Origin: Gemmata massiliana
GTDB lineage: Bacteria > Planctomycetota > Planctomycetia > Gemmatales > Gemmataceae
Direction: 5' to 3'
DNA: 64,000 nucleotides
Assembly (NCBI RefSeq): GCF_901538265.1
Contig: NZ_LR593886.1
Location: 6,965,738-7,029,737, forward strand
Below are positions 1-64,000 of this stretch, piece after piece; the first letter of the stretch is position 1, and every line of letters begins with the position of its first letter. Below the pieces are notes generated by a model that saw only the letters and a list, made by a program, of their open reading frames with translations, made no database searches and had not been told where the DNA came from. The translations under genes and the position numbers were made by a program.

Positions 1-1
1 C

Positions 2-2212
2 ACGATCACGGAAAAAGACCTCCCCGCCGACCTCACCCCACCGCAAGCGGTGGAAGCGGCGTACAGTCAGGAACTCGCGGAAGTCGCCAGCAAGCTCATC
101 CGCGGACTGCCCACACTCATCGAGTGTGACAAAGAACTCGCGCCGTACCTGTTCATGAACGTGCGCGACCGCTTGCGTCAGGCCAAACTTCAGTGCATCT
201 ACCTCGACGGCCGGCAGCGCGACCCGCAACAGGGTGCGATGCCGATGGGCCTCATCGGGACCATGATCGGGCAACTCCGCGACGCCGTCCGAGGCGCCAC
301 CGAGCGCCGAGTGGTTGTGCTTCCGCACTTGGACCTGCTCACCACCAGCCAGGGCGGGCTCACGAGCGAAGCGCGTGAGGTGATTCCGCTCCTGTACGAG
401 AACCCCGAACTCGTGTGGCTCGGGTTCAAAGACCCGTCGTTCTCGCTGCCGAAAGTGATCGAGAACCTGTTCCCGCACTGGCTGAGCATCCTCGGTATCT
501 CGCGGAACCGGTTGCGCCACCTCATCACGCAGAAGGAGAGCCGCAAGTTCGGCAAGGACTTCTCACCGTGGCAGCTCTACAAGTACGTCTCCGGTGTGAA
601 CGCGGTGCGCCTGCGCCGGCTGCTCTCCACGCTCGAAGGTGAGGACTACCCCGCCGACCCGAAGCGCGCCTACGCGCAAGTGCGGCAGTCCACGCTCAGC
701 GGGAACATGGAGATCCCGTCCGTCGATCTAGAAAAAGACATCGGCGGCTACGCGAAGGTGAAGGCGAAGCTCAAGAGCGAGATCCTCGACACGCTCTCGA
801 AGCGCGACCGCGCCACGGACCCCGAAGAGGTTTCGCGCCTCGAAGAGCTCATCCCACGCGGCATGATCTTCTGGGGGCCGCCGGGTACGGGTAAGACGTA
901 CTTCGCGAAGGCCATCGCCGCCAGCATCGGCGCCGCGATCACCATCGTGTCCGGCCCGGAACTGAAGTCGAAGTGGGTCGGCGAATCGGAAGAGAATCTG
1001 CGCCAGATCTTCCACAAAGCCCGGCAGTCGGCGCCGTCGATCATCGTGTTCGACGAAATCGACTCGTTCGCCACCGCCCGCGGAACGTACACCGGCAGCG
1101 GCGTCGAGCACTCGATGGTGAACCAACTGCTTACCGAAATGGACGGGTTCCACAAGGACGAGCTCGTGTTCATCGTGGGCACGACCAACTTCGTGGAATC
1201 GCTCGACCCCGCCCTGCTCCGCCCCGGCCGGTTCGAGTTCCACATCCACATTCCGTACCCGGACGACGACGACCGCCGCGCCATCTTCGAGATCTACAAC
1301 AAGAAGATGAAGCTCCAGTTCACCGAAGAGGCGATGGAGTACGCGATCAATCGTACCGGCATCCGGTACATGACGCCGACCGGCACCGCGTTCAGCGGCG
1401 ACCACCTGAATGCTCTATGCCGCTCGGTGGCCCGCCTCCGGATGCGCGAGAACATTACTGGTGAAACGACGCCGAAGCTGATCGAGAAGGCGATCACCGA
1501 GTTCGACGAGAAAGTGGAAGTTCACGAAAAGGATCTACCCGTCGTGGCGACCCACGAGGCCGGGCACTTCCTCGTGTCCATCTTCTGCGAACACCACCAA
1601 CAGCCCGAAAAGGTGACCATTCAAAGCGACATGCCCTGGGCGCCGTTCTTCACGCAGTTCAAACACGAGAAGAACCGGATCGGTATGAGTCGTAACGAGA
1701 TGCTCGATCAGATCACGGTGCTCTACGGCGGGATCGAAGCCGAGCGGTTGCTCGTCGGCGATGTGTCTACCGGTGCCAGCGGGATGGGGTCGGCGAACTC
1801 AGACCTCTCGCGGGCGTCGCTGTTCGCGGAGTACATGGTCGAAGTGTGCGGGATGTCGAACCTCGCGGCCCCGCTGCGCTCGTTCCGCGACCACAAGGGC
1901 GACCGGCAGGTGCTTTCCGGCTCGATGGCCGAGGCCATCGACCGTCAGGTGAACACACTCATCGTTGAAGCGCAAGCTCGCGCCGCAGCGATTCTCACCA
2001 AGCACAAAGCGGACCTCCTGAAGATCCGCGACGAACTGACAGAGAAGAAGACGATCGAGGGCGAACGGACGAAAGAGATCATTGAAGATCTGCGAGCGCG
2101 ATTCCCGAAGGATGTGGGGGCGCCCGGCCCGGAGGTGAAACTCGGTACCGGTGCCGGCACCACAACGGAAGCGGGCGCCGAGAAAAAAACCTCGAAGAAA
2201 AAAGACGACTGA
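2..2212 (+). CDS. FtsH-like AAA+ ATPase / M41 zinc protease (5' end outside window)
   Basis: The reading frame is open back to base 2, so the GTG at 50 is only the first possible start seen here and the gene probably begins upstream. Numbered from that GTG, residues 1-225 match no FtsH membrane domain; they contain a hydrophobic strand ending VVVLPHLDLL, like a degenerate ATPase core. The AAA module follows: Walker A GPPGTGKT at 276-283, Walker B with VFDEID, and a second region of homology ending RPGRFEF. The M41 protease has the zinc motif HEAGH at 502-506 and a later D in the SANSDL segment that matches the third zinc ligand of FtsH. There is no predicted N-terminal membrane helix, unlike true FtsH, so it is probably soluble. 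It heads a run of four plus-strand genes and is inferred to be the ATP-driven component of that set. Confidence 0.85.
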   Translation, partial: TITEKDLPADLTPPQAVEAAYSQELAEVASKLIRGLPTLIECDKELAPYLFMNVRDRLRQAKLQCIYLDGRQRDPQQGAMPMGLIGTMIGQLRDAVRGATERRVVVLPHLDLLTTSQGGLTSEAREVIPLLYENPELVWLGFKDPSFSLPKVIENLFPHWLSILGISRNRLRHLITQKESRKFGKDFSPWQLYKYVSGVNAVRLRRLLSTLEGEDYPADPKRAYAQVRQSTLSGNMEIPSVDLEKDIGGYAKVKAKLKSEILDTLSKRDRATDPEEVSRLEELIPRGMIFWGPPGTGKTYFAKAIAASIGAAITIVSGPELKSKWVGESEENLRQIFHKARQSAPSIIVFDEIDSFATARGTYTGSGVEHSMVNQLLTEMDGFHKDELVFIVGTTNFVESLDPALLRPGRFEFHIHIPYPDDDDRRAIFEIYNKKMKLQFTEEAMEYAINRTGIRYMTPTGTAFSGDHLNALCRSVARLRMRENITGETTPKLIEKAITEFDEKVEVHEKDLPVVATHEAGHFLVSIFCEHHQQPEKVTIQSDMPWAPFFTQFKHEKNRIGMSRNEMLDQITVLYGGIEAERLLVGDVSTGASGMGSANSDLSRASLFAEYMVEVCGMSNLAAPLRSFRDHKGDRQVLSGSMAEAIDRQVNTLIVEAQARAAAILTKHKADLLKIRDELTEKKTIEGERTKEIIEDLRARFPKDVGAPGPEVKLGTGAGTTTEAGAEKKTSKKKDD

Positions 2213-2273
2213 CGCGGCGACCGGCCGTTTGCCAAATAGCGTTGCGTGACCTCCGAACAACGAGAGCGAAATT

Positions 2274-2540
2274 ATGGCCGAAATGATTATCATGCTCCGC
2301 CGCGATCCGAACACCGGCAAGCAGAACATTATCATCAAGCTCGATTCCGACCCGGACGCGCTGCCGATCGAGCACGAGCAGATGCACCGCGCACTTGTTG
2401 AGAAGCTCATCGGCAAGGGCGTAAAGCCCGAGGACATGGGCGAACTCATCATCGAGCGCGAGAGCGAGGCGCAACCGTCCGGCCCGGTGAGTCAGCCCAA
2501 CGAGCCGGAAAAACAAAAGGCCAGCAATAAGGGATCGTAA
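2274..2540 (+). CDS. small hypothetical protein in the FtsH-like locus (88 aa)
   Basis: The protein has 88 residues, with an N-terminal half of alternating beta-like and helical sequence (MAEMIIMLRR, then NIIIKLDSDPDALP) and a polar Pro/Glu/Lys-rich tail. I recognise no catalytic motif. It lies 61 nt after the FtsH-like gene and 81 nt before the first giant protein, all on the plus strand, so it is probably co-transcribed with them. The sequence includes HEQMH, which is too weak a context to call a metal site. By position it may be an adaptor or substrate tag of the protease. The start ATG is preceded only by a weak purine stretch (GAGAGCG). Confidence 0.75.
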   Translation: MAEMIIMLRRDPNTGKQNIIIKLDSDPDALPIEHEQMHRALVEKLIGKGVKPEDMGELIIERESEAQPSGPVSQPNEPEKQKASNKGS

Positions 2541-2578
2541 CGAGTAGCGCACAGGGTTTCCGCTCTGTGCGTCCCTTA
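2528..2578 (+). terminator. compound hairpin overlapping the stop of the 88-aa gene
   Basis: TAAGGGA (2528-2534) pairs with TCCCTTA (2572-2578), and CGCACAG (2548-2554) pairs with CTGTGCG (2565-2571). The two right arms are contiguous while the left arms are separated by 13 nt. No long T-run follows, so it could be an attenuator or RNA-processing hairpin as easily as a terminator. Confidence 0.4.
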
Positions 2579-2621
2579 TAAGCACTCAAACTCAAGCACA
2601 GCCCTTTTCGCAGTTGAACCC

Positions 2622-5600
2622 ATGATCCTGCTGTTCCCCGATCTCGACACGGTTCGCCTCGCCCTCACGAGCGGCATCGTACCCACGGACGTGACCCTCG
2701 CGCCCGCGGCCGTGAGCTTCGACGACCAGGGCAAGATCTACATCGAATCGACCGCGAACCTGACGCGCACGGTCACGAAGAACCTCGACCGCATCGGCGT
2801 GAAGGGGTCGAAGCGCCACGCCGTCGACAACCCGCAAGAGATCACCTGCTGGCCGCAGTTGCTACCCGTCACGCGCGACCCGATCGCTCCCACCATCTCG
2901 AACCAAGCTCCGGTGCTCTTCGAGTTGGAGAAAGCGGACGACCTCCCCGTGCTCGTGACCGAAATGCTCCGGCTGGGTAACGACCGGCAGGGGTTCCGGT
3001 GGTTCGCGACGGACGGCGACGCCGAGAGCAAGCGGGTACTGCTCCGCGTCATCGGCCCGCCGTACTACACCCTGCTCCGAGCTATCGACAAGGGCGCGTC
3101 CGGCACCTCGGGCACGGTCCGCGCCTATCTGGAGCGCGCGCCGCGGGTGTGGGTCGAGGTCGGGCACACGCTTCCGCTCGCGCAGCAGCTCCGCGTTTCT
3201 GACAAACAGCTCCTCCTCATTCGCGAGCCGCGCGAGTGGACTTATTTGGACGAAGCGCCATTCCAAGACGTGTACGACATCATGCAGTTCAAGCTGCCGG
3301 CGGCGCCGGTGGCCTGGACCGAAACCAAAGCGCCCAAGAAGATGTCGGTCCCGCTGCGGCTCGCCGGCGGTAACGCGAGCGACACAGCCGAACTGTGGGT
3401 GCTGCGCGAAAACGCCATCGAGCAACTCGATACACTCGTGCGCGACTCCGACGACCGCTTGCTCCAGCGCCTCATGTTCGCGGTCGCAACGGACGCGCAA
3501 GGCGCCCGCACGGTCGTGCTCCGCGTGCGCCCGTCGAAGCTCACGCCCCCGGTACTCGCGCTCGACAACGCGCTGGCGTTCAAGCCATTCTGGAAGCTAC
3601 CGAACCTGTTCCTCCCAGTCGGCAAACGGCTCCACCCCACGCTCCGGCGTGACGCAGTACGCAAGCTCCTGGCCGACGACGCCGATCAGGTCGTGTGGCT
3701 CTACCCCGACGACAAAGGCGGGTTCACGCCGGAGTTCGTCCCGGACGCGGCGTTCCGCTCGCTCGAAGACTGGGTCGATTACGTCATCGAAGCAGAGCAA
3801 CAGGCTCTCGCGGCCTGGATCGAGGCCACGCGATTCGACTTCGACCACTTCGTCTGCAAGGACGTGGGCGGTCCGAAGAACAAACCGGATAAGGGCGATA
3901 AAGACTCGAAGGAAAAAGACGACGATGTGAAGGCACCGAAGGGCGTCGGCACCGCGCCCAAAGCCGGCGTGAAGGGCAAGCCCGGGACCGGTAAACCGAC
4001 CACGACGGCCGAGTTCTTGCCGCCCGCCGAAGAGGTGAAGAAACCGAACGAGTGGAAAATCAAAGCCACGGAACTGGAAACTCAGTTCCTCACGCTCGAC
4101 GGCCCGCTCGACGCCCCCGAACGCCAGGCGATCTGGCCCGAACTCGCGGCGGCGTATTCGGGCGCCAAAGAGCCAATGGACGCGGCCATCTGCTGGCTCG
4201 ACGCGCTGTGGGACTCGGACCCGCTCCCTCCGGCGTGGCTCGCGGGGTGGGTGCGAAGTGAACTCCCGGGCGCCGGCGCGACCATCAAGGCCGACGAGTT
4301 CGACAAGCTCCTGAACCACACGGGCACGGGATTGGCCGAGTCGCGTGCGGTGGTGTCTGCGTTCCTGTGGCTCGCGTCCCAGCAACCGGTCCCGTCCTGG
4401 CTCCCGGCTCGGCTCCCGGCGGTCCAGAATTACCTCGAAACGCACGACAGTTCGCTCCCGGTCCGGGCCGTGTGGCTCGCGGGGTTCCGGCTCGCGCAGC
4501 TCTCCGGCGCGGACGTATTGGGACTCGCCCGTGTCCGCGACCGACTCCTGAAGCGGCTGCTCGAACAGGGGCTCCAGGCCGAACGCGACTTGCCGTACTT
4601 CCTCCGCGTGGCCGGGGTCAAAGACTCCGAGCGCATGCGGGTGGTGCGCGACAAGTCGATGGAGTTGCACACCACGATCCGCAAGTGGATCGACGACTCC
4701 GCCGCGGTGCAGAAGAACGAGCACCTCAAGGCGAACCACCCGCTCGTGGACCTGCTGTTCGCGTTCGCGGTGGCGAAACTCGGTGAAACGACTCAGGCCA
4801 AGAAGCTCCTCGACGACGCTCGCAAGGCAATGGAGGGGCCGGTCCCGACCGGAACCGGTTCACAGTCGGAACAGACGGTCACAGCGGCCGTTGTTCACAA
4901 CTTCCTCTTCAAAGCGTTCCGGTACCGCATCGAGCAAGTGCTGGCTGGGAAGCCGCACTCCGGACAAATGTCCCCGGAGGTACTCGACGAGCTGGAAGAC
5001 ATCACCAAGAAACAGGGCACCGGCCCGGTGAACAACCCGTACAAACTGGCGAAGTACGTGGTCGACCGGATGCGCGAACAGTCCCGCATCATGGAACCCA
5101 ACGAAAAGCCCGACCCGTATGCGGACTGGACCAAGCACAGCGACGAAGTGAAGAAAGCGCTGGCCGAGCTGCACACGATCCGCGACCCAAACAAACTCGC
5201 GGAGCGGATTCGCAAGTTGTACAAAGATGGCGTGCCCGGCAAGCCACTCAAGGAAGTGCAGTTCCACGTACTCCACGAGGGGTTGCCGCTCGCGGCGCGC
5301 GTGAGCGAGTCGTTCACGGTTGAACTGCTCGCGCTGGTTCCCGCCGCACTCCAGGGATCGGGCGGGGCGAACGAACCGCCGGACATGCCCAAGAAGCAAG
5401 GGGAACTGCTCGAGCGCGCGATGTTCCAGGCGGGGCACTTCGCCCGCGAAGACATCGTGAAGAAGCTCGTGGACGATTTCACCGCGCTCGTTCACACGAA
5501 GCCGCAGGAGATGCGGTTCAAGTTGATTAACGTGGTCGCGGGCCAGTGCATGCGGAGCCTCAAGAAGCTCGGCCTGTCGAACGAGATCGACCGGTTCCTG

Positions 5601-6122
5601 ACCAAGCTCCACAGCGAGGTGCTGGGCGGCGCGTCCACCGAGGATTTGAGGAAGAAGCACCAAGCCAAGCCGGAAACGTGGGGCGCGGTGCTCCAGACGC
5701 TGCTCAACCTGGCCGGCGGGTGGCTCCACTTCGGTCGAAAAGACCGAGCGGACCCGATCCTGGACGCGGCGCGGAACGAGTTGCTCCACTCGAACGCGGT
5801 CACGCTCCCGCCCAAGGACTACACGGAACTGGCTCGGGCCTACGTTACCGCGCTGGGCCAGGGGCAGGCCGAAAGAGCACTAGTGAGCATGGTTGAGCTG
5901 TTCAAGCGGATGTCACCGGCCAAAATCACGAACACGTGGACCACCGCGCAATACTACTCGAGGTTCCACCTGAATCTCGTGGAAGACGTGATCCGCGCCG
6001 TGGTGAACGACGACGCGGCCCTCGGGCCGTCCGGACGCCGGTGGCTCGACGACGACGAGTACCTGGTCCGCCGCCGCATCCACGCCGATATGAAGCGGAA
6101 CCTGCTCAAGAGTAACCTGTAA
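2622..6122 (+). CDS. giant protein 1 of the FtsH-like locus (1166 aa)
   Basis: This is a soluble-looking protein of 1166 residues without a signal peptide or membrane segment. Residues 1 to about 420 form one region that opens with LFPDLDTVRLALTSG. A Lys/Asp/Gly-rich linker spans about 425-475 and the rest is mostly helical. The protein is paralogous to the next gene: both open with F-P-(D/N)-L-D-T-(V/L)-RLAL, share a central segment around AAICWLDALW / AAVCWVNAVW, and end with a WLD(D/E)DE(Y/F)L(V/I)RRRIH box. A GTGK-like string in the linker is not a Walker motif. The family resembles large partner proteins of the predicted FtsH/MoxR-vWA ternary systems; that is from memory and was not checked. 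Its function is unknown. Confidence 0.85.
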   Translation: MILLFPDLDTVRLALTSGIVPTDVTLAPAAVSFDDQGKIYIESTANLTRTVTKNLDRIGVKGSKRHAVDNPQEITCWPQLLPVTRDPIAPTISNQAPVLFELEKADDLPVLVTEMLRLGNDRQGFRWFATDGDAESKRVLLRVIGPPYYTLLRAIDKGASGTSGTVRAYLERAPRVWVEVGHTLPLAQQLRVSDKQLLLIREPREWTYLDEAPFQDVYDIMQFKLPAAPVAWTETKAPKKMSVPLRLAGGNASDTAELWVLRENAIEQLDTLVRDSDDRLLQRLMFAVATDAQGARTVVLRVRPSKLTPPVLALDNALAFKPFWKLPNLFLPVGKRLHPTLRRDAVRKLLADDADQVVWLYPDDKGGFTPEFVPDAAFRSLEDWVDYVIEAEQQALAAWIEATRFDFDHFVCKDVGGPKNKPDKGDKDSKEKDDDVKAPKGVGTAPKAGVKGKPGTGKPTTTAEFLPPAEEVKKPNEWKIKATELETQFLTLDGPLDAPERQAIWPELAAAYSGAKEPMDAAICWLDALWDSDPLPPAWLAGWVRSELPGAGATIKADEFDKLLNHTGTGLAESRAVVSAFLWLASQQPVPSWLPARLPAVQNYLETHDSSLPVRAVWLAGFRLAQLSGADVLGLARVRDRLLKRLLEQGLQAERDLPYFLRVAGVKDSERMRVVRDKSMELHTTIRKWIDDSAAVQKNEHLKANHPLVDLLFAFAVAKLGETTQAKKLLDDARKAMEGPVPTGTGSQSEQTVTAAVVHNFLFKAFRYRIEQVLAGKPHSGQMSPEVLDELEDITKKQGTGPVNNPYKLAKYVVDRMREQSRIMEPNEKPDPYADWTKHSDEVKKALAELHTIRDPNKLAERIRKLYKDGVPGKPLKEVQFHVLHEGLPLAARVSESFTVELLALVPAALQGSGGANEPPDMPKKQGELLERAMFQAGHFAREDIVKKLVDDFTALVHTKPQEMRFKLINVVAGQCMRSLKKLGLSNEIDRFLTKLHSEVLGGASTEDLRKKHQAKPETWGAVLQTLLNLAGGWLHFGRKDRADPILDAARNELLHSNAVTLPPKDYTELARAYVTALGQGQAERALVSMVELFKRMSPAKITNTWTTAQYYSRFHLNLVEDVIRAVVNDDAALGPSGRRWLDDDEYLVRRRIHADMKRNLLKSNL

Positions 6123-6136
6123 TCTCTGAGCGGCCG

Positions 6137-6219
6137 AAATCGAAGCATGAAATCCGAAAGAAGGTGCCGGCAATCACGTTAGCGCGGCTCGCCTTCTTTC
6201 GGGTTTTGTGCTTCGATTT
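6137..6219 (+). repeat. long inverted repeat between the two giant genes
   Basis: A 28-nt left arm (6137-6164) pairs with a right arm (6192-6219). The three non-Watson-Crick positions are all G-U in the plus-strand RNA and would be A-C mismatches on the other strand, so a plus-strand transcript is favoured. It contains the CGAAGCA...CGAAAG motif also found at 16233-16312. It may act as a transcript-end or processing hairpin between giant protein genes 1 and 2. Confidence 0.75.
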
Positions 6220-6254
6220 TAGAATTTCCCGCGTGCGGGCACTACACTTCGGTC

Positions 6255-9200
6255 ATGCCCGCACTGTTCTTCCCGAACCTGGACACGCTCCGGCTCGCCC
6301 TTGCCAGCGGGCTGTTGCCGAGCGTACTCACTTCAGCACCGGTACGGTCCCGGGTGGACGCACCGCACATCTGGATCGAACTGGACGAACTACTCCCCCG
6401 CGAAACAATCACAGCACTCAGTCGCCTCGGCGTAATCGCACTCGGTACTCCCGGCGCCCCGACACAAACGAACCGCTCCTGGGCCGAGCTGCTCCCGCTC
6501 CGAAAAGTTTCACCCGGCTCCGGCCCGGTTCTGTTCGAGGTTCCCGATAGACAACTCGCAGCGTTTGTCGCGCGCCTTCGTAGCCTCCACGCAGAGCCGA
6601 CCGGTGTCCACCTGCTCCCCGAACCACACATCGGTCGCGCCTGGGTAGTAGTCTCTGCACCGCCACTCACCGTTCTACTTTGGGCCGAAGAGCCGGAATC
6701 GCCGGTCCGCGCGTACCGCCAACAGGCACCCGGCGTATGGACCGCACGCGGTTGGGAGCACCCGCTCGCCGGGCACCTCACGGTCCCATCCGATTGTGTT
6801 CTCCTGTGCGATTCCGAACGCGGCGCGACCGTGCTCGCAGCGCCCGTACCGCTCCCGACCGAAGACGAATTTGCACTTCGACACAAAACACACGCCGCTG
6901 CCCTACCGAAACGATCCCCGCGAGTCGAAGTACGATTCCGGCTCGCGCGGTGCGGCGAGAACCCGACCGAATCCCTTTGGGTACTTGCGAAGCCGGAACA
7001 GGAAAGCTTCCGCGAGTTCTGTCGCAATGCAGATGAGCGCCTGTTGCGCAGGTTCCAAGTTGCGACGGCTCATCTCGGAAGCGAAACGCGCGTGCTCGTG
7101 CGCCGCACGGCCAACGCCGACACCGGAGTCGGTTTGCCCGTACCCACCGGCGGATACTGCGCGGACCCGCGAATACCTTCACTGTTTGCACCCGTGGGCT
7201 TCGCACTGCGCCCGCGTGCCCGCGCCACGGAACTCGCGCGCGAATTGCGACTCAGCACCGAAAATCTAACGTGGCTCGAACCGCTCCCGCACAACGAGTT
7301 CGCGGTCCACTCGGTCCCGTTTGCGACGTTTCGCCCGGTGAGCGAACACGTCGAGTACGCGGCCCCCATGGGCACCGCGCTCGTGGCACTGCGAATCCCA
7401 GCGGACCCGTTCCCGTTCGTGAAGTTCGCGCTCCGGGTCGATCCGGTCACCGAACCAGAACCGGAGGTCGAAGAGCTAACGGACGAACACACCGCTTTGC
7501 CCACCGAAGGCGAACCGAGTTGGGTCTCGAAATCGGTCGGAGTGATGGTCCGATGGTTGCGCGGTCGAAACGTCCGCACACCGGACGAGGCGAAGCTTTC
7601 AACACTCGGATCTCAAACCGTCCCCGCCCCACCGAAGGACCGAAAGCCCCAACTCGCCGATCCGAACGACGAACGCGAACGGAAGCTGAGTTCCGCGGAC
7701 GCTCTGTTACACGGACACGATCGCGCGGCTCGGCGCCATGACCTGGAAAGCCGGCTGCTCAAGGATTTCCCGAAACTCGGCCCGGACGAGCGCGCGGCAC
7801 GCTGGGCGGAACTCGCGGGCGTTTACGGCGCGACCGGCCAGTCACTCGACGCGGCCGTGTGCTGGGTGAACGCGGTCTGGGAGTGCGCGGTTCCTCCGAC
7901 AGAGTGGCTCGAACAGTGGGCCGAAGCGGAGTGCCACGCGGTGAAGCGCGGCGACCGCACAATCGGGTTAGACCGGTGGCTCGCCGAACCCGGGCGCCCC
8001 GGCACCGGGCGCGTGGTCGCGGCGCTCGCGGCGAGTGCGGGGTTCCAATCGACTCCGCCGGCCGATTTCGTCGCCGCTCTCCCGCGCGTGCTCGCAGTTC
8101 TGGACCAGCACTTCGACGACATCCCCGTTCGCGGCACGTGGCTGGCTCGGATCGCGGTAGCGCGGTCGTGCGACGGCGATGTGCTCGGTCTGGCGCGGTG
8201 GCGCGACCGGCTCGTCGCACGACTCCACGACCGCGGACCCGGGCTGGACCTGGACGAACCTTCGTTTCTGCGCTTCCGCGGCCCGGCCAACGCGGACCGG
8301 TTCAAAACGGCCCGCGAGTGGCTCACTCGCGTGAAGGAACCGGTGCTAGCCTGGGTGCAACGACATACCGGTGGTGGCCGGTTCGCGTGGACCGGTCTGG
8401 AAGCCGAAACGGACGCGACCGCGGTGTACGCGCAATTTCTTCTGGCCTGGGGGTTGGGAGCGCTGGGCGAGCGCGCGCGCGCGCGGGACTGGTCCGCCCG
8501 CGCACGAAAGGCTCTGGCGCGAGCAAGCGGCCCGCGCGCGGACCCGGCCGCACACGCGCTGCTCGGTGATCTGTTCCTTCACCGGATCAAGGACGCCCAC
8601 GAAGGCGGGGCGCCCAAATCGGGGCTCCCCGCGGAACTCCAAGAACGCCTGGAAAAACTCCTCGAACTCCCGCGTTACGCCGTCGACCGACTGCGCGAGC
8701 ACTGTCGCATTCTGGAACCGCTCGGCGGAGTGCGCGGATCGGCGCTGGCACTGAAAACACTTTGGGGTACGGACCGGCTCGGGGAGCGCTTATCGGTATT
8801 TGGCTCGCGCACCGGCGCGGCCCAACTCAACGACGAGGCTCGGGCACTGCTCACCGTAACGACCGAGGAGCCGACCACCGCGACCGTCCCGCGCATTGCG
8901 TTCGCGCTTTTGGAAGTCGCAGCGCACCTTGACCCGCCCGTGCTCGATTCGCTCCTCTCGCTCGTCCCCACGGCCCTCGATTGGATGGAAGCGTGGGTGC
9001 GCGCGGGCCGCTGGCGCGAAGACGAACGGGACGCGACCGTAGCGCGGTACCAGAAGTCGATGCTCGATGCTGCGTTCGCGGTCGCACCGGCCGCGGTCGC
9101 GAGTACCTTACTCCGCCACTTGGCGCGTGGAGCCGCAAGCGGTCACTTACTTACCGCCGCTACCGCAGCCGCCCCACGTGCGTTCCGCGCCGCGCGCAAG

Positions 9201-9701
9201 TTCGGGCTAGTGGCGGACGCCGACGCACTCATGCGCGTTTTGGACCCAGCCCGCGCGGAGTGGGGAAAGGAACCGGTAACAGCGGACCGGGTCGGGCTGG
9301 CGATCGGGTGGTTCACGGCCGGCGATGAAGAGGCCGGGAACCGCATTCTGAACACGGCCCGGGAGCAACTGTTCCTGGCGGCACCGAACGACCGACAGGA
9401 GCGCACCGCGATCGCGCTGGCCTACGCGGAGGCGCTCGGGTTCGCGCCCGCGGGAATCGCACTCGGGCGCCTCGAAGAACTGTTCCAGCGCCTCGACCGC
9501 GTTACTGTGGGCGGGTCCACGAACTGTTACTTCACGCTGCAACCGCTACGCCTCATCGACACCGTGGTGCGCTCGGTCGTAACAGACGAGTTCACCCTCG
9601 GCGCCGCAGTCCGCGCGTGGCTCGACGAGGACGAGTTCCTCATCCGCCGGCGCATCCATCGCGACATGACTGCGTTGTTGCGCGAGAGCGAATTGGTCTG
9701 A
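6255..9701 (+). CDS. giant protein 2 of the FtsH-like locus (1148 aa)
   Basis: This protein of 1148 residues is a diverged paralogue of giant protein 1. It shares the opening box (FFPNLDTLRLALASG), the central helical segment around DAAVCWVNAVW and the C-terminal box WLDEDEFLIRRRIHRDM. The linker, at about residues 395-500, is Glu/Thr/Arg-rich rather than Lys-rich. I see no signal peptide, membrane helix or nucleotide-binding motif. The tandem arrangement suggests duplication followed by specialisation, perhaps as two recognition or scaffold subunits for one protease. It is the last plus-strand gene of the locus; the next gene runs the other way. Confidence 0.85.
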   Translation: MPALFFPNLDTLRLALASGLLPSVLTSAPVRSRVDAPHIWIELDELLPRETITALSRLGVIALGTPGAPTQTNRSWAELLPLRKVSPGSGPVLFEVPDRQLAAFVARLRSLHAEPTGVHLLPEPHIGRAWVVVSAPPLTVLLWAEEPESPVRAYRQQAPGVWTARGWEHPLAGHLTVPSDCVLLCDSERGATVLAAPVPLPTEDEFALRHKTHAAALPKRSPRVEVRFRLARCGENPTESLWVLAKPEQESFREFCRNADERLLRRFQVATAHLGSETRVLVRRTANADTGVGLPVPTGGYCADPRIPSLFAPVGFALRPRARATELARELRLSTENLTWLEPLPHNEFAVHSVPFATFRPVSEHVEYAAPMGTALVALRIPADPFPFVKFALRVDPVTEPEPEVEELTDEHTALPTEGEPSWVSKSVGVMVRWLRGRNVRTPDEAKLSTLGSQTVPAPPKDRKPQLADPNDERERKLSSADALLHGHDRAARRHDLESRLLKDFPKLGPDERAARWAELAGVYGATGQSLDAAVCWVNAVWECAVPPTEWLEQWAEAECHAVKRGDRTIGLDRWLAEPGRPGTGRVVAALAASAGFQSTPPADFVAALPRVLAVLDQHFDDIPVRGTWLARIAVARSCDGDVLGLARWRDRLVARLHDRGPGLDLDEPSFLRFRGPANADRFKTAREWLTRVKEPVLAWVQRHTGGGRFAWTGLEAETDATAVYAQFLLAWGLGALGERARARDWSARARKALARASGPRADPAAHALLGDLFLHRIKDAHEGGAPKSGLPAELQERLEKLLELPRYAVDRLREHCRILEPLGGVRGSALALKTLWGTDRLGERLSVFGSRTGAAQLNDEARALLTVTTEEPTTATVPRIAFALLEVAAHLDPPVLDSLLSLVPTALDWMEAWVRAGRWREDERDATVARYQKSMLDAAFAVAPAAVASTLLRHLARGAASGHLLTAATAAAPRAFRAARKFGLVADADALMRVLDPARAEWGKEPVTADRVGLAIGWFTAGDEEAGNRILNTAREQLFLAAPNDRQERTAIALAYAEALGFAPAGIALGRLEELFQRLDRVTVGGSTNCYFTLQPLRLIDTVVRSVVTDEFTLGAAVRAWLDEDEFLIRRRIHRDMTALLRESELV

Positions 9702-9711
9702 GTGTCCGAAC

Positions 9712-9813
9712 GGCCGGGCGGGTGAACTCCATGCCCTTCGTTCGGCGGTTCTTGGCTGCTTCTTCCGACCTGACCAGTTGAACCACCTCTCGTTGGCGGA
9801 GACCCGCCCGGCC
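9712..9813. terminator. inverted repeat between convergent genes
   Basis: A perfect 12-bp stem is formed by GGCCGGGCGGGT (9712-9723) and its complement at 9802-9813. The long loop, 78 nt, makes it unlike a classic intrinsic terminator. It sits between the convergent giant-protein and DUF1264 genes and could mark transcript ends from both sides. Confidence 0.4.
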
Positions 9814-9866
9814 ACTTCAGACGGGACGCCCAATCCGAACGATCTCGCTCCGAACGTTTGGCGCCG

Positions 9867-10586
9867 TCAGTTTTTCTTGGGCTTCGGCTCGTCCTTGCCC
9901 TCGTTGGTCCACTGCCGACCAATGGTGTTCATGTCCTTCGGCGGCGCGACGCTCGGCACATCAAGGCCGAACTCCTTGATGCGCGCCTCACGGATCTTGT
10001 CCGTTTCGACCTTGAACTCTTTGTCGCGCTGGGCCACGACCTTGGGGTCCGCCTGACCGTCGCCCATGAGCGACCAGATCAGGAGCGGCTCGCCGGTCGG
10101 CACCGGGCTGGACGGATCGGGCCACGTGTGCCACGCTTTCCCCCACGTCTTGATGACGACCTTCATGAACTTCATCTCGTCCTCGGGCGACATGCCCGGG
10201 GCGATCAGGCCGCCGCCGAGGACTTCGTAGGTGTGCGCGTGCCAGTATTTCTTCTCGGTGTCGGGCAGCTTGCGGTACGCCTCGTCCGAGATGAGGTACT
10301 CGACACCAATGAGTTTCGCGTTCTTACCTACGCCATCGAACAGCGTGCATTGGAACACGTCCCCTTCCGACCCGCCCGTGTGCGCGGCGCAGTAGTGCTG
10401 CGTGACGAACTGGAGCTTGGGGTTGTTCTTCGCCATGTGGATGCCGCAGAAGTGGAAGTGCGGCGCGGACATCGGCCCCTCGCCCTTCGCACCGTGGTCG
10501 GCCCTCGTACTCGCTTCCGCGACCGCGCCGCACATGGGAACCGCGCCCAGCGCGGTCAGCGCACCGAACAACTCGCGACGATCCAT
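9867..10586 (-). CDS. DUF1264 / OBAP-like protein with Tat-like leader
   Basis: The protein has about 239 residues from the ATG at 10586. The frame is open further upstream, but that extension is Pro/Arg-rich and looks non-coding. The leader MDRRELFGALTALGA has the RR-x-L-F-G pattern of a twin-arginine signal. The body matches the DUF1264 (plant oil-body-associated, OBAP) family: HFHFCGIHM, a QHYCAAH histidine/cysteine segment, LIGVEYLIS, KKYWHAHTYEV and WGKAWHTW. The molecular function of this family is unsettled, and the conserved His/Cys positions hint at metal binding. The gene stands alone between a convergent and a same-strand neighbour. Confidence 0.85.
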   Translation of the reverse strand: MDRRELFGALTALGAVPMCGAVAEASTRADHGAKGEGPMSAPHFHFCGIHMAKNNPKLQFVTQHYCAAHTGGSEGDVFQCTLFDGVGKNAKLIGVEYLISDEAYRKLPDTEKKYWHAHTYEVLGGGLIAPGMSPEDEMKFMKVVIKTWGKAWHTWPDPSSPVPTGEPLLIWSLMGDGQADPKVVAQRDKEFKVETDKIREARIKEFGLDVPSVAPPKDMNTIGRQWTNEGKDEPKPKKN

Positions 10587-10926
10587 AAACGCACTCTTGG
10601 GGTAGTAGGGAGCAATGGAACCGAAGGACGGCAACGCCCCGTGCGGCCGTCGTGGGAGAAGTCCGAACCCCGCGCACCTCGGGCGCAACGGCAGCGCGAA
10701 TTGCGGTACGAAGGAGCGGTGTCGAAATTGTTATCGCGTGTCCGGAGCGGTTGCCAGTGAATTATCGGTAGCGTGGTGATGTTTAACTAAACTGATGTGC
10801 AATGTGCAAAAGTGAAAGCCCCTGCAAACGTAGTTTCCCTGGCTTTGTCAGCGTCGACAACCGCGTCACCGCGATCGGCAATTCGTGCCGTTTCTGTCCG
10901 AACAGCGATCTGCCGATTCTACCTAA
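10587..10926. other. gap between DUF1264 and MFS genes, no gene seen
   Basis: This stretch holds the upstream region of the DUF1264 gene. Its low coding quality and short, mutually inconsistent reading frames argue against a gene. I recognise no promoter consensus. The MFS-gene hairpin follows at 10927. Confidence 0.5.
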
Positions 10927-10988
10927 CACACGAACCTGGAGCACCGGTAAGAAGAAACATCTCCCTACCAACGCCCCAGGTTCGTGTG
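10927..10988 (-). terminator. hairpin downstream of the MFS gene
   Basis: A 16-bp stem joins 10927-10942 and 10973-10988 across a 30-nt loop. Its single mismatch becomes a G-U pair when read as minus-strand RNA. It begins 15 nt after the TAG stop of the minus-strand MFS gene, which suits a transcript-end structure for that gene. Confidence 0.6.
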
Positions 10989-11003
10989 CGGCAGGTCGCA
11001 ACT

Positions 11004-12335
11004 CTACCCCGCAACCTCGACCGCTGTCTCTTCCGCTGCAACAGGCGTGATAGCCCTTGACGCTGGCTCCACTGAATTGATTGCGTCGAGCGGCGACTTG
11101 TCCGCTCGTGCGGGTTTCAACAACCCCGCAAGCAACAGTGAAATGGCCGCTGTACCCGCCGCGACCCAACCAACATCCGGATACCCGATCGCGACTCCGG
11201 GCTTGATCGTCACGAGCGCCCCCGCGATGAGCGGCGCCAGCCCCGTTGCCGCGTGCTGCACGGACGTATTCACGCTCATGAACGCACCGCGGTTCTTCGG
11301 CTTGGCAACTCCCAGAAGCAGCGCCTGAACCGGCACCATGCGCCCGGCCGCGGCTACCATGAACCCGCTCATCACGATCACCGCCACCCAGAGCGGGCCT
11401 GGCGGTAAGTTTGTCACCACAATCGCCATCACCAACGCCGCGCTCCCCAGAACGCGGAACAAGCCGAGGCGCGGGAGCCGGTCCGCGAGGCGGCCAACAA
11501 CAGTCATACCAATGAGCGTGCAAACGCCCGCCACGAAGTAAATTTGCGAGAGTTGCCCTTCGGTCCAGTCGTTAACTGCCGTCAAATACGGTCCGATGAA
11601 CGACGCGACCGTGAACGTGCCGAGCACCAAGAAAAACGAGAACGCAAACGCACCGAGGTACCCCCGGTTGCTCACGACTTCCGCGAACTCGGCCCAGCGG
11701 TTCGGGCGCTCGGCAGTTAAGTGCCCGCGAATTGGCGGCAGTTTCGCCCACGCCAGTACCCACACAAGGACACTCAGCCCCGCCAACGCAACAAAAGGCG
11801 CCCCGCGGCCGAACCACTCCGCGAGCATGAGCCCGGCCGGAAGCCCCGCGATCGATGCGACCGCGAACGATGAAATCACCGCCCCACTCGCGCGTCCGCG
11901 CTTCTCCGGCGGGAACACGTCGCCGATCACGGCCATCAGCGCGACCGCGGCCGTCCCACCGAACGCGCCCGCGAGCGTGCGCGAGACCAGCAGCAACTCG
12001 TACCCCGCGGCGAACCCGCAGAATAGCGTGCTCAGAGTGAACCCGGCGTACATCGTGAGCAGAACGGATTTACGGTCGAACCGGTCCATCACGAAACTCG
12101 CGAGCAAACTCGCAATCCCGGCGGCCCATGCGTAGGCCGAGACAATGTGTGCGAACTGCCCTTCCGTGAGAGACAGTTCTCGCATCAACCGGCCGCCGAG
12201 CGGCATGATGATGACGAAGTCCACCATGTGCGTGAACTGGATCGCGACCAGAACGAGAATCAATCCCCATTCGGCCCGCGTGATTTTCGCGGCCGGTAGG
12301 GGTTGCGAGCCGGGTTCTATCGGTACGGCCATCAA
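11004..12335 (-). CDS. MFS transporter (DHA1-like)
   Basis: This is an integral membrane protein of 443 residues with about twelve hydrophobic segments. The first (WGLILVLVAIQFTHMVDFVI) and the loop FDRKSVLL after the second helix fit the major facilitator signature between helices 2 and 3. The PPEKRGRASG segment in the middle is typical of drug/proton antiporters of the AraJ/DHA1 type. The substrate cannot be read from the sequence. It is a single minus-strand gene, divergent from the DUF1501 gene, with its own downstream hairpin. The ATG pair at 12330-12335 leaves the exact start uncertain by one codon. Confidence 0.85.
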   Translation of the reverse strand: MMAVPIEPGSQPLPAAKITRAEWGLILVLVAIQFTHMVDFVIIMPLGGRLMRELSLTEGQFAHIVSAYAWAAGIASLLASFVMDRFDRKSVLLTMYAGFTLSTLFCGFAAGYELLLVSRTLAGAFGGTAAVALMAVIGDVFPPEKRGRASGAVISSFAVASIAGLPAGLMLAEWFGRGAPFVALAGLSVLVWVLAWAKLPPIRGHLTAERPNRWAEFAEVVSNRGYLGAFAFSFFLVLGTFTVASFIGPYLTAVNDWTEGQLSQIYFVAGVCTLIGMTVVGRLADRLPRLGLFRVLGSAALVMAIVVTNLPPGPLWVAVIVMSGFMVAAAGRMVPVQALLLGVAKPKNRGAFMSVNTSVQHAATGLAPLIAGALVTIKPGVAIGYPDVGWVAAGTAAISLLLAGLLKPARADKSPLDAINSVEPASRAITPVAAEETAVEVAG

Positions 12336-12772
12336 GCTTCTCCAAGTGGCAGGCGGTACACACGAATACCAGAAACGGGAGAACGAATTACAGGGACGTT
12401 TTGTGCCCCCTACAGGCTCGCGCGATAATCACTTCACACACGAATTTGGCGACACCAACACGAAAAGAGCCCTTGTTTTTCGCTGACCGAACCGCGAATG
12501 GCAGCGAACGATAGGTTTAGCTCTCACGAATGTGCGAATAGACCGTCGGACTGGAAACTTCCGTTTCGGTGCATTGATGTCCCGGGCGCGCGAATTTGGA
12601 GTTTTTCGTGTTGGGTTCGGGAACTCCGAGAGCGACCCCGCGTCAGAAGGTAAGAAGCGGCTCGCGGCACCCGTCGATCACTCCTAACTGCTTGAACGGG
12701 CCGAACTTTCAGGATACACTCGTTCTTCACACCCGCCGGAGCCAAGCCACCGGCACAATTCGGAGTCGATTC
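12336..12772. other. divergent intergenic region MFS / DUF1501
   Basis: These 437 nt separate two divergent genes and so must carry both promoters. The only longer frame is the in-frame upstream extension of the DUF1501 gene, which has no Tat leader at its head and reads as non-coding. I see no strong repeat or operator. Confidence 0.5.
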
Positions 12773-14122
12773 ATGTTCGGGACTACCGATCGTCGGCACT
12801 TCATGGCACATGCGGCGGCCGGTGCCGCCGTCGCCGTTCCCGGCCTCTCGTTCCTTGCCAACCTCAAGGCCCGCGCTCCGGAACTCAAAAAGAAGCAAAA
12901 GAGCCTCATCGTCCTGTGGATGGGCGGCGGCCCTTCGACGATCGACCTGTGGGACATGAAGCCGGGTAGCCCGAACGGGGGCGAGCACAAGCCCAAGCCC
13001 ACTGCGGCCAGCGGCATCGAAATCACCGAACACATGCCGAAGGTGGCCGAGCAGTTCAAGAACCTGTCCATCATCCGCTCACTGAACTCGCTGGAAGGCG
13101 ACCACGCACGCGGCACGTTCATCATGAACACGGGCAAGCAGCGCAGCCCGATCCTCGACTACCCCTCGATCGGTTCAGTCCTCTCGTTCCAACAGAACCT
13201 CGATCCGGAAGCCGCCAAGAACGCGGATATCCCGGCCTTCATCTCCGTGGGCGGCTCCCAAGTCGGGTCCGGCTTCCTCGGTATGAAGTACGCTCCGTTC
13301 ACGGTGCAGAACCCGGGCCAGCCGCCGGAAAACGTCTCTTCTGCCGTGGCCGACGACCGCACCGTTCGCCGCGCCGCAATCTTCGAGCGGCTCGAAGGCG
13401 GGCTCGTCCAACACTCCGACAAGAAGCCGGTGATGGACGCGGCCCAGGCCCACAAAGAAGTTTACGAAAAGGCCCTCAGCCTCGTCGTCTCGACCCGTAA
13501 GGAAGTGTTCAACCTCGAAAAGGAAATCGACGGCAAGACGATCGACACGAAGCTGAAGGAAGAGTACGGTGCGGCCGGCACGGGCGCCAACAACTTCGGC
13601 CGCGGGTGCCTCCTGGCCCGTAAGTTGGTCGAGGCGGGCGTCGCCTGCGTCGAGGTGAGCCTCGGCGGTTGGGACATGCACAACGGCATCTTCAACGCCC
13701 TCGCGACCCGCACGCTCCCGACACTCGACAAGGGCATGGGCACCCTGATGAAAGACCTGGCCCAGCGCGGCCGCCTGAAAGACACTGTGGTAGTGTGGAT
13801 GGGCGACTTCGGGCGCACTCCGCGCATCAACCAGAACGGCGGGCGCGATCACTACCCGCGTGCGTGGAGCGTGGTCGTCGGTGGCGGTAACATCAAGGGC
13901 GGCGTCGTCTACGGTGCGACCGACAAGGACGGCACCGCGGCCACCGACAACCCGACGAACATCACGGACGTCTACGGCACGATTTACCGCGCCCTGGGCA
14001 TCGACCCGACGCCGGAAACCAACGCCAGCGTCCGCGACAACCTCGGCCGCCCGTACTACGTGGCCGGCGAGAAGCCGAACGAGAAGACCGGCTCCTACTG
14101 GATCAAAGACCTCGTCAGCTAA
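12773..14122 (+). CDS. DUF1501 protein, Tat-exported
   Basis: The ATG at 12773 is chosen because it is preceded by GGAG at 7 nt and is followed at once by a twin-arginine leader (DRRHFMAHAAAG). The protein has 449 residues. The body is DUF1501, an alkaline-phosphatase/sulfatase-like fold abundant in planctomycetes: LWMGGGPSTIDLWDMKPG near the start, and GDFGRTPRIN followed by GGRDHYPRAWSVVVGGG near the end. It should act outside the cytoplasmic membrane. In other planctomycetes DUF1501 genes often pair with DUF1549/DUF1553 genes; no such partner is here. It ends in a strong terminator. Confidence 0.9.
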   Translation: MFGTTDRRHFMAHAAAGAAVAVPGLSFLANLKARAPELKKKQKSLIVLWMGGGPSTIDLWDMKPGSPNGGEHKPKPTAASGIEITEHMPKVAEQFKNLSIIRSLNSLEGDHARGTFIMNTGKQRSPILDYPSIGSVLSFQQNLDPEAAKNADIPAFISVGGSQVGSGFLGMKYAPFTVQNPGQPPENVSSAVADDRTVRRAAIFERLEGGLVQHSDKKPVMDAAQAHKEVYEKALSLVVSTRKEVFNLEKEIDGKTIDTKLKEEYGAAGTGANNFGRGCLLARKLVEAGVACVEVSLGGWDMHNGIFNALATRTLPTLDKGMGTLMKDLAQRGRLKDTVVVWMGDFGRTPRINQNGGRDHYPRAWSVVVGGGNIKGGVVYGATDKDGTAATDNPTNITDVYGTIYRALGIDPTPETNASVRDNLGRPYYVAGEKPNEKTGSYWIKDLVS

Positions 14123-14142
14123 GTGAAATTGCACAGTAACGT

Positions 14143-14180
14143 GAGACGGCCGGGGAATCGATCCCCGGCCGTTTCTGTTT
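14143..14180 (+). terminator. intrinsic terminator of the DUF1501 gene
   Basis: The stem ACGGCCGGGGA (14146-14156) and TCCCCGGCCGT (14162-14172) is 11 bp and perfect, with the 5-nt loop ATCGA. It can extend by three more pairs and is followed by a T-rich tail. It lies 23 nt after the stop. Confidence 0.85.
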
Positions 14181-14201
14181 TTGGAAGTGGGGCAGGAACG
14201 C

Positions 14202-14334
14202 AATCCGCCGCGGATGAACGCAGATAACACGGATCAAGACAAGAAAGTAGCATCCAGAGGACCGGCGCGGTTTTCTCTTCTGAAATCCGTCTTCTGATCT
14301 GATCCGCGTTATCTGCGTTCATCTGCGGCGGATT
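14202..14334. repeat. planctomycete intergenic inverted repeat, GCGGATGAACGCAG type
   Basis: A 35-nt arm (14202-14236) is repeated inverted at 14300-14334 with about two mismatches, around a 63-nt spacer. The core CCGCGGATGAACGCAGA recurs in the repeat at 20545-20633. It lies between convergent genes. Confidence 0.8.
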
Positions 14335-14349
14335 TCTGACCGTCAACGA

Positions 14350-15153
14350 TTACAGATCCTTCGACGACCGCGCCCGGAAGAACTGATCGAGCTTCTCTTT
14401 GCTCGCGTCCCCGGTCTTCAGCCCGTCCTTGAACCACTTCACGCGCTGCGCGGACGTACCGTGCGTGAATTTCTCCGGGTGAACGAAGCCGCCCGAGCGC
14501 TTCTGGAGCCGGTCGTCGCCGATCGCGTTGGCCGTTTTGATCGCGGCGTCCACATCGCCGGGTTCGATGAAATTGAATTTCTTCTGCCCGTGGTGCGCCC
14601 ACACCCCAGCGAGGTAATCCGCCTGAAGTTCGAGACGCACAGAGCCGTCGTTGTCCTTGGGATCGGCGTGGTACCCCAGCAGGCGCTGGACGTGGTGCCC
14701 GACCTCGTGTGCGATCACATACGCCTTCGAGAAATCTGCTTTGGAGCCGCCGAGTTTCCGTTCGAGTTCGTCAAAGAACGTCGGATCAATGTACACCTTC
14801 TGGTCGGCCGGGCAGTAGAACGGGCCGACCGCGGACGGCGCGTGGCCGCACCCCGTATCGACGCTGTCGCTAAACAATTCCAGGTGCGGCTTCTTGTAGC
14901 GCGTCCCCATCTTGTGGAACTCGCTCTCCCACACGTCTTCCGTGGTGCCCAGTACCTTCTCGACAAACGTGCGCGTCTCCTTGTCCGGTGGTCCGCCAGG
15001 TCCAGCGGCCGGGCGGAGTCCCCCGAGGTCGACTCCAAAAACCAGTCCGAGAATGACGACGAGAATGCCACCCACTCCACCGATGGCCAGTTTCCCGCCC
15101 ATCCCGCGACTATCCGTAACGTTGCTACTTTCCGGGGCGTCGTCGAGTTGCAT
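14350..15153 (-). CDS. neutral zinc metallopeptidase, YpfJ family
   Basis: The protein has 267 residues, with a short cytoplasmic N-terminus, one membrane segment at about 20-42 and an external domain. The zinc motif HEVGHHVQ starts at H149 and is followed by the downstream segment LELQADYLAGVWAH, as in the family PF04228 (YpfJ, putative neutral zinc metallopeptidase). Upstream features also fit: GPFYCPADQKVYID. Substrates of this family are unknown. It is the last gene of a minus-strand group with the DUF2237 and hydrolase genes. Confidence 0.88.
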   Translation of the reverse strand: MQLDDAPESSNVTDSRGMGGKLAIGGVGGILVVILGLVFGVDLGGLRPAAGPGGPPDKETRTFVEKVLGTTEDVWESEFHKMGTRYKKPHLELFSDSVDTGCGHAPSAVGPFYCPADQKVYIDPTFFDELERKLGGSKADFSKAYVIAHEVGHHVQRLLGYHADPKDNDGSVRLELQADYLAGVWAHHGQKKFNFIEPGDVDAAIKTANAIGDDRLQKRSGGFVHPEKFTHGTSAQRVKWFKDGLKTGDASKEKLDQFFRARSSKDL

Positions 15154-15190
15154 TGGCTGGGTCTCTCGAAGGGTTTAGAAGCGCGCAGCT

Positions 15191-15574
15191 TCAGGTTTTC
15201 CGTTCGATGCTAACGGCGTGCCGTTGCAGTTCTTCCAGATCAACGTATTCCAGCGCGTGCATGTGAGTCGCTTCGAGAACGACCGGGCAGGCCATCCCCG
15301 CTTCGAGCGACTGCTTCCACCGCGTGATGCACACGCACCACCGGTCGCCGGGTCGCAACCCGGGGAACCCGTATACCGGAAACGGCGTGCTCAGGTCGTT
15401 ACCGATTTGCTTCTGGTGTGCGAGGAACTCGGCCGTTACTTGGCAGCAAATCGTGTGCAACCCCTCGTCTTCCGCACCGGTGTTACAGCACCCGTCGCGG
15501 TAGAACCCGGTAAGCGGATTCGTGGAACACGTTTGTAGGGGACCACCGAGGACGTTCTTCGCGTTGGACGGCAT
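15191..15574 (-). CDS. DUF2237 family protein
   Basis: This 127-residue protein has the DUF2237 pattern throughout: NVLGGPLQTCS near the start, PLTGFYRDGCCNTG, GNDLSTP, FPGLRPGDRWCVC and VVLEATHMHAL. The conserved cysteines (CCNTG, WCVC, ICC) suggest a metal or redox role, but no function is established for the family. It starts 2 nt after the end of the hydrolase gene, so the two are probably co-transcribed. Confidence 0.88.
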   Translation of the reverse strand: MPSNAKNVLGGPLQTCSTNPLTGFYRDGCCNTGAEDEGLHTICCQVTAEFLAHQKQIGNDLSTPFPVYGFPGLRPGDRWCVCITRWKQSLEAGMACPVVLEATHMHALEYVDLEELQRHAVSIERKT

Positions 15575-15576
15575 GG

Positions 15577-16224
15577 CTAAGTTCCCGGAACGAGGGGGCG
15601 AGCATTCGCGCTCGTACTTCCCATGATAGCCAAGATCCGGGTCCGAACGATAACCGAGTCCATGATGAGCGTGTGAACGGCCGGGACGAGTTCCGGTTCA
15701 GTACCAGCCACTCGCGTTTCCGAGACCGATACCACCCCGTCGTTCGGGTCATTACCGAACGGACTCCAGCGCCCACACGGACCGGCGGTCCCGGCGATCA
15801 GCGTGAACGGCACTGCGAATTCGGGGAGCTTCGCGAACGCTTCCGGTGCCCCCAGGGACCGTCCGCAGTCGCACGTGTAAAGGCGGAAGGGCGGGAACCA
15901 GCGCCACGCGAGTGCAGCCATTCGCGGCACGGAGGCGGGAGTACCAAGCATCACAAAGTGGTGAACCTTCAACTCCGGCACCGCGGGCAGCGCCATGCGC
16001 AGCAGTAATCCGCCGAGCGAGTGCCCGACGAGACCAACCGGCTCCCCTCGAACTGCCAAAGCACGTAACCGAGTGGTGAGCCGACGAACGATTCGCGGAA
16101 GTGTTTCAAGAGTGGGAAGGTAGCCGAAGAATCGCGTGCGATGACCGGCCCGTCTCAATACGCCAGCTAGTCCGAATAGCGAGAGCGGTGTGCGGCCGAG
16201 GCCGTGGACGAGGAGCGTTTGCAT
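15577..16224 (-). CDS. alpha/beta hydrolase, lipase-like
   Basis: This protein of about 215 residues starts at the ATG at 16224 (MQTLLVHGLGRTPLS). A nine-codon upstream extension would run into the intergenic palindrome and is left out. LLVHGLGRTP supplies the oxyanion strand, GHSLGG is the nucleophile elbow with its serine, DPNDGVVSV carries a candidate acid, and HTLIMDS near the end carries the histidine. The layout matches small esterase/lipase or PGAP1-like hydrolases. I see no signal peptide. It precedes the DUF2237 gene by 2 nt. Confidence 0.8.
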   Translation of the reverse strand: MQTLLVHGLGRTPLSLFGLAGVLRRAGHRTRFFGYLPTLETLPRIVRRLTTRLRALAVRGEPVGLVGHSLGGLLLRMALPAVPELKVHHFVMLGTPASVPRMAALAWRWFPPFRLYTCDCGRSLGAPEAFAKLPEFAVPFTLIAGTAGPCGRWSPFGNDPNDGVVSVSETRVAGTEPELVPAVHTLIMDSVIVRTRILAIMGSTSANARPLVPGT

Positions 16225-16232
16225 AAACAATA

Positions 16233-16312
16233 AATTCGAAACCCGAAGCACGAAATTCGAAAGGGAAGCGGGCGTTCTTTACTTTTGAATTTCGAGCTTC
16301 GGGTTTCGAATT
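16233..16312. repeat. inverted repeat downstream of mdh
   Basis: Arms of 31 nt at 16233-16263 and 16282-16312 pair with two mismatches around an 18-nt loop. The motif CCCGAAGCACGAAATTCGAAA matches, in part, the repeat at 6137-6219. It lies 9 nt after the mdh stop and can act as a transcript-end hairpin. Confidence 0.75.
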
Positions 16313-16320
16313 GACTCCCA

Positions 16321-17310
16321 TTAAGACGGGAGCAGATCCTTCACCACTTCTTGTTCCTGAAGCAGTTCGTCCAGCGTCTTCTTGAACTTCTCCTGGCCGA
16401 ATGCGTCGAGTTTCACGCCCTCAACGACCTTCCAGTTGTTGTCGCCGCTCGCGGTGCAGGGGTAGCCGAACACCAAGCCCGCGGGCACGCCGTACTCGCC
16501 CTTTGAGACGACCGCAGCGCTGGTCCAGTCGCCCGCCGCGGTACCGCGAACGAGGGTCTTGATGTGATCGATGGCCCCGTTCGCGGCCGAAAACGACGAC
16601 GACACCTTCGTCGTGTCGATGATGAACTTCCCGCGGTCTTGCGTATTCGGCACGAACGTGTTTTCGAGCCACGCGTGGTCGGTGATGACGCTCGTCGCGG
16701 GTTGGCCGCCGATCTTCGCGTTGGTGAAGTCCGGGTACTGCGTGTTCGAGTGGTTGCCCCAAATCGTCACGCAGGTGACCGCGTCGTTAGTGACGCCGGC
16801 CTTCGCTGCCAGTGCGGACACCGCGCGGTTGTGGTCGAGCCGGGTCATCGCGTGCCAGCGGTCCGCGGGAACGTCCTTGCCGTTCTTGTAGGCGATGAGG
16901 CAGTTCGTGTTACACGGGTTGCCGACCACGAGAATGCGCACGTCGCTAGCGGCGTTCTTCGCGATCGCCTGCCCCTGCCCCACGAAGATCGGGCCGTTCT
17001 TGCGGATGAGGTCTTTGCGCTGTTCGCCCGGACCGCGCGGCGCGGCGCCCACGAGCAGCGCGTAGTTGCAGTCCTTGAACGCGACGTTCGCGTCGTCAGT
17101 GATGACGACGTCCTTGAGCGTCGAGAACCCGCAGTCTTGTAGTTCGTACATCGCGCCCTCGAGGTTCTTCAGCGCGACGGGCAGTTCGAGCAACTGGAGA
17201 ATGACCTTCGTTTCCGGCCCGAACACTTCACCGGACGCGAGCCGAACAATGAGGCTACTGGAAACCCGACCGGCTGCACCGGTCACGGCCACACGAACGA
17301 CCTTCGACAT
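16321..17310 (-). CDS. mdh: malate dehydrogenase
   Basis: This cytosolic NAD-dependent malate dehydrogenase has 329 residues and interconverts malate and oxaloacetate. The Rossmann motif [10 protein letters not shown] is at about residues 11-20. The substrate and cofactor segments are [11 protein letters not shown], the MTRLDHNRA arginine/aspartate loop and the catalytic [12 protein letters not shown] histidine. It is of the longer Thermus/cytosolic type rather than the bacterial LDH-like type. The NPCNTNC loop has two cysteines where alanines are usual. The gene has its own downstream palindrome, and a terminator-like hairpin of the previous gene lies upstream. Confidence 0.95.
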
Positions 17311-17425
17311 AAGGTGTACTCCGAACAGCGGCCCAACGGACCACCGGGTGAGGGTAATTGTGTTGATCTACGCCGGTGACAGCCCCAAACAAGAGCGGGA
17401 CCGAGGCGCGATCCACAGAAACGAA

Positions 17426-17456
17426 ATCGGGCCGCCGGATGAACTGGCGGCCCGAT
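17426..17456 (-). terminator. terminator-like hairpin of the DUF1559 gene
   Basis: The 11-bp perfect stem ATCGGGCCGCC (17426-17436) and GGCGGCCCGAT (17446-17456) has a 9-nt loop. Read on the minus strand it lies 33 nt after the DUF1559 stop and is followed by a T-rich stretch. Confidence 0.75.
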
Positions 17457-17489
17457 CATTGCTTTACTTAACAGGTAACGCTCACCGAA

Positions 17490-18443
17490 TCAGTCGTTCG
17501 GCAGCACTTCACCACCCGAACGGCTGTGAAGCGCGGCAATGATGGCCAGTGTTGTGGAGTCCTTCAGGAACCGCACCGAGCCGTCGCCCATTGCAGCGTG
17601 TGCGCCGCCGGTGTGGAACCCGTAGATCTCGTTGTCGCTCGACCCGTTAACGGCCGCGGGGCCGGACCCTTGCGTACCGGCGGCCGGGTCCGCGCCGTTG
17701 ATCCCGAACCAACTGTCCTGGTCGCCCCACCCACCGGCGGCACCATTTCCATCACGGTCGGCGCCGACCTTCGCTCCGCCGCGGCCGTACCGGAACGGGC
17801 GCCCCGCGTCCTCAACGAATAAGATCGTGTTGCTGGTCCCGTCGGTCACTGCGGTGAGCGCGATCGTTTTGTTGTACTCAAGGATGCCCGGCACGTTCAT
17901 TGGGATCGCCTGCGTCCCGATGCTTTGGCTCACCCACGTGCCACCCGCGCCGGACGCCACCGCGTAGTCCGTCCGGCCCATACGGATCTGCGTGACCCCG
18001 CTGGGCAGGGTCGCGTACTTGCCCGAAGGGGTGTTGTAGACGAGGGTCGGTTCGAGTGGCGCGGCCGGACACATGAACGTCTTCACCGGTTGGGTGAACG
18101 CCATGAAGTTGCTCACAGCGTACCCGTCCACCTGCATGTTGATTTGGTTCGCCAAGTTCCCCTGCTCGATGTACGGCAGAATGAACGTGAGGCAGTAGTG
18201 GTTCGGCGCCTTGGTGTAGCTGCCGTCCGTCGTCATCGGGGGGAACGCGCTGTTGGCCGATTCAAAGTTGTGCGCGGCCAGTGCGAGTTGCTTCATGTTG
18301 TTGCTGCACGACATCCGGGCGGCCGCGGCCCGGACCTTTTGAACCGCGGGCAACAACAACCCGATCAGGATCGCGATGATCGCGATTACCACGAGTAGTT
18401 CGATGAGTGTGAAACCGGTACGGATCGAGCGAGACGCGCGCAT
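17490..18443 (-). CDS. DUF1559 protein with prepilin-type leader
   Basis: The protein has 317 residues. The N-terminus is a type IV prepilin/pseudopilin leader, with cleavage expected after G10 in [14 protein letters not shown], followed by one hydrophobic helix. The central part begins with the [16 protein letters not shown] segment and the C-terminus carries the H-x-DG box ([17 protein letters not shown]), both typical of DUF1559. This family is strongly expanded in planctomycetes and probably forms surface or pseudopilus-like structures, although its role is unproven. The small lipoprotein gene lies 63 nt downstream of... the same strand upstream side, so the two form the usual DUF1559-lipoprotein pair. 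Confidence 0.9.
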
Positions 18444-18506
18444 GGTGAGTCCTCGAATTCAGAAATAAGGATCGGAGTAACAAGAACAGAATCGGATACG
18501 GTCGGA

Positions 18507-18983
18507 CTATTTGTCCGTCTTGATACCGCCGGTGGGTTCCTTCGGAGCCGGCGCCTTCGGTATGGTCAGAGTGATTTCCGGCACTTGGTTATCCTTCGCT
18601 TCGACCGTGGCCTTGATCGCGGATTTGGCGGCCTTGTCGTAAGCTCCGCGGAGCAAGTCGGGGCGCCCGCCGTTCCCGTCCGGGGCCTTGCTCATATCCG
18701 GCCACACGACGGTCACGACGTACTCGCCCGCTTGCGCCCCGTCCCCCTCCTTGCTCGTCGTCAAAGCGAAGGAACCGTCCGGGCCGCACTTGCCGTAAGG
18801 CACCGGTTCGTTCGGGTTTTCGCGCCCCTTGCGGTGAAAGAACACGGTCGCGTCGCTCGCCGGTTTCCCGTCGACGCTGACCTTGCCCTTTACCGAGTAC
18901 AACTTCGGCCCGGAGTCGCCGCATCCAGTGGCGCACGCGCTCACCACTCCCAAGATTGCCGCTAACAGAACGCGGGTGACCAT
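18507..18983 (-). CDS. small lipoprotein, carboxypeptidase-regulatory-like
   Basis: The ATG at 18983 is chosen over the longer frame because it has a strong GGAGG site and starts a lipoprotein signal (MVTRVLLAAILGVVSAC). Lipid attachment would be at one of the cysteines in SACATGC. The protein has 158 residues. The mature part opens VKGKVSVDGKPASDATVFF, the beta-sandwich pattern of regulatory-like domains in planctomycete lipoproteins, and ends in a Pro/Lys tail. It lies upstream of the DUF1559 gene on the same strand, with a 63-nt gap, and should be exported with it. Confidence 0.82.
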   Translation of the reverse strand: MVTRVLLAAILGVVSACATGCGDSGPKLYSVKGKVSVDGKPASDATVFFHRKGRENPNEPVPYGKCGPDGSFALTTSKEGDGAQAGEYVVTVVWPDMSKAPDGNGGRPDLLRGAYDKAAKSAIKATVEAKDNQVPEITLTIPKAPAPKEPTGGIKTDK

Positions 18984-20527
<1,544 letters not shown>

Positions 20528-20544
20528 TTCGGGACCGGAAAATC

Positions 20545-20633
20545 AGCCGCGGATGAACGCAGAGAACACGGATCAGAACAGTTCATATTCTTGAATCGTG
20601 TTTGATCCGTGTTCTCTGCGTTCATCCGCGGCT
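20545..20633. repeat. perfect 31-bp inverted repeat between gap and pgk
   Basis: Arms at 20545-20575 and 20603-20633 are exact reverse complements, around a 27-nt loop. The core CCGCGGATGAACGCAGAGAA is shared with the repeat at 14202-14334. Being between co-directional gap and pgk, it may set their relative expression. Confidence 0.9.
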
Positions 20634-20659
20634 ACTCTTCTTTTCTGAGGTTTTGATCC

Positions 20660-21865
20660 GTGGCCAAGAAGACCCTGAACGACCTCGGCGACCTGAAGGG
20701 CAAGAAGGTTCTCGTGCGCGTGGACTTCAACGTCCCGCTCGACAAGAAGACCGGGGCCGTGAAGAACGACCGGCGCATCCGGGCCGCGCTGCCGACCATC
20801 AAGCACCTCCTCGACGCCGGCGCGAGCGTGATCGCGATGAGCCACCTCGGGCGCCCGGAAAAGGCGACGCCGGAGGAGCGCAAGAACCTTACGATGGATA
20901 AGGTCGCCGCGAAGTTCGGCGAGTTGCTCGCCGTACCGGTGACGAAGGCCGCGAGCGACGTGGTCGGGCCGGCGGTCACGGCCGCGGCCGCCGCGCTCAA
21001 GCCCGGCGGGGTGCTGCTGCTCGAAAACCTGCGATTCGACCCGCGCGAGCAGAAGAACGATCCCGAGTTCGCGGCCGCGCTCGCGGCGCTCGGCGACGCC
21101 TACGTGAACGACGCCTTCGGCACTTGCCAGAACGACAAGGACACGTCGATGGTGGGCCTCCCGGCGAACCTGAAGGCCGCGGGCAAGCCGCGCGCGATCG
21201 GGCTGCTCGTCGCGAAGGAACTCGAGATCATCGACGGCCTCATGACCGAGCCGAAGCGCCCGGTGCTCGGGATCATGGGCGGGGCGAAGGTCTCCGACAA
21301 GATCGCCTTCATTAACACGCTCCTGGCAAAAGTCGATCACCTGCTCATCGGCGGGAAGATGACGTACACGTTCCTCAAGGCGCAGGGCGTGAACGTCGGC
21401 GCGACCCGCGTGGGCGACGAGGAAATCGAAGCGGCCAAGCCGCTGCTCGCGCACGTCGGCAAGAAGATCACGCTCCCGGTCGATTACGTCGCCGCAAAGA
21501 GCGACGACCTGCTCCAAACACAGGTTTGCGAAGGGCCGATCCCCGCGGGCTTCGAGGGCGTGGACATCGGCCCCAAGACGATCGAGCACTACAAGGCGCA
21601 AATCAAGGAATCGGCCACGATCATCTGGAACGGCCCGCTGGGGTGGTTCGAGCAGACCGCGTTCGCACGCGGCACGCAGTACATCGCCGAGGCGATGGCC
21701 GCGAGCGCGGGCGTGACCGTGGTGGGTGGAGGAGAAACGGCCGAGGCCGCCGAGCAGTTCGGGTTCGCCGAGAAGATGACCCACGTCTCGACCGGCGGCG
21801 GCGCCTTCCTCGCCTACGTTGAAGGTAAGAAGTTCCAGAGTCTGGCGCAAATCGACGATAAGTAA
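20660..21865 (+). CDS. pgk: phosphoglycerate kinase
   Basis: This protein of 401 residues starts at a GTG with GAGG at 9 nt. Conserved segments appear in order: VLVRVDFNVPLD, MSHLGRPEK, LLLENLRFDPREQKND, DAFGTCQND, GGAKVSDKI and, near the end, VVGGGETAEAAEQFG followed by STGGGAFLAYVEG. It transfers phosphate from 1,3-bisphosphoglycerate to ADP. It follows gap on the same strand after 132 nt. Confidence 0.96.
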   Translation: MAKKTLNDLGDLKGKKVLVRVDFNVPLDKKTGAVKNDRRIRAALPTIKHLLDAGASVIAMSHLGRPEKATPEERKNLTMDKVAAKFGELLAVPVTKAASDVVGPAVTAAAAALKPGGVLLLENLRFDPREQKNDPEFAAALAALGDAYVNDAFGTCQNDKDTSMVGLPANLKAAGKPRAIGLLVAKELEIIDGLMTEPKRPVLGIMGGAKVSDKIAFINTLLAKVDHLLIGGKMTYTFLKAQGVNVGATRVGDEEIEAAKPLLAHVGKKITLPVDYVAAKSDDLLQTQVCEGPIPAGFEGVDIGPKTIEHYKAQIKESATIIWNGPLGWFEQTAFARGTQYIAEAMAASAGVTVVGGGETAEAAEQFGFAEKMTHVSTGGGAFLAYVEGKKFQSLAQIDDK

Positions 21866-21878
21866 GGAAAGCGGAGCG

Positions 21879-21968
21879 GAGGTTTTGATAAGATTCACAG
21901 GATCAACAGGATAGAGAAACCGACCGGGCCTCAATCTCGTTAATCCTGGTAATCCTGTCAAAACCTCC
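21879..21968. repeat. imperfect inverted repeat after pgk, CACAGGATCAACAGGAT type
   Basis: GGAGGTTTTGA...CAGGAT (21879-21912) pairs with ATCCTGGTAATCCTGTCAAA and its continuation (21943-21968), with internal loops. The same half-motif (ATCCTGTTAATCCTGTC) is seen once more near 35503-35520, so it belongs to a dispersed family. It lies 14 nt after the pgk stop. Confidence 0.65.
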
Positions 21969-22062
21969 TAGTCTTCACGCCAGTCGGTCGCCTTCGGACT
22001 TGCATTGGTGCCACCTTCGGGTTCAAAATACGTCACCGCTGGGGGAATGTGGAGTGGAGCGC

Positions 22063-22881
22063 ATGGCGACGGAGCGGCCGAAGCGGGGCGTACCGGAAGG
22101 CCTGTGGATCCGGTGTACGAACTGCAAAACCACGGTGTATAAGAAGGAAGTCGTGGCCCGGCACCACGTGTGCCCGGACTGCGACCACCACTTCACCATG
22201 CCCGCGAAGGACCGCGTCGCGCAACTGCTCGACGAGGGCACCTTCGAGGAGTGGGACACGGACCTGCGCCCGTGCGACCCGCTCAACTTCGTGGACCGCA
22301 TCCCGTACCACGAGCGCCTCGTCGACGAGCAGAAGAAAACCGGCATGCCCGACGCGGCCGTGACCGGTAAGGGGTTCATCCGCGGGCGCCCGGTCGTCCT
22401 CGGGATCACCGATTTCGCGTTCATGGCCGGGAGCATGGGCAGCGTGGTCGGCGAGAAGCTGACCCGCGCAGCCGAGCGAGCGACGGAACTCAAGCTGCCG
22501 CTGATCTTTGTGAGCGGCTCCGGCGGCGGCGCCCGAATGCAGGAGGGGATCGTGTCCCTCATGCAGATGGCGAAGATCTCCGCGGCGCTGGGCCGGTACG
22601 ATTCCGCCGGCGGGCTCTACGTCTGCATCCTGACGAACCCGACGATGGGCGGCGTCGCCGCGAGTTGGGCGTTCCAAGGCGACATCACGCTCGCCGAACC
22701 GGGCGCGCTGGTCGGGTTCGCCGGGCGCCGGGTCATCTCGAACACGGTGCGGGTCGAACTGCCGGAGAACTTCCAGACGAGCGAGTTCCTCCTGAAACAC
22801 GGGTTCGTGGACCGGATCGTTCACCGCAAGGATCTGCGCACCGAGGTCGCCCGCATTGTAGACTACTGCCAGATCAGGTAG
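22063..22881 (+). CDS. accD: acetyl-CoA carboxylase carboxyltransferase subunit beta
   Basis: The ATG at 22063 follows GGAG sites and starts [15 protein letters not shown]; an in-frame extension to 22000 is not like the family. The protein has 272 residues. The zinc ribbon is C18, C21, C37, C40 (CTNC and CPDC). The carboxyltransferase core shows [28 protein letters not shown] and FAGRRVI. With AccA it moves the carboxyl group from biotin to acetyl-CoA, which starts fatty-acid synthesis. accA is not in the window. Confidence 0.95.
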
Positions 22882-22989
22882 CGCGGGTGCGGAGTTCCGG
22901 GCGCGGAGTTACAATTAAACACGTCCGCCGGACGGTTTTCCGGCACCTCGCCCGCGCTCTGCGTTCCGTGCCGCCTCCGGGGGTTCGTC

Positions 22990-23886
22990 GTGGGTCTGCT
23001 CGACTTCCTGTTCGGCAAAAGCAAAAGCGGTGGCAGCCCCAAAAAAGGGCTGAAGAAGGCCAACGTCGCAAAACGGTTCGATCTCGTCGGGCGCACCGGA
23101 CAGGGGAGCATGTCGAAGGTGTTCCGCGCCTACGACCGCGAACTCGGGCGCACCGTCTGCCTGAAGCTCCTGGACAAGGCCAAAACCAAGAAGTTCGAGG
23201 AACGGTTCATCGGGCTCAAGAAGCCGCACGAGGGCGAGATCTGCGAGGCCCTCAAGCACGACAACATCGTGCGCACCTACGAGCAAGGGGTCACCACCGA
23301 CGGCGAGCCGTACCTTGTGATGGAGTTGGTGGACGGGTTGGGGCTGAACTACCTCGTCGAGACCCGCGCCCCGCAATTGACCGGCAACCGCATCAACTTT
23401 CTGAGCCAACTCTGCAACGCCCTCCAGTACATGCACGACAGCAAGTGGCTCCACCGCGACCTCTGCACGCGCAACGTGATGGTGGACAAGGAGGGCGTGC
23501 TAAAACTGATCGATTTCGGCCTCACCGTCCCGTACACACCGGCATTCTGCGTAAGCGGTAACCGCACGGGCACGCCGGACATCCTCGCACCCGAGATCAT
23601 CAAGCGCAAGGCCACCGATCACCGTGTAGACCTATTCGCTTTGGGCGTAACGGCTTACGAAGTATTCACCGGCCAGTTACCGTGGGAACGATCGCCGTCG
23701 AGCGAGGAAACGTTCCGGCGCCGGCTCAACACCGCCCCCCGCGAGGCCAAGGATCTGAACCCACAGGTCGACGAGCGACTCTCGTCGATCCTCCTGAAGT
23801 CCATCTCGCGCGAGCCGGCCGACCGGTACCCCAGCGCCAACGCCTTCAAGGACGCGCTCGCGCGACTGGAGAAGCAGGACTACTAA
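22990..23886 (+). CDS. small soluble protein kinase, Hanks-type
   Basis: The protein has 298 residues and starts at GTG (MGLLDFLFGKSK). The first 28 residues are basic and low in complexity. The glycine loop is GRTGQGSMSKVF, the ATP lysine is in TVCLKLL, and the catalytic loop is HRDLCTRNVMV, which resembles the tyrosine-kinase HRDLAARN more than the usual HRDLKPxN. The DFG loop is IDFGLT and the P+1 loop is GTPDILAPE. There is no membrane or PASTA domain, so it acts in the cytoplasm. It lies 108 nt after accD; a functional link is not shown. Confidence 0.88.
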   Translation: MGLLDFLFGKSKSGGSPKKGLKKANVAKRFDLVGRTGQGSMSKVFRAYDRELGRTVCLKLLDKAKTKKFEERFIGLKKPHEGEICEALKHDNIVRTYEQGVTTDGEPYLVMELVDGLGLNYLVETRAPQLTGNRINFLSQLCNALQYMHDSKWLHRDLCTRNVMVDKEGVLKLIDFGLTVPYTPAFCVSGNRTGTPDILAPEIIKRKATDHRVDLFALGVTAYEVFTGQLPWERSPSSEETFRRRLNTAPREAKDLNPQVDERLSSILLKSISREPADRYPSANAFKDALARLEKQDY

Positions 23887-24328
23887 AGCAGGCTCCGGGA
23901 TCATCGTAACCGGCTGACGCCCCGCGACCGCAAGGAGCGGTTCGTCGGCCGGTCAAGGTATCCGCCCCACAGGTCACATTTGTTAACATTCCGGCCCCGA
24001 AACGCCCCTTCGTGTAGCGGAATTCACCATAAAATCGGAAACGGCAACGACTTATTCACACAACCGCCCAATTTCGCACCCTTCCGCCGGCTAACAAACG
24101 CTAACTTCTTGCGATCCACGGCGGCTCTTCCATTCATGGATGATCTTACCATCTCACGAGGTTCGCATGCGGCCGAACCCTCGGCACGCCATTATACGCA
24201 CACCAAGTGGACAAAAGAGCAATAGTAAGCGGATTTGAAACCTAAATGGCTTCCGTCAAATACGGCAGTGATATCCGACAAGGGTGATGAAGATTACCTC
24301 TTGATGCTCTTTGCACCGAGTCGCCGGA
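23887..24328. other. gene-free stretch after the kinase gene
   Basis: These 442 nt are lower in GC than their surroundings. The only ORF of note (81 codons, plus strand, from 23980) has no family resemblance and no ribosome binding site. I see no long repeat or RNA signature. Confidence 0.45.
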
Positions 24329-24709
24329 TTAGCGATTGCGTCCCAGCCATTTGGGGTCGCTTAAGTCGTTTTCGTAGTCCTGTTGGTTGCCAAATCCCAA
24401 GGCACACGTGCGCTCGAAATACTGCGGTAGCTTGTCTTCATTCTCGAACGTGTTGATCTCCCACACGGCCTCAATCAGAAAGGCGAGCCAGCAGGGTGGC
24501 GGAGGCCACCGCCGGAAATACTCGATCTTCTGCTCTTCGGAAAACCGCTGAAGTTCCCACCATACCCACCACAATTCCTTGTGCGACTCGCCATCACCCA
24601 TCCGCCATCTCATGCTGTAAGGGTGTTCGTTGTACACACCCCAGGGTGGCGGCACCGTACCGTTTGCGGCAACGAGACGGTCGATCTCCTCTCTCATCCA
24701 CTGTTCCAT
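24329..24709 (-). CDS. hypothetical acidic, Trp-rich protein (126 aa)
   Basis: This 126-residue protein is rich in tryptophan and acidic residues (HKELWWVWWELQRFSEEQK, then RRWPPPPCWLAFL). It has no signal peptide, and its amphipathic helices suggest a small globular protein. I do not recognise the family. Codon use is a little less GC-biased than in neighbours and it lies beside a GC-poorer gap, which would fit a recently acquired or fast-evolving gene. It is divergent from the sigma-factor gene. Confidence 0.6.
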   Translation of the reverse strand: MEQWMREEIDRLVAANGTVPPPWGVYNEHPYSMRWRMGDGESHKELWWVWWELQRFSEEQKIEYFRRWPPPPCWLAFLIEAVWEINTFENEDKLPQYFERTCALGFGNQQDYENDLSDPKWLGRNR

Positions 24710-24919
24710 CGGCGTCCCTACACCGGTGCTCTGCCTCCGAAATGAAGGGAGCTGATCGCCAATTTATCACGTCTCCATTTGGCGGAGGCTATTCAGCAAC
24801 CGGCACGGGATCAACCAGAACGAAGCAAGCATCCGTATTTTGCATTTTCCGCGTATGAGGTCGGTGAGTTTTTGGCTCAGTATGGTGACGGGTTCAGGTT
24901 ACTCGATCCGAGCGTCTCA

Positions 24920-26275
24920 ATGCCCCCGCGATTCCTTCGGCTCCTCAGTGCTGCAGCTCCTTCTGGGGACGTCACCTCCGATGCGGAGTTGCTGCGCAAG
25001 TACGTCTCCACCCGCGACGCCGATGCGTTCGAGTTACTGGTTCGGCGCCACGCTGATGCCGTGTGGAATGCGTGTTTACGGGTGTTGGGGAACGAAGCGG
25101 ACGCCGCCGATGCGTTCCAGGCCACGTTCCTGGTGCTCACGCGGCGCGCGGCAACGGTGCGCGGAACGTGTGCGGGCGGGTGGCTGCACCGCGTCGCCGC
25201 AAACACCGCTCGGCGGTTACGAGCCCGGCACCGACCGATGGTAGAAGCCAATTTCGATGAAACGATCGCTCCCGGCCCCGCGCTCGGCGATCGTCTGGAA
25301 CGAGACGAGTTCGCGGCGGCCGTTCACGAGGAACTCGCCCAGTTCCCGGAGCATTACCGATTGCCCGTGGTTCTGTGCGACCTCGAAGGTCACGCGCACT
25401 CCGAGGCCGCGAAAGTATTGGGCTGGCCCGTCGGGAGCGTGTCGGGACGGCTCAGTCGCGCGCATGCCATGCTCCGTGCCCGACTCGCGCGACGCGGATT
25501 CGTTGCTCCCGTGCTTTTTGTGGCGTGCGCCGTTCCGTCGCGAATCGTTCAAGCCGCAATCGGGATCGGGACCGGCGCGATCGCCGCACCCACGCTTGTT
25601 TCTCACCTCACCGAAGGAGTGCTTCTGAGTATGCACACCGCAAAAATGAAAGTTGCGACCCTTCTCGCTGTTGGGTTCCTCGGAGCCGTCGGTCTCGGAG
25701 TCGTGTTCGCTGCCGAACACCCGAACGCGCCGACCATCGCTGTTGCACCTACGCAGGACGACGATAAACCGGACCCCGAAACGGATCCGAAGACCACTCC
25801 CGATCCGAAGTGGGCGAAAGGTTCCACCCCCACTGCGTTTCCGGAAATTCCGGCTATTACCAGCAAATCGCTCACAGATTTCGAGCAGAAACACATCGAA
25901 CCGATTTTTGTCGGTGATCCTCCCCTGCGAAAACTACTCAAGATGAAGCTACAGAGAGCAGTGCAGAAATTAGCGGATGCCTTAGATTACGTCGAGAATA
26001 CAAAAGAGCCCGACTCCGCAACAAACCCAATTGCGTTTTCAAACTTTCACGACAAGCGCTTGCGACTTTGCACTTCCCTGCCGAGCTTGATGATAGAGGC
26101 TCAAACAATTGCTTTTGAATTATACCCCACGGCCGAATCGCGGCGTCCGTGGCTCGTTTTGAAAGTGGCAGTTGGAAAACGGGTCGAATTGATACGCCAC
26201 GCTCCTAGAGATGAGGCACAGGCGGCGCGCCTCGACGCCGAAATCGAACTTGCCCGACACGACCAAAAGAAATGA
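24920..26275 (+). CDS. ECF sigma factor with C-terminal membrane extension
   Basis: The ATG at 24920 gives about 451 residues; a longer frame to 24779 has no sigma-like sequence. Region 2 is ADAFELLVRRHADAVWNACL with the DAFQATFLVL segment, and region 4 is the helix-turn-helix around HSEAAKVLGWPVGSVSGRL. After the sigma core, at about residue 200, come a hydrophobic segment (APVLFVACAVPS), a clear membrane helix (VATLLAVGFLGAVGLGVVF) and a tail of 170 residues with a Pro/Asp/Lys linker. Planctomycetes carry many such sigma factors tethered to the membrane; the tail probably senses a signal outside the cytoplasm. No anti-sigma gene is adjacent. Confidence 0.85.
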   Translation: MPPRFLRLLSAAAPSGDVTSDAELLRKYVSTRDADAFELLVRRHADAVWNACLRVLGNEADAADAFQATFLVLTRRAATVRGTCAGGWLHRVAANTARRLRARHRPMVEANFDETIAPGPALGDRLERDEFAAAVHEELAQFPEHYRLPVVLCDLEGHAHSEAAKVLGWPVGSVSGRLSRAHAMLRARLARRGFVAPVLFVACAVPSRIVQAAIGIGTGAIAAPTLVSHLTEGVLLSMHTAKMKVATLLAVGFLGAVGLGVVFAAEHPNAPTIAVAPTQDDDKPDPETDPKTTPDPKWAKGSTPTAFPEIPAITSKSLTDFEQKHIEPIFVGDPPLRKLLKMKLQRAVQKLADALDYVENTKEPDSATNPIAFSNFHDKRLRLCTSLPSLMIEAQTIAFELYPTAESRRPWLVLKVAVGKRVELIRHAPRDEAQAARLDAEIELARHDQKK

Positions 26276-26299
26276 GGCCACTTCGCGAACGCCGCCGAC

Positions 26300-26995
26300 T
26301 CACACAGGCCGTTCGCCAAGAAGGGCGGTGGCCGCAATTGCGGCCGTTTCCACGCGCAGAATCCGCGTGCCCAAGCTCAATACCAGCCAGCCGTTCTCAC
26401 GGGCGCGGTCCACTTCGGCGGGCGTGAATCCCCCTTCCGGGCCGACCGCAATCGCTCCGCCACGCGAACCCACATGCGCGAGTCCGGGACCAGTGTGGAG
26501 CACGACCCGCGGACCGGGGAGGTCCGTGCGGGCAACGAAGTCGTCCCACTTTTGCGGCGGGTCGACGAGCATGAGTCGGTTGCGCCCGCATTGCTTACTC
26601 GCTTCGATCACCGCGCGCTCGAACTTCTCCACGACCGACGCCTTCGGTTGAACGACGGCACGAGTAGTCAGGAGCGGAACGAATCGCGTGGCCCCGAGTT
26701 CCGTGAGCTTCTCAACGAGAAAATCGGCGCGATCGCTCTTGGGTAGCGCGGACGCAACCACGAGCGGGAACCCGAGTTCGCGGTCCGCAACAACCGGCGC
26801 AAGAACCGAAAGGACGACCGTTTTCTTTCCGACACTGAGAACCTGTGCGGGGTATTCGTGGCCGTCGCCGTTGAACAAAACGACCTCGTCGCCCTCCGCG
26901 AACCGGCGGACGGCGGAGAGGTGGTGTGCTTCGGGACCGGTCAGAACGTATTCGCCCGGTCCAAGTGGATCGGGCGTGAAAAAGCGGTCGGCCAC
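26300..26995 (-). CDS. rsmE: 16S rRNA (uracil-1498-N3)-methyltransferase
   Basis: This 231-residue SPOUT-class methyltransferase has the start MADRFFTPD, HHLSAVRRFAEGD, ALPKSDRADFLVEKLTELG, and the SAM-binding knot with AVGPEGGFTPAEVD and LGTRILRVETAAI. It methylates U1498 of 16S rRNA. It starts 7 nt after a short same-strand ORF with a strong ribosome binding site, so both probably share a transcript. Confidence 0.93.
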   Translation of the reverse strand: MADRFFTPDPLGPGEYVLTGPEAHHLSAVRRFAEGDEVVLFNGDGHEYPAQVLSVGKKTVVLSVLAPVVADRELGFPLVVASALPKSDRADFLVEKLTELGATRFVPLLTTRAVVQPKASVVEKFERAVIEASKQCGRNRLMLVDPPQKWDDFVARTDLPGPRVVLHTGPGLAHVGSRGGAIAVGPEGGFTPAEVDRARENGWLVLSLGTRILRVETAAIAATALLGERPV

Positions 26996-27002
26996 GGGCG
27001 AC

Positions 27003-27176
27003 TCAGATCTGCTCGACGTGGAGCGTGACGTGGACGTCCTCCGTCACGTTTACGAAGTCCTGGTAGGCGTCCTTCGGGTCGCGACCGAGCGCCGGTTGCG
27101 GCGGGTCCACCATGATCGGTTCCCAGAACGTCGCGTAGGATTCGGCTGCCATCGGTTCACGGTTGTCGAGATTCAC
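27003..27176 (-). CDS. short protein upstream of rsmE (57 aa)
   Basis: The frame runs from GTG at 27176 to TGA at 27003 and is preceded by GGGAGG at 6 nt, the strongest ribosome binding site of this area. The product has 57 residues, starts VNLDNREPMAAESYATFWEP and is acidic, with an amphipathic valine/histidine-rich C-terminus. An internal ATG (residue 9) is an alternative start. It ends 7 nt before rsmE. I know no family for it. Its coding nature is supported by the site and by its spacing to rsmE. Confidence 0.6.
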   Translation of the reverse strand: MNLDNREPMAAESYATFWEPIMVDPPQPALGRDPKDAYQDFVNVTEDVHVTLHVEQI

Positions 27177-27403
27177 GAGCTGCCTCCCAAAGAAGGAGAG
27201 TGTGTGCCCGGTTTGACGATTCGGTCAGTAGTAGCGTGCGAGTGGAACCGAATCGGGAGCGAGTGCAAAACCGAGCGACGGCGAAATGGGGCAATTGGTA
27301 GAAGCTACCCGATCGCTACACGTCGGTCAAGTATATATCCCAACAAACTCGACCCAGTGTTCGCGCCTCACTGAAAGCACTGAGCCCGGCTCCGTTAATT
27401 CAA

Positions 27404-27434
27404 AACGCGCGGGGCCAGGTGCGTCCCGCGCGTT
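27404..27434 (-). terminator. terminator-like hairpin of the 65-aa gene
   Basis: AACGCGCGGG (27404-27413) pairs perfectly with CCCGCGCGTT (27425-27434). On the minus strand the stem ends in TTTTG and lies 26 nt after the stop of the 65-aa gene. Confidence 0.6.
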
Positions 27435-27459
27435 AACGTTCAGCAACGTTGCTGTTTCG

Positions 27460-27657
27460 TTACACTTCTTCCGGCGCGCCGGTCCCGCCGAGGCGGTGCC
27501 AGCCGTCGCTTCGCCACTCGAACACGACCTCGTCGCGTCCGCGCCAGGCCACACAGTACGCGCCGGAAATGTTCGCCACGGACCAGCCGAGGCGACGCAG
27601 CAGTTCCCAGTTGGGGTTGGTGAGTTCTTTTTGAGCTAGTGGGGATAGTGGTTGCAT
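27460..27657 (-). CDS. small hypothetical protein (65 aa)
   Basis: The 65-residue protein reads MQPLSPLAQKELTNPNWELL, then a Trp-rich beta-like part (AYCVAWRGRDEVVFEWRSDG). The ATG has GGAGA at 8 nt and the gene is followed by a hairpin with a T-tract, which together support a real gene. There is no signal peptide or known domain. It lies alone between the 57-aa/rsmE pair and the lipoprotein gene. Confidence 0.6.
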   Translation of the reverse strand: MQPLSPLAQKELTNPNWELLRRLGWSVANISGAYCVAWRGRDEVVFEWRSDGWHRLGGTGAPEEV

Positions 27658-27983
27658 GGTGTGGTCTCCGAAAATCGGTCCGCGGTGGGCGCGGGCGAAC
27701 CGAGTTGTTCAAACTTAGAACGAAAACGGACCTCGTCCTTGCGTCACTAAAGGAATGATCCGCGAGAGCGCCCCAATCCGGCCCGGAATTCGGTATCAGA
27801 ACCCAAACGTCCTGCCGAGCCGAACGCGACACGAGAATCCCAAACGTCCGCCCCGAGGTACTACAGGAGTAACTCGCCGATTCCTTCACACATCGTCCAA
27901 TATCGGCCGAGTTCGCGAATCGGGTTCAACCGTTCTTTATTCCGGCAACAACGCGGGCGCCCGGGCGGGGGCGCATCCGGCGA
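27658..27983. other. gap between the 65-aa gene and the lipoprotein gene
   Basis: This gap holds the promoter of the 65-aa gene and the 3' region of the minus-strand lipoprotein gene. I see no gene, repeat or terminator of note. Confidence 0.45.
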
Positions 27984-28838
27984 TTAGCGCAAGAGCGGCG
28001 TGTTTGTCAGGATCGGTGCCCCCGTTACACCCATGAGAGCAGCGGGAGCCGGGAGCTGCGGAGCGGGCACCGCGTTGTTCGGGAAGAACTGCTCTTTCGC
28101 GGTACCGCCCGAAACGGGAGGCGCGTCCTTTTCACTCTTCCCGCCGAACAGATCGGTCGGGAACGTGGGGAGGGGTTCACCGGCTAGTTCGGTCCTCTGT
28201 CGAATAGTACCGCGTGTGAACGGCCCGGCGCCAAAGAACCAGGTGTCTTTTATCTGGCTCGTCGCTTCCACCGTGCCCGATTGCCACACCGCCCGGCCCG
28301 TGATTCGGTTGTAGGCGAACACCCCGATCTTCGCGACGCCGCGCTGATCGTTCTTCTTCGCCAGCGCGATTTCGGGAATGCTCGTCGGCAGCCCCGGGAC
28401 GACGGACGGGAGCGACACCGCGGGCGTACCGACCATCACGCTGTGCCGGTCCGTACCGAGCGCGCCCGCGCGCAGTTCAACAACGTACACCGCCCGCGGA
28501 CGCTCTTCCTGGAGTAGGGCGCCGTGGGCGAGGAGTTGCTGGCGCACGAGGCTGATGACGTACCCCTTGTCGACCACGTCTTTTTCGAGCGAAGTGGTGT
28601 CGAGGAATACCGGCTGACCGCTGAGCGGCGTGAAGTCGATCTTCGCCACGGCCATATCTACCGCCTGCGAAACGAGGAGCATCTCGGTCGCGGCGCGGGG
28701 GCTATCGGTCATTTTGGTCGTTCCGCACCCGGCGATCAGCACGATTAACAGTAGCCAGGACGCTCGTCGAACGGTGATCTGTGGTCGTGTCAAGTAACGG
28801 TCCCCGAGGAGCAGCGGGGCCGCACTATAACGCGGCAC
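27984..28838 (-). CDS. lipoprotein of unknown function (DUF6655-like)
   Basis: The protein has 284 residues from the ATG at 28838. A TTG at 28793 would give a signal of more typical length (TRPQITVRRASWLLLIVLIAGC), so the start is uncertain. The lipobox is LIAGC. The mature part includes DTTSLEKDVVDKGYVISLVRQQLLAHGALL, AVYVVELRAGALGTDRHS and a Pro-rich C-terminal tail, and resembles a family I recall as DUF6655 from planctomycetes. The function is unknown; it is expected to sit on a membrane facing the periplasm. It is divergent from the oxidoreductase gene across a perfect palindrome. Confidence 0.75.
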   Translation of the reverse strand: MPRYSAAPLLLGDRYLTRPQITVRRASWLLLIVLIAGCGTTKMTDSPRAATEMLLVSQAVDMAVAKIDFTPLSGQPVFLDTTSLEKDVVDKGYVISLVRQQLLAHGALLQEERPRAVYVVELRAGALGTDRHSVMVGTPAVSLPSVVPGLPTSIPEIALAKKNDQRGVAKIGVFAYNRITGRAVWQSGTVEATSQIKDTWFFGAGPFTRGTIRQRTELAGEPLPTFPTDLFGGKSEKDAPPVSGGTAKEQFFPNNAVPAPQLPAPAALMGVTGAPILTNTPLLR

Positions 28839-28883
28839 TCGAACGGTTCAAGGGCACCAATGAGAGTGGCAGCAGGTCACTTA

Positions 28884-28968
28884 TTTTCCCCGGGACCGCG
28901 GGCATCTTGCCCGCTCTTCGCTACCGACATCAGAAGAGCGGGCAAGATGCCCGCGGTCCCGGGGAAAA
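28884..28968. repeat. perfect 36-bp inverted repeat in a divergent promoter region
   Basis: The arms 28884-28919 and 28933-28968 are exact reverse complements around a 13-nt loop. Within each arm, GCGGGCATCTTGCCCGC is itself palindromic. It lies between the starts of the lipoprotein and oxidoreductase genes, so it would be in a 5' leader or promoter rather than at a transcript end. Confidence 0.92.
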
Positions 28969-29041
28969 CGACCGACACGCGGCTCCCGCGCCGTGTAAAC
29001 TGTCGGAGCCTGCCATTTCCTCACCCAAACGAGAGCTGCCA

Positions 29042-30331
29042 ATGTCACAAGTCACTCGCCGTTCGTTCCTTCGGGCGTCCGCCGCGGGCGGAACGTTCCT
29101 CGCGCTCCCCGCACGCACGTACCGGTCCGCGCTCCTGGCCGACGACAAGCCGAGCGAAACCGTCCGCGTCGCGTGTGTCGGCGTGGGCAACCAGGGTACG
29201 GGGAACATGAAGGCGATTCGGAAGAACGTCGTCGCGGTGTGCGACGTGGATAAGGGGCACCTCGCGTCCGCCGCGAAGGAACTGGAAAAGAGCAACACGA
29301 AGGTCGCGACGTTCGACGATTACCGCAAGATCCTGGAGAGCAAGGACATCGACGCGGTGCTGTGTACCACGCCGGACCACTGGCACGCGCTCGTCACCAT
29401 TGATTCGTGCAAAGCGGGCAAGGACGTGTACTGCGAGAAGCCGCTGACTCTCGTGGTGACCGAGGGGCGCGCAATGGTCAAAGCCGCACGCGACAACAAG
29501 CGGATCGTACAGACCGGCAGCCAACAGCGCTCCGGAAAGGAGTTCCGACAAGCGTGCGAACTGGTGCGAAACAACGCGCTCGGCAAAGTGAAAGAGGTGA
29601 AGGTCGGGTTACCGGGGCCGAACTGGGTGGACCGCGCAAAGAAGCCGGTGCCGGACGGATTCGCGCCCGCCGCACTCGACTACGACCGCTGGCTCGGGCC
29701 GGCGCCGGAGCGCCCGTTCAACGCGAACCGCGTGCACTACCTGTTCCGGTTCTTCTGGGACTATTCGGGCGGTCAACAGACGAACTTCGGCGCGCACGAC
29801 CTCGACATCACACAGTGGGCGCTCGGGATGGACGACAGCGGACCGACCACGATCGAGGGCACAGCGACCTTCAACGCGGACAAGTGGTTCGAGACCCCCG
29901 AAACGGCCAAGCAAACGTTCACCTACGCGAACGGCGTCCGGGTTCACTGCACGCTCGGTAAGGGCGGCAACCCCGGCGGCGTGACGTTCGAGTGCGAGAA
30001 GGGGACGATCTCCGTGAAGCGCGGGGCGCTCACGGTGACGATGAACGGGGAGAAGGTCGAGAAGCCATACGAACTACCGACCGGTGACACGAAGCTCTAC
30101 GTGAGCGCGAACCACCACCAGAACTGGCTCGACTGCATCAAGAGCCGCAAGTTGCCGATCTGCGACGTGGAGATCGGCCACCGCAGCGCGACCGTGTGCC
30201 ACCTGGGGAACATCGCGATCCGCACCGGGCGGAAAATCACCTGGGACGCGAAGGCGGAAACGATCGTCGGCGACAAGGACGCCGCGGCGATGCTCACAAA
30301 AGAGTACCGCAAGCCCTGGGCACTGAGCTAA
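29042..30331 (+). CDS. Gfo/Idh/MocA oxidoreductase, Tat-exported
   Basis: The ATG at 29042 begins the Tat leader VTRRSFLRASAAGGTF; the longer frame runs through the palindrome and is not used. The protein has 429 residues. The Rossmann motif VACVGVGNQGTGNM starts the NAD(P) domain, followed by ALCTTPDHWHA and CEKPLTL, the lysine and proline of the family's active site. The C-terminal domain carries DYSGGQQTNFGAHDLDITQWAL. The family oxidises or epimerises sugars; the substrate is not predictable. Tat export with bound cofactor is common for planctomycete members. Confidence 0.92.
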   Translation: MSQVTRRSFLRASAAGGTFLALPARTYRSALLADDKPSETVRVACVGVGNQGTGNMKAIRKNVVAVCDVDKGHLASAAKELEKSNTKVATFDDYRKILESKDIDAVLCTTPDHWHALVTIDSCKAGKDVYCEKPLTLVVTEGRAMVKAARDNKRIVQTGSQQRSGKEFRQACELVRNNALGKVKEVKVGLPGPNWVDRAKKPVPDGFAPAALDYDRWLGPAPERPFNANRVHYLFRFFWDYSGGQQTNFGAHDLDITQWALGMDDSGPTTIEGTATFNADKWFETPETAKQTFTYANGVRVHCTLGKGGNPGGVTFECEKGTISVKRGALTVTMNGEKVEKPYELPTGDTKLYVSANHHQNWLDCIKSRKLPICDVEIGHRSATVCHLGNIAIRTGRKITWDAKAETIVGDKDAAAMLTKEYRKPWALS

Positions 30332-30358
30332 TTGGGGGACCAGCAGCGCGTGATCTCT

Positions 30359-30423
30359 GTTTGTCCCCAGGGTGCGCGTCTGCGCCGCGCCCCTGGGCTG
30401 AGGAATCTAACCCCGTTGGGGTA
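30359..30423 (+). repeat. dispersed repeat, left copy
   Basis: This copy reads GTTTGTCCCCAGGGTGCGC at its start and ends in CTAACCCCGTTGGGGTA. About four fifths of its positions agree with the inverted right copy at 30540-30606. Confidence 0.7.
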
Positions 30424-30539
30424 CAAACATTGGTTGCGCAAGTGCGCCGATAATTGGCGAAGCTCTCTGCCCTGCGATCACCCGCAAAGACGGTGGGTGA
30501 TGTCTACACACAATCGGGTGCCGGTGCGTGCAGTGAACT

Positions 30540-30606
30540 TACCCTGAAAGGGTTAGATTTCTCAGCCCAAGGTCGATCGCGCAGCGAGCGCACCCTGGGA
30601 ACAAAC
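30540..30606 (-). repeat. dispersed repeat, right (inverted) copy
   Basis: On the minus strand this copy starts GTTTGTTCCCAGGGTGCGC and ends CTAACCCTTTCAGGGTA. Together with the left copy it forms a pair around a 116-nt spacer. Confidence 0.7.
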
Positions 30607-30744
30607 AAGCGATCACCGGAACAAACGGGCGCCCCTGGGGAACCCGCGGCCCGAAGCCGCGGGCGCCGATTGACCAGTTCCGGCCCGCCCGGTACGATCA
30701 ACTTTGCGAATACCGTTCATTTTCTTGATTCCATCGCGGACCCG

Positions 30745-31527
30745 ATGTTCACAAAGCGGATCATTCCTTGCCTCGACGTGGATCGCGGGCGCGTGGTGAA
30801 GGGGACGAATTTCGTTGACCTGCGCGACGCGGGCGACCCGGTCGAGGTCGCCCGGCGGTACGACGAGCAGGGCGCGGACGAACTCGTGTTCCTCGACATT
30901 TCGGCGAGCCACGAGGGGCGCGCGATCATGCTGGACATGGTGCGCCGCGTGGCGGAACAGATCTTCATGCCGTTTACGGTCGGAGGCGGCATCCGGACCA
31001 TCGAAGACGCGACGCAGCTCATCCAGGCGGGCGCGGAGAAGGTCAGCCTGAACTCCGCCGCGGTGAAGACTCCCGAACTCATCGCCGAGGTGAGTCGCAA
31101 GTTCGGCACGTGCGCGACCGTTGTGAACATCGACCCCAAGCGCCGGCCGCGGCCCGACGGTTCGGGCGATATGTTCTTCGAGGTCCACATTAATGGCGGG
31201 CGCGTGCCGACCGGCCTGGACGCGGTCGAGTGGGCGCGGCGGGTGGTCGAACTCGGAGCGGGCGAGATCGTGCTCACCTCGATGGACGCGGACGGCACGA
31301 AGAACGGGTACGATCTCCCGATGCTCGAAGCGGTGAGCCGGGCCGTGAACGTGCCGGTAGTGGCGAGTGGCGGGGCCGGGCACCCGGAACACATGCGGCT
31401 CGCGTTCGACGCCGGCGCGGACGCGGCGCTGGCTGCGAGCATCTTCCACTACAACGAGCACTCGATCCCCGACACCAAGGCGTACCTCGCGGCGCGGGGC
31501 GTGCCGGTGCGGATCAGCCGCGCCTGA
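30745..31527 (+). CDS. hisF: imidazole glycerol phosphate synthase subunit HisF
   Basis: The ATG at 30745 gives 260 residues starting [20 protein letters not shown]. The catalytic aspartates are D11 (CLDVD) and D130 (VVNIDPKRR). The TIM-barrel phosphate loops are [11 protein letters not shown] and [11 protein letters not shown]. With HisH it closes the imidazole ring in histidine synthesis. No other his gene is adjacent, as is usual when the pathway is dispersed. Confidence 0.95.
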
Positions 31528-31602
31528 TCGCGCGAAATGCCCGGCGGCGAGCGCCGTCCAATTCATGCCTCTCGAATTTGCTGAATCAAGGAGTTCCTTT
31601 CG

Positions 31603-32802
31603 ATGCCTCCTGCGACACCAGCTTCCCCCCCGCCCGCCCCGGCGCCCTACGTTCCCATCCCGATCAACTCGCCGGAACCGGGCCTGAAGGTCGCCGCGAC
31701 CGTGGCCGGTGAACCGCAAATTAATCAGTTGTTCCGCACGGTGATGCTGCACAAAGGGTCCGACCTTCACTTGAAGGCCGGGCTGCCCGGGATGATGCGG
31801 CTCCGCGGCGTGATTCAGAAGATGAACACGCCCGTGCTCACGCAGGAAACGCTCGAAAAGCTCATCTATCCCATTCTGCGCGAGAAGGACAAGAAGGTTC
31901 TCGAAGACACCGGCGGCGCGGACTTCGCGCACGTCATCGGGAACGACGAGGCGCGCTACCGCGTGAACCTGTTGAAGCAGCGCGGGCGGTTCGCGATGGT
32001 CGCCCGGCTCGTGAACCAGAGCATCCCGACGTTCGAGAAACTCGGGCTGCCGGCCACGATCGAAAAGCTGTGCCACTTCGAGCAGGGCATGGTGCTGCTC
32101 GCGGGCGTGACCGGGTCCGGCAAATCGACCACGATCGCGTCGATGCTGGACTACATGAACGCGAACGAAGCGCTCCACATTCTCACGATCGAAGACCCGA
32201 TCGAGTTCGTGTTCACGGACAAGATGTCGATCGTGAACCAGCGCGAGGTGTTCCTGGACGTGTGCGACTGGCACACCGCACTCAAGCACGCGGTCCGCGA
32301 AGACCCGGACGTGATCCTCGTGGGCGAAATGCGAGACTCGGAGACGTTCGAGGCGGCGGTCCACGCGGCGGAAACCGGCCACGTCGTGTTCGGGACGATT
32401 CACGCCTCGAACGCCTACAGCACGGTGGACCGCATCCTCGGGCTGTTCCCGCCGAGCCAGCACGGGGCCGTGCGCCAGTCGCTGGTATTCAACCTGCGGG
32501 CGGTGGTCGCACAGAAGCTCGTGCCGTCGTGCATCCCGGGCGTACAGCGGGTGCCGACGAACGAGATCATGATCGTGAACCCGAGTATCCGCGACATCAT
32601 TCTGAAGGCGCAGGACGCGAAGCTCCTGGACGCGATCCGCGCGTTCTACAACGAAGGCATGATGGACTTCAACAAGAACCTCGAAGACCTGTGCCTCGGC
32701 GGGCGCATCGATAAGGCGACCGCGCTGGAATTCTCGCCCAACCCGGAGCAGCTCCGCATGGCCCTCAAGGGCATCAAGGTCGCCGCGTCGGGCCTCGTGT
32801 AA
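31603..32802 (+). CDS. pilT: PilT-like type IV pilus retraction ATPase
   Basis: The protein has 399 residues with a Pro/Ala-rich N-terminus. The core follows PilT/GspE order: KGSDLHLKAGLPGMMRL, Walker A GVTGSGKST at 168-176, the Asp box TIEDPIEFV, Walker B with VILVGEMRDSETF, and the His box HVVFGTIHASNAYSTVDRI. PilT hexamers power pilus retraction at the inner membrane. No pilin or assembly genes are adjacent here. A terminator-like hairpin follows at 32830. Confidence 0.9.
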   Translation: MPPATPASPPPAPAPYVPIPINSPEPGLKVAATVAGEPQINQLFRTVMLHKGSDLHLKAGLPGMMRLRGVIQKMNTPVLTQETLEKLIYPILREKDKKVLEDTGGADFAHVIGNDEARYRVNLLKQRGRFAMVARLVNQSIPTFEKLGLPATIEKLCHFEQGMVLLAGVTGSGKSTTIASMLDYMNANEALHILTIEDPIEFVFTDKMSIVNQREVFLDVCDWHTALKHAVREDPDVILVGEMRDSETFEAAVHAAETGHVVFGTIHASNAYSTVDRILGLFPPSQHGAVRQSLVFNLRAVVAQKLVPSCIPGVQRVPTNEIMIVNPSIRDIILKAQDAKLLDAIRAFYNEGMMDFNKNLEDLCLGGRIDKATALEFSPNPEQLRMALKGIKVAASGLV

Positions 32803-32829
32803 TTGAATGTGCAGCGCACCAGTGGCGAA

Positions 32830-32850
32830 CGGCCGGCGTTAAGCCGGCCG
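32830..32850 (+). terminator. hairpin after pilT
   Basis: An 8-bp GC-only stem (32830-32837 with 32843-32850) has a GTTAA loop and is followed shortly by CTTTTA. It is 27 nt after the pilT stop. Confidence 0.65.
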
Positions 32851-32893
32851 GATGCTTTTACATTCGCCATTTCGCACGACGTAAAGCGGTCCG

Positions 32894-33979
32894 TCACCGG
32901 CTCCCGATGGGGTTCATTCGCGCGATCGCGTCCCGGCACTCCTGCCACAGCAGTTCGACGAGTTCGCCCGCGGGTTTCTCCCGTGCCAGCCCCGCGCCCT
33001 GACCGGCCCACTGCGCGCCGTAGCCGTACTCGCCCGCAGCCTTCGCCGCCGCGTGGAGCGCTTTCCCGGCGTCGTAAGCGATCGGGTAGTCCGGGGCACT
33101 GTCGTTGCCGAGTTCCTCGCCCAACGCAGTAAACCGGTTCGACAGCGAGCGAGCGGGGCGACCGGAAATGGCACTCATCACGGTGGTGGACCGGGGCGGG
33201 CGCTCGGTCATCGCCCGTCGGTAGCCGGAATCGGCCGCGGATTCCGGGCAAAGGACGAAGGCGGTCCCAAGTTGCGCGGCCCCCGCCCCCAGCGCGAGCG
33301 CCGCCGCGATCCCGGTCCCGTCCATGATCCCCCCGGCCGCAATAACCGGCAGTGAGAGATTCGTAACGAGCAGGCGCGTGAGCGCCATCGTTCCGAGTCG
33401 CTCGTCCGGAGCTTGTGGGTCGAACACCCCGCGGTGCCCGCCGGCCTCGTATCCCTGGGCGACAACGGCGTCGATGCCGGCGTCACGGATCGCGTGCGCT
33501 TCGGCGAGGTTGGTGGCCGACGCCAGCAACCGGATGCCGGCCTGCTCCAGCGCGCGAATCCGGTCGGTTGATGGCAGCCCGAAGTGGAAGCTCACGACCG
33601 CGGGGCGCTCGGTGAGAAGCATTGCGAGCATCTCGCCGTCTTCGATAAAGCTCTTGTAAATCTCCCGTAATGCTGCGGGCGGTGTCGCTCCGAACCGGGC
33701 GAAATGCGGCCCGAGCCGGGCGAGCCAGTCGGCCTCTCGTGGCGGGTTCGAGACGGCCGGGGCGTGACAGAAGAGATTCACGTTGAACGGGCCGGCAGTT
33801 CGAGCACGAACCGCAGCAATCATGGCCCGGGCGCCAACCGCATCTACATTCCCGACTCCAATCGAACCCAGCCCGCCCGCGTTGGACACGGCGGCGGCCA
33901 TCTCCGGGGTCGAAACGCCGGCCATCGGAGCCTGAATGATCGGCAGACGGATTCCGAGCACCGACAGCAAATGGTTCAC
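32894..33979 (-). CDS. nitronate monooxygenase-like flavoprotein
   Basis: The GTG at 33979 is chosen because a GGAGGAG site lies 4 nt upstream; the frame is open further to 34015. The protein has 361 residues. It follows the 2-nitropropane dioxygenase/nitronate monooxygenase TIM barrel: [16 protein letters not shown] at the start, GGLGSIG, then [13 protein letters not shown] with the catalytic-region histidine, and [22 protein letters not shown] for FMN phosphate binding. It detoxifies alkyl nitronates or acts as a related flavin oxidase. It is divergent from the RNA array at 34127. Confidence 0.88.
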
Positions 33980-34126
33980 GGGTCTCCTCCGAAACGTGTA
34001 CGCCGGCGCCGTCAATCGGTCCCGAACGGGCCGCGTATCCCATCTCTTACTCGTATCTACACGGCGCGACCGACTTATTTACTGACGTGGGTTGGCGAAC
34101 GTGAAAATCGCGGGTAGAGTGTGATC

Positions 34127-34307
34127 GAGTTGTTCGCGGTCGCACAAGCTAGCGAGACGGGCGCGGAAGCGCCCCAATCTACGGTGTTACGCCGTGGGCG
34201 GTCCTCAGTGCCGATCAGTTCAATTGTCCTCCCGGCGTGGTTCTACAGATCAGTACCACGCCGGGAGGCGTGCCGAAGGGACGAAAGTAGCCGGCCGCGA
34301 ACAACTC
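34127..34307 (+). ncRNA. array unit 1
   Basis: The closing arms GAGTTGTTCGCGG (34127-34139) and its exact complement (34295-34307) form 13 bp. The box is TAGC at 34150. This unit has an additional hairpin (GGGCGC-GGAA-GCGCCC, 34159-34174) before the shared hairpin at 34179-34197, whose stem shows an A-U pair where most units have G-C. The variable hairpin is 14 bp and perfect (34228-34241 with 34255-34268). The 3' box AAAGTAGCCGG ends at 34294. Confidence 0.7.
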
Positions 34308-34315
34308 ACAATCAA

Positions 34316-34473
34316 TGCCCCGAGCGCACCCGAAGTTAGCGGTTCCTGCGGTGTTACGCCGCGGATGATTTCTGGTGCCCGACGGTCTCCGTTGAATGCC
34401 CGCTTGCTACGCAGTGCTACGCATATGGGCATTCAACTGCGGTACGAAGCAAGTAGCCGGTGCGATCGGGGCA
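34316..34473 (+). ncRNA. array unit 2
   Basis: The closing arms at 34316-34330 and 34459-34473 match at 14 of 15 positions. GTTAGC is at 34335, the shared hairpin at 34346-34364, and the variable hairpin GTTGAATGCCC (34391-34401) pairs perfectly with 34427-34437. The 3' box CAAGTAGCC precedes the right arm directly. Confidence 0.72.
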
Positions 34474-34480
34474 CCTTTTG

Positions 34481-34635
34481 AGACACCCACACCGAGGTTA
34501 GCGGTTTCTGCGGTGTTACGCTGCGGGCGGTATTCAGCGCCCACCAAGTGGGAGTGACAGCGCGACTGCGCCACTACGTTCCGCAGCCGCGCGTCACAGT
34601 GCGTTCCGAGGTCAGTAGCCGGTAAGTGGGTGCCT
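34481..34635 (+). ncRNA. array unit 3
   Basis: The closing arms 34481-34490 and 34626-34635 pair at 9 of 10 positions. GTTAGC is at 34497. The shared hairpin (34508-34526) has one G-U where others have G-C. The variable hairpin (34554-34570 with 34582-34597) has three 5-bp blocks separated by a bulge and a mismatch. Confidence 0.7.
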
Positions 34636-34650
34636 GTTATTTGTGGAATC

Positions 34651-34785
34651 GAACCGAGTTAGCGGATGCTGCGGCGCTACGCCGCGGGTGGTTTGTGTTG
34701 CCGGTCAGTTCGATACGAAGGTGCGAATTCATCGCTTCGCCATGCATTCGCACCTTCGCGTGCGTTCCGAAGTGAGTAGCTCGGT
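34651..34785 (+). ncRNA. array unit 4
   Basis: The closing arms are short: ACCGAG (34653-34658) with CTCGGT (34780-34785). GTTAGC is at 34658 and the shared hairpin at 34669-34687 has a C-G in place of the U-G pair. The variable hairpin is 13 bp and perfect (CGAAGGTGCGAAT at 34716-34728 with 34746-34758). Confidence 0.65.
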
Positions 34786-34805
34786 CATTGGCAGAACGCG
34801 GATAT

Positions 34806-34962
34806 TCTCGCCGGGTCACGAAGTTAGCGGTTCCTGCGGTGTTACGCCGCGGACGGTTCCTCGTGCTTGCCAGTCGGAGGGGCTAAGTGGCCCGAGCCAC
34901 CTACGGTGTCCCGGGCCACGAGCCACCGTGCGTTCCGAAGTAAGTAGCCGGACCCGGCGAGA
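34806..34962 (+). ncRNA. array unit 5
   Basis: The closing arms TCTCGCCGGGTC (34806-34817) and 34951-34962 are exact complements of 12 bp. GTTAGC is at 34823, the shared hairpin at 34834-34852, and the variable hairpin pairs GTGGCCCG (34887-34894) with CGGGCCAC (34912-34919), with an outer GGCT/AGCC extension. Confidence 0.72.
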
Positions 34963-34975
34963 GTTTACATCGGCG

Positions 34976-35121
34976 CGGGTTGTTGACGGAGTTAGCTTCA
35001 ACTGCGGTGTTACGCCGTGGATGGTTTGCAGTGCCGAACAATTGGAGGCTCTCACGTAGAACACACAGGTCAGGTTCCACGTGAGAGACGTGCGACCGGA
35101 GGAAAGTAGCCCGACAACCCG
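34976..35121 (+). ncRNA. array unit 6
   Basis: The closing arms CGGGTTGT (34976-34983) and ACAACCCG (35114-35121) are exact. GTTAGC is at 34991, the shared hairpin at 35002-35020 has a G-U pair where others have G-C, and the variable hairpin pairs CTCTCACGT (35049-35057) with ACGTGAGAG (35079-35087). Confidence 0.68.
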
Positions 35122-35135
35122 TACCCCCATATTCA

Positions 35136-35290
35136 CGAGGCGCGCGGACGGAGTTAGCGTTTGCTGCGGCGTTACGCCGCGGGTGGTTCGCAGTGCCGGT
35201 CAGATTACGGTCAAGGCCCGCGCGGACACACAGGTTGTACGCACGGGCCGACTGTGCCACGGTAGGACAGTAGCCGGGCGGCGGAACCCG
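35136..35290 (+). ncRNA. array unit 7, closing arms not found
   Basis: GTTAGC is at 35153, the shared hairpin at 35164-35182 and a variable hairpin (35215-35224 with 35240-35249, 9 of 10 pairs) are present, followed by CAGTAGCCGG. I could not find convincing complementary flanks, so the ends given are approximate and this unit may be decaying. Confidence 0.5.
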
Positions 35291-35321
35291 TTCGATATTC
35301 ACCCCACACGAGACGAGGAAA

Positions 35322-35481
35322 CACCGGTTCCACCGCTACCTGGAATTAGCTCAAACTGCGGCGTTACGCCGCGGGTGGTTTGTAGTGCCCTTCCGGTCAC
35401 GTCGCCCCGGCAGAGCCAAGTGGCTTCCACCGGGGCTTCCCGGCCTGCGGCTCGTAAGTAGTTCCGGCGGTGGAACCGGTG
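35322..35481 (+). ncRNA. array unit 8
   Basis: The closing arms CACCGGTTCCACCGC (35322-35336) and 35467-35481 are exact complements of 15 bp, the longest of the array. The box is ATTAGC at 35345, the shared hairpin is at 35356-35374, and the variable hairpin pairs GCCCCGG (35404-35410) with CCGGGGC (35430-35436). The 3' box is TAAGTAG. Confidence 0.72.
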
Positions 35482-35639
35482 AATCGCTTCTGAATCCGGT
35501 CGATCCTGTTAATCCTGTCGAAAACGCCCCGGCTCGGCTGCGGCTTCTCATTTCTCGAAACTACTCGCACGTTCGGGTGTTCGATACACTTCGAGGAATC
35601 CGCCCCCACGTACTCGTGCCCGCTCCCGGAGTCGCACCC

Positions 35640-38501
35640 GTGCCGTTGTTGTTCGCCGTCACGATGTTCGTGAGCGCGTCGCTGCTGTTCATGGTTCAGC
35701 CGATGGTCGCCAAGGCCGTTCTGCCGCTACTGGGCGGTAGCCCGGCGGTGTGGAACGGGTGCATGGTGTTCTTCCAGGCGCTACTGCTCCTGGGCTACCT
35801 GTACGCGGACCGGCTCACCCGGCGCTCCAAAACGGGCGAGCAGTGGGCGATCCACCTCGCGGTACTGGCGCTCCCGGTGGTCGCGTTCGCACTCGCGGCC
35901 GCGTTCGGCGCGAAGCACACGCCGATCGCCGTGATTGAATCGCTCGCGCCGCGCGACGGGTCCAGCCCGATCCTCAGCGTGCTCGCGATCCTGACGGTGG
36001 CGATCGGCGTCCCGTTCTTCGTCTGCGCCACGACCGCGACGCTGCTCCAGAAGTGGTTCACCTACACCGGGCACCCGTCCGCGCGCGACCCGTACTTCCT
36101 CTACGCGGCGAGCAACTTCGGCAGCCTGATCTCGCTCCTCGGGTACCCGTTCTTCATCGAGCCGTACATGACGCAGGGGGGCCAGACGTGGTTCTGGGCC
36201 GTCGGGTTCGTCGGGCTCGCCGCGCTGATCGCGTTCTGCGGTAAGGCCGCCACGAATCCCCTAGGTGTCCCCCCATCCGGAAAGGGTGCAGAGAACAGAC
36301 CGGTCGCGGGCGCTACGAGTGGGGCACAGTCCCTGAGCGAACCGCCGCCGAGCCTGGGGCGCATGGCGAAGTGGACCGCGCTGGCGTTCGTGCCGAGCAG
36401 CCTGATGCTCGGGGTCACGTTCCACATGACGACCGACATCGCGAGCATCCCGCTCCTGTGGGTCGGGCCGCTGGCGCTGTACCTCGTCACGTTCATCGTC
36501 GCGTTCAGCCGCGTCCCGCCGTGGTTCCGCATCCTGATCGGCAACCTCGCGCCGGTCATGATCCTGCTGCTGGTGTTCCTGCTCATCTCGGGGGTGAACC
36601 CCGGCGTGGGCCTGAGCCTGCTGTTGCACCTGCTCACGTTCTTCGCCGCGGCGCTGATGTGCCACTATGAGCTGGCGCGCGACCGCCCCAAGCCGCAGCA
36701 CCTCACGACCTACTTCCTCGTCATGTCGCTCGGCGGCGTGCTCGGGGGGATCTTCAACTCGCTTTTGGCCCCGGTCCTCTTCACCGGCGACTACGAGTAC
36801 AACCTCGTGCTGGTGCTCTCGTGCCTCCTAGTCCCGCGGCTGAGCCCTCTGGACCAGGACGAGACCGAAACGAAGATGAGCAACGAAACCGCGCTCGCGG
36901 CCGACCTTGCGGTCAACCTGAGTATGGACTGGTTGGCCTACGGCGCGCGCTGGCTCATGCGCCTTATCGACCGCGACAGGCGCACGGCGCTCGTACTGGA
37001 TATCGTGATCCCGGGACTGGTCGCGCTCGCGTACTGGCAGTTACAGCGGGCCGGTGGGTACAACGCTTACGTTAAGAGCGTGCGCGGGCTGGCAGAGGCG
37101 CTCGGGGTCGTCAACGACAAGACGATCCACATTATCTTCTCGTTCGCGCTGCCGGTAATGGTCTGCTTCTTCTTCGTGGACCGCCCGCTCCGGTTCGCGC
37201 TGTGCGTGGGCGCGATCCTGGGCATCAGCACGTTCCGCGATTACAACCGCGACATTGTGCACACCGAGCGCAGCTTCTTCGGGATTCTGAAGATCGACAA
37301 AGAAGACGACTACTTCCGCTCGGCGTTCCTGACCCCGGACGGGAAAACGGCCCCCGCCGGCGGTATCGAGTACCGGCGCCTCGTCCACGGCACCACACTG
37401 CACGGCACGCAGGCCAAGGAACTGACCAACCACCCCACCGACCTGCTACAAATGCTCACGCTGAACCCGTGGGACAACATCGCGGTGACCGGGGCGATCG
37501 CGAACTTCAACATGCGCGAGGAACCGCTCACGTACTACCACCGCACCGGCCCCGTGGGCGCGATGTTCAACGCGCTGCGTGCGCGGAAGGGCGGCGCGGA
37601 CGCCCGGGCGCACGTCGCAATGGTCGGCCTCGGGACCGGGAGCGTGTCGTGCTACGCGCTCAAAGACCAGAAACTCACCTTCTACGAAATCGACCCGACC
37701 GTGAAGCGCCTGGTCGCGGACCAGGACCAGTACTTCACGTTCGTCAAGGACGCGGAACGGCGCGGGGCGGCACTCGATTTCCGCCTGGGCGACGCCCGGC
37801 TCAAGCTGAAAGAGGACGCGGACCGCAAGTACGCACTCTTGCTCGTGGACGCCTTCAGTTCCGACTCGATCCCGGTCCACCTGCTGACCACAGAGGCGGT
37901 GCGGCTGTACGTGGACCGGCTCACCGATGATGGCATCCTGGCACTGCACATCTCCAACAAGTACGTGAAGCTGGAGCCAGTGGTCGCGGCGATCGCCAAG
38001 GAACTCAACCTCGTGGCACGGGTGTGGGAGGACGACGCGGACAAGTTCCCGGGGAAGACCCGTTCGAGCTGGGTGGCCCTGGCCCGCAAGCCCGAAGACC
38101 TGGGCGAGAAGATCGGTTCGCCGCTCGCGGAACTGGTGGGCACGTACACGAGCGGCGGGCAACTGATCGACGTTCTCCGGGACACTTACCCGGACCTCAC
38201 ACCGATCCTGGAACGCGCGCCGCTCAAGCAGCAGGATACGCTGCTCGATTATCTCGACAAACGCACCGCGGACCCGCGTGCCCAGGTGTACGCGGGCCTC
38301 GTCCGCAAGTACACGGCGTTCGGCACCACGATGACCGTGCTCCAGGGGGAGACCGGGTACGGGTTCCGCCCGGTGGAGTTCAACAAGGACGTGCCCGCAT
38401 GGACCGACGACTTCGCCGACGTGATGCGGGTGATGATGATCCCCGAGCTACAGAAAATCCGGAAATTCTTCGGGCTGCCGACCCCGGTGGTGGACCGGTG
38501 A
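35640..38501 (+). CDS. fused MFS-type membrane domain / spermidine synthase-like protein
   Basis: The GTG at 35640 is chosen for its GGAG at 8 nt and because the first membrane helix follows directly (PLLFAVTMFVSASLLFMVQP); the frame is open back into the RNA array. The protein has about 953 residues. The N-terminal half has about ten to twelve membrane helices. The C-terminal half is a spermidine-synthase-like methyltransferase fold with VGLGTGSVSCYAL, the FYEIDP acid after strand 2 and LLVDAFSSDSIPVHLLT. Such fusions are widespread and of unproven substrate; polyamine transfer is only a guess. Its stop overlaps the next start by 4 nt (GTGA). Confidence 0.85.
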   Translation: MPLLFAVTMFVSASLLFMVQPMVAKAVLPLLGGSPAVWNGCMVFFQALLLLGYLYADRLTRRSKTGEQWAIHLAVLALPVVAFALAAAFGAKHTPIAVIESLAPRDGSSPILSVLAILTVAIGVPFFVCATTATLLQKWFTYTGHPSARDPYFLYAASNFGSLISLLGYPFFIEPYMTQGGQTWFWAVGFVGLAALIAFCGKAATNPLGVPPSGKGAENRPVAGATSGAQSLSEPPPSLGRMAKWTALAFVPSSLMLGVTFHMTTDIASIPLLWVGPLALYLVTFIVAFSRVPPWFRILIGNLAPVMILLLVFLLISGVNPGVGLSLLLHLLTFFAAALMCHYELARDRPKPQHLTTYFLVMSLGGVLGGIFNSLLAPVLFTGDYEYNLVLVLSCLLVPRLSPLDQDETETKMSNETALAADLAVNLSMDWLAYGARWLMRLIDRDRRTALVLDIVIPGLVALAYWQLQRAGGYNAYVKSVRGLAEALGVVNDKTIHIIFSFALPVMVCFFFVDRPLRFALCVGAILGISTFRDYNRDIVHTERSFFGILKIDKEDDYFRSAFLTPDGKTAPAGGIEYRRLVHGTTLHGTQAKELTNHPTDLLQMLTLNPWDNIAVTGAIANFNMREEPLTYYHRTGPVGAMFNALRARKGGADARAHVAMVGLGTGSVSCYALKDQKLTFYEIDPTVKRLVADQDQYFTFVKDAERRGAALDFRLGDARLKLKEDADRKYALLLVDAFSSDSIPVHLLTTEAVRLYVDRLTDDGILALHISNKYVKLEPVVAAIAKELNLVARVWEDDADKFPGKTRSSWVALARKPEDLGEKIGSPLAELVGTYTSGGQLIDVLRDTYPDLTPILERAPLKQQDTLLDYLDKRTADPRAQVYAGLVRKYTAFGTTMTVLQGETGYGFRPVEFNKDVPAWTDDFADVMRVMMIPELQKIRKFFGLPTPVVDR

Positions 38502-39826
38502 CGGTGGTCGGTGTCGTCGGGACGAGTGCGCGGGCGGCGGTCCACTCGCTCGCCCGTGCCGGGTTCCGGGCGTGGGCCGTGGACCTGTTCGCGGACCGCG
38601 ACCTGAAGCGCGCGGCTGACTGCGTCGTGTGCCCGCACGACCGCTACCCCGACGCGATACCGGCACTCGCCGCGCAGTTCCCGCCCGGTCCGGTCCTCTA
38701 CACGGGCGGCCTCGAAAACTATCCACACATCGTTGCGGAACTCGCGCGCGCGAGAGAACTTCGGGGCAACTTGCCCGAAGTTCTCGCGCGCGTCCGCGGC
38801 CCGTTCGCACTCGCCTCCGCCCTCACCGCGGCCGGGTTCGCGACACCGAAACTCGTCCCGGCCAGCGAGCCGTGCCCACCGGAAGGGCGCTGGCTCCGCA
38901 AGCCGCTGCGATCCAGCGGCGGACTCGGCATCCGCTTCGCGCAACCGGGCGAAGCACCGTCGCCGCATCACTGTTTCCAGGAGCTCATCGCCGGTACACC
39001 GATGTCGGCCATTTTCGTCGACGGTACGTTGCTCGGCATCACGGAACAGCTCATCGGCGAATCGTGGCTGCACGCGCCCCCGTTCGCGTACTGCGGGAAC
39101 ATCGGCCCTATCACCCTCGACGCGCGCGCCACACTCACGGTCGCGCGCCTCGGTCAGCTGCTCGCCGCCGAAACGGGTCTGCGCGGCATGTGGGGGCTGG
39201 ACTTCATCCTCGGGGGGGATGCGCCCTTTCCCCTCGAAGTGAACCCGCGCTACACGGCCGCGGTCGAGGTGTTGGAGTGGGGGCACAAGGCACAACCTAC
39301 CCCCCCGGGCCCCCGTCCTGAAGGGAAGGGGGAGCTGGCGCGCGAGCCCGCTGTGCTTGAGACAACGTTTGCCGACATTTCTTTCTCCCCCTTCCCTTCA
39401 GGGCGGGGGGGCGGGGGGGTAGGTTGTGGCCCCAACCCCTCCCCAACCCCTCCCCTAAACGGAGAGGGGCTTAAAACCATCGCAGAACGTTCCGTGCCCA
39501 TTCTATTTGGCTCTGTTCCCCCTTCCTTCCTAGGGAAGGGGGGTAGGGGGTTAGGTTCTTCCCCCCTCATCGGCAAAGCGATCTACTACGCTCCCCACGC
39601 GATCACGTTCCCTCCTCGGGGACCGTGGGACGCGGACCTCGCGGGCGCGTTCGATCCGTGGCGCGTGCCAACGTTCGCAGACATCCCCGAACCAGGCAGC
39701 GCAATCGAAACCGGTTGGCCCGTGCTCACGCTCTTTGTGGCCGGAACCGCGCCCGCCGAGGTTCGCGAGCGACTACAATCACGCGCGGCGGAACTCGATC
39801 GCCTCTTCGCGGAGCACTCTCCATGA
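38498..39826 (+). CDS. ATP-grasp protein of the C1-cofactor operon, with in-frame repeat insertion
   Basis: The protein has 442 residues from the GTG that overlaps the preceding stop. The start TVVGVVGTSARAAVHSL resembles a pre-ATP-grasp fold, and the core shows RWLRKPLRSSGGLGIR and GMWGLDFILGGDAPFPLEVNPRYT, with the ligand-binding E and N of ATP-grasp enzymes. It probably forms an amide or peptide bond in cofactor synthesis, as ATP-grasp genes accompany mch in methanopterin clusters. Residues of about 265-358 are a low-complexity Pro/Gly/Arg stretch coded by two palindromic repeats (39291-39428 and 39430-39571). The fold resumes at IGKAIYYAPHAITFP. Confidence 0.82.
   Translation: MTVVGVVGTSARAAVHSLARAGFRAWAVDLFADRDLKRAADCVVCPHDRYPDAIPALAAQFPPGPVLYTGGLENYPHIVAELARARELRGNLPEVLARVRGPFALASALTAAGFATPKLVPASEPCPPEGRWLRKPLRSSGGLGIRFAQPGEAPSPHHCFQELIAGTPMSAIFVDGTLLGITEQLIGESWLHAPPFAYCGNIGPITLDARATLTVARLGQLLAAETGLRGMWGLDFILGGDAPFPLEVNPRYTAAVEVLEWGHKAQPTPPGPRPEGKGELAREPAVLETTFADISFSPFPSGRGGGGVGCGPNPSPTPPLNGEGLKTIAERSVPILFGSVPPSFLGKGGRGLGSSPLIGKAIYYAPHAITFPPRGPWDADLAGAFDPWRVPTFADIPEPGSAIETGWPVLTLFVAGTAPAEVRERLQSRAAELDRLFAEHSP
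39291..39428 (+). repeat. palindromic repeat inside the ATP-grasp coding sequence
   Basis: A left arm starting CACAACCTACCCCC is repeated inverted at the end (GGGGGGGTAGGTTGTG), each about 42 nt with few mismatches, around a 50-nt spacer. The whole element is translated in frame without a stop. Confidence 0.82.
39430..39571 (-). repeat. double-hairpin repeat inside the ATP-grasp coding sequence, inverted orientation
   Basis: It contains CCCCTCCCCTAAACGGAGAG and CCCTTCCTTCCTAGGGAAGG hairpins. It is the reverse complement of the element in apbE at 47154-47257 and is read in frame as Pro/Gly-rich sequence. Confidence 0.8.
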
Positions 39827-40770
39827 CACTCAACGAACGCGCCCAGCTCATCGCCGACGAAGCCGAGCGCAACGCGACCCGGTTGCGCGTACACGTCACA
39901 AAGGTCGCCGGCGCGCGCGTGATCGATTGCGGCGGTGCGGTGCAGGGGAGCCTCGCGGCCGGACTGCTGCTCGCGCGGGCGTGCCTCGCGGACGCGGGCG
40001 AGGTCGCGTATGTGCCCTACCCGGTGCCTGAGATCGGCGGCCCCGCGGTTCAGGTGACCACGGACGATCCCGTTCGCGCGTGCCTCGCGTCACAGTACGC
40101 GGGCTGGCAGGTGACCGCGGGCAAGTTCTTCGCGATGGGGTCCGGCCCGATGCGGGCGCTCGCGGCTCGGGAAGAAATCTTCCAGCACATCTCGGCGAAA
40201 GAGGAATCGCCGTTCGCGGTCGGCGTGCTGGAAACGCACAAGCACCCGACGGAAGAAGTCATCGCGGCGATCGTCGCGAAGCTGCCGCTGGTCGCCGAAC
40301 ACCTCACACTGCTCGTTGCGCCCACGAGCAGTATCGCGGGCACCACGCAGATCGTCGCGCGGTCGGTCGAAACGGCCCTGCACAAGCTCCACGAACTGAA
40401 GTTCGACGTGAACCAGGTCGTCAGCGGGTACGGCATCGCCCCGCTCCCGCCGGTCGCGACCGACTTCGTCCAGGCCATCGGGCGCACGAACGACGCGATT
40501 CTCTACGGCGCCAAGGTCGTGCTCTGGGTGCGAGCGGACGACGAGGTGATCGAACACATCGGCCCGAAAGTTCCTTCCGCCGCGTCGAAGGATCACGGTA
40601 GCCCGTTTGCCGAGGTGTTCGCGCGGTACAACGGCGATTTCTACAAGATCGATCCGCTGCTGTTCTCGCCGGCCGAAATCGAGTTCCGCAACCTGAAGAC
40701 GGGGCGCTGCCACCGCTTCGGCCGCAGCGAACCCAACCTGCTCCGCAAATCGTTCGGACTGGGCGAATGA
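39823..40770 (+). CDS. mch: methenyltetrahydromethanopterin cyclohydrolase
   Basis: This 315-residue enzyme converts methenyl-H4MPT to 5-formyl-H4MPT in formaldehyde oxidation. It matches Mch along its length: MTLNERAQLIADEAERNA, VIDCGGAVQGSLAAGLLLAR, YAGWQVTAGKFFAMGSGP, APTSSIAGTTQIVARSVET and VVSGYGIAPLPP. It is a strong marker of methanopterin-linked C1 metabolism in planctomycetes. It is translationally coupled to both neighbours (ATGA overlaps). Confidence 0.95.
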   Translation: MTLNERAQLIADEAERNATRLRVHVTKVAGARVIDCGGAVQGSLAAGLLLARACLADAGEVAYVPYPVPEIGGPAVQVTTDDPVRACLASQYAGWQVTAGKFFAMGSGPMRALAAREEIFQHISAKEESPFAVGVLETHKHPTEEVIAAIVAKLPLVAEHLTLLVAPTSSIAGTTQIVARSVETALHKLHELKFDVNQVVSGYGIAPLPPVATDFVQAIGRTNDAILYGAKVVLWVRADDEVIEHIGPKVPSAASKDHGSPFAEVFARYNGDFYKIDPLLFSPAEIEFRNLKTGRCHRFGRSEPNLLRKSFGLGE

Positions 40771-41621
40771 GAATCGCGATCCTCTCCGGTGGAACCGGCT
40801 GGCACGTTCAGGATCTCTTGCGCGCCGCGGGCGAACTGAAACACGAAGCAGTCCCGGTTGACTTCCGGGCGCTCTCCGCGCGCGCGAACGCGGGAAGCGA
40901 CGCGCTCGCCCGGTTCGACGCACTGGTTGTGCGCACGATGCCGGCCGGCTCGCTGGAACAGGTCGTGTTCCGCATGGACCTGCTGCACGAAGCCGCCGCG
41001 CGCGGAATGCCCGTTCTGAACCCGCCGCGCGCGGTCGAAGTGTGCGTGGACAAGTACCTCACCACGGCCCGGCTCGCACGCGCGGGCATCGCGACTCCGC
41101 CCACCGTGGTGTGCCAGAAAAGCGACGACGCGATGACCTGTTTCGCGGACCTGGGTGGCGACGTCGTGCTGAAGCCGCTGTTCGGGTCCGAGGGGCGCGG
41201 GATGTGCCGGATCACCGACCCCGAAACCGCGTGGCGCACGTTCCGCGTGCTGGAACAAACGGGGCAAGTGATTTACCTTCAGCAGTTTGTGCGGCACCCC
41301 GGGCGTGACTTCCGCGCGTTCGTCATCGGCGACCGCGTGGTCGCGTCGATGTGCCGAACGGCCGTCAACGACTGGCGCACGAACGTGGCCCAAGGCGGCA
41401 CCGCCGAACCGGTCGCGCTAAGCGCCAGCGAAACGGCGCTCGCGCTGCGTGCGGCGGAAGTGGTAGGGTGCCCGATCGCGGGCGTGGATTTACTCCCCGG
41501 TCCCAACGGCGAAATGTTCGTGATCGAAGTGAACGCGGTCCCCGGCTGGAAAGCCCTCGCCCCGACGTGTGGGGTAGACGTAGCGAAGGAAGTCGTGCGG
41601 TTCCTGGCGGAGGGCACGTGA
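40767..41621 (+). CDS. RimK-like ATP-grasp ligase of the C1-cofactor operon
   Basis: This 284-residue protein starts MRIAILSGGTGWHVQDLLRA and has the RimK/MptN order: VLNPPRAVEVCVDKYLTTARL, VLKPLFGSEGRGM, a YLQQFVRHPGRDFRAFVIGD strand and GVDLLPGPNGEMFVIEVNAVPG, with the metal-binding E and N. By context it may add glutamate to a methanopterin-type cofactor, as MptN does in methanogens; the exact step is an inference. It overlaps mch by 4 nt and the next gene starts 2 nt after it. Confidence 0.88.
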   Translation: MRIAILSGGTGWHVQDLLRAAGELKHEAVPVDFRALSARANAGSDALARFDALVVRTMPAGSLEQVVFRMDLLHEAAARGMPVLNPPRAVEVCVDKYLTTARLARAGIATPPTVVCQKSDDAMTCFADLGGDVVLKPLFGSEGRGMCRITDPETAWRTFRVLEQTGQVIYLQQFVRHPGRDFRAFVIGDRVVASMCRTAVNDWRTNVAQGGTAEPVALSASETALALRAAEVVGCPIAGVDLLPGPNGEMFVIEVNAVPGWKALAPTCGVDVAKEVVRFLAEGT

Positions 41622-41622
41622 G

Positions 41623-42519
41623 ATGGGCGTGTATGACCGCACACTAATAGAAATCTCCGTTCACACGGCCTGTGTCTGGGAGGCCACGAGCCGGAAGGTC
41701 GGTAACGTCCACCGGTTCGCCGATTTCGCGGACGCGAGCTACCTCGATTTCGTCCTGTCCGCCGGCGCGATCATGGGTGTGTTTGGAAACGCTCCGCGCA
41801 CCCGGCGCGTCGGGGAGACCATCAATTTCGCCGTTCGGCACGTGCGCGAAACCGTGGGGACCAACACCAATTTGGGGATTGTTCTCCTCCTCGCGCCGCT
41901 GGCATCGACCTGGGAAGCGACACACGTACCGGCAGGGCGCGCGGAACTCGCGCGGGTTCTCGCCCGGCTCTCGATCGAAGATGCGCGACACGTCTACGAG
42001 GCCATCCGCATCGCGAAACCCGGCGGGCTCGGCGACGCGCCCGAGCAAGACGTCCGCGACGAACCCACGGTCACGCTGCTCGAAGCGATGAAACTGGCCG
42101 CGGACCGCGACATGGTCGCGCGCCAGTACGCGAACGACTTCGCGGACGTGTTCGACTTCGGCGTGCCCGCGTTCCTGGACGCGCTCGCGCGGTTCGGCAG
42201 CGTCGAAGCGGCCATCATCGACTCACAATTGCGGTGGCTCGCGCGGTACCCGGATTCGCTCATCGCACGTAAAAACGGCCCCGCGGTCGCCGATGACGTG
42301 CAAAAGCGGGCGGCAGAAGTGCTGCGTGTGGGCGGGATCGCCACTCCGGACGGGCGCGCCGCGGGGGTGGCCCTCGACAGGCACTTACGCAGCGACGGCA
42401 ATAAACTGAACCCCGGCACAACGGCCGACCTGATCACGGCGTGCCTGTTCGTCGCGTTGCGGGAGAATAAGGTGACTCCCTCCGCCCCGTTCCGGTGGCA
42501 CGTTCCGGATTGGTTGTAA
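41623..42519 (+). CDS. triphosphoribosyl-dephospho-CoA synthase-like (CitG family) protein
   Basis: This 298-residue protein has CitG/MdcB motifs: CVWEATSRKVGNVHRFADF (the family's EvxxxPKPGNVxxxxDF variant), TNTNLGIVLLLAPLA and NPGTTADLITACLFVALRE. No citrate lyase or malonate decarboxylase genes are near, so the usual acyl-carrier role is unlikely. CitG-like proteins do accompany H4MPT genes in methylotrophs and planctomycetes, where they are thought to act in cofactor synthesis. It is the fifth gene in the overlapping operon. Confidence 0.88.
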   Translation: MGVYDRTLIEISVHTACVWEATSRKVGNVHRFADFADASYLDFVLSAGAIMGVFGNAPRTRRVGETINFAVRHVRETVGTNTNLGIVLLLAPLASTWEATHVPAGRAELARVLARLSIEDARHVYEAIRIAKPGGLGDAPEQDVRDEPTVTLLEAMKLAADRDMVARQYANDFADVFDFGVPAFLDALARFGSVEAAIIDSQLRWLARYPDSLIARKNGPAVADDVQKRAAEVLRVGGIATPDGRAAGVALDRHLRSDGNKLNPGTTADLITACLFVALRENKVTPSAPFRWHVPDWL

Positions 42520-42521
42520 TC

Positions 42522-43013
42522 ATGCCGAGCGAGCGCTTCAAAGTCCGCGTTACGAAAGACCACCTGACGTTCTGCTGCGGGCACTTCATCAGCTACCGCG
42601 GGCACCAGTGCGAGCGGCTCCACGGCCACAACTATCGCACCGCGGTCGAGGTCGAGGGGGTGCTGCAAGAGGACTACTACGTCTTCGACTTCATCGCCCT
42701 CAAAAAGCGCACGAAGGAAATTACCGACGAACTCGATCACCACATGCTACTCGCCACGCGCAACCCGGTCATTGCGGTCGACGACACGCCCCGGTGCGTG
42801 CGCGTGAAATACGAGGACCGCGAGTGGCAGTTCCCGCGCGGCGACTGTATCCTGCTCCCAATCGAGAACACTACCGCCGAGCTGCTCGCGCGCTACATCG
42901 CGGGGCGCCTCTGGGAGTCGCTCCGGACCAATGAGAACTTCACGCCGGAAGTGCTGCGGGTCGAGGTCGAAGAGGCCCCCGGGCAGTCCGCAACGGTCGA
43001 GTGGCGCGCGTGA
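42522..43013 (+). CDS. 6-pyruvoyl-tetrahydropterin synthase-like protein
   Basis: The ATG at 42522 is 2 nt after the previous stop and gives 163 residues. Zinc-binding histidines appear in CGHFISYRGH and LHGHNYRT, and the acid is in DELDHHMLL, all as in the PTPS/QueD family. In this operon a role in pterin side-chain chemistry for a methanopterin-type cofactor is likely, though QueD-like folate or queuosine roles cannot be excluded. The insert FPRGDCILLPIENTTAELLARYI is a family feature. It is the last gene of the operon. Confidence 0.88.
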   Translation: MPSERFKVRVTKDHLTFCCGHFISYRGHQCERLHGHNYRTAVEVEGVLQEDYYVFDFIALKKRTKEITDELDHHMLLATRNPVIAVDDTPRCVRVKYEDREWQFPRGDCILLPIENTTAELLARYIAGRLWESLRTNENFTPEVLRVEVEEAPGQSATVEWRA

Positions 43014-43204
43014 TTGTGCCACCCGGCTGCCCCACCCAAACTACCCGGATTGACAGCCCCTAATTTATCTAACCTGGCGCTTGCGGAACACTCTCGCAAC
43101 CGTCACAATTCGGCCAACCGGTGCGGAGCGCCGGGACGTCTCCATTTACTCGCAACGGAGAGACACGGAACGGACGCCGCAAACCTTGGTACGGGACCAC
43201 TATT

Positions 43205-44086
43205 ATGAACCGTCCACTCGGGCGCCGTGATTTCTTGCACACCACCGCGGCCGTCACCGCTACCGCGGTCACCGGGTCGTACCTCTTCTCGGCCGAGCAG
43301 AAGAAGCCGAAGCTGAAAAAGGCCGTGAAGTACGGCATGATTCAGCTCAAGGGGACGCACCAGGAGCGGCTCGAACTCGCCAAGAAGTGCGGGTTCCTGG
43401 GTGTAGAAATCGACAGCCCGGGAACGACCAAGCTCGACGAACTGGTGAAGGCGAGCAAGGACACCGGCGTCGCGATCCACGGCGTCATCGACTCGGTCCA
43501 CTGGACCGACACGCTCTCCAGCCCGGACGAGAAGGTCCGCGCGAAGGGGCTGGAAGCACTCAAGGGCGCACTCGAAGACGCGAAGACCGTCGGCGCGGAC
43601 ACGGTGCTGCTCGTGCCCGGCGTGGTCAACAAAGAGGTGAGCTACGAGCAGTGCTACGAGCGCTCGCAGGCCGAAGTGCGGAAGGTGCTGCCGCTCGCCG
43701 AGAAGCTGAAGGTGAAGATCGCGATCGAGGTCGTGTGGAACAACTTCATCACGAAACCCGAGCAGCTCGTTCAGTACGTCGACGACTTCAAGAGCGAGTT
43801 CGTCGGCGCGTACTTCGACTGCTCGAACATGGTCAAGTACGGCGTCCCGTCCGCGGACTGGATCCGGAAGCTCGGCAAGCGGATGCTCAAGTTCGACTTC
43901 AAGGGCTACAGCAAGACCAAGCAGTGGGTCGCGATCGGCGAGGGCGACGAGGACTGGCCCGAGATCCTGAAGGCGCTCGCCGAGATCGGCTACAACGGTT
44001 GGGCCACGTCCGAGGTCGGCGGGGGCGGCGAGGAGCACCTCAAAAAGATCTCTGCGCAAATGGACAAGGTTCTTGGCCTCGGCTGA
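43205..44086 (+). CDS. sugar phosphate isomerase/epimerase (xylose isomerase-like), Tat-exported
   Basis: The ATG at 43205 starts a Tat leader (GRRDFLHTTAAVTATA). The protein has 293 residues. The AP-endonuclease-2/xylose-isomerase TIM barrel is seen in KCGFLGVEIDSPG, TVLLVPGVVN, KIAIEVVWNNFIT, GAYFDCSNMV and MLKFDFKGYS, with the metal-binding E, D and H-type positions. Such proteins often work with Gfo/Idh/MocA oxidoreductases, and one lies convergent just downstream. The substrate is unknown. Confidence 0.88.
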   Translation: MNRPLGRRDFLHTTAAVTATAVTGSYLFSAEQKKPKLKKAVKYGMIQLKGTHQERLELAKKCGFLGVEIDSPGTTKLDELVKASKDTGVAIHGVIDSVHWTDTLSSPDEKVRAKGLEALKGALEDAKTVGADTVLLVPGVVNKEVSYEQCYERSQAEVRKVLPLAEKLKVKIAIEVVWNNFITKPEQLVQYVDDFKSEFVGAYFDCSNMVKYGVPSADWIRKLGKRMLKFDFKGYSKTKQWVAIGEGDEDWPEILKALAEIGYNGWATSEVGGGGEEHLKKISAQMDKVLGLG

Positions 44087-44144
44087 GAAGGCAAAAAGGA
44101 GAAAGGTAAAAGGCAAAAAGGGGAGCAAGCATTCCGTTGAACTT

Positions 44145-44216
44145 GGCGAACGGCGCGGCGTAAGCCCGCCGGTTGTGTCTGAAAAGCACCGGCGGGCTTA
44201 CGCCGCGCCGTTCGCC
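44145..44216. repeat. perfect 29-bp inverted repeat, GCGTAAGCCCGCC type
   Basis: Arms 44145-44173 and 44188-44216 are exact reverse complements around a 14-nt loop. It lies between convergent genes and can serve as a bidirectional transcript-end hairpin. Confidence 0.92.
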
Positions 44217-44228
44217 GATACCAGGATT

Positions 44229-44293
44229 CGACACAACAGGCGGGGCGGAAGAAGAGGCAACGTGCCTTCTCTTCCGCCCCGCCTGTTGTGTCG
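44229..44293. repeat. perfect 23-bp inverted repeat
   Basis: CGACACAACAGGCGGGGCGG and the next three bases (44229-44251) pair exactly with 44271-44293. It follows the 29-bp palindrome after 12 nt and is followed by two smaller hairpins (near 44294-44310 and 44358-44387). Confidence 0.88.
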
Positions 44294-44454
44294 CCCGCTC
44301 ATGCTAGCGGGCGGTTCACCTGATCTGTAGCAGTTCCACCCGCTCGTTAACACGAGCGGTTCGCCAAGCGACTGGCGAACCGCGAGTGCCGACGAGCGGG
44401 CGGTGTTTTTACCTTCTTCTGCTTTTTCCTTTTACCTTTTCACTTTTTACTTCA

Positions 44455-45762
44455 TTAGGCGCGGGGCGGGAGCTTCCACGTGCCGGGGACCGGGGCGCGG
44501 GTCGCGTCCAGCGGCGTGTCGAGCGCGTAGCCCTTCGGCATGGTGTCTTCGGCCGAGGCCAGCGCGTCGTCCCAGCTCAGCGTCTTGCAGCCGTAGCACG
44601 CGTTACGGCCGAGGATCGCGGTGAACGTGGAGTCGGTCACGTTCTTCAGTTCGTTCAGCGGCGAACCCGCGCGGATGCTGTTGAGCAGGTCGATGTGCTC
44701 CTGCACGTAGGCCGAGAGGGTGTCCGAGCCGGACGGCTTCTTGTTGATCTCGTAGTACCCGTCGCGCGTGTAGCACTTGCCCTTCGAGCCGTACAGCGTT
44801 TCGGACACGTCGTCGTCGCCGGGGAGGTGGCGGCAGTAGCTCGACAGGCGCAGGCCGTTCTTGTACTCGTACTCGACCGCGAAGTGGTCCCAGATCTGGC
44901 CCCCTTCCTTCGGGCCGCCCGGGTGCCGGACCGCGCGCCCGCCGAACCCGACCGCCCGGACCGGGTGCTCGCCCATCGCCCAGTTGATGACGTCCAGGTT
45001 GTGGACGTGCTGCTCGACGATGTGGTCGCCGCACAGCCACAGGTAGTGGTACCAGTTGTAGAGCTGGTACGTGCTGTCCGCCATGCCCTCCGGGCGCTTG
45101 TGGAACCACGGCTCGTTGCCGTTCCACGAGCACCGGGCGGAGACGATGTCGCCGATCGCGCCGTCGCGGACCTGCTTCAGGGTCTCGATGTACCCCTTCT
45201 GGTGCCGGCGCTGCGTCCCGGCCACGATCGCGATGTTCTTCTTCTTGGACTCTTCGACCAACTCGTAGCACTTGCGGGCACCCGTGGCGTCCACCGCGAC
45301 CGGTTTCTCGCAGAAGATGTTCTTGTTGGCTTTGACCGCGGCCTCGAGGTGGTACGGGCGGAAGCCCGGGGGCGTCGCGAGGATGACGAGGTTCACGTCG
45401 GTCGCGAGGAGCTTCTGGTAGGCGTCCAGCCCGCTGAACGTGGTGTCCGGCGTGATCTTCACGTTCTTCGTGAACCGGCCGTAGTCCTTGCTCTTCTCGC
45501 TGGTGAACGTCTTGACCGCGTTCTCGGACTTGTTTTTGAAGACGTCCGCGACCGCGACGATTTCGACCTTCCCGGCGGAGCCGTTGATCTTCTCTTCGGC
45601 GTTCAAGATGTCCTTGACGGCCCCCATGCCGCGCCCGCCGCAGCCGATGAGCCCGACCTTGATCGTGTCGCCGCCGCCCGCGAACGCACTCGCGAAGTTG
45701 TTGGCAACTGCGACCCCGCCCGCAGCGGCGGTCGCCTTCAGGAAATCACGACGGTTCGACAT
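44455..45762 (-). CDS. Gfo/Idh/MocA oxidoreductase, Tat-exported
   Basis: The ATG at 45762 begins the Tat leader SNRRDFLKATAAAGGVA; a 12-codon upstream extension is dropped. The protein has 435 residues. The cofactor motif is VGLIGCGGRGMGAV, followed by VILATPPGFRPYH and CEKPVAVD with the active-site lysine, then HNLDVINWAMGEHPVRAVG with the conserved histidine. A GSKGKCYTRDGYYE segment in the second domain is typical of planctomycete members. It is convergent with the TIM-barrel gene and followed upstream by an FGE-like gene on the same strand. Confidence 0.92.
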   Translation of the reverse strand: MSNRRDFLKATAAAGGVAVANNFASAFAGGGDTIKVGLIGCGGRGMGAVKDILNAEEKINGSAGKVEIVAVADVFKNKSENAVKTFTSEKSKDYGRFTKNVKITPDTTFSGLDAYQKLLATDVNLVILATPPGFRPYHLEAAVKANKNIFCEKPVAVDATGARKCYELVEESKKKNIAIVAGTQRRHQKGYIETLKQVRDGAIGDIVSARCSWNGNEPWFHKRPEGMADSTYQLYNWYHYLWLCGDHIVEQHVHNLDVINWAMGEHPVRAVGFGGRAVRHPGGPKEGGQIWDHFAVEYEYKNGLRLSSYCRHLPGDDDVSETLYGSKGKCYTRDGYYEINKKPSGSDTLSAYVQEHIDLLNSIRAGSPLNELKNVTDSTFTAILGRNACYGCKTLSWDDALASAEDTMPKGYALDTPLDATRAPVPGTWKLPPRA

Positions 45763-45897
45763 GGGGAGAGCCTCTTGAATGGCGTGGGTGTGGCCCACAG
45801 GAAAGGTGGTGCGGAGCGGGCCGCGGCCCGCCCCACGAAAAATGGCATCAACGGTGCTTCCAGTATCGGCGGGCGCGTTCGCGCCCGCCGCAAGAAA

Positions 45898-47013
45898 TTA
45901 CTCGGACTTCTTGATGACCCGGGGCTTCAGGTCGGCGAGTTCGGGCTGTTCTTCTTCTGCGAGTACCACGCGGAACCCGATCACGTCCATCCGCGTGAGC
46001 CACCAGATGCTCTGCGGCTCCTGCGGGTCCCACTTCATCCAGGTCGGGTCCGACACGCGGCGCGCCGCGCTGCGGCACCGGTCGGCCTTGTCCGCCCACG
46101 AGCCGCCGCGCACCACGTGCGCCCACTTCTCGTCGGTCGGCACGGTCACCGGGCGCAGGCTGAGTTCGTTCTTCGCGAACTTCGCGTAAGCCTTTTCGTC
46201 GTACTGGTCGAGAGTCCACTCCCACACGTTCCCGTGCATGTCGTGCAGGCCGAAGGCGTTCGCCTTCTTGGTGCCCCGCTTGTGCGTGGTGCCGGCCGGC
46301 TTCGCGTCGGTCGAGGAGTTGTCCTTGTACCAGGCGTACTCGCCGAGGCCCTTCGCGTCGTTCCCGAAGGTGTACGTACCGTCCTTGCCCGCGCGGGCCG
46401 CGTACTCCCACTCGGCCTCGGTGGGCAGGCGGTACGCGCGGCCGGTCTTCTTGCGGAGCCACGCGCAGTACATCATCGCGGCGTGGTGGGTCATGCAGAG
46501 GGCCGGGTGCCCCTCGCGCACGTGCCCGTAGGTGGCGTCGACGAAGGCGTTCGTCGGGCGCGTGATCGCGTCCGCGCCGAGCTTCTTCACCGCGACGTCG
46601 TCGGCCTTCAGGAAGTTCTCGTCGTACCAGAAGGCGTCGTACTCGTCCCAGCCGCACTCGAGCTTGGCCATCCAGAAGCCGTTCACCTTCACCTTGTGGC
46701 GCGGACCCTCGAGCGCCTCGCGCCCGGCCTCGGCATCCGGGCTGCCCATCGTGAACTCGCCGCCCGGAACCCAGACCATCTCGAACTGGGCGTTCATGTC
46801 CTCGCGGTGCGTCTTCGGCGGCTCGCTGTCGGGGTCGTCCACGACGGTCTTGAAGCCCTTCGTCTTCTCGACGAAGTTCTTTTTCGGCTCCAGTTTGGCC
46901 GGTTTGGGGGTGTCGGGCGCTTTGCTCGCGGACTTCTCGTCCGGCACGGTGGCGAGTGCGAAGACCGGAACCGCGGCGCAGAGTACGGCGGCAAGGGTGT
47001 TTCGGAGCGGCAT
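45898..47013 (-). CDS. SUMF1/FGE-domain protein, secreted, probably not a true FGE
   Basis: This 371-residue protein has a signal peptide (MPLRNTLAAVLCAAVPVFALA), a Lys/Pro linker and an FGE-sulfatase domain: FEMVWVPGGEFTMGS, ALCMTHHAAMMYCAWLRKKTG, YRLPTEAEWEYAARAG, GLHDMHGNVWEWT and VVRGGSWADKADRCRSAARR. Formylglycine-generating enzymes carry two cysteines in the last segment; only one is seen here, so formylglycine formation is doubtful. Such secreted FGE-like proteins are common in planctomycetes. It lies 135 nt upstream of the oxidoreductase on the same strand. Confidence 0.88.
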   Translation of the reverse strand: MPLRNTLAAVLCAAVPVFALATVPDEKSASKAPDTPKPAKLEPKKNFVEKTKGFKTVVDDPDSEPPKTHREDMNAQFEMVWVPGGEFTMGSPDAEAGREALEGPRHKVKVNGFWMAKLECGWDEYDAFWYDENFLKADDVAVKKLGADAITRPTNAFVDATYGHVREGHPALCMTHHAAMMYCAWLRKKTGRAYRLPTEAEWEYAARAGKDGTYTFGNDAKGLGEYAWYKDNSSTDAKPAGTTHKRGTKKANAFGLHDMHGNVWEWTLDQYDEKAYAKFAKNELSLRPVTVPTDEKWAHVVRGGSWADKADRCRSAARRVSDPTWMKWDPQEPQSIWWLTRMDVIGFRVVLAEEEQPELADLKPRVIKKSE

Positions 47014-47063
47014 TCTGCTAGATTCTCCGAAGAGAGAGTTACTGTCAACGGGTGGGGTGTCAA

Positions 47064-48206
47064 ATGAACTACTGCATAGCGGGCGCTATACTGTGCCATC
47101 TTATGACAGCGACCGCCCTCCCCCAACCCCATTCCGGGGGGGCATCGAGGGCAGAACCTAACCCCCTAACCCCCTTCCCTAGGAAGGAAGGGGGAACAGA
47201 ACCAACGGCGGTTTTAAGCACCTCTCCGTTTAGGGGAGGGGTTGGGGAGGGGTTGCGGCATGAATCCCTCCGCTTCGAGTTCGAGTCGAAGCACATGGGC
47301 ACGACGTTCCGCATCGTGCTGTACGCGCCCGACAAGGCCGCGGCCAAGAAAGCGTCGGACGCCGCGTTCGCGCGCGTCGGCGAACTCGACGGCATCATGA
47401 GCGATTACAAGAAGGACAGCGAACTCATGCTGCTGTGCAAGGAGTTCGCGACGGAAGTCGGCGCCCCGGTGAAGGTCGGCGAAGATCTGTTCTTAGTGCT
47501 GCGCAAGGCGGACGAGCTGTCGAAGAAGTCCGACGGTGCGTTCGACGTGACGGTGGGGCCGGTGGTGCAACTCTGGCGGCTCGCCCGGCGCACGCAGCGG
47601 TTGCCCGACCCGAAAGAGTTCGACGCGGCGCGCGCGAAGGTCGGCTACAAGAAGGTACAACTGGACGCGACGAAACAGACGGTGCAACTCCTCACCCCGG
47701 GAATGCAACTCGATCTCGGCGGCATCGCGAAGGGCTACGCGGCCGACGAAGCCCTGAAACTGCTACGCGACAAGTTCGGCATCAAGCAGGCACTCGTCGC
47801 GGCGTATGGCGACATCGCGTGCGGCGATCCCCCGCCGGGTGAGGACGGATGGAAGGTCGATATCGCCCCCATCGCGAAGAGTCAGAAGACGCGCCCGCTC
47901 AAGCTCGCGAACGCGGCCGTCTCCACGTCGGGCGATCTGGAACAGTTCGTCGAGATCGGCGGCGTGCGCTACTCGCACGTGCTCGATCCGAAAACCGGAC
48001 TGGGGTTAACCGGTCGGCGCAGCGTGACGGTCATCGCGCCCAACGGCACGACCGCGGATAGCATGACCAAAGCGGTCAGCGTGCTCCCGCCCGAGCAGGC
48101 TCTGAAACTCGTCGAAGAGACGCCCGGCGCCGCGACCTACATCGTGGTGCTGGATAAAGACGAGAAGCCCGTCGCGACCGCGAGCAAACGGTTCCCCAAA
48201 GAGTGA
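47064..48206 (+). CDS. apbE: FAD:protein FMN transferase with in-frame repeat insertion
   Basis: The ATG at 47064 starts a signal-like sequence (MNYCIAGAILCHLMTATALP); a GTG at 47052 is an alternative. The protein has 380 residues. The ApbE core shows HMGTTFRIVLYAP, GAFDVTVGPVVQLWRLA, QLDLGGIAKGYAADEAL, LDPKTGLGLTGRRSVTVIAP and TTADSMTKAVSVLP, the last with the metal-binding D and T. It attaches FMN to target proteins outside the membrane. Residues of about 31-65 are coded by a palindromic repeat (47154-47257) between the signal and the enzyme domain. Confidence 0.92.
   Translation: MNYCIAGAILCHLMTATALPQPHSGGASRAEPNPLTPFPRKEGGTEPTAVLSTSPFRGGVGEGLRHESLRFEFESKHMGTTFRIVLYAPDKAAAKKASDAAFARVGELDGIMSDYKKDSELMLLCKEFATEVGAPVKVGEDLFLVLRKADELSKKSDGAFDVTVGPVVQLWRLARRTQRLPDPKEFDAARAKVGYKKVQLDATKQTVQLLTPGMQLDLGGIAKGYAADEALKLLRDKFGIKQALVAAYGDIACGDPPPGEDGWKVDIAPIAKSQKTRPLKLANAAVSTSGDLEQFVEIGGVRYSHVLDPKTGLGLTGRRSVTVIAPNGTTADSMTKAVSVLPPEQALKLVEETPGAATYIVVLDKDEKPVATASKRFPKE
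47154..47257 (+). repeat. double-hairpin repeat inside the apbE coding sequence
   Basis: It consists of the hairpins CCCTTCCCTAGGAAGGAAGG and CCTCTCCGTTTAGGGGAGGG with flanking CCCCTAACCCCC and GGGGTTGGGG segments. It is the reverse complement of the element at 39430-39571 and in the same orientation as that at 57022-57119. It is translated in frame. Confidence 0.85.
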
Positions 48207-48267
48207 ACGACCGCCGGCGCATTCGGCACCGGTGCGGGTAACGACCACACACATCGGGAGGTCTACC

Positions 48268-48474
48268 GTGGACGAACTCATCAAGACCGTGAGCGAAAAG
48301 GCCGGCATTAACCCGGAACAGGCGAAAGCCGCCGTGAACAGCGTGGTGGAGTTCGTGAAGAGCAAAGTGCCGGTCGTCGGCGAGCAACTTCAGGGGTTGC
48401 TGTCCGGCGGCGGGGACGGCGGGAATCCGCTCGCGGGCGCCGCGGACGCACTCAAGAAGAAGTTCGGCTTCTGA
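48268..48474 (+). CDS. small hypothetical protein (68 aa)
   Basis: GTG at 48268 is preceded by GGGAGG at 6 nt. The 68-residue product reads VDELIKTVSEKAGINPEQAK with a helix, then VVEFVKSKVPVVGEQL and a glycine-rich tail ending KKKFGF. The pattern of two helices with ISP-like EQAKAAV recalls small DUF2267/DUF2780-type proteins, but I am not sure of the family. It follows apbE by 61 nt on the same strand. Confidence 0.75.
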   Translation: MDELIKTVSEKAGINPEQAKAAVNSVVEFVKSKVPVVGEQLQGLLSGGGDGGNPLAGAADALKKKFGF

Positions 48475-48834
48475 GCTATACAGATTGTGTTTCAATGCCC
48501 GCGCGACTGAAAACCGTCAAAAACGGAAATCCGCGGGCACGGCGACATATGAGAAACCGCTTCCACTGCGGTCTCATTTCTCTTTCATCGCCGAATACTT
48601 TCGACTCCCTTTTCCCACTGAAAATCGAAGTCCGTGAAACTATTCGACGGATTAGGGTGTAAGAAAGAAGTACCTGCCAATTGCGGACTCGCCTGCCAGC
48701 GATTCGCTCCAGAATTCTCAGTCGAAGATCAAAGATTCGGACTCATTTTGCCCGATTTTATCCCGGGATTCATTCTCCCGTAGATCGGATAGATTATTTC
48801 TCCCCATTCAACGGATGGGTCGCCTTCATCCGGT
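48475..48834. other. gap with several hairpins, possible small RNA
   Basis: No ORF is convincing. TGCCCGCG...CGCGGGCA (about 48496-48539) and a TGAGA-CCGC hairpin (about 48550-48582) occur, and the stretch ends at the intrinsic terminator at 48835. That terminator is 360 nt after the nearest stop, so a separate small transcript is possible. Confidence 0.4.
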
Positions 48835-48869
48835 CCCCCGCGGGTACTGCCCGCGGGGGTTTTTCTTTT
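48835..48869 (+). terminator. intrinsic terminator upstream of an oxidoreductase gene
   Basis: CCCCCGCGGG (48835-48844) pairs with CCCGCGGGGG (48850-48859) and is followed by TTTTTCTTTT. It is the best terminator in the window and sits 57 nt before the next start codon. Confidence 0.88.
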
Positions 48870-48925
48870 CTCGACTCGCGACGCGGCTTAATGTGGGGGC
48901 ACCTTCTCCCCACGAGGTTGCGCCA

Positions 48926-50143
48926 ATGTCTTCCGACCGTCGCACGTTCCTCGCCTCTTCCGCTCTCGCTACCGCCGGCCTACTCGTCGAGGGCTCGCGC
49001 GGGTTCGCCGCGAACGACACGCTCCAGGTCGGGTTGATCGGCGTCGGCGGGCGCTGCAAGCACCTGCTGAAGTCCTTCCCCGCGCTGCCGAACGTGAAGA
49101 TCACCGCCGTGTGCGACGTGTTCGATGACAACCTCGACGCGGCCCGGAAGCTCGCCGACCCGAAGGCGTTCGCCACGAAGAAGCACGAGGAACTGCTCGC
49201 GCGCAAGGACGTGGACGCGGTGCTCATCGCCAGCCCGGACCACTGGCACGTCCCGCTCACGGTGGATGCGTGCAAGGCGGGCAAGGACGTGTACGTCGAG
49301 AAACCGCTCACGCACGACGTGTCCGAGGGCAAGGCCGTGATCGCGGCCCAAAACGACAACAAGCGCGTGGTGCAGGTCGGCACGCAGCAGCGCAACATGA
49401 CGCACATCCTCGAAGCCTACAAGCTGCTCAAGGCCGGCACGATCGGAAAGGTTCACAAGGTCCACTGCACCTGGAACCGCAACGCGAACCGGTTCCAGCG
49501 CGGCAAAGACCCGCTCGACGCCGGCAAGGTGGACTGGAAACGGTTCCTGGGCGCAGCAAAGGCCCAGGACTTCGACGCCTACAAGTTCCGGCAGTGGCGC
49601 TGGTTCTGGGACTTCGGCGGCGGGATCTTCACCGACCTGATGGTTCACTGGATCGACGTGGTCCACTGGTTCCTGGACCTCGACCACCCGGCCTCGGCCG
49701 CGAGCGTGGGCGACTGGTTCGCGGCAAAAGACGTGTGGGAAACCCCAGACACGGTACAGACGCTCCTGCGCTACCCGAAGCAGGAGGTGCAGGTGTACTT
49801 CGAGGGGACGTTTAGCAACAATCGTAACGGCTCGATGTGCGAGTTCATGGGCACCGAGGGGACGCTGTACATCGACCGCGGGCGCTACGAGGTGATCCCG
49901 GACCGCGACAAGAAGAAGCCCGAGCCGTCCGCACTAGTCCTCGGCACCGACCCGCGTAAGGGGTTGGACTTCTACGACAAACCGGACGGCGAACTGCTCC
50001 ACTTAGCGAACTGGATCGAGTGCGTCCGCGACCGGTCGAAGAAGGTGGCCTGTCCCGCCGAAGCCGGCGTCAGCGCGGCGAGCGCGGCCCACCTCGCGAA
50101 CCAATCCGTGCGCAGCGGGCAAATCGCGGTGTGGAAGGCGTAA
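48926..50143 (+). CDS. Gfo/Idh/MocA oxidoreductase, Tat-exported
   Basis: The ATG at 48926 with GAGG at 8 nt starts the Tat leader SDRRTFLASSALATAGLL; the longer frame would cross the terminator. The protein has 405 residues. It shows VGLIGVGGRCKHLL, VLIASPDHWHVPL, VEKPLTHDVSEG with the active-site lysine and FDFGGG-like WDFGGGIFTDLMVHWIDVVH with the conserved histidines. It is the third protein of this family in the window, most like that at 29042. The substrate is unknown. Confidence 0.92.
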   Translation: MSSDRRTFLASSALATAGLLVEGSRGFAANDTLQVGLIGVGGRCKHLLKSFPALPNVKITAVCDVFDDNLDAARKLADPKAFATKKHEELLARKDVDAVLIASPDHWHVPLTVDACKAGKDVYVEKPLTHDVSEGKAVIAAQNDNKRVVQVGTQQRNMTHILEAYKLLKAGTIGKVHKVHCTWNRNANRFQRGKDPLDAGKVDWKRFLGAAKAQDFDAYKFRQWRWFWDFGGGIFTDLMVHWIDVVHWFLDLDHPASAASVGDWFAAKDVWETPDTVQTLLRYPKQEVQVYFEGTFSNNRNGSMCEFMGTEGTLYIDRGRYEVIPDRDKKKPEPSALVLGTDPRKGLDFYDKPDGELLHLANWIECVRDRSKKVACPAEAGVSAASAAHLANQSVRSGQIAVWKA

Positions 50144-50203
50144 TTGTTTCTTGGCAACCCGGGAGCGCGAGCGCCCGGGGTGATTTCAAACGGGGAATGA
50201 ACC

Positions 50204-51325
50204 ATGACACGTGCGATGCTGGCGACGGGATTCGTGTGCGCGTTCACGAGCGTGCTGGCGCGGGCCGACGAGGCCGAAGATCGCGCCGCCGCAGTTGTCA
50301 CACGGATCAACAGCCGGACCGAGATCAAGCGGGACGCGAACCTTCCCGGCAAACCGGTCGTGTCCGTCCGGTTACAGTCGCTCAGCGAAGATGGCAGCGA
50401 ACTGAGGTACATGTCTGACTTTCCGCAGTTGAAGGAGCTCAATGTCACGTCGTTCGGCAAGAACGCCGTTACGGACGACATGCTGAAGCCTCTGGCGAAG
50501 TGCGCCAATCTGGAAGCCCTCGGCTTGCACGGCTCGGCGATCACCGGAGAGGGCTTGAAGCACGTCAGCGGCCTGAAGAATCTCAACCGCTTGGTCTTAG
50601 GAATGAACAAGAGCCTCACCGACGACGCGATGAAGCACGTCGCAGCAATGCCGGCCCTGACGGAACTCTACCTCGAAGATACACCGATCACCGACGCCGG
50701 CGCGAAACACCTCGCCGCGCTCAAAGCGCTGACGCTGCTCCGCATTAGCTCGACCAAACTTACCGACAACGGAATGAAGGATTTGGCTGCGTTGAAAGGG
50801 TTGACGACTCTCGTTATCTCGTACACGAGCGTCACCGACGAGGGGTTGAAGTCGGTCGGCACACTGGAGAAGTTGGAGCGGCTGCACATCCACCGACTGA
50901 CGATCACCGACGCCGGAATGAAGCACCTGACCGGACTGAAGAAGCTCTCCGAGTTGTCCGCAATGCAAAACACGCTCACCGACGAAGGGGTGAAGGAGAT
51001 CGCCAAACTCCCTGAGTTGAAGGTGCTCGACCTCACGTTCAACAAAGTCACCGACGAAGGGGTGAAAGCCCTGGCGAGTTGCAAAAAGCTGGAGCAGGTC
51101 GGGCTGGGTGCCACCGGCATCACCGACGCCGCGGCGAAGGATCTTGCGGCACTCACCAACCTCAAGCGGATCAACGTCCCGCAGACCGAATTCAGCGATG
51201 TCGGCCTGAAGGAACTCGAGAAGTTAAGGGGCTTAATGCTACAGGTGAACGCGACAAAGGTCACCGCCGGCGGCGTGAAAGCGTTCAAACAGGCCGTGCC
51301 GGAGTGCAACGTGTTTCAGCGCTGA
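50204..51325 (+). CDS. secreted leucine-rich repeat protein
   Basis: This 373-residue protein has a signal peptide (MTRAMLATGFVCAFTSVLARA) and then about eleven leucine-rich repeats of 23-25 residues. The pattern is L-x-x-L-x-x-L-x-L-x-x-T-x-(I/V)-T-D-x-G-(M/L)-K, as in KHLAALKALTLLRISSTKLTDNGMK. The repeats are of the ribonuclease-inhibitor-like bacterial kind found widely in planctomycetes. It probably binds proteins at the cell envelope. The gene has GGGGA at 7 nt and follows the oxidoreductase by 60 nt, with a small CCCGGG hairpin between. Confidence 0.9.
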   Translation: MTRAMLATGFVCAFTSVLARADEAEDRAAAVVTRINSRTEIKRDANLPGKPVVSVRLQSLSEDGSELRYMSDFPQLKELNVTSFGKNAVTDDMLKPLAKCANLEALGLHGSAITGEGLKHVSGLKNLNRLVLGMNKSLTDDAMKHVAAMPALTELYLEDTPITDAGAKHLAALKALTLLRISSTKLTDNGMKDLAALKGLTTLVISYTSVTDEGLKSVGTLEKLERLHIHRLTITDAGMKHLTGLKKLSELSAMQNTLTDEGVKEIAKLPELKVLDLTFNKVTDEGVKALASCKKLEQVGLGATGITDAAAKDLAALTNLKRINVPQTEFSDVGLKELEKLRGLMLQVNATKVTAGGVKAFKQAVPECNVFQR

Positions 51326-51345
51326 GTGCGGCGGTCGCAGCCCAC

Positions 51346-52668
51346 TCATCCCCCGTATTCGCACGCGGCGAGCACCTCGGGCGCGCCGCCCTTCGACCAC
51401 ACGTCGCCCGGCGAGCGCCCGGACGCGAGCACCGCACGGAGCGGGTCGAGGAACGTCGCGTCCTCGCCCTGATGCTTCAGACCCGCGTCCGCGATCGCCA
51501 CGATTTCGCGGCACCAGTCGGTCAGCGGCTTCCCGCGGTATTCTGCTCGTAGCCCCGCGCGCGATGCCATTTCCGAAAGCGGGCGCAATTCTTCAGGCTT
51601 GAAGTGGCGCGCGAGATCAGTCGCGGCGCCGAGCGCGTCCGCGTCGTAGAGCAGCCCCTTCCAGATCGCGGGGACCGCCAACGCGAGCGGGGCCGGGGTC
51701 GCGTCCGCGCCGCGCACTTCGAGGAAGCGCTTCAGGCGCGCTTCGGTGAACATCGTCGAGAGGTGAACGTCCCAGTCGTGCCGCGTCGGGAACCGGCCGT
51801 CGATCCCGCGGTTCAGGAACGTGCGGAACGTCACGCCCGGCGCGGGCCGAAGCGATTCGCCGTCGGTGAGGAGCAAGAGCGGGACGTCGAGTACAAGTTG
51901 TACCCATCGCGCGAACGTGACCTCCCCCGCGAGCAGGTCCGTGAGCAACCCGCTGCGGTCCGGGTCCATGCCGTGCCAGACGTGCCCGCGGTACGACACG
52001 AACTCCGTGCGCCGGCCCCCGAACATTGGCGCATTGGCGAACAGCGCGTTCACAACGGGACCGAGCCGGAGCGCGAGCGCGAACTTGCGCCCCGCGTCCG
52101 CTTCGTCCGCGAAATCGAACGTGACCTGCGTGCTCGCGGTCGCCTTCATCATGTGAAGCGCGAACGCGCTCCGGGTCGGCAGGTACTCGGCCATGAGCCG
52201 GTGCCGCGGGCGCGGGTTCAGCGGAATCTCAGATATTGTGCTGACTGGCGTGACGCCGCTCGCGATCCACGCGATCCGCGCCGGGTCAGTTACGGCCCGC
52301 AGTTCGTTCAAGTGGGTGTCGAGTTCCGACCGCAATTCTGCGAGGTGCGCCGAGGGCGCGGTAGACAATTCGAGTTGCCCGCCGGGTTCCACGGAGACTG
52401 TGGACCAGCCACGGGTGAGCGTCGTGAGCCGCCCCGATTCGTAGTGCGGTTCCCAGGAAAATAGGAGTGCGAGCGCTCGCAGAACCGTTTCGATACCGTC
52501 GTCGAAGCCGATTTGCCGGCCGGTTGAACGATCGGCGGCAATCTTCTCGAACTCCGCGCCGACGCGCCACGCAGAACGCGGTTTCGCGCCCCCGTGGAAG
52601 TAGTCGACCAGGTCGCTCTCAGCGACGGGCGTGTCGTCGATGCCGGTCCCTGGCAGGTGCGTACTCAT
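51346..52668 (-). CDS. gshA: glutamate-cysteine ligase, plant/proteobacterial GCS2 type
   Basis: The ATG at 52668 (MSTHLPGTGIDDTPV) gives 440 residues; an upstream extension with a hydrophobic stretch is not part of the family. The GCS2 core has WRVGAEFEKIAADRSTG, VSVEPGGQLELSTAPS, TASTQVTFDFADEAD, RRTEFVSYRGHVW and HLSTMFTEARLKRFLEVRGAD. It joins glutamate and cysteine, the first step of glutathione-type thiol synthesis. No gshB is nearby. Confidence 0.88.
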   Translation of the reverse strand: MSTHLPGTGIDDTPVAESDLVDYFHGGAKPRSAWRVGAEFEKIAADRSTGRQIGFDDGIETVLRALALLFSWEPHYESGRLTTLTRGWSTVSVEPGGQLELSTAPSAHLAELRSELDTHLNELRAVTDPARIAWIASGVTPVSTISEIPLNPRPRHRLMAEYLPTRSAFALHMMKATASTQVTFDFADEADAGRKFALALRLGPVVNALFANAPMFGGRRTEFVSYRGHVWHGMDPDRSGLLTDLLAGEVTFARWVQLVLDVPLLLLTDGESLRPAPGVTFRTFLNRGIDGRFPTRHDWDVHLSTMFTEARLKRFLEVRGADATPAPLALAVPAIWKGLLYDADALGAATDLARHFKPEELRPLSEMASRAGLRAEYRGKPLTDWCREIVAIADAGLKHQGEDATFLDPLRAVLASGRSPGDVWSKGGAPEVLAACEYGG

Positions 52669-52887
52669 TGAGTTATCGGCGCTCCGCGGGGCCGAGAGAA
52701 TTAGCCCCACAGCAAAAAATACGAGCGGGCATCGGTAAAACCAACCCGTTCGATAGGTCATACCGGACCGAGCGAATATCTTTCTGTCGCTACGTTAGCG
52801 GTCCGGATTTCTTGCAATATGGCTCAAGACGCGGGCTTTCAAAACGAATTTATTAGACATGGGTCACTTGCGCGCCGATAATTAGAT

Positions 52888-53205
52888 ATGCCCTCTCCTC
52901 GGCTCCATCGCCTCGCACAACTCGTGCTGGCTTTGCTCCTCGTCATCCCTTCGGTTTGTTGGGCCGGGCCAGAATCACTCGCGCGAACCACCACAGAATC
53001 GATCCCGAACGAAGACCAGGACGACGGCCGCGAGATCGAACTCGCCGCGCCGACGAGCCGTCAATCACTCAGTACCGAACGCCCTGCCCTAGATAGCAAC
53101 CGCCCGGGTCATTCCGCACCTGCCTCCGGCACCCGCGTTGTCCGCGACGAGGTTAGTGCGCGGCACACGCCTACCGACCCACTCTGCGCACGTCTGCGCT
53201 GTTAG
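52888..53205 (+). CDS. small secreted hypothetical protein (105 aa)
   Basis: The 105-residue product has a clear signal peptide (PRLHRLAQLVLALLLVIPSV, cleavage near CWAG) followed by a polar, disordered, Arg/Ser/Thr-rich part and a C-terminal CARLRC. There is no good ribosome binding site and no family is recognised. It is kept because the signal peptide is convincing. Confidence 0.45.
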   Translation: MPSPRLHRLAQLVLALLLVIPSVCWAGPESLARTTTESIPNEDQDDGREIELAAPTSRQSLSTERPALDSNRPGHSAPASGTRVVRDEVSARHTPTDPLCARLRC

Positions 53206-53328
53206 AGCCTCCCGTTAACCACCCGTTTCCGGAGCTTGGCGCCTCGCGCCCCGTTCCGGCTTTCCCATTTTCGGGTCTTCCCGCTCGATTACGGCCGCGT
53301 GCCGACGTGCGGGGGCGGAGGGGCATTC

Positions 53329-53994
53329 ATGTCACTGATCGAATCAAAGCCCGGCCCTCGGGTCGGCAACCGAGAAGTGCGGTGTGCGGCGTGCGAATAC
53401 GGTCCGCTGGCGACAACGCGCAAGCGCGTGGCGGTCGCGTGCCGGTGCGCGGGGTACGCGCTCGGGCTGTACACCGACCACCGCATCCGAAAGATGCTGG
53501 ACGTCGGCCGCGCGTATACCACGCGGCTCGCTCCGCTCGCCGCGCTCGTCGCAGCGCTCCGCGAGGCCGAAGCGGGCGCGTCGGAAGCCGGTCGACGGGC
53601 CGTTTCGGACGTGTGGAGCATTTTCGAGGGGCTGCGGGCGGGCGACGCGCGAGAAGCGTCTCGCGGAGCGCACACTGCGGTCGGAGCCATACAGTGGGCG
53701 CTGGGGGTGGGAGGAGCGGCACCACCGGTCCCGCCGAAGTGGGTTTGGGCACAAACAGCGATCGCCCGGTCCGCGACCGCCCCCGTATTCGCCCCCGAAT
53801 GGCGCACGCAGGACGTACTGGCCCTCGCGCGGCTCGCTCAGATCGGTGATTTGGGAGTGCTACCGATTTTGGCCGACGCGCTCCAGGACGCCGGTTGCGA
53901 GGACGAGCAGATCCTCTCACACTGCCGTGACCCACACGAAGACCCGCACACGCCCGGGTGCTGGGTACCGGACCTGATCCTCGACGTTGAATAG
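53329..53994 (+). CDS. hypothetical protein with C-terminal box common in planctomycetes
   Basis: The ATG at 53329 with GGAG at 8 nt gives 221 residues. The N-terminus has a CAACEYG segment and the middle is Ala/Arg-rich and helical. The C-terminus (ILADALQDAGCEDEQILSHCR, then HTPGCWVPDLILDVE) matches a short box that ends many planctomycete proteins of unknown role. No signal peptide or catalytic motif is seen. Confidence 0.7.
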   Translation: MSLIESKPGPRVGNREVRCAACEYGPLATTRKRVAVACRCAGYALGLYTDHRIRKMLDVGRAYTTRLAPLAALVAALREAEAGASEAGRRAVSDVWSIFEGLRAGDAREASRGAHTAVGAIQWALGVGGAAPPVPPKWVWAQTAIARSATAPVFAPEWRTQDVLALARLAQIGDLGVLPILADALQDAGCEDEQILSHCRDPHEDPHTPGCWVPDLILDVE

Positions 53995-54009
53995 AAGTCG
54001 GGTAAGCCG

Positions 54010-54375
54010 TTACTTCGGCTCCCACAACTCGAACCGGTTGCCTTCCGGGTCGGTCGCCCAACCGAAGCGGCCGTACTCGTAGGTCTCGACCTTATCCTCG
54101 ACCTGGGCGCCCGCGGCGCGGAGCTGCGTTAGCATGGCGTCCAGATTCTTCACCCGGTAGTTGACCATGAACGTCGCCGGGCCGGGGCCGAAGTATTGCG
54201 TGTCGGTGGGGAAGGTGGACCAAACCGTCATCTCACCCGCGCCGGACGAGGTCAGCGCCCCGTAGGTTTGGTCCGGATCGACCGGGACGCCGAGGTGGTC
54301 ACGGTACCAGGCGGCCAGGGTTTTCGGATCGCGGGTCTTCAGAAACACGCCACCAATCCCAACAACTCGCTCCAT
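54010..54375 (-). CDS. VOC-family protein (glyoxalase/bleomycin resistance-like)
   Basis: This 121-residue protein has two beta-alpha-beta-beta-beta modules: GGVFLKTRDPKTLAAWYRDH and FMVNYRVKNLDAMLTQLRAAG, ending GRFGWATDPEGNRFELWEP, which holds the metal-binding E. Members act on small molecules or bind drugs; the substrate is unknown. The start at 54375 has a GGAGG-type site just upstream (CCTCC on the plus strand at 54381-54385). Confidence 0.87.
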   Translation of the reverse strand: MERVVGIGGVFLKTRDPKTLAAWYRDHLGVPVDPDQTYGALTSSGAGEMTVWSTFPTDTQYFGPGPATFMVNYRVKNLDAMLTQLRAAGAQVEDKVETYEYGRFGWATDPEGNRFELWEPK

Positions 54376-54515
54376 GACAACCTCCTTAAGTTGTTTGGGA
54401 AGGTACGCGGGACGCCGCGGAGAGTCGAGGTCAGCAGGCGCGATAGCTCTACCCGCTTGACCGACACTTCAACGAACGCAATAATGAATCTCGGAATAAC
54501 TCCGGGAGTTTTGCG

Positions 54516-55280
54516 ATGGCACTTCCGATCTCGCGCCGGCAGTTCATCAGGCTCTCGGTCGCGAGCGCCCTCGGCGCGGGCGGGTACGGGTTCGTCCGCG
54601 CCGTGCAGAAAGTTCGCGACGCCGCCCGCAGCACGTCGGACCTTTGAAACCTCAAGCAACTCGGGTTGGCGGTCGCCAACTACGCAGACGCAAACGGGCA
54701 CTACCCACCGGCGTACACGCTCGGCCCGGACAAGGAACCGTGGCACAGTTGGCGCGTCCTCATCTTGCCGTACATCGAGCAAGACGATCTCTTCAAAGCG
54801 TACCGGTTCGATGAACCCTGGAACGGGCCGAATAACAGTCAACTCGCGTCCCGAATCCCAAAAACGTTCGTGTTCCACGATACGAAGCTCCCGACCACAA
54901 CAACAAACTACCTCGCGGTCGTGGGCACGAATACGATGTGGCCGGGCGCGAAGGGGCGCAAACCCGAGGAGATCAAGGACGGTACGAGTTGGACGATTCT
55001 GATCGCCGAGAACAACGGGCTCGACGTTCACTGGATGGAGCCACGCGACCTCACCTTCGACACGATGGACTTCCGTGTCGACACCCCCGATGGCGTGAGC
55101 AGTTGGTACAAACAGCCCGGGGTCGTCACCACCGATGGCTCGGTCCTTCGCCTGTCTAAAGAAACGACACCCGAAGCACTCCGGGCTGCCCTCACCGTGA
55201 ACGGAGGGGAAGACATCTCTCGGGGTGACGGCGCCTGGACCGTCATTCCCGACGGGCGCGCCCGCGAGCGCAAGGAATAA
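54516..55280 (+). pseudogene. DUF1559-like protein with Tat-like leader, interrupted by in-frame TGA
   Basis: From ATG 54516 the frame codes ALPISRRQFIRLSVASALGA, a Tat-like leader, then VQKVRDAARSTSDL and a TGA stop at 54645-54647. Reading on in the same frame gives NLKQLGLAVANYADANGHYP and the rest of a DUF1559-like domain to 55280 (PYIEQDDLFKAY, DGTSWTILIAEN). The stop falls exactly inside the family's xNNLKQ box. A downstream ATG at 54666 could restart translation without a leader. So this is a recent nonsense mutation or a gene needing read-through. The Tat leader in place of a prepilin leader is unusual. Confidence 0.75.
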
Positions 55281-55286
55281 CCGTTC

Positions 55287-56642
55287 TCACGTCGCTCCCA
55301 GACCCGGACCGTTGAGAATCGCCGTGTTCATCGTGCCGTCCGTGATGGCGAACACGCCCGGGAACTTCGGCTTCCACCACTCGTTCGCGACGGGGCAGTA
55401 TTGGCGCCCGTTCGATTCGATTGCTGCCACGCCCGGCACGTGCGCCGCAATGCTCGCGGAGTGAATCAGCGACGCCCCCACACACGTCAGGTCTTGCACG
55501 CACCGGAACAACCCGTACTTTTGCGCGGCCGCGGCCAGTAACAGCGTCTGTGTTTGCCCCTTGCACGCCTTGAACGCCACGCCGGTGTAACCCATCTCCA
55601 TCGACAGCTTCAGCGATTCGAGGTCGAGCAGCGATTCATCAATCACGACGGGCACCTGCTTCGCCACCGCGTGCATCTTGTTCTCGGGGTGCGTCTTGAG
55701 GTCGCGCGCGGTCGGCTGCTCGATGTACTGGACGCGCTCGAACCCTGCTTGCGACATTCCGAGCTTGGCGAGCAGAATAAAATCGAGCAGGTAGTTCACG
55801 TCCCGGCACCGCTCGTTGAAGTCGAGCGAGTACCACCACTTCGTCACGCCCCGCTTCCGCTGCGCCTCCTCCGTCACGCGGTGAACGGCCGCGACGCGGT
55901 CCGCGTCCCACCGTAAATCGTCGCCGTTCAGCTTGATCTTCAGGTGCGTCAGCCCGTCGCGCGCGATCCACTCCGCGAGGTGCTCGGGCAACCCGTCGCC
56001 AATGGGTTTCGTCACGTCCGCGGGGGTGACGGGGTCGAGCGCGCCGACGAGGTGGTACAGCGGCATCCGGGTTTTGGGTTCCTGGGTGACGAACTGACTC
56101 AGGTGAAGCCCCTCAAACCCCGCGCCGAGGTAGTGATCGAGGTCGTTGGGCAGGAACTCCCGACTGTACGTGCGGAAGCAGTTCAGTCCGTGGAGCTTGC
56201 CGTAAGCGTCGTGGAGGGCCGCATCGAACGCGGACGCGACGACGAGCACAGCGAGCTTCGGCACCGGTTCCTGCCACTGGTGCAGCGCGGTGAAGTCGTC
56301 CCCGGCGAGCAACAGTTCCGGCTCCAGTCGGTGCGTGATGTCGATGGGGTGCCCGCTCAGCCCGCACAGCTTGTAGTCGCCGGCCACACGCGACGCGAGG
56401 TAGCGCATTGCGCCGAGCGTCTGGTCGTAAGTGAGCACACGCGACGGGAACGCCCACACGTTCCCGAGCGGCATCGACCCGAACCCGATCGCGGTCTTCC
56501 CGGCCCCGCTCTCGACCTCCATTCGCACGTTCAAAATCGTAACGCGGTCGAGCGCGACCCCGCCGAACTTGATCGGCGCGCGGTAGCGGAAATCTTCGTA
56601 ATCGAAGTACACGTCGCGGATACGAATATCGGTGCTGCGCAC
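55287..56642 (-). CDS. enolase-superfamily enzyme (mandelate racemase/muconate lactonizing-like)
   Basis: The GTG at 56642 with AAGGA at 7 nt gives 451 residues starting MRSTDIRIRDVYFDYEDFRY. The capping domain is followed by a barrel with LTHLKIKLNGDDLRWD (lysine strand), WYSLDFNERC (acid), VQYIEQPTARD (acid) and VPVVIDESLLDLES, the usual metal ligands. The reaction is an abstraction of an alpha proton from a carboxylate; the substrate is unknown. The gene is convergent with the broken DUF1559-like gene (6 nt apart) and divergent from the methyltransferase gene. Confidence 0.85.
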   Translation of the reverse strand: MRSTDIRIRDVYFDYEDFRYRAPIKFGGVALDRVTILNVRMEVESGAGKTAIGFGSMPLGNVWAFPSRVLTYDQTLGAMRYLASRVAGDYKLCGLSGHPIDITHRLEPELLLAGDDFTALHQWQEPVPKLAVLVVASAFDAALHDAYGKLHGLNCFRTYSREFLPNDLDHYLGAGFEGLHLSQFVTQEPKTRMPLYHLVGALDPVTPADVTKPIGDGLPEHLAEWIARDGLTHLKIKLNGDDLRWDADRVAAVHRVTEEAQRKRGVTKWWYSLDFNERCRDVNYLLDFILLAKLGMSQAGFERVQYIEQPTARDLKTHPENKMHAVAKQVPVVIDESLLDLESLKLSMEMGYTGVAFKACKGQTQTLLLAAAAQKYGLFRCVQDLTCVGASLIHSASIAAHVPGVAAIESNGRQYCPVANEWWKPKFPGVFAITDGTMNTAILNGPGLGAT

Positions 56643-56745
56643 GTCTGGTCCTTCGTCGATGGGCCTACGTGTACCGGAGGGAGAGGGACCGGTACATTGC
56701 TCAGTATGCACGCGGATCGACCGCAGACACAAGGATTAATGGCTA

Positions 56746-57585
56746 ATGGCAATTCCCGATTGGCAGCTCCCTCCGGGTGTGGATCGCGGCCTGTGGGATT
56801 ACTTCCACGCCGCCAACATGGTCGCCAACTACGACGACCAGATGCGCACCTCACCGCTCGCGTCGGCGGACGTCGCGTTCTGTGAACGGAGCTTCCCCGT
56901 GCCCGGGAAACTCGTGGATCTGGGATGCGGTACCGGGCGCCTGTGCGTTCACTTCGCCGCGAAGGGGTACGACTGCGTCGGGGTGGATCTGTCGGAAGAA
57001 ATGCTCGCGAAAGCTCGGGAAAACCTCCCCCCCCATCCCCCTTCCCTAGAAAGGAAGGGGGAGCAGAAACTGGGCTCTGAAGCCCCTCTCCCATTGGGGG
57101 AGGGGTTGGGGAGGGGTTCTGCGTCCTTCGTCAACGCAAACCTCGTCGACCTGTCTGTGTTACCCGAGGGGTCGTTCGATTTCGCCGCGTGCCTGTTCAG
57201 CACGCTCGGAATGGTGCGCGGACAGGAGAACCGCGCGAAGGTGCTGGCCAATGTGTTCCGACTACTGAAGCCGGGCGGCCGGTTCGTGCTGCACGTCCAC
57301 AACCGGTTCTTCCGCGGGCTGGGGCTTTCTCGGGTGGGCGGGCAGTTCTTCCGCACGCTGTTCGAGCGATCCTCCGCCGGTGACATCACCATGTCTCAAG
57401 CCTACGGCGGCGCGCCACTCACGCTTCATCACTTCATGAAACGCGAGGCGGTCACGATGTTATGGGAGGCGGGGTTTCGGACGCTCGACGGCCTCCCGCT
57501 CGCGGCCGAAGGCACCCGGGCCGGCTGGCCCCGGGCACTTCGCGCTTACGGTTGGTTGTTGCTTTCCGAACGGCCGGAGAATTGA
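56746..57585 (+). CDS. SAM-dependent methyltransferase with in-frame repeat insertion
   Basis: The protein has 279 residues. Motif I is VDLGCGTGRLCVHFA, followed by VGVDLSEEMLAKARENL. The next 33 residues (about 93-125, Pro/Leu/Gly-rich) are coded by a palindromic repeat at 57022-57119. The fold then resumes with ASFVNANLVDLSVLPEGSFD and LLKPGGRFVLHVHN. The target is unknown. Its stop is 1 nt from the stop of convergent fusA, so the 3' ends have no room for a separate terminator. Confidence 0.87.
   Translation: MAIPDWQLPPGVDRGLWDYFHAANMVANYDDQMRTSPLASADVAFCERSFPVPGKLVDLGCGTGRLCVHFAAKGYDCVGVDLSEEMLAKARENLPPHPPSLERKGEQKLGSEAPLPLGEGLGRGSASFVNANLVDLSVLPEGSFDFAACLFSTLGMVRGQENRAKVLANVFRLLKPGGRFVLHVHNRFFRGLGLSRVGGQFFRTLFERSSAGDITMSQAYGGAPLTLHHFMKREAVTMLWEAGFRTLDGLPLAAEGTRAGWPRALRAYGWLLLSERPEN
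57022..57119 (+). repeat. double-hairpin repeat inside the methyltransferase coding sequence
   Basis: It holds CCCTTCCCTAGAAAGGAAGG and CCCCTCTCCCATTGGGGGAG hairpins, in the same order and orientation as in apbE (47154-47257), and is read in a different frame without a stop. Confidence 0.85.
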
Positions 57586-57586
57586 C

Positions 57587-59707
57587 TTACTCACCCATCA
57601 ATTGGCGGAGCACCGAATCCGGGGCCGGTTCGTAGCTGTGCGGCTCCATGCCCATCGCCGCACGGCCCTGGCTCAAACTGCGCACTTCGTTCGCGTAGGT
57701 GAACAGTTCCCGCAGCGGAACGCGGGAGATGAGTTCCACCATGTCGCCGTTGGGACTCATCTCCTGGGCGTCGATCTGCCCACCCCGGCGCGTGAGATCA
57801 CCGAGGATCGACCCGACGAACTGATTCGGTGTCGTTACCGTTACCTTCATGATCGGTTCGAGCAACTGCACGTTGTCCTGCGTCGCCTCGCGGTACGCCC
57901 GGATCGCCGCCGCGACGAAGGCGTCTTCGGTGGACACCTGCGGGTCGAACTTCGCGTCCAACAGGCGCGCCTGGGCGTTCATCATTGGGTACCCGAGTTC
58001 GCCCGTCTGGAGCGAGTCGAAGAGCGCCTTCTCCGCCGCCGCGAGGAACGCCACCGGGACCGGGTTCGCGTCCGTGTTCACCACGTTGAACACGGAGACC
58101 GGCTTGTCGGTCTTGAAGTTGGTGAACGACACCTTCAGCTCCGCGAACGCGGGCTTGTCGCCGAGCTTCTCGACCTTCACGTCGACCGTCCGTGGAGCTT
58201 TTAGCATCTCGCGGAAGCTCACACGCGGCGGGTACGCCCGCACCTTGAGCCGGAAGTCGCGTTCGAGCCGGTGGCGCTTCACCTCGAGGTGGAGCGTGCC
58301 CATGCCGCTCATCACCGTCTGCCCCTCGCTCACCTTCAGCTTGAACGTCGGGTCTTCGAGTTGCAGCACCTCGAGCGCGTGCGCGAGTTTGTCCTTGTCC
58401 GCGCCGCTCTCCGGCTCGATCGACTGGCTCACGACAGCTTCCGCGAACGTGATCGTTTCGAGCAGGATCGGGTGCGCGGTCTCGCAAAGCGTGTCGCCCG
58501 TGACGGTGTCCTTCAGCCCGACGACGCAAACGATGTCGCCCGCCGGACCGTTCTCGACCTCTTCCAGCCCGCGGGCCGGGTCCGCGTGGACGTGGAACAA
58601 CTTCGCGACGTTCTCCTTGGTGTCCTTGCCCGGGTTATACGCCCGCATGTTCGGCTTCATCACGCCGGAGTACACGCGGATGAAGAACCGGTTCCCGTTC
58701 GGGTGCCAGGACGCCTTGAACACCAACCCGCAGAACGGCTCCTTCGGGTCGGGCTTCCGCTTCTGCTCCTTCTTGCCCTTCGGGTCGGTGCCGACCACGG
58801 CCGGGCGGTCGAGCGGGCTGGGCAGATAGAGCGTGACCGCGTCGAGGAGCGGCTGAATGCCGATGTGTTCGCGCCCGCTCCCGGCGAGCACGGGGTAGAT
58901 CGTGCGCGCGAGGCACTGTTCGCGCACCAGTTGCCGCACCTTCGCCGGGTCCGGCTCCTTGCCGTCGAGCACGACCGAGGTGATGAGATCCTTGTCGTCG
59001 TGCGCGGTGAGCGCGTCGAAGAGCTGTTCGCGGTAGGTTTGGGCTTCGTCCAGGTTCTCTTCCGGAATACCCGCGATGCGCACGGTCTTCCCGAAATCGC
59101 CCGCGTCGAAGAACTTGGCCTTCATCTCAATGAGGTCGATCACCCCGCCGAACGGCGTGCGGCTGTCGGCCGCGCCGCCCGAACCGATGGGGATGATGAT
59201 CGGGACCGGGCGCCCCTGCTCTTCCGGGTTCGGCGTGAGACGCGAGCGCACCGATTCGAGCGTGCGCGCGAAGTTCGCGCCCACGACGTCCATCTTGTTG
59301 ACGAACACCATGCGCGGGACACCGTACCGGTTCGCCTGGCGCCACACCGTTTCGGACTGGGCCTCCACGCCCTTCTGCCCGTCGAACACGACCACCGCGC
59401 CGTCGAGCACGCGGAGCGAGCGCTCGACCTCCGCGGTGAAGTCGACGTGCCCCGGGGTGTCGATCAGGTTGATGGTGTGCCCGGCCCACTCGAACGGCAC
59501 GCACGCGGAGTAGATCGTGATCCCGCGGGCCTGTTCTTCGGGGTCGTAGTCGGTGTCGGTCGTGCCCTCGTCGACGCCGCCGAGCTTGTGCTTGGCGCCG
59601 GCGTAGTACAGCAGGTGCTCGGTGGTCGTGGTCTTGCCCGCGTCGATGTGCGCGATGACCCCGAGGTTCCGCACGCGGGTCAGGTCAACACCCGTATTTT
59701 TGGCCAT
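57587..59707 (-). CDS. fusA: elongation factor G
   Basis: This 706-residue GTPase drives ribosomal translocation. G1 is AHIDAGKTTTTEH, G2 lies around ARGITIYSACV, G3 is DTPGH and G4 is NKMD. The domain II-V sequence continues to the end, with a domain IV segment in SFREMLKAP and a C-terminal MGMEPHSYEPAPDSV. A Lys-rich stretch near residues 305-320 (KGKKEQKRKPDPKE) is not usual in bacterial EF-G. The gene is the last of the rpoC-rpsL-rpsG-fusA group. Confidence 0.96.
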   Translation of the reverse strand: MAKNTGVDLTRVRNLGVIAHIDAGKTTTTEHLLYYAGAKHKLGGVDEGTTDTDYDPEEQARGITIYSACVPFEWAGHTINLIDTPGHVDFTAEVERSLRVLDGAVVVFDGQKGVEAQSETVWRQANRYGVPRMVFVNKMDVVGANFARTLESVRSRLTPNPEEQGRPVPIIIPIGSGGAADSRTPFGGVIDLIEMKAKFFDAGDFGKTVRIAGIPEENLDEAQTYREQLFDALTAHDDKDLITSVVLDGKEPDPAKVRQLVREQCLARTIYPVLAGSGREHIGIQPLLDAVTLYLPSPLDRPAVVGTDPKGKKEQKRKPDPKEPFCGLVFKASWHPNGNRFFIRVYSGVMKPNMRAYNPGKDTKENVAKLFHVHADPARGLEEVENGPAGDIVCVVGLKDTVTGDTLCETAHPILLETITFAEAVVSQSIEPESGADKDKLAHALEVLQLEDPTFKLKVSEGQTVMSGMGTLHLEVKRHRLERDFRLKVRAYPPRVSFREMLKAPRTVDVKVEKLGDKPAFAELKVSFTNFKTDKPVSVFNVVNTDANPVPVAFLAAAEKALFDSLQTGELGYPMMNAQARLLDAKFDPQVSTEDAFVAAAIRAYREATQDNVQLLEPIMKVTVTTPNQFVGSILGDLTRRGGQIDAQEMSPNGDMVELISRVPLRELFTYANEVRSLSQGRAAMGMEPHSYEPAPDSVLRQLMGE

Positions 59708-59774
59708 CGTCGCACCCGTGTTCGGTTCCCGGTTCCCAGTTCTCAGTTTACGGAGCCAGAGCGGACAAAAGGAA

Positions 59775-59822
59775 AGTGGTCAGTGACCGGTGCCGGGTTC
59801 GCGGCGCCGATCACTGACCACT
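59775..59822 (-). repeat. inverted repeat between rpsG and fusA
   Basis: AGTGGTCAGTGACCGG (59775-59790) pairs with 59807-59822. The single difference is a G-U pair when read as minus-strand RNA, the strand of the operon. It may adjust fusA expression relative to rpsG. Confidence 0.7.
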
Positions 59823-59840
59823 GATAGCTGGCCAATCAAA

Positions 59841-60317
59841 TCACCAAGCGAAGTGGCTGAACGCCTTGTTCGCTTCGGCCATCTTGATGGTCTGTTCGCG
59901 CTTGCTCATCGCTTCGCCCTGGCGCTGGAAGGCGGCCATCAGCTCTTCGGCGAGTCGCAGGTGCGTCGGGCGGCCCGCTTTCGCGCGGATCGCCGCCAGG
60001 ATCCACCGGATCGCGAGGCTCTCGGCCCGCTTCGGCTTCACCTGCATCGGCACCTGGTAGTTGGCCCCGCCGACGCGCCGCGAGCGCACTTCGAGCGACG
60101 GCTTGACGTTCCCCAGGGCCTCGGTGAAGACCTGGATCGGGTCGACGTCCGGCATGCGCTTCTTGATCTGGTCGAGCGCGTCGTACACCACCCGCGTCGC
60201 GACGGACTTCTTGCCGTCGTGCATCAGGCAGTTGATGAACTTGCTCAACAGGAGCGACCCGTAGCGGGTGTCCGGGGCGAGTTTGTCGTAGCTGGCCGTG
60301 CGTGTTTTGGAGCCCAT
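59841..60317 (-). CDS. rpsG: 30S ribosomal protein S7
   Basis: The protein has 158 residues, usual for S7, with LLSKFINCLMHDGKKSVA, ALGNVKPSLEVRSRRVGGAN, YQVPMQV and the C-terminal helix ending AFSHFAW. It nucleates the 3' domain of 16S rRNA. It lies between rpsL and fusA, as in the str operon. Confidence 0.97.
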   Translation of the reverse strand: MGSKTRTASYDKLAPDTRYGSLLLSKFINCLMHDGKKSVATRVVYDALDQIKKRMPDVDPIQVFTEALGNVKPSLEVRSRRVGGANYQVPMQVKPKRAESLAIRWILAAIRAKAGRPTHLRLAEELMAAFQRQGEAMSKREQTIKMAEANKAFSHFAW

Positions 60318-60329
60318 GTTTCTCAGTCG

Positions 60330-60412
60330 AAAGTCGTAAAGTCGAACAGTCGTAAAGTCCAGAAGCGTCAGTGGCCGGTTCCGACCTCGTGACTTTCGAC
60401 TTTATGACCTGC
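60330..60412. repeat. imperfect inverted repeat between rpsL and rpsG
   Basis: GTCGTAAAGTCGAACAGTC (about 60335-60353) is partly complementary to GACTTTCGACTTTATGAC (about 60392-60409). It is of the same kind as other intergenic hairpins of the window. Confidence 0.5.
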
Positions 60413-60423
60413 GACGGTGCGGG

Positions 60424-60798
60424 TTACTTGCCTTCCTTCTTCGTACCGTACTTCGAGCGGGCCTGCTTCCGGTCCTGCACGCCCTGCGAGTCGAGCACGC
60501 CGCGGACGATGTGGTACCGGACGCCCGGCAAGTCGCGGACGCGACCGCCGCGGACGAGCACGATCGAGTGCTCTTGCAGGTTGTGCCCCTCACCGGGGAT
60601 GTACGCGGTCACTTCGATGCCGTTCGAGAGCCGGACACGGGCCACCTTCCGGAGCGCCGAGTTCGGCTTCTTCGGGGTCATCGTCTTGACGACCGTACAC
60701 ACGCCGCGCTTCTGCGGGCACCCCTGCATGGCCGGGTGCTTGGGCTTGGAGCGCTGCGGTTGACGCGGGCTTTTGATCAGTTGGTTAATCGTCGGCAT
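60424..60798 (-). CDS. rpsL: 30S ribosomal protein S12
   Basis: The ATG at 60798 starts [14 protein letters not shown], the canonical S12 start; the longer frame is ignored. The protein has 124 residues. The decoding loop shows [17 protein letters not shown] and the second one [19 protein letters not shown], with wild-type lysines at the usual streptomycin-resistance positions. It belongs to the small-subunit accuracy centre. Confidence 0.97.
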
Positions 60799-60991
60799 TC
60801 GTCTGGTCCTGTTCAACCGTCGGCGGCGGCCGAACGGGAATAAGTATGTTAGTGTCCCGCTCGCGAGCGGGAAGTCCCCCATTTAAAAAAGCGCGAAACG
60901 CGGAATTCGGAACGCGGGGCGAACGAGACGCGAACTAACGAACCTTTTGTCTTCAGTTCCGCGCCCCGCGCTCCGACTCCCCGTTCGCGAA

Positions 60992-64000
<3,009 letters not shown>

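Follow-up and report, generated by a model that had tools for sequence, protein, structure and literature searches.

A tandem array of eight retron-like RNA units in Gemmata massiliana: a putative natural set of msr-msd templates served in trans

The RNA of a retron follows a plan of an a1/a2 stem, one or more msr hairpins and an msd hairpin. Known retrons hold an effector in check until a phage acts on the complex. PMC6868368 describes a conserved AGC in the msr whose guanosine primes synthesis and becomes the attachment point of the msDNA, and gives NAXXH in region X for 14 of 16 validated retron reverse transcriptases (RTs). A retron usually has one template beside its RT (see also PMC8867640).

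We analysed a window of 64,000 nt (G000:C1:6965738-7029737) from the genome of Gemmata massiliana (G000; 10.1 Mb, one contig). The window contains eight tandem units in an intergenic stretch, with a nitronate monooxygenase (NMO) gene on one side and a long plus-strand frame on the other (Table 1). As in canonical retrons such as Ec86, an a1/a2 stem, an AGC box, msr-like and msd-like hairpins and a likely RT with NAXXH and VTG are present. In contrast to them, the array holds eight different tandem templates and lies 2.67 Mb from the likely RT. Gonzalez-Delgado et al. reportedly used engineered retron arrays for multi-site editing in 2024; these also bring several templates together, but they are man-made, whereas the units described here occur naturally, have diverged and are maintained in several species. 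Guide arrays of the CRISPR and TIGR-Tas systems likewise consist of tandem units at one locus with a fixed and a variable part, but the variable part of the present array is an internally paired hairpin, and the array has no match in phage and plasmid collections.

No natural retron array was found in the literature searched, which did not extend to the principal retron classification (Mestre et al. 2020), and the term "retron array" occurred in the searched literature only in references to engineered arrays. Judged from its sequence, the element appears to be a retron in a form of which that literature gave no description. We read the array, with a probability of about 0.8, as a natural set of eight msr-msd retron templates encoded apart from their enzyme and served in trans.

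Organization of the array and recurrence of its units

The array repeats a 60-nt core eight times. In each unit a first box is followed by a 19-nt hairpin common to all units (CTGCGGYGTTACGCCGCGG or a close variant), then by a joiner, by the hairpin specific to that unit and finally by a second box, AGTAGC. The first box is GTTAGC in most units, GCTAGC in unit 1 and ATTAGC in unit 8, and the second box of unit 8 is the variant AGTAGT. In unit 1 an additional small hairpin separates the first box from the shared hairpin. An earlier note on this DNA had described eight head-to-tail units with these boxes and hairpins, and that description stands, with the box-to-box spacing recounted by eye as 187, 162, 161, 165, 168, 162 and 192 bp (161-192 bp). 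The intergenic leader upstream of unit 1 probably contains the array promoter. Inside the array only mechanically called ORFs of 95-138 aa occur, on both strands. Neither an Rfam family at gathering score nor a tRNA was found in the window, and a Pfam search with part of the long downstream frame (35640-38498) gave no match.

Table 1. Positions of the array units, their neighbours and the RT genes considered. Coordinates are those of the window unless a genome position is indicated; R1 is the covariance model described in the text.
Feature	Position	Strand	R1 core	Parts and evidence
NMO gene	32894-34015	minus		PF03060
Leader, NMO gene to unit 1 (intergenic)	34016-34126			alignment, conserved in G009 and G012
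Unit 1	34127-34307	plus	from 34168, 52.2 bits	a1 34127-34142; box GCTAGC 34148-34153, candidate branch G 34152; shared hairpin 34179-34197; hairpin arms 34228-34244/34252-34268 around ACAGAT apex; second box AGTAGC 34286-34291; a2 34292-34307; inverted repeats; counterparts in four other genomes, compensatory changes
Unit 2	34316-34473 (ends from fold)	plus	34332-34386, 67.4 bits	candidate branch G 34339; counterparts in G009 and G012
Unit 3	34481-34635 (ends approximate)	plus	34494-34548, 63.7 bits	cognate a1/a2
Unit 4	34644-34797 (ends approximate)	plus	34655-34709, 70.2 bits	hairpin arms 34716-34735/34739-34758 (inverted repeat)
Unit 5	34806-34962	plus	34820-34874, 68.3 bits	a1 34806-34817; a2 34951-34962
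Unit 6	34972-35125 (ends approximate)	plus	34988-35042, 68.8 bits	apex ACAGGT
Unit 7	35136-35292 (ends approximate)	plus	35150-35204, 75.6 bits	apex ACAGGT; counterpart in G009
Unit 8	35322-35481	plus	35342-35396, 68.4 bits	a1 35322-35336; a2 35467-35481, 15/15 bp; counterpart in G009
Long frame downstream of array	35385-38501	plus		mechanical ORF list
Trio RT (RT_XIII-like)	G000:C1:4330800-4332377	minus		356 bits to RT_XIII
Other candidate RTs, type XIII	genome positions 1490456 and 7595801
Other candidate RT, RT_other	genome position 6322781

The core pattern with up to 3 mismatches was found at 12 sites of the G. massiliana genome, and the reversed pattern used as a control at none. A covariance model of 55 positions, R1, was built from eleven units, the eight of the window and three that occur singly. 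It contains no RT-adjacent unit, as none of its units has an RT in the fetched locus. In the same genome R1 matched 11 sites at E < 1e-8, and a further 11 gave weaker matches (up to E 10). The 11 strong sites are the eight array units and the single units at 4860356, 5022621 and 6186997. The sites at 8301371 and 110785 are probably further units, their surroundings folding with complementary flanks.

R1 matches at E 0.01 were found in 17 of 59 relatives, G. massiliana itself included (13 of the 48 better genomes). Homologous arrays of the kind sought by the earlier note were thus recovered in related genomes with a covariance model, and units occur alone, paired and arrayed both in G. massiliana and in its relatives. 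Among the fetched loci, arrays of at least three units are present in G000, G002, G003, G005, G007, G009, G012 and G013. In a phylum sample of 392 genomes, none of the 391 others had an R1 match at E 0.001, under filters stricter than those of the single-genome search. An exact-pattern scan of named genomes returned nine contigs, titled Gemmata, Gemmataceae, Planctomycetia or Planctomycetota.

The array locus is syntenic in G000, G009 and G012 on both flanks by blastn, and G002 aligns in the downstream flank. Eight units are found at this locus in G000, four in G009, three in G012 and five in G002; those retained in G009 are units 1, 2, 7 and 8 by position and sequence. The unit hairpins do not seem hypervariable, since the long hairpin of unit 2 has zero changed pairs across the three species G000, G009 and G012 and that of unit 1 changes between species with partial compensation; variety apparently arises as units are gained or lost and slowly diverge. 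A blastn search of the array against phage and plasmid collections gave no match. In viral contigs the strict core pattern and the CRISPR-spacer pattern both gave 0 matches. The one match of a loose pattern in viral contigs lay inside a primase-like ORF, scored 11.3 bits with R1 and was rejected as chance.

Pairing and covariation within the units

Neither flanks nor long hairpins are related from one unit to another, and arms of the same unit were therefore compared with arms of foreign units. RNAalifold shows well only the shared hairpin, since MAFFT is unable to align the flanks of unrelated units. Single-sequence folds differ in architecture among units, and the architecture given here rests on comparative tests. 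From 93 R1 hits in the fetched loci, 75 were used (short antisense hairpin hits and the partial L025:3616 were left out), and 12 of 14 hits from a further search were added, giving 87 units. Nine without a recognisable second box (L025_1087, L055_2874, L086_5669, L087_1586, L087_1892, L088_1161, L090_8167, L091_8449 and window unit 8) were dropped, leaving 78. The counts and Fisher values are not independent, given the relatedness among the genomes and among the 78 units, some of which are mutual counterparts. All 78 units were used in the a1/a2, hairpin-arm and fold z-score tests, and 77 in the box-helix test.

The mean duplex energy of a1 with its own a2 was −28.7 kcal/mol versus −15.5 with foreign a2 (78 units), and in 57 units the own a2 ranked third or better among 78, in a test whose choice of the second box by best own energy favours the own pair. 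When the best candidate second box was taken on both sides, the values were −28.7 versus −15.8 and the own a2 was among the top 3 for 56 units; restriction to the 63 single-candidate units gave −28.5 versus −15.2. In the window, a matrix without unit 8 showed cognate a1/a2 pairing in units 1, 2, 3, 5 and 6 (for unit 3, −19.1 with its own a2 versus −1.3 to −10.9 with the other six), and the flanks of unit 8 form an inverted repeat. The own flanks of units 4 and 7 pair no better than those of other units. Complementary flanks, stated by the earlier note for seven of the eight units, are therefore clear in six and fail in two. The a1 of unit 7 has apparently decayed, as its counterpart in G009 has a strong a1/a2.

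The arms of the unit hairpin also prefer each other, with −23.6 for own versus −13.8 for foreign arms in the 41 units with ACAGRT, and the own arm was best in 21 of these. The ACAGRT motif lies between the shared hairpin and the second box in 41 of 78 units versus 2.9% in mononucleotide shuffles. In 33 of the 41 it is found 36-44 nt before the second box, at the apex. By these comparative tests an msr-like hairpin is followed by an msd-like hairpin.

The two boxes pair with each other, GUUA with UAGC, and box variants go together. The box helix was fully paired in 62 of 77 units against 52.6 expected from shuffles (0 of 5000 as high), a count in which the second box of AGTCAGT units was moved by hand. 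In single-candidate units with no hand-moved boxes it was fully paired in 49 of 62, the shuffles giving 43.5 (2 of 5000 as high). One pair of this helix is disrupted in six or seven units with GGTA/TAGC boxes. The helix stops just before the G of AGC, and this guanosine, just after the a1 stem, is the candidate priming G. In 30 aligned units chosen for the motif, the A and G of the AGC box are invariant and the C is kept in at least 90%. Box-box pairing, the ACAGRT apex of window units 1, 6 and 7 and the single units elsewhere in the genome are absent from the earlier note.

Compensatory changes were counted in a unit-1-like set of five sequences, of which those of G000, G009 and G012 are at one locus and those of G016 and G007 were taken by similarity. 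In 52 pairs, 97.3% of cells were paired and ten pairs were changed on both sides. Four of five measures exceeded all 500 shuffles, the number of pair types lay within them (119 of 500 as high), and slid controls gave at most 2 double changes. No double changes were found in two three-sequence sets, and a mixed set of units 7 and 8 had eight. Fold z-scores of the part 3′ of the shared hairpin were modest, with a median of −1.9 and 35 of 78 units below −2. Pairing and covariation are thus above controls in most measures, and the compensatory changes support the predicted fold with its box helix and hairpins.

The likely partner reverse transcriptase and its neighbours

Nine RVT_1 matches are present in the G. 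massiliana genome. Eight were scored with PADLOC (L024 was left out) and gave two type XIII RTs, one RT_other, one RT_XIII-like and one short RT of 167 bits; the remaining three resemble group II intron or other RTs. The RT_XIII-like enzyme is likely the partner of the array, by co-occurrence and by its neighbourhood in relatives. Its orthologues (at least 58% identity) are found in 12 of 59 genomes, all 12 with R1 units, and both are absent from 42 of the 59. The co-occurrence gave Fisher values of 5.5e-9 and, within the genus, 0.011, uncorrected for relatedness.

An FGE-sulfatase gene (PF03781) is in the fetched region of this RT in all 12 genomes, within about 0.4 kb of it in 11 and about 4.6 kb away, past the array, in G005. 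A divergent gene with HEAT repeats (PF13646) and an aldo-keto reductase part (PF00248) occurs in the same 12 genomes among 22 searched, and adjoins the RT in all ten in which both are on one contig. These two genes and the RT form the trio. In G003, G005, G013, G029 and G035 an array or unit pair is located directly beyond the HEAT gene's end and runs on the strand opposite to that gene. In G005, G013 and G035, though not in G000, the RT is found about 2.5 kb beyond the units, on the same contig and in the same orientation as they are. G003 and G029 have the RT on a contig other than that of the HEAT gene and units. The fetched RT region of the other seven trio genomes, G000 included, had no unit, and beside the G000 trio RT blastn gave only matches of 13-28 nt (E 0.03 or more) and R1 none at E 0.1.

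NAXXH, VTG and YADD are present in all 12 trio RTs. One or two TGA stops occur in the matched stretch of those of G003, G005, G006, G013 and G029, at the frame ends and outside the NAXXH-to-VTG region. The best PDB hits of the trio RT are the retron RTs Ec86 and Ec67. In a FastTree tree of local RTs without reference retrons (298 columns), the 12 trio RTs form one clade (0.91), separate from local type XIII and RT_other RTs.

The trio thus resembles type XIII retrons (RT_XIII, SWIM_XIII and HEAT-ARM_XIII in PADLOC) in its best RT model, RT_XIII, in a HEAT partner and in RNAs with a related hairpin. It differs from them in that its RTs form a clade distinct from the local type XIII RTs (356 bits to RT_XIII versus 517 and 526) and in that the array templates are tandem and in trans. 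The type XIII retron of G. massiliana scores 598 bits to SWIM_XIII and 517 bits to RT_XIII, the 526 bits being those of a second type XIII RT. No SWIM_XIII match was found among the partner proteins of the trio, and the HEAT protein gave only 22.5 bits to HEAT-ARM_XIII. This type XIII retron has two RNAs of unit-like plan, before the SWIM gene and before the RT, which match R1 weakly (22.1 bits and a 16.7-bit part; E 0.18 genome-wide).

R1, built from the array and scattered units, also matches an msr-msd-like RNA just 5′ of a retron RT gene in G035. The match (35.3 bits, E 9.7e-5) starts 237 nt before the opening of the RT frame, and the RT downstream scores 447 bits to RT_XIII. This RNA has an a1/a2 of about 30 bp, a CTTA/TAAG box helix (by eye), a hairpin and a very long msd-like hairpin. 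The retron-like reading is strengthened by this match, and the suggestion of the earlier note that the units are separate msr-msd elements served by an RT elsewhere is supported by the homologous arrays, by pairing and covariation and by a retron RT that is present in array-bearing genomes and co-occurs with the units. The support is limited by five unit-bearing genomes that have neither the trio RT nor the HEAT gene: G004 (listed as 100% complete, 4 units), G007 (82%, 15 units) and G015 (68%, 2 units), whose units match strongly, and G008 and G033 (one unit each), whose units match weakly.

Proposed working and alternative readings

On the retron reading the region would be transcribed, and in sound units a1 would pair with a2, the GUUA/UAGC boxes lengthening the stem with the G of AGC right after the helix. 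A retron RT, most likely that of the trio, would recognise the hairpin and joiner common to all units, prime from the 2′-OH of the AGC guanosine, as retrons do, and copy the unit-specific hairpin into branched msDNA. One cell could then make up to eight msDNAs from the array, and about a dozen with the single units. They would be alike in the RNA end, often with ACAGRT, and differ in their stems.

Since the RT belongs to a conserved trio and known retrons restrain an effector until a phage acts, it is possible, though we hold this tentatively, that the array supplies one effector complex with a set of msDNAs acting as sensors. Arrays might in that case be a heritable and expandable panel, each stem a different target for phage enzymes or binding proteins, with units gained and lost between species; this extension is equally tentative. 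By analogy with known retrons, the system may have a role in phage defence. PMC12548924 and PMC13158370 give as examples of retron triggers phage adenine methylation, with a GATC site in the msDNA, and phage SSB, respectively.

Should the retron reading be correct, natural templates that have diverged, are used in trans and have persisted until compensatory changes arose would show that retrons can carry a repertoire. What an msDNA sequence senses would become directly testable, because many natural variants for a single RT are available in each genome. A partner set of HEAT/aldo-keto and FGE-sulfatase proteins would be added to retrons; no description of a retron role for these parts was found in the literature searched. 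With several templates, a retron could equip a single cell with a range of distinct small DNAs, perhaps virus-sensing, and it would offer a natural multi-template RNA to genome-editing tools that already use man-made retron arrays.

The units could be retron templates and yet be served by another RT of the genome (Table 1), not by that of the HEAT/RT/FGE trio, which we consider unlikely. Local type XIII RNAs do carry a related hairpin, the R1 match in G035 adjoins an RT_XIII gene, and G004, G007 and G015 combine units with RTs of 40-43% identity and lack the trio. However, RTs of 39-46% identity are also found in G010, G014 and G018, where no R1 unit was detected at E 0.01, whereas units are present in all 12 trio genomes and beside the trio HEAT gene in five. 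It is quite improbable that the units are structured RNAs bound by an RT system without reverse transcription, as guide, decoy or antitoxin. The a1/a2 stem, the box helix leading to AGC and both hairpins match the msr-msd plan and the cis RNA of G035, and YADD is kept in every trio RT, although a unit 2 hairpin with no changed pairs in three genomes would fit an RNA role as well.

Single copies scattered in the genome and a unit number that varies at one locus (8 in G000, 4 in G009, 3 in G012) are what self-spreading repeats, REP-like or retrotransposed, might also leave, their structure being a by-product. Such an origin is very improbable: flanks and long hairpins are unlike between units yet paired within each, compensatory changes have occurred between species, the locus is syntenic across species, and the presence of units tracks the RT trio. 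Set against these alternatives, trans-served retron templates remain the reading that we prefer.

The position of the trio RT beside a gene with an FGE-sulfatase domain recalls diversity-generating retroelements (DGRs), of which this domain is a common target according to PMC8934634, but the trio RT is of retron type. A DGR reading of the FGE gene was rejected, as no second copy was found in the surrounding 10 kb or in the array. At the RT locus L029, in contrast, a DGR-like repeat was seen.

A CRISPR spacer resembling the unit core

One spacer of a CRISPR array in the Gemmata massiliana genome (G000) matched the unit core, that is, the end of a1, the box and the shared hairpin. The 55-position covariance model of this core, R1, scored it at 28.2 bits (E 0.006 genome-wide), and the surrounding array holds at least 81 repeats within the fetched stretch. 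No viral counterpart was found when the spacer pattern was compared with viral contigs. From its sequence, the spacer may indicate that unit-type RNAs are also present on invading DNA, or its likeness to the core may be due to chance.

Features at the fetched loci (coordinates local to each locus)
Locus	Position	Feature	Genome position
L021	4941-4978	Core-like CRISPR spacer	G000:C1 about 9115940
L025	960-1330; 3540-3900	Two msr-msd-like RNAs	
L055	about 2874	Third RNA, related to the L025 pair	G000, 858373
L026	4080-4420	RT_other with a1/a2-bounded RNA	
L029	4526-4640; 6321-6435	115-nt repeat	
L027	3243-3322	Short inverted repeats	
L086	1002-8099	RT, array and FGE-sulfatase gene (G005)	

Other retron-like RNAs

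The type XIII retron at L025 carries both RNAs of the pair within one locus. The related third RNA has a separate genomic position, and the 6 kb fetched there gave no RT match. The RNA at RT_other, an additional retron RT, contains a GGGGTTACCCC hairpin and is located directly upstream of this RT or overlaps its listed start.

Surroundings of FGE-sulfatase sequences

At L029, the 115-nt repeat (86%) flanks an RT on both sides, and FGE-sulfatase-like sequence was read there by eye. Judged by sequence, the two copies look like the template and variable repeats of a DGR. The inverted repeats at L027 (15-17 nt, 94-100% complementary), directly past the FGE-sulfatase gene, may act as a terminator, or they may belong to a small mobile repeat. 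In G005 the array stands between the RT and the FGE-sulfatase gene, which is on its far side; the other 11 genomes with the trio differ.
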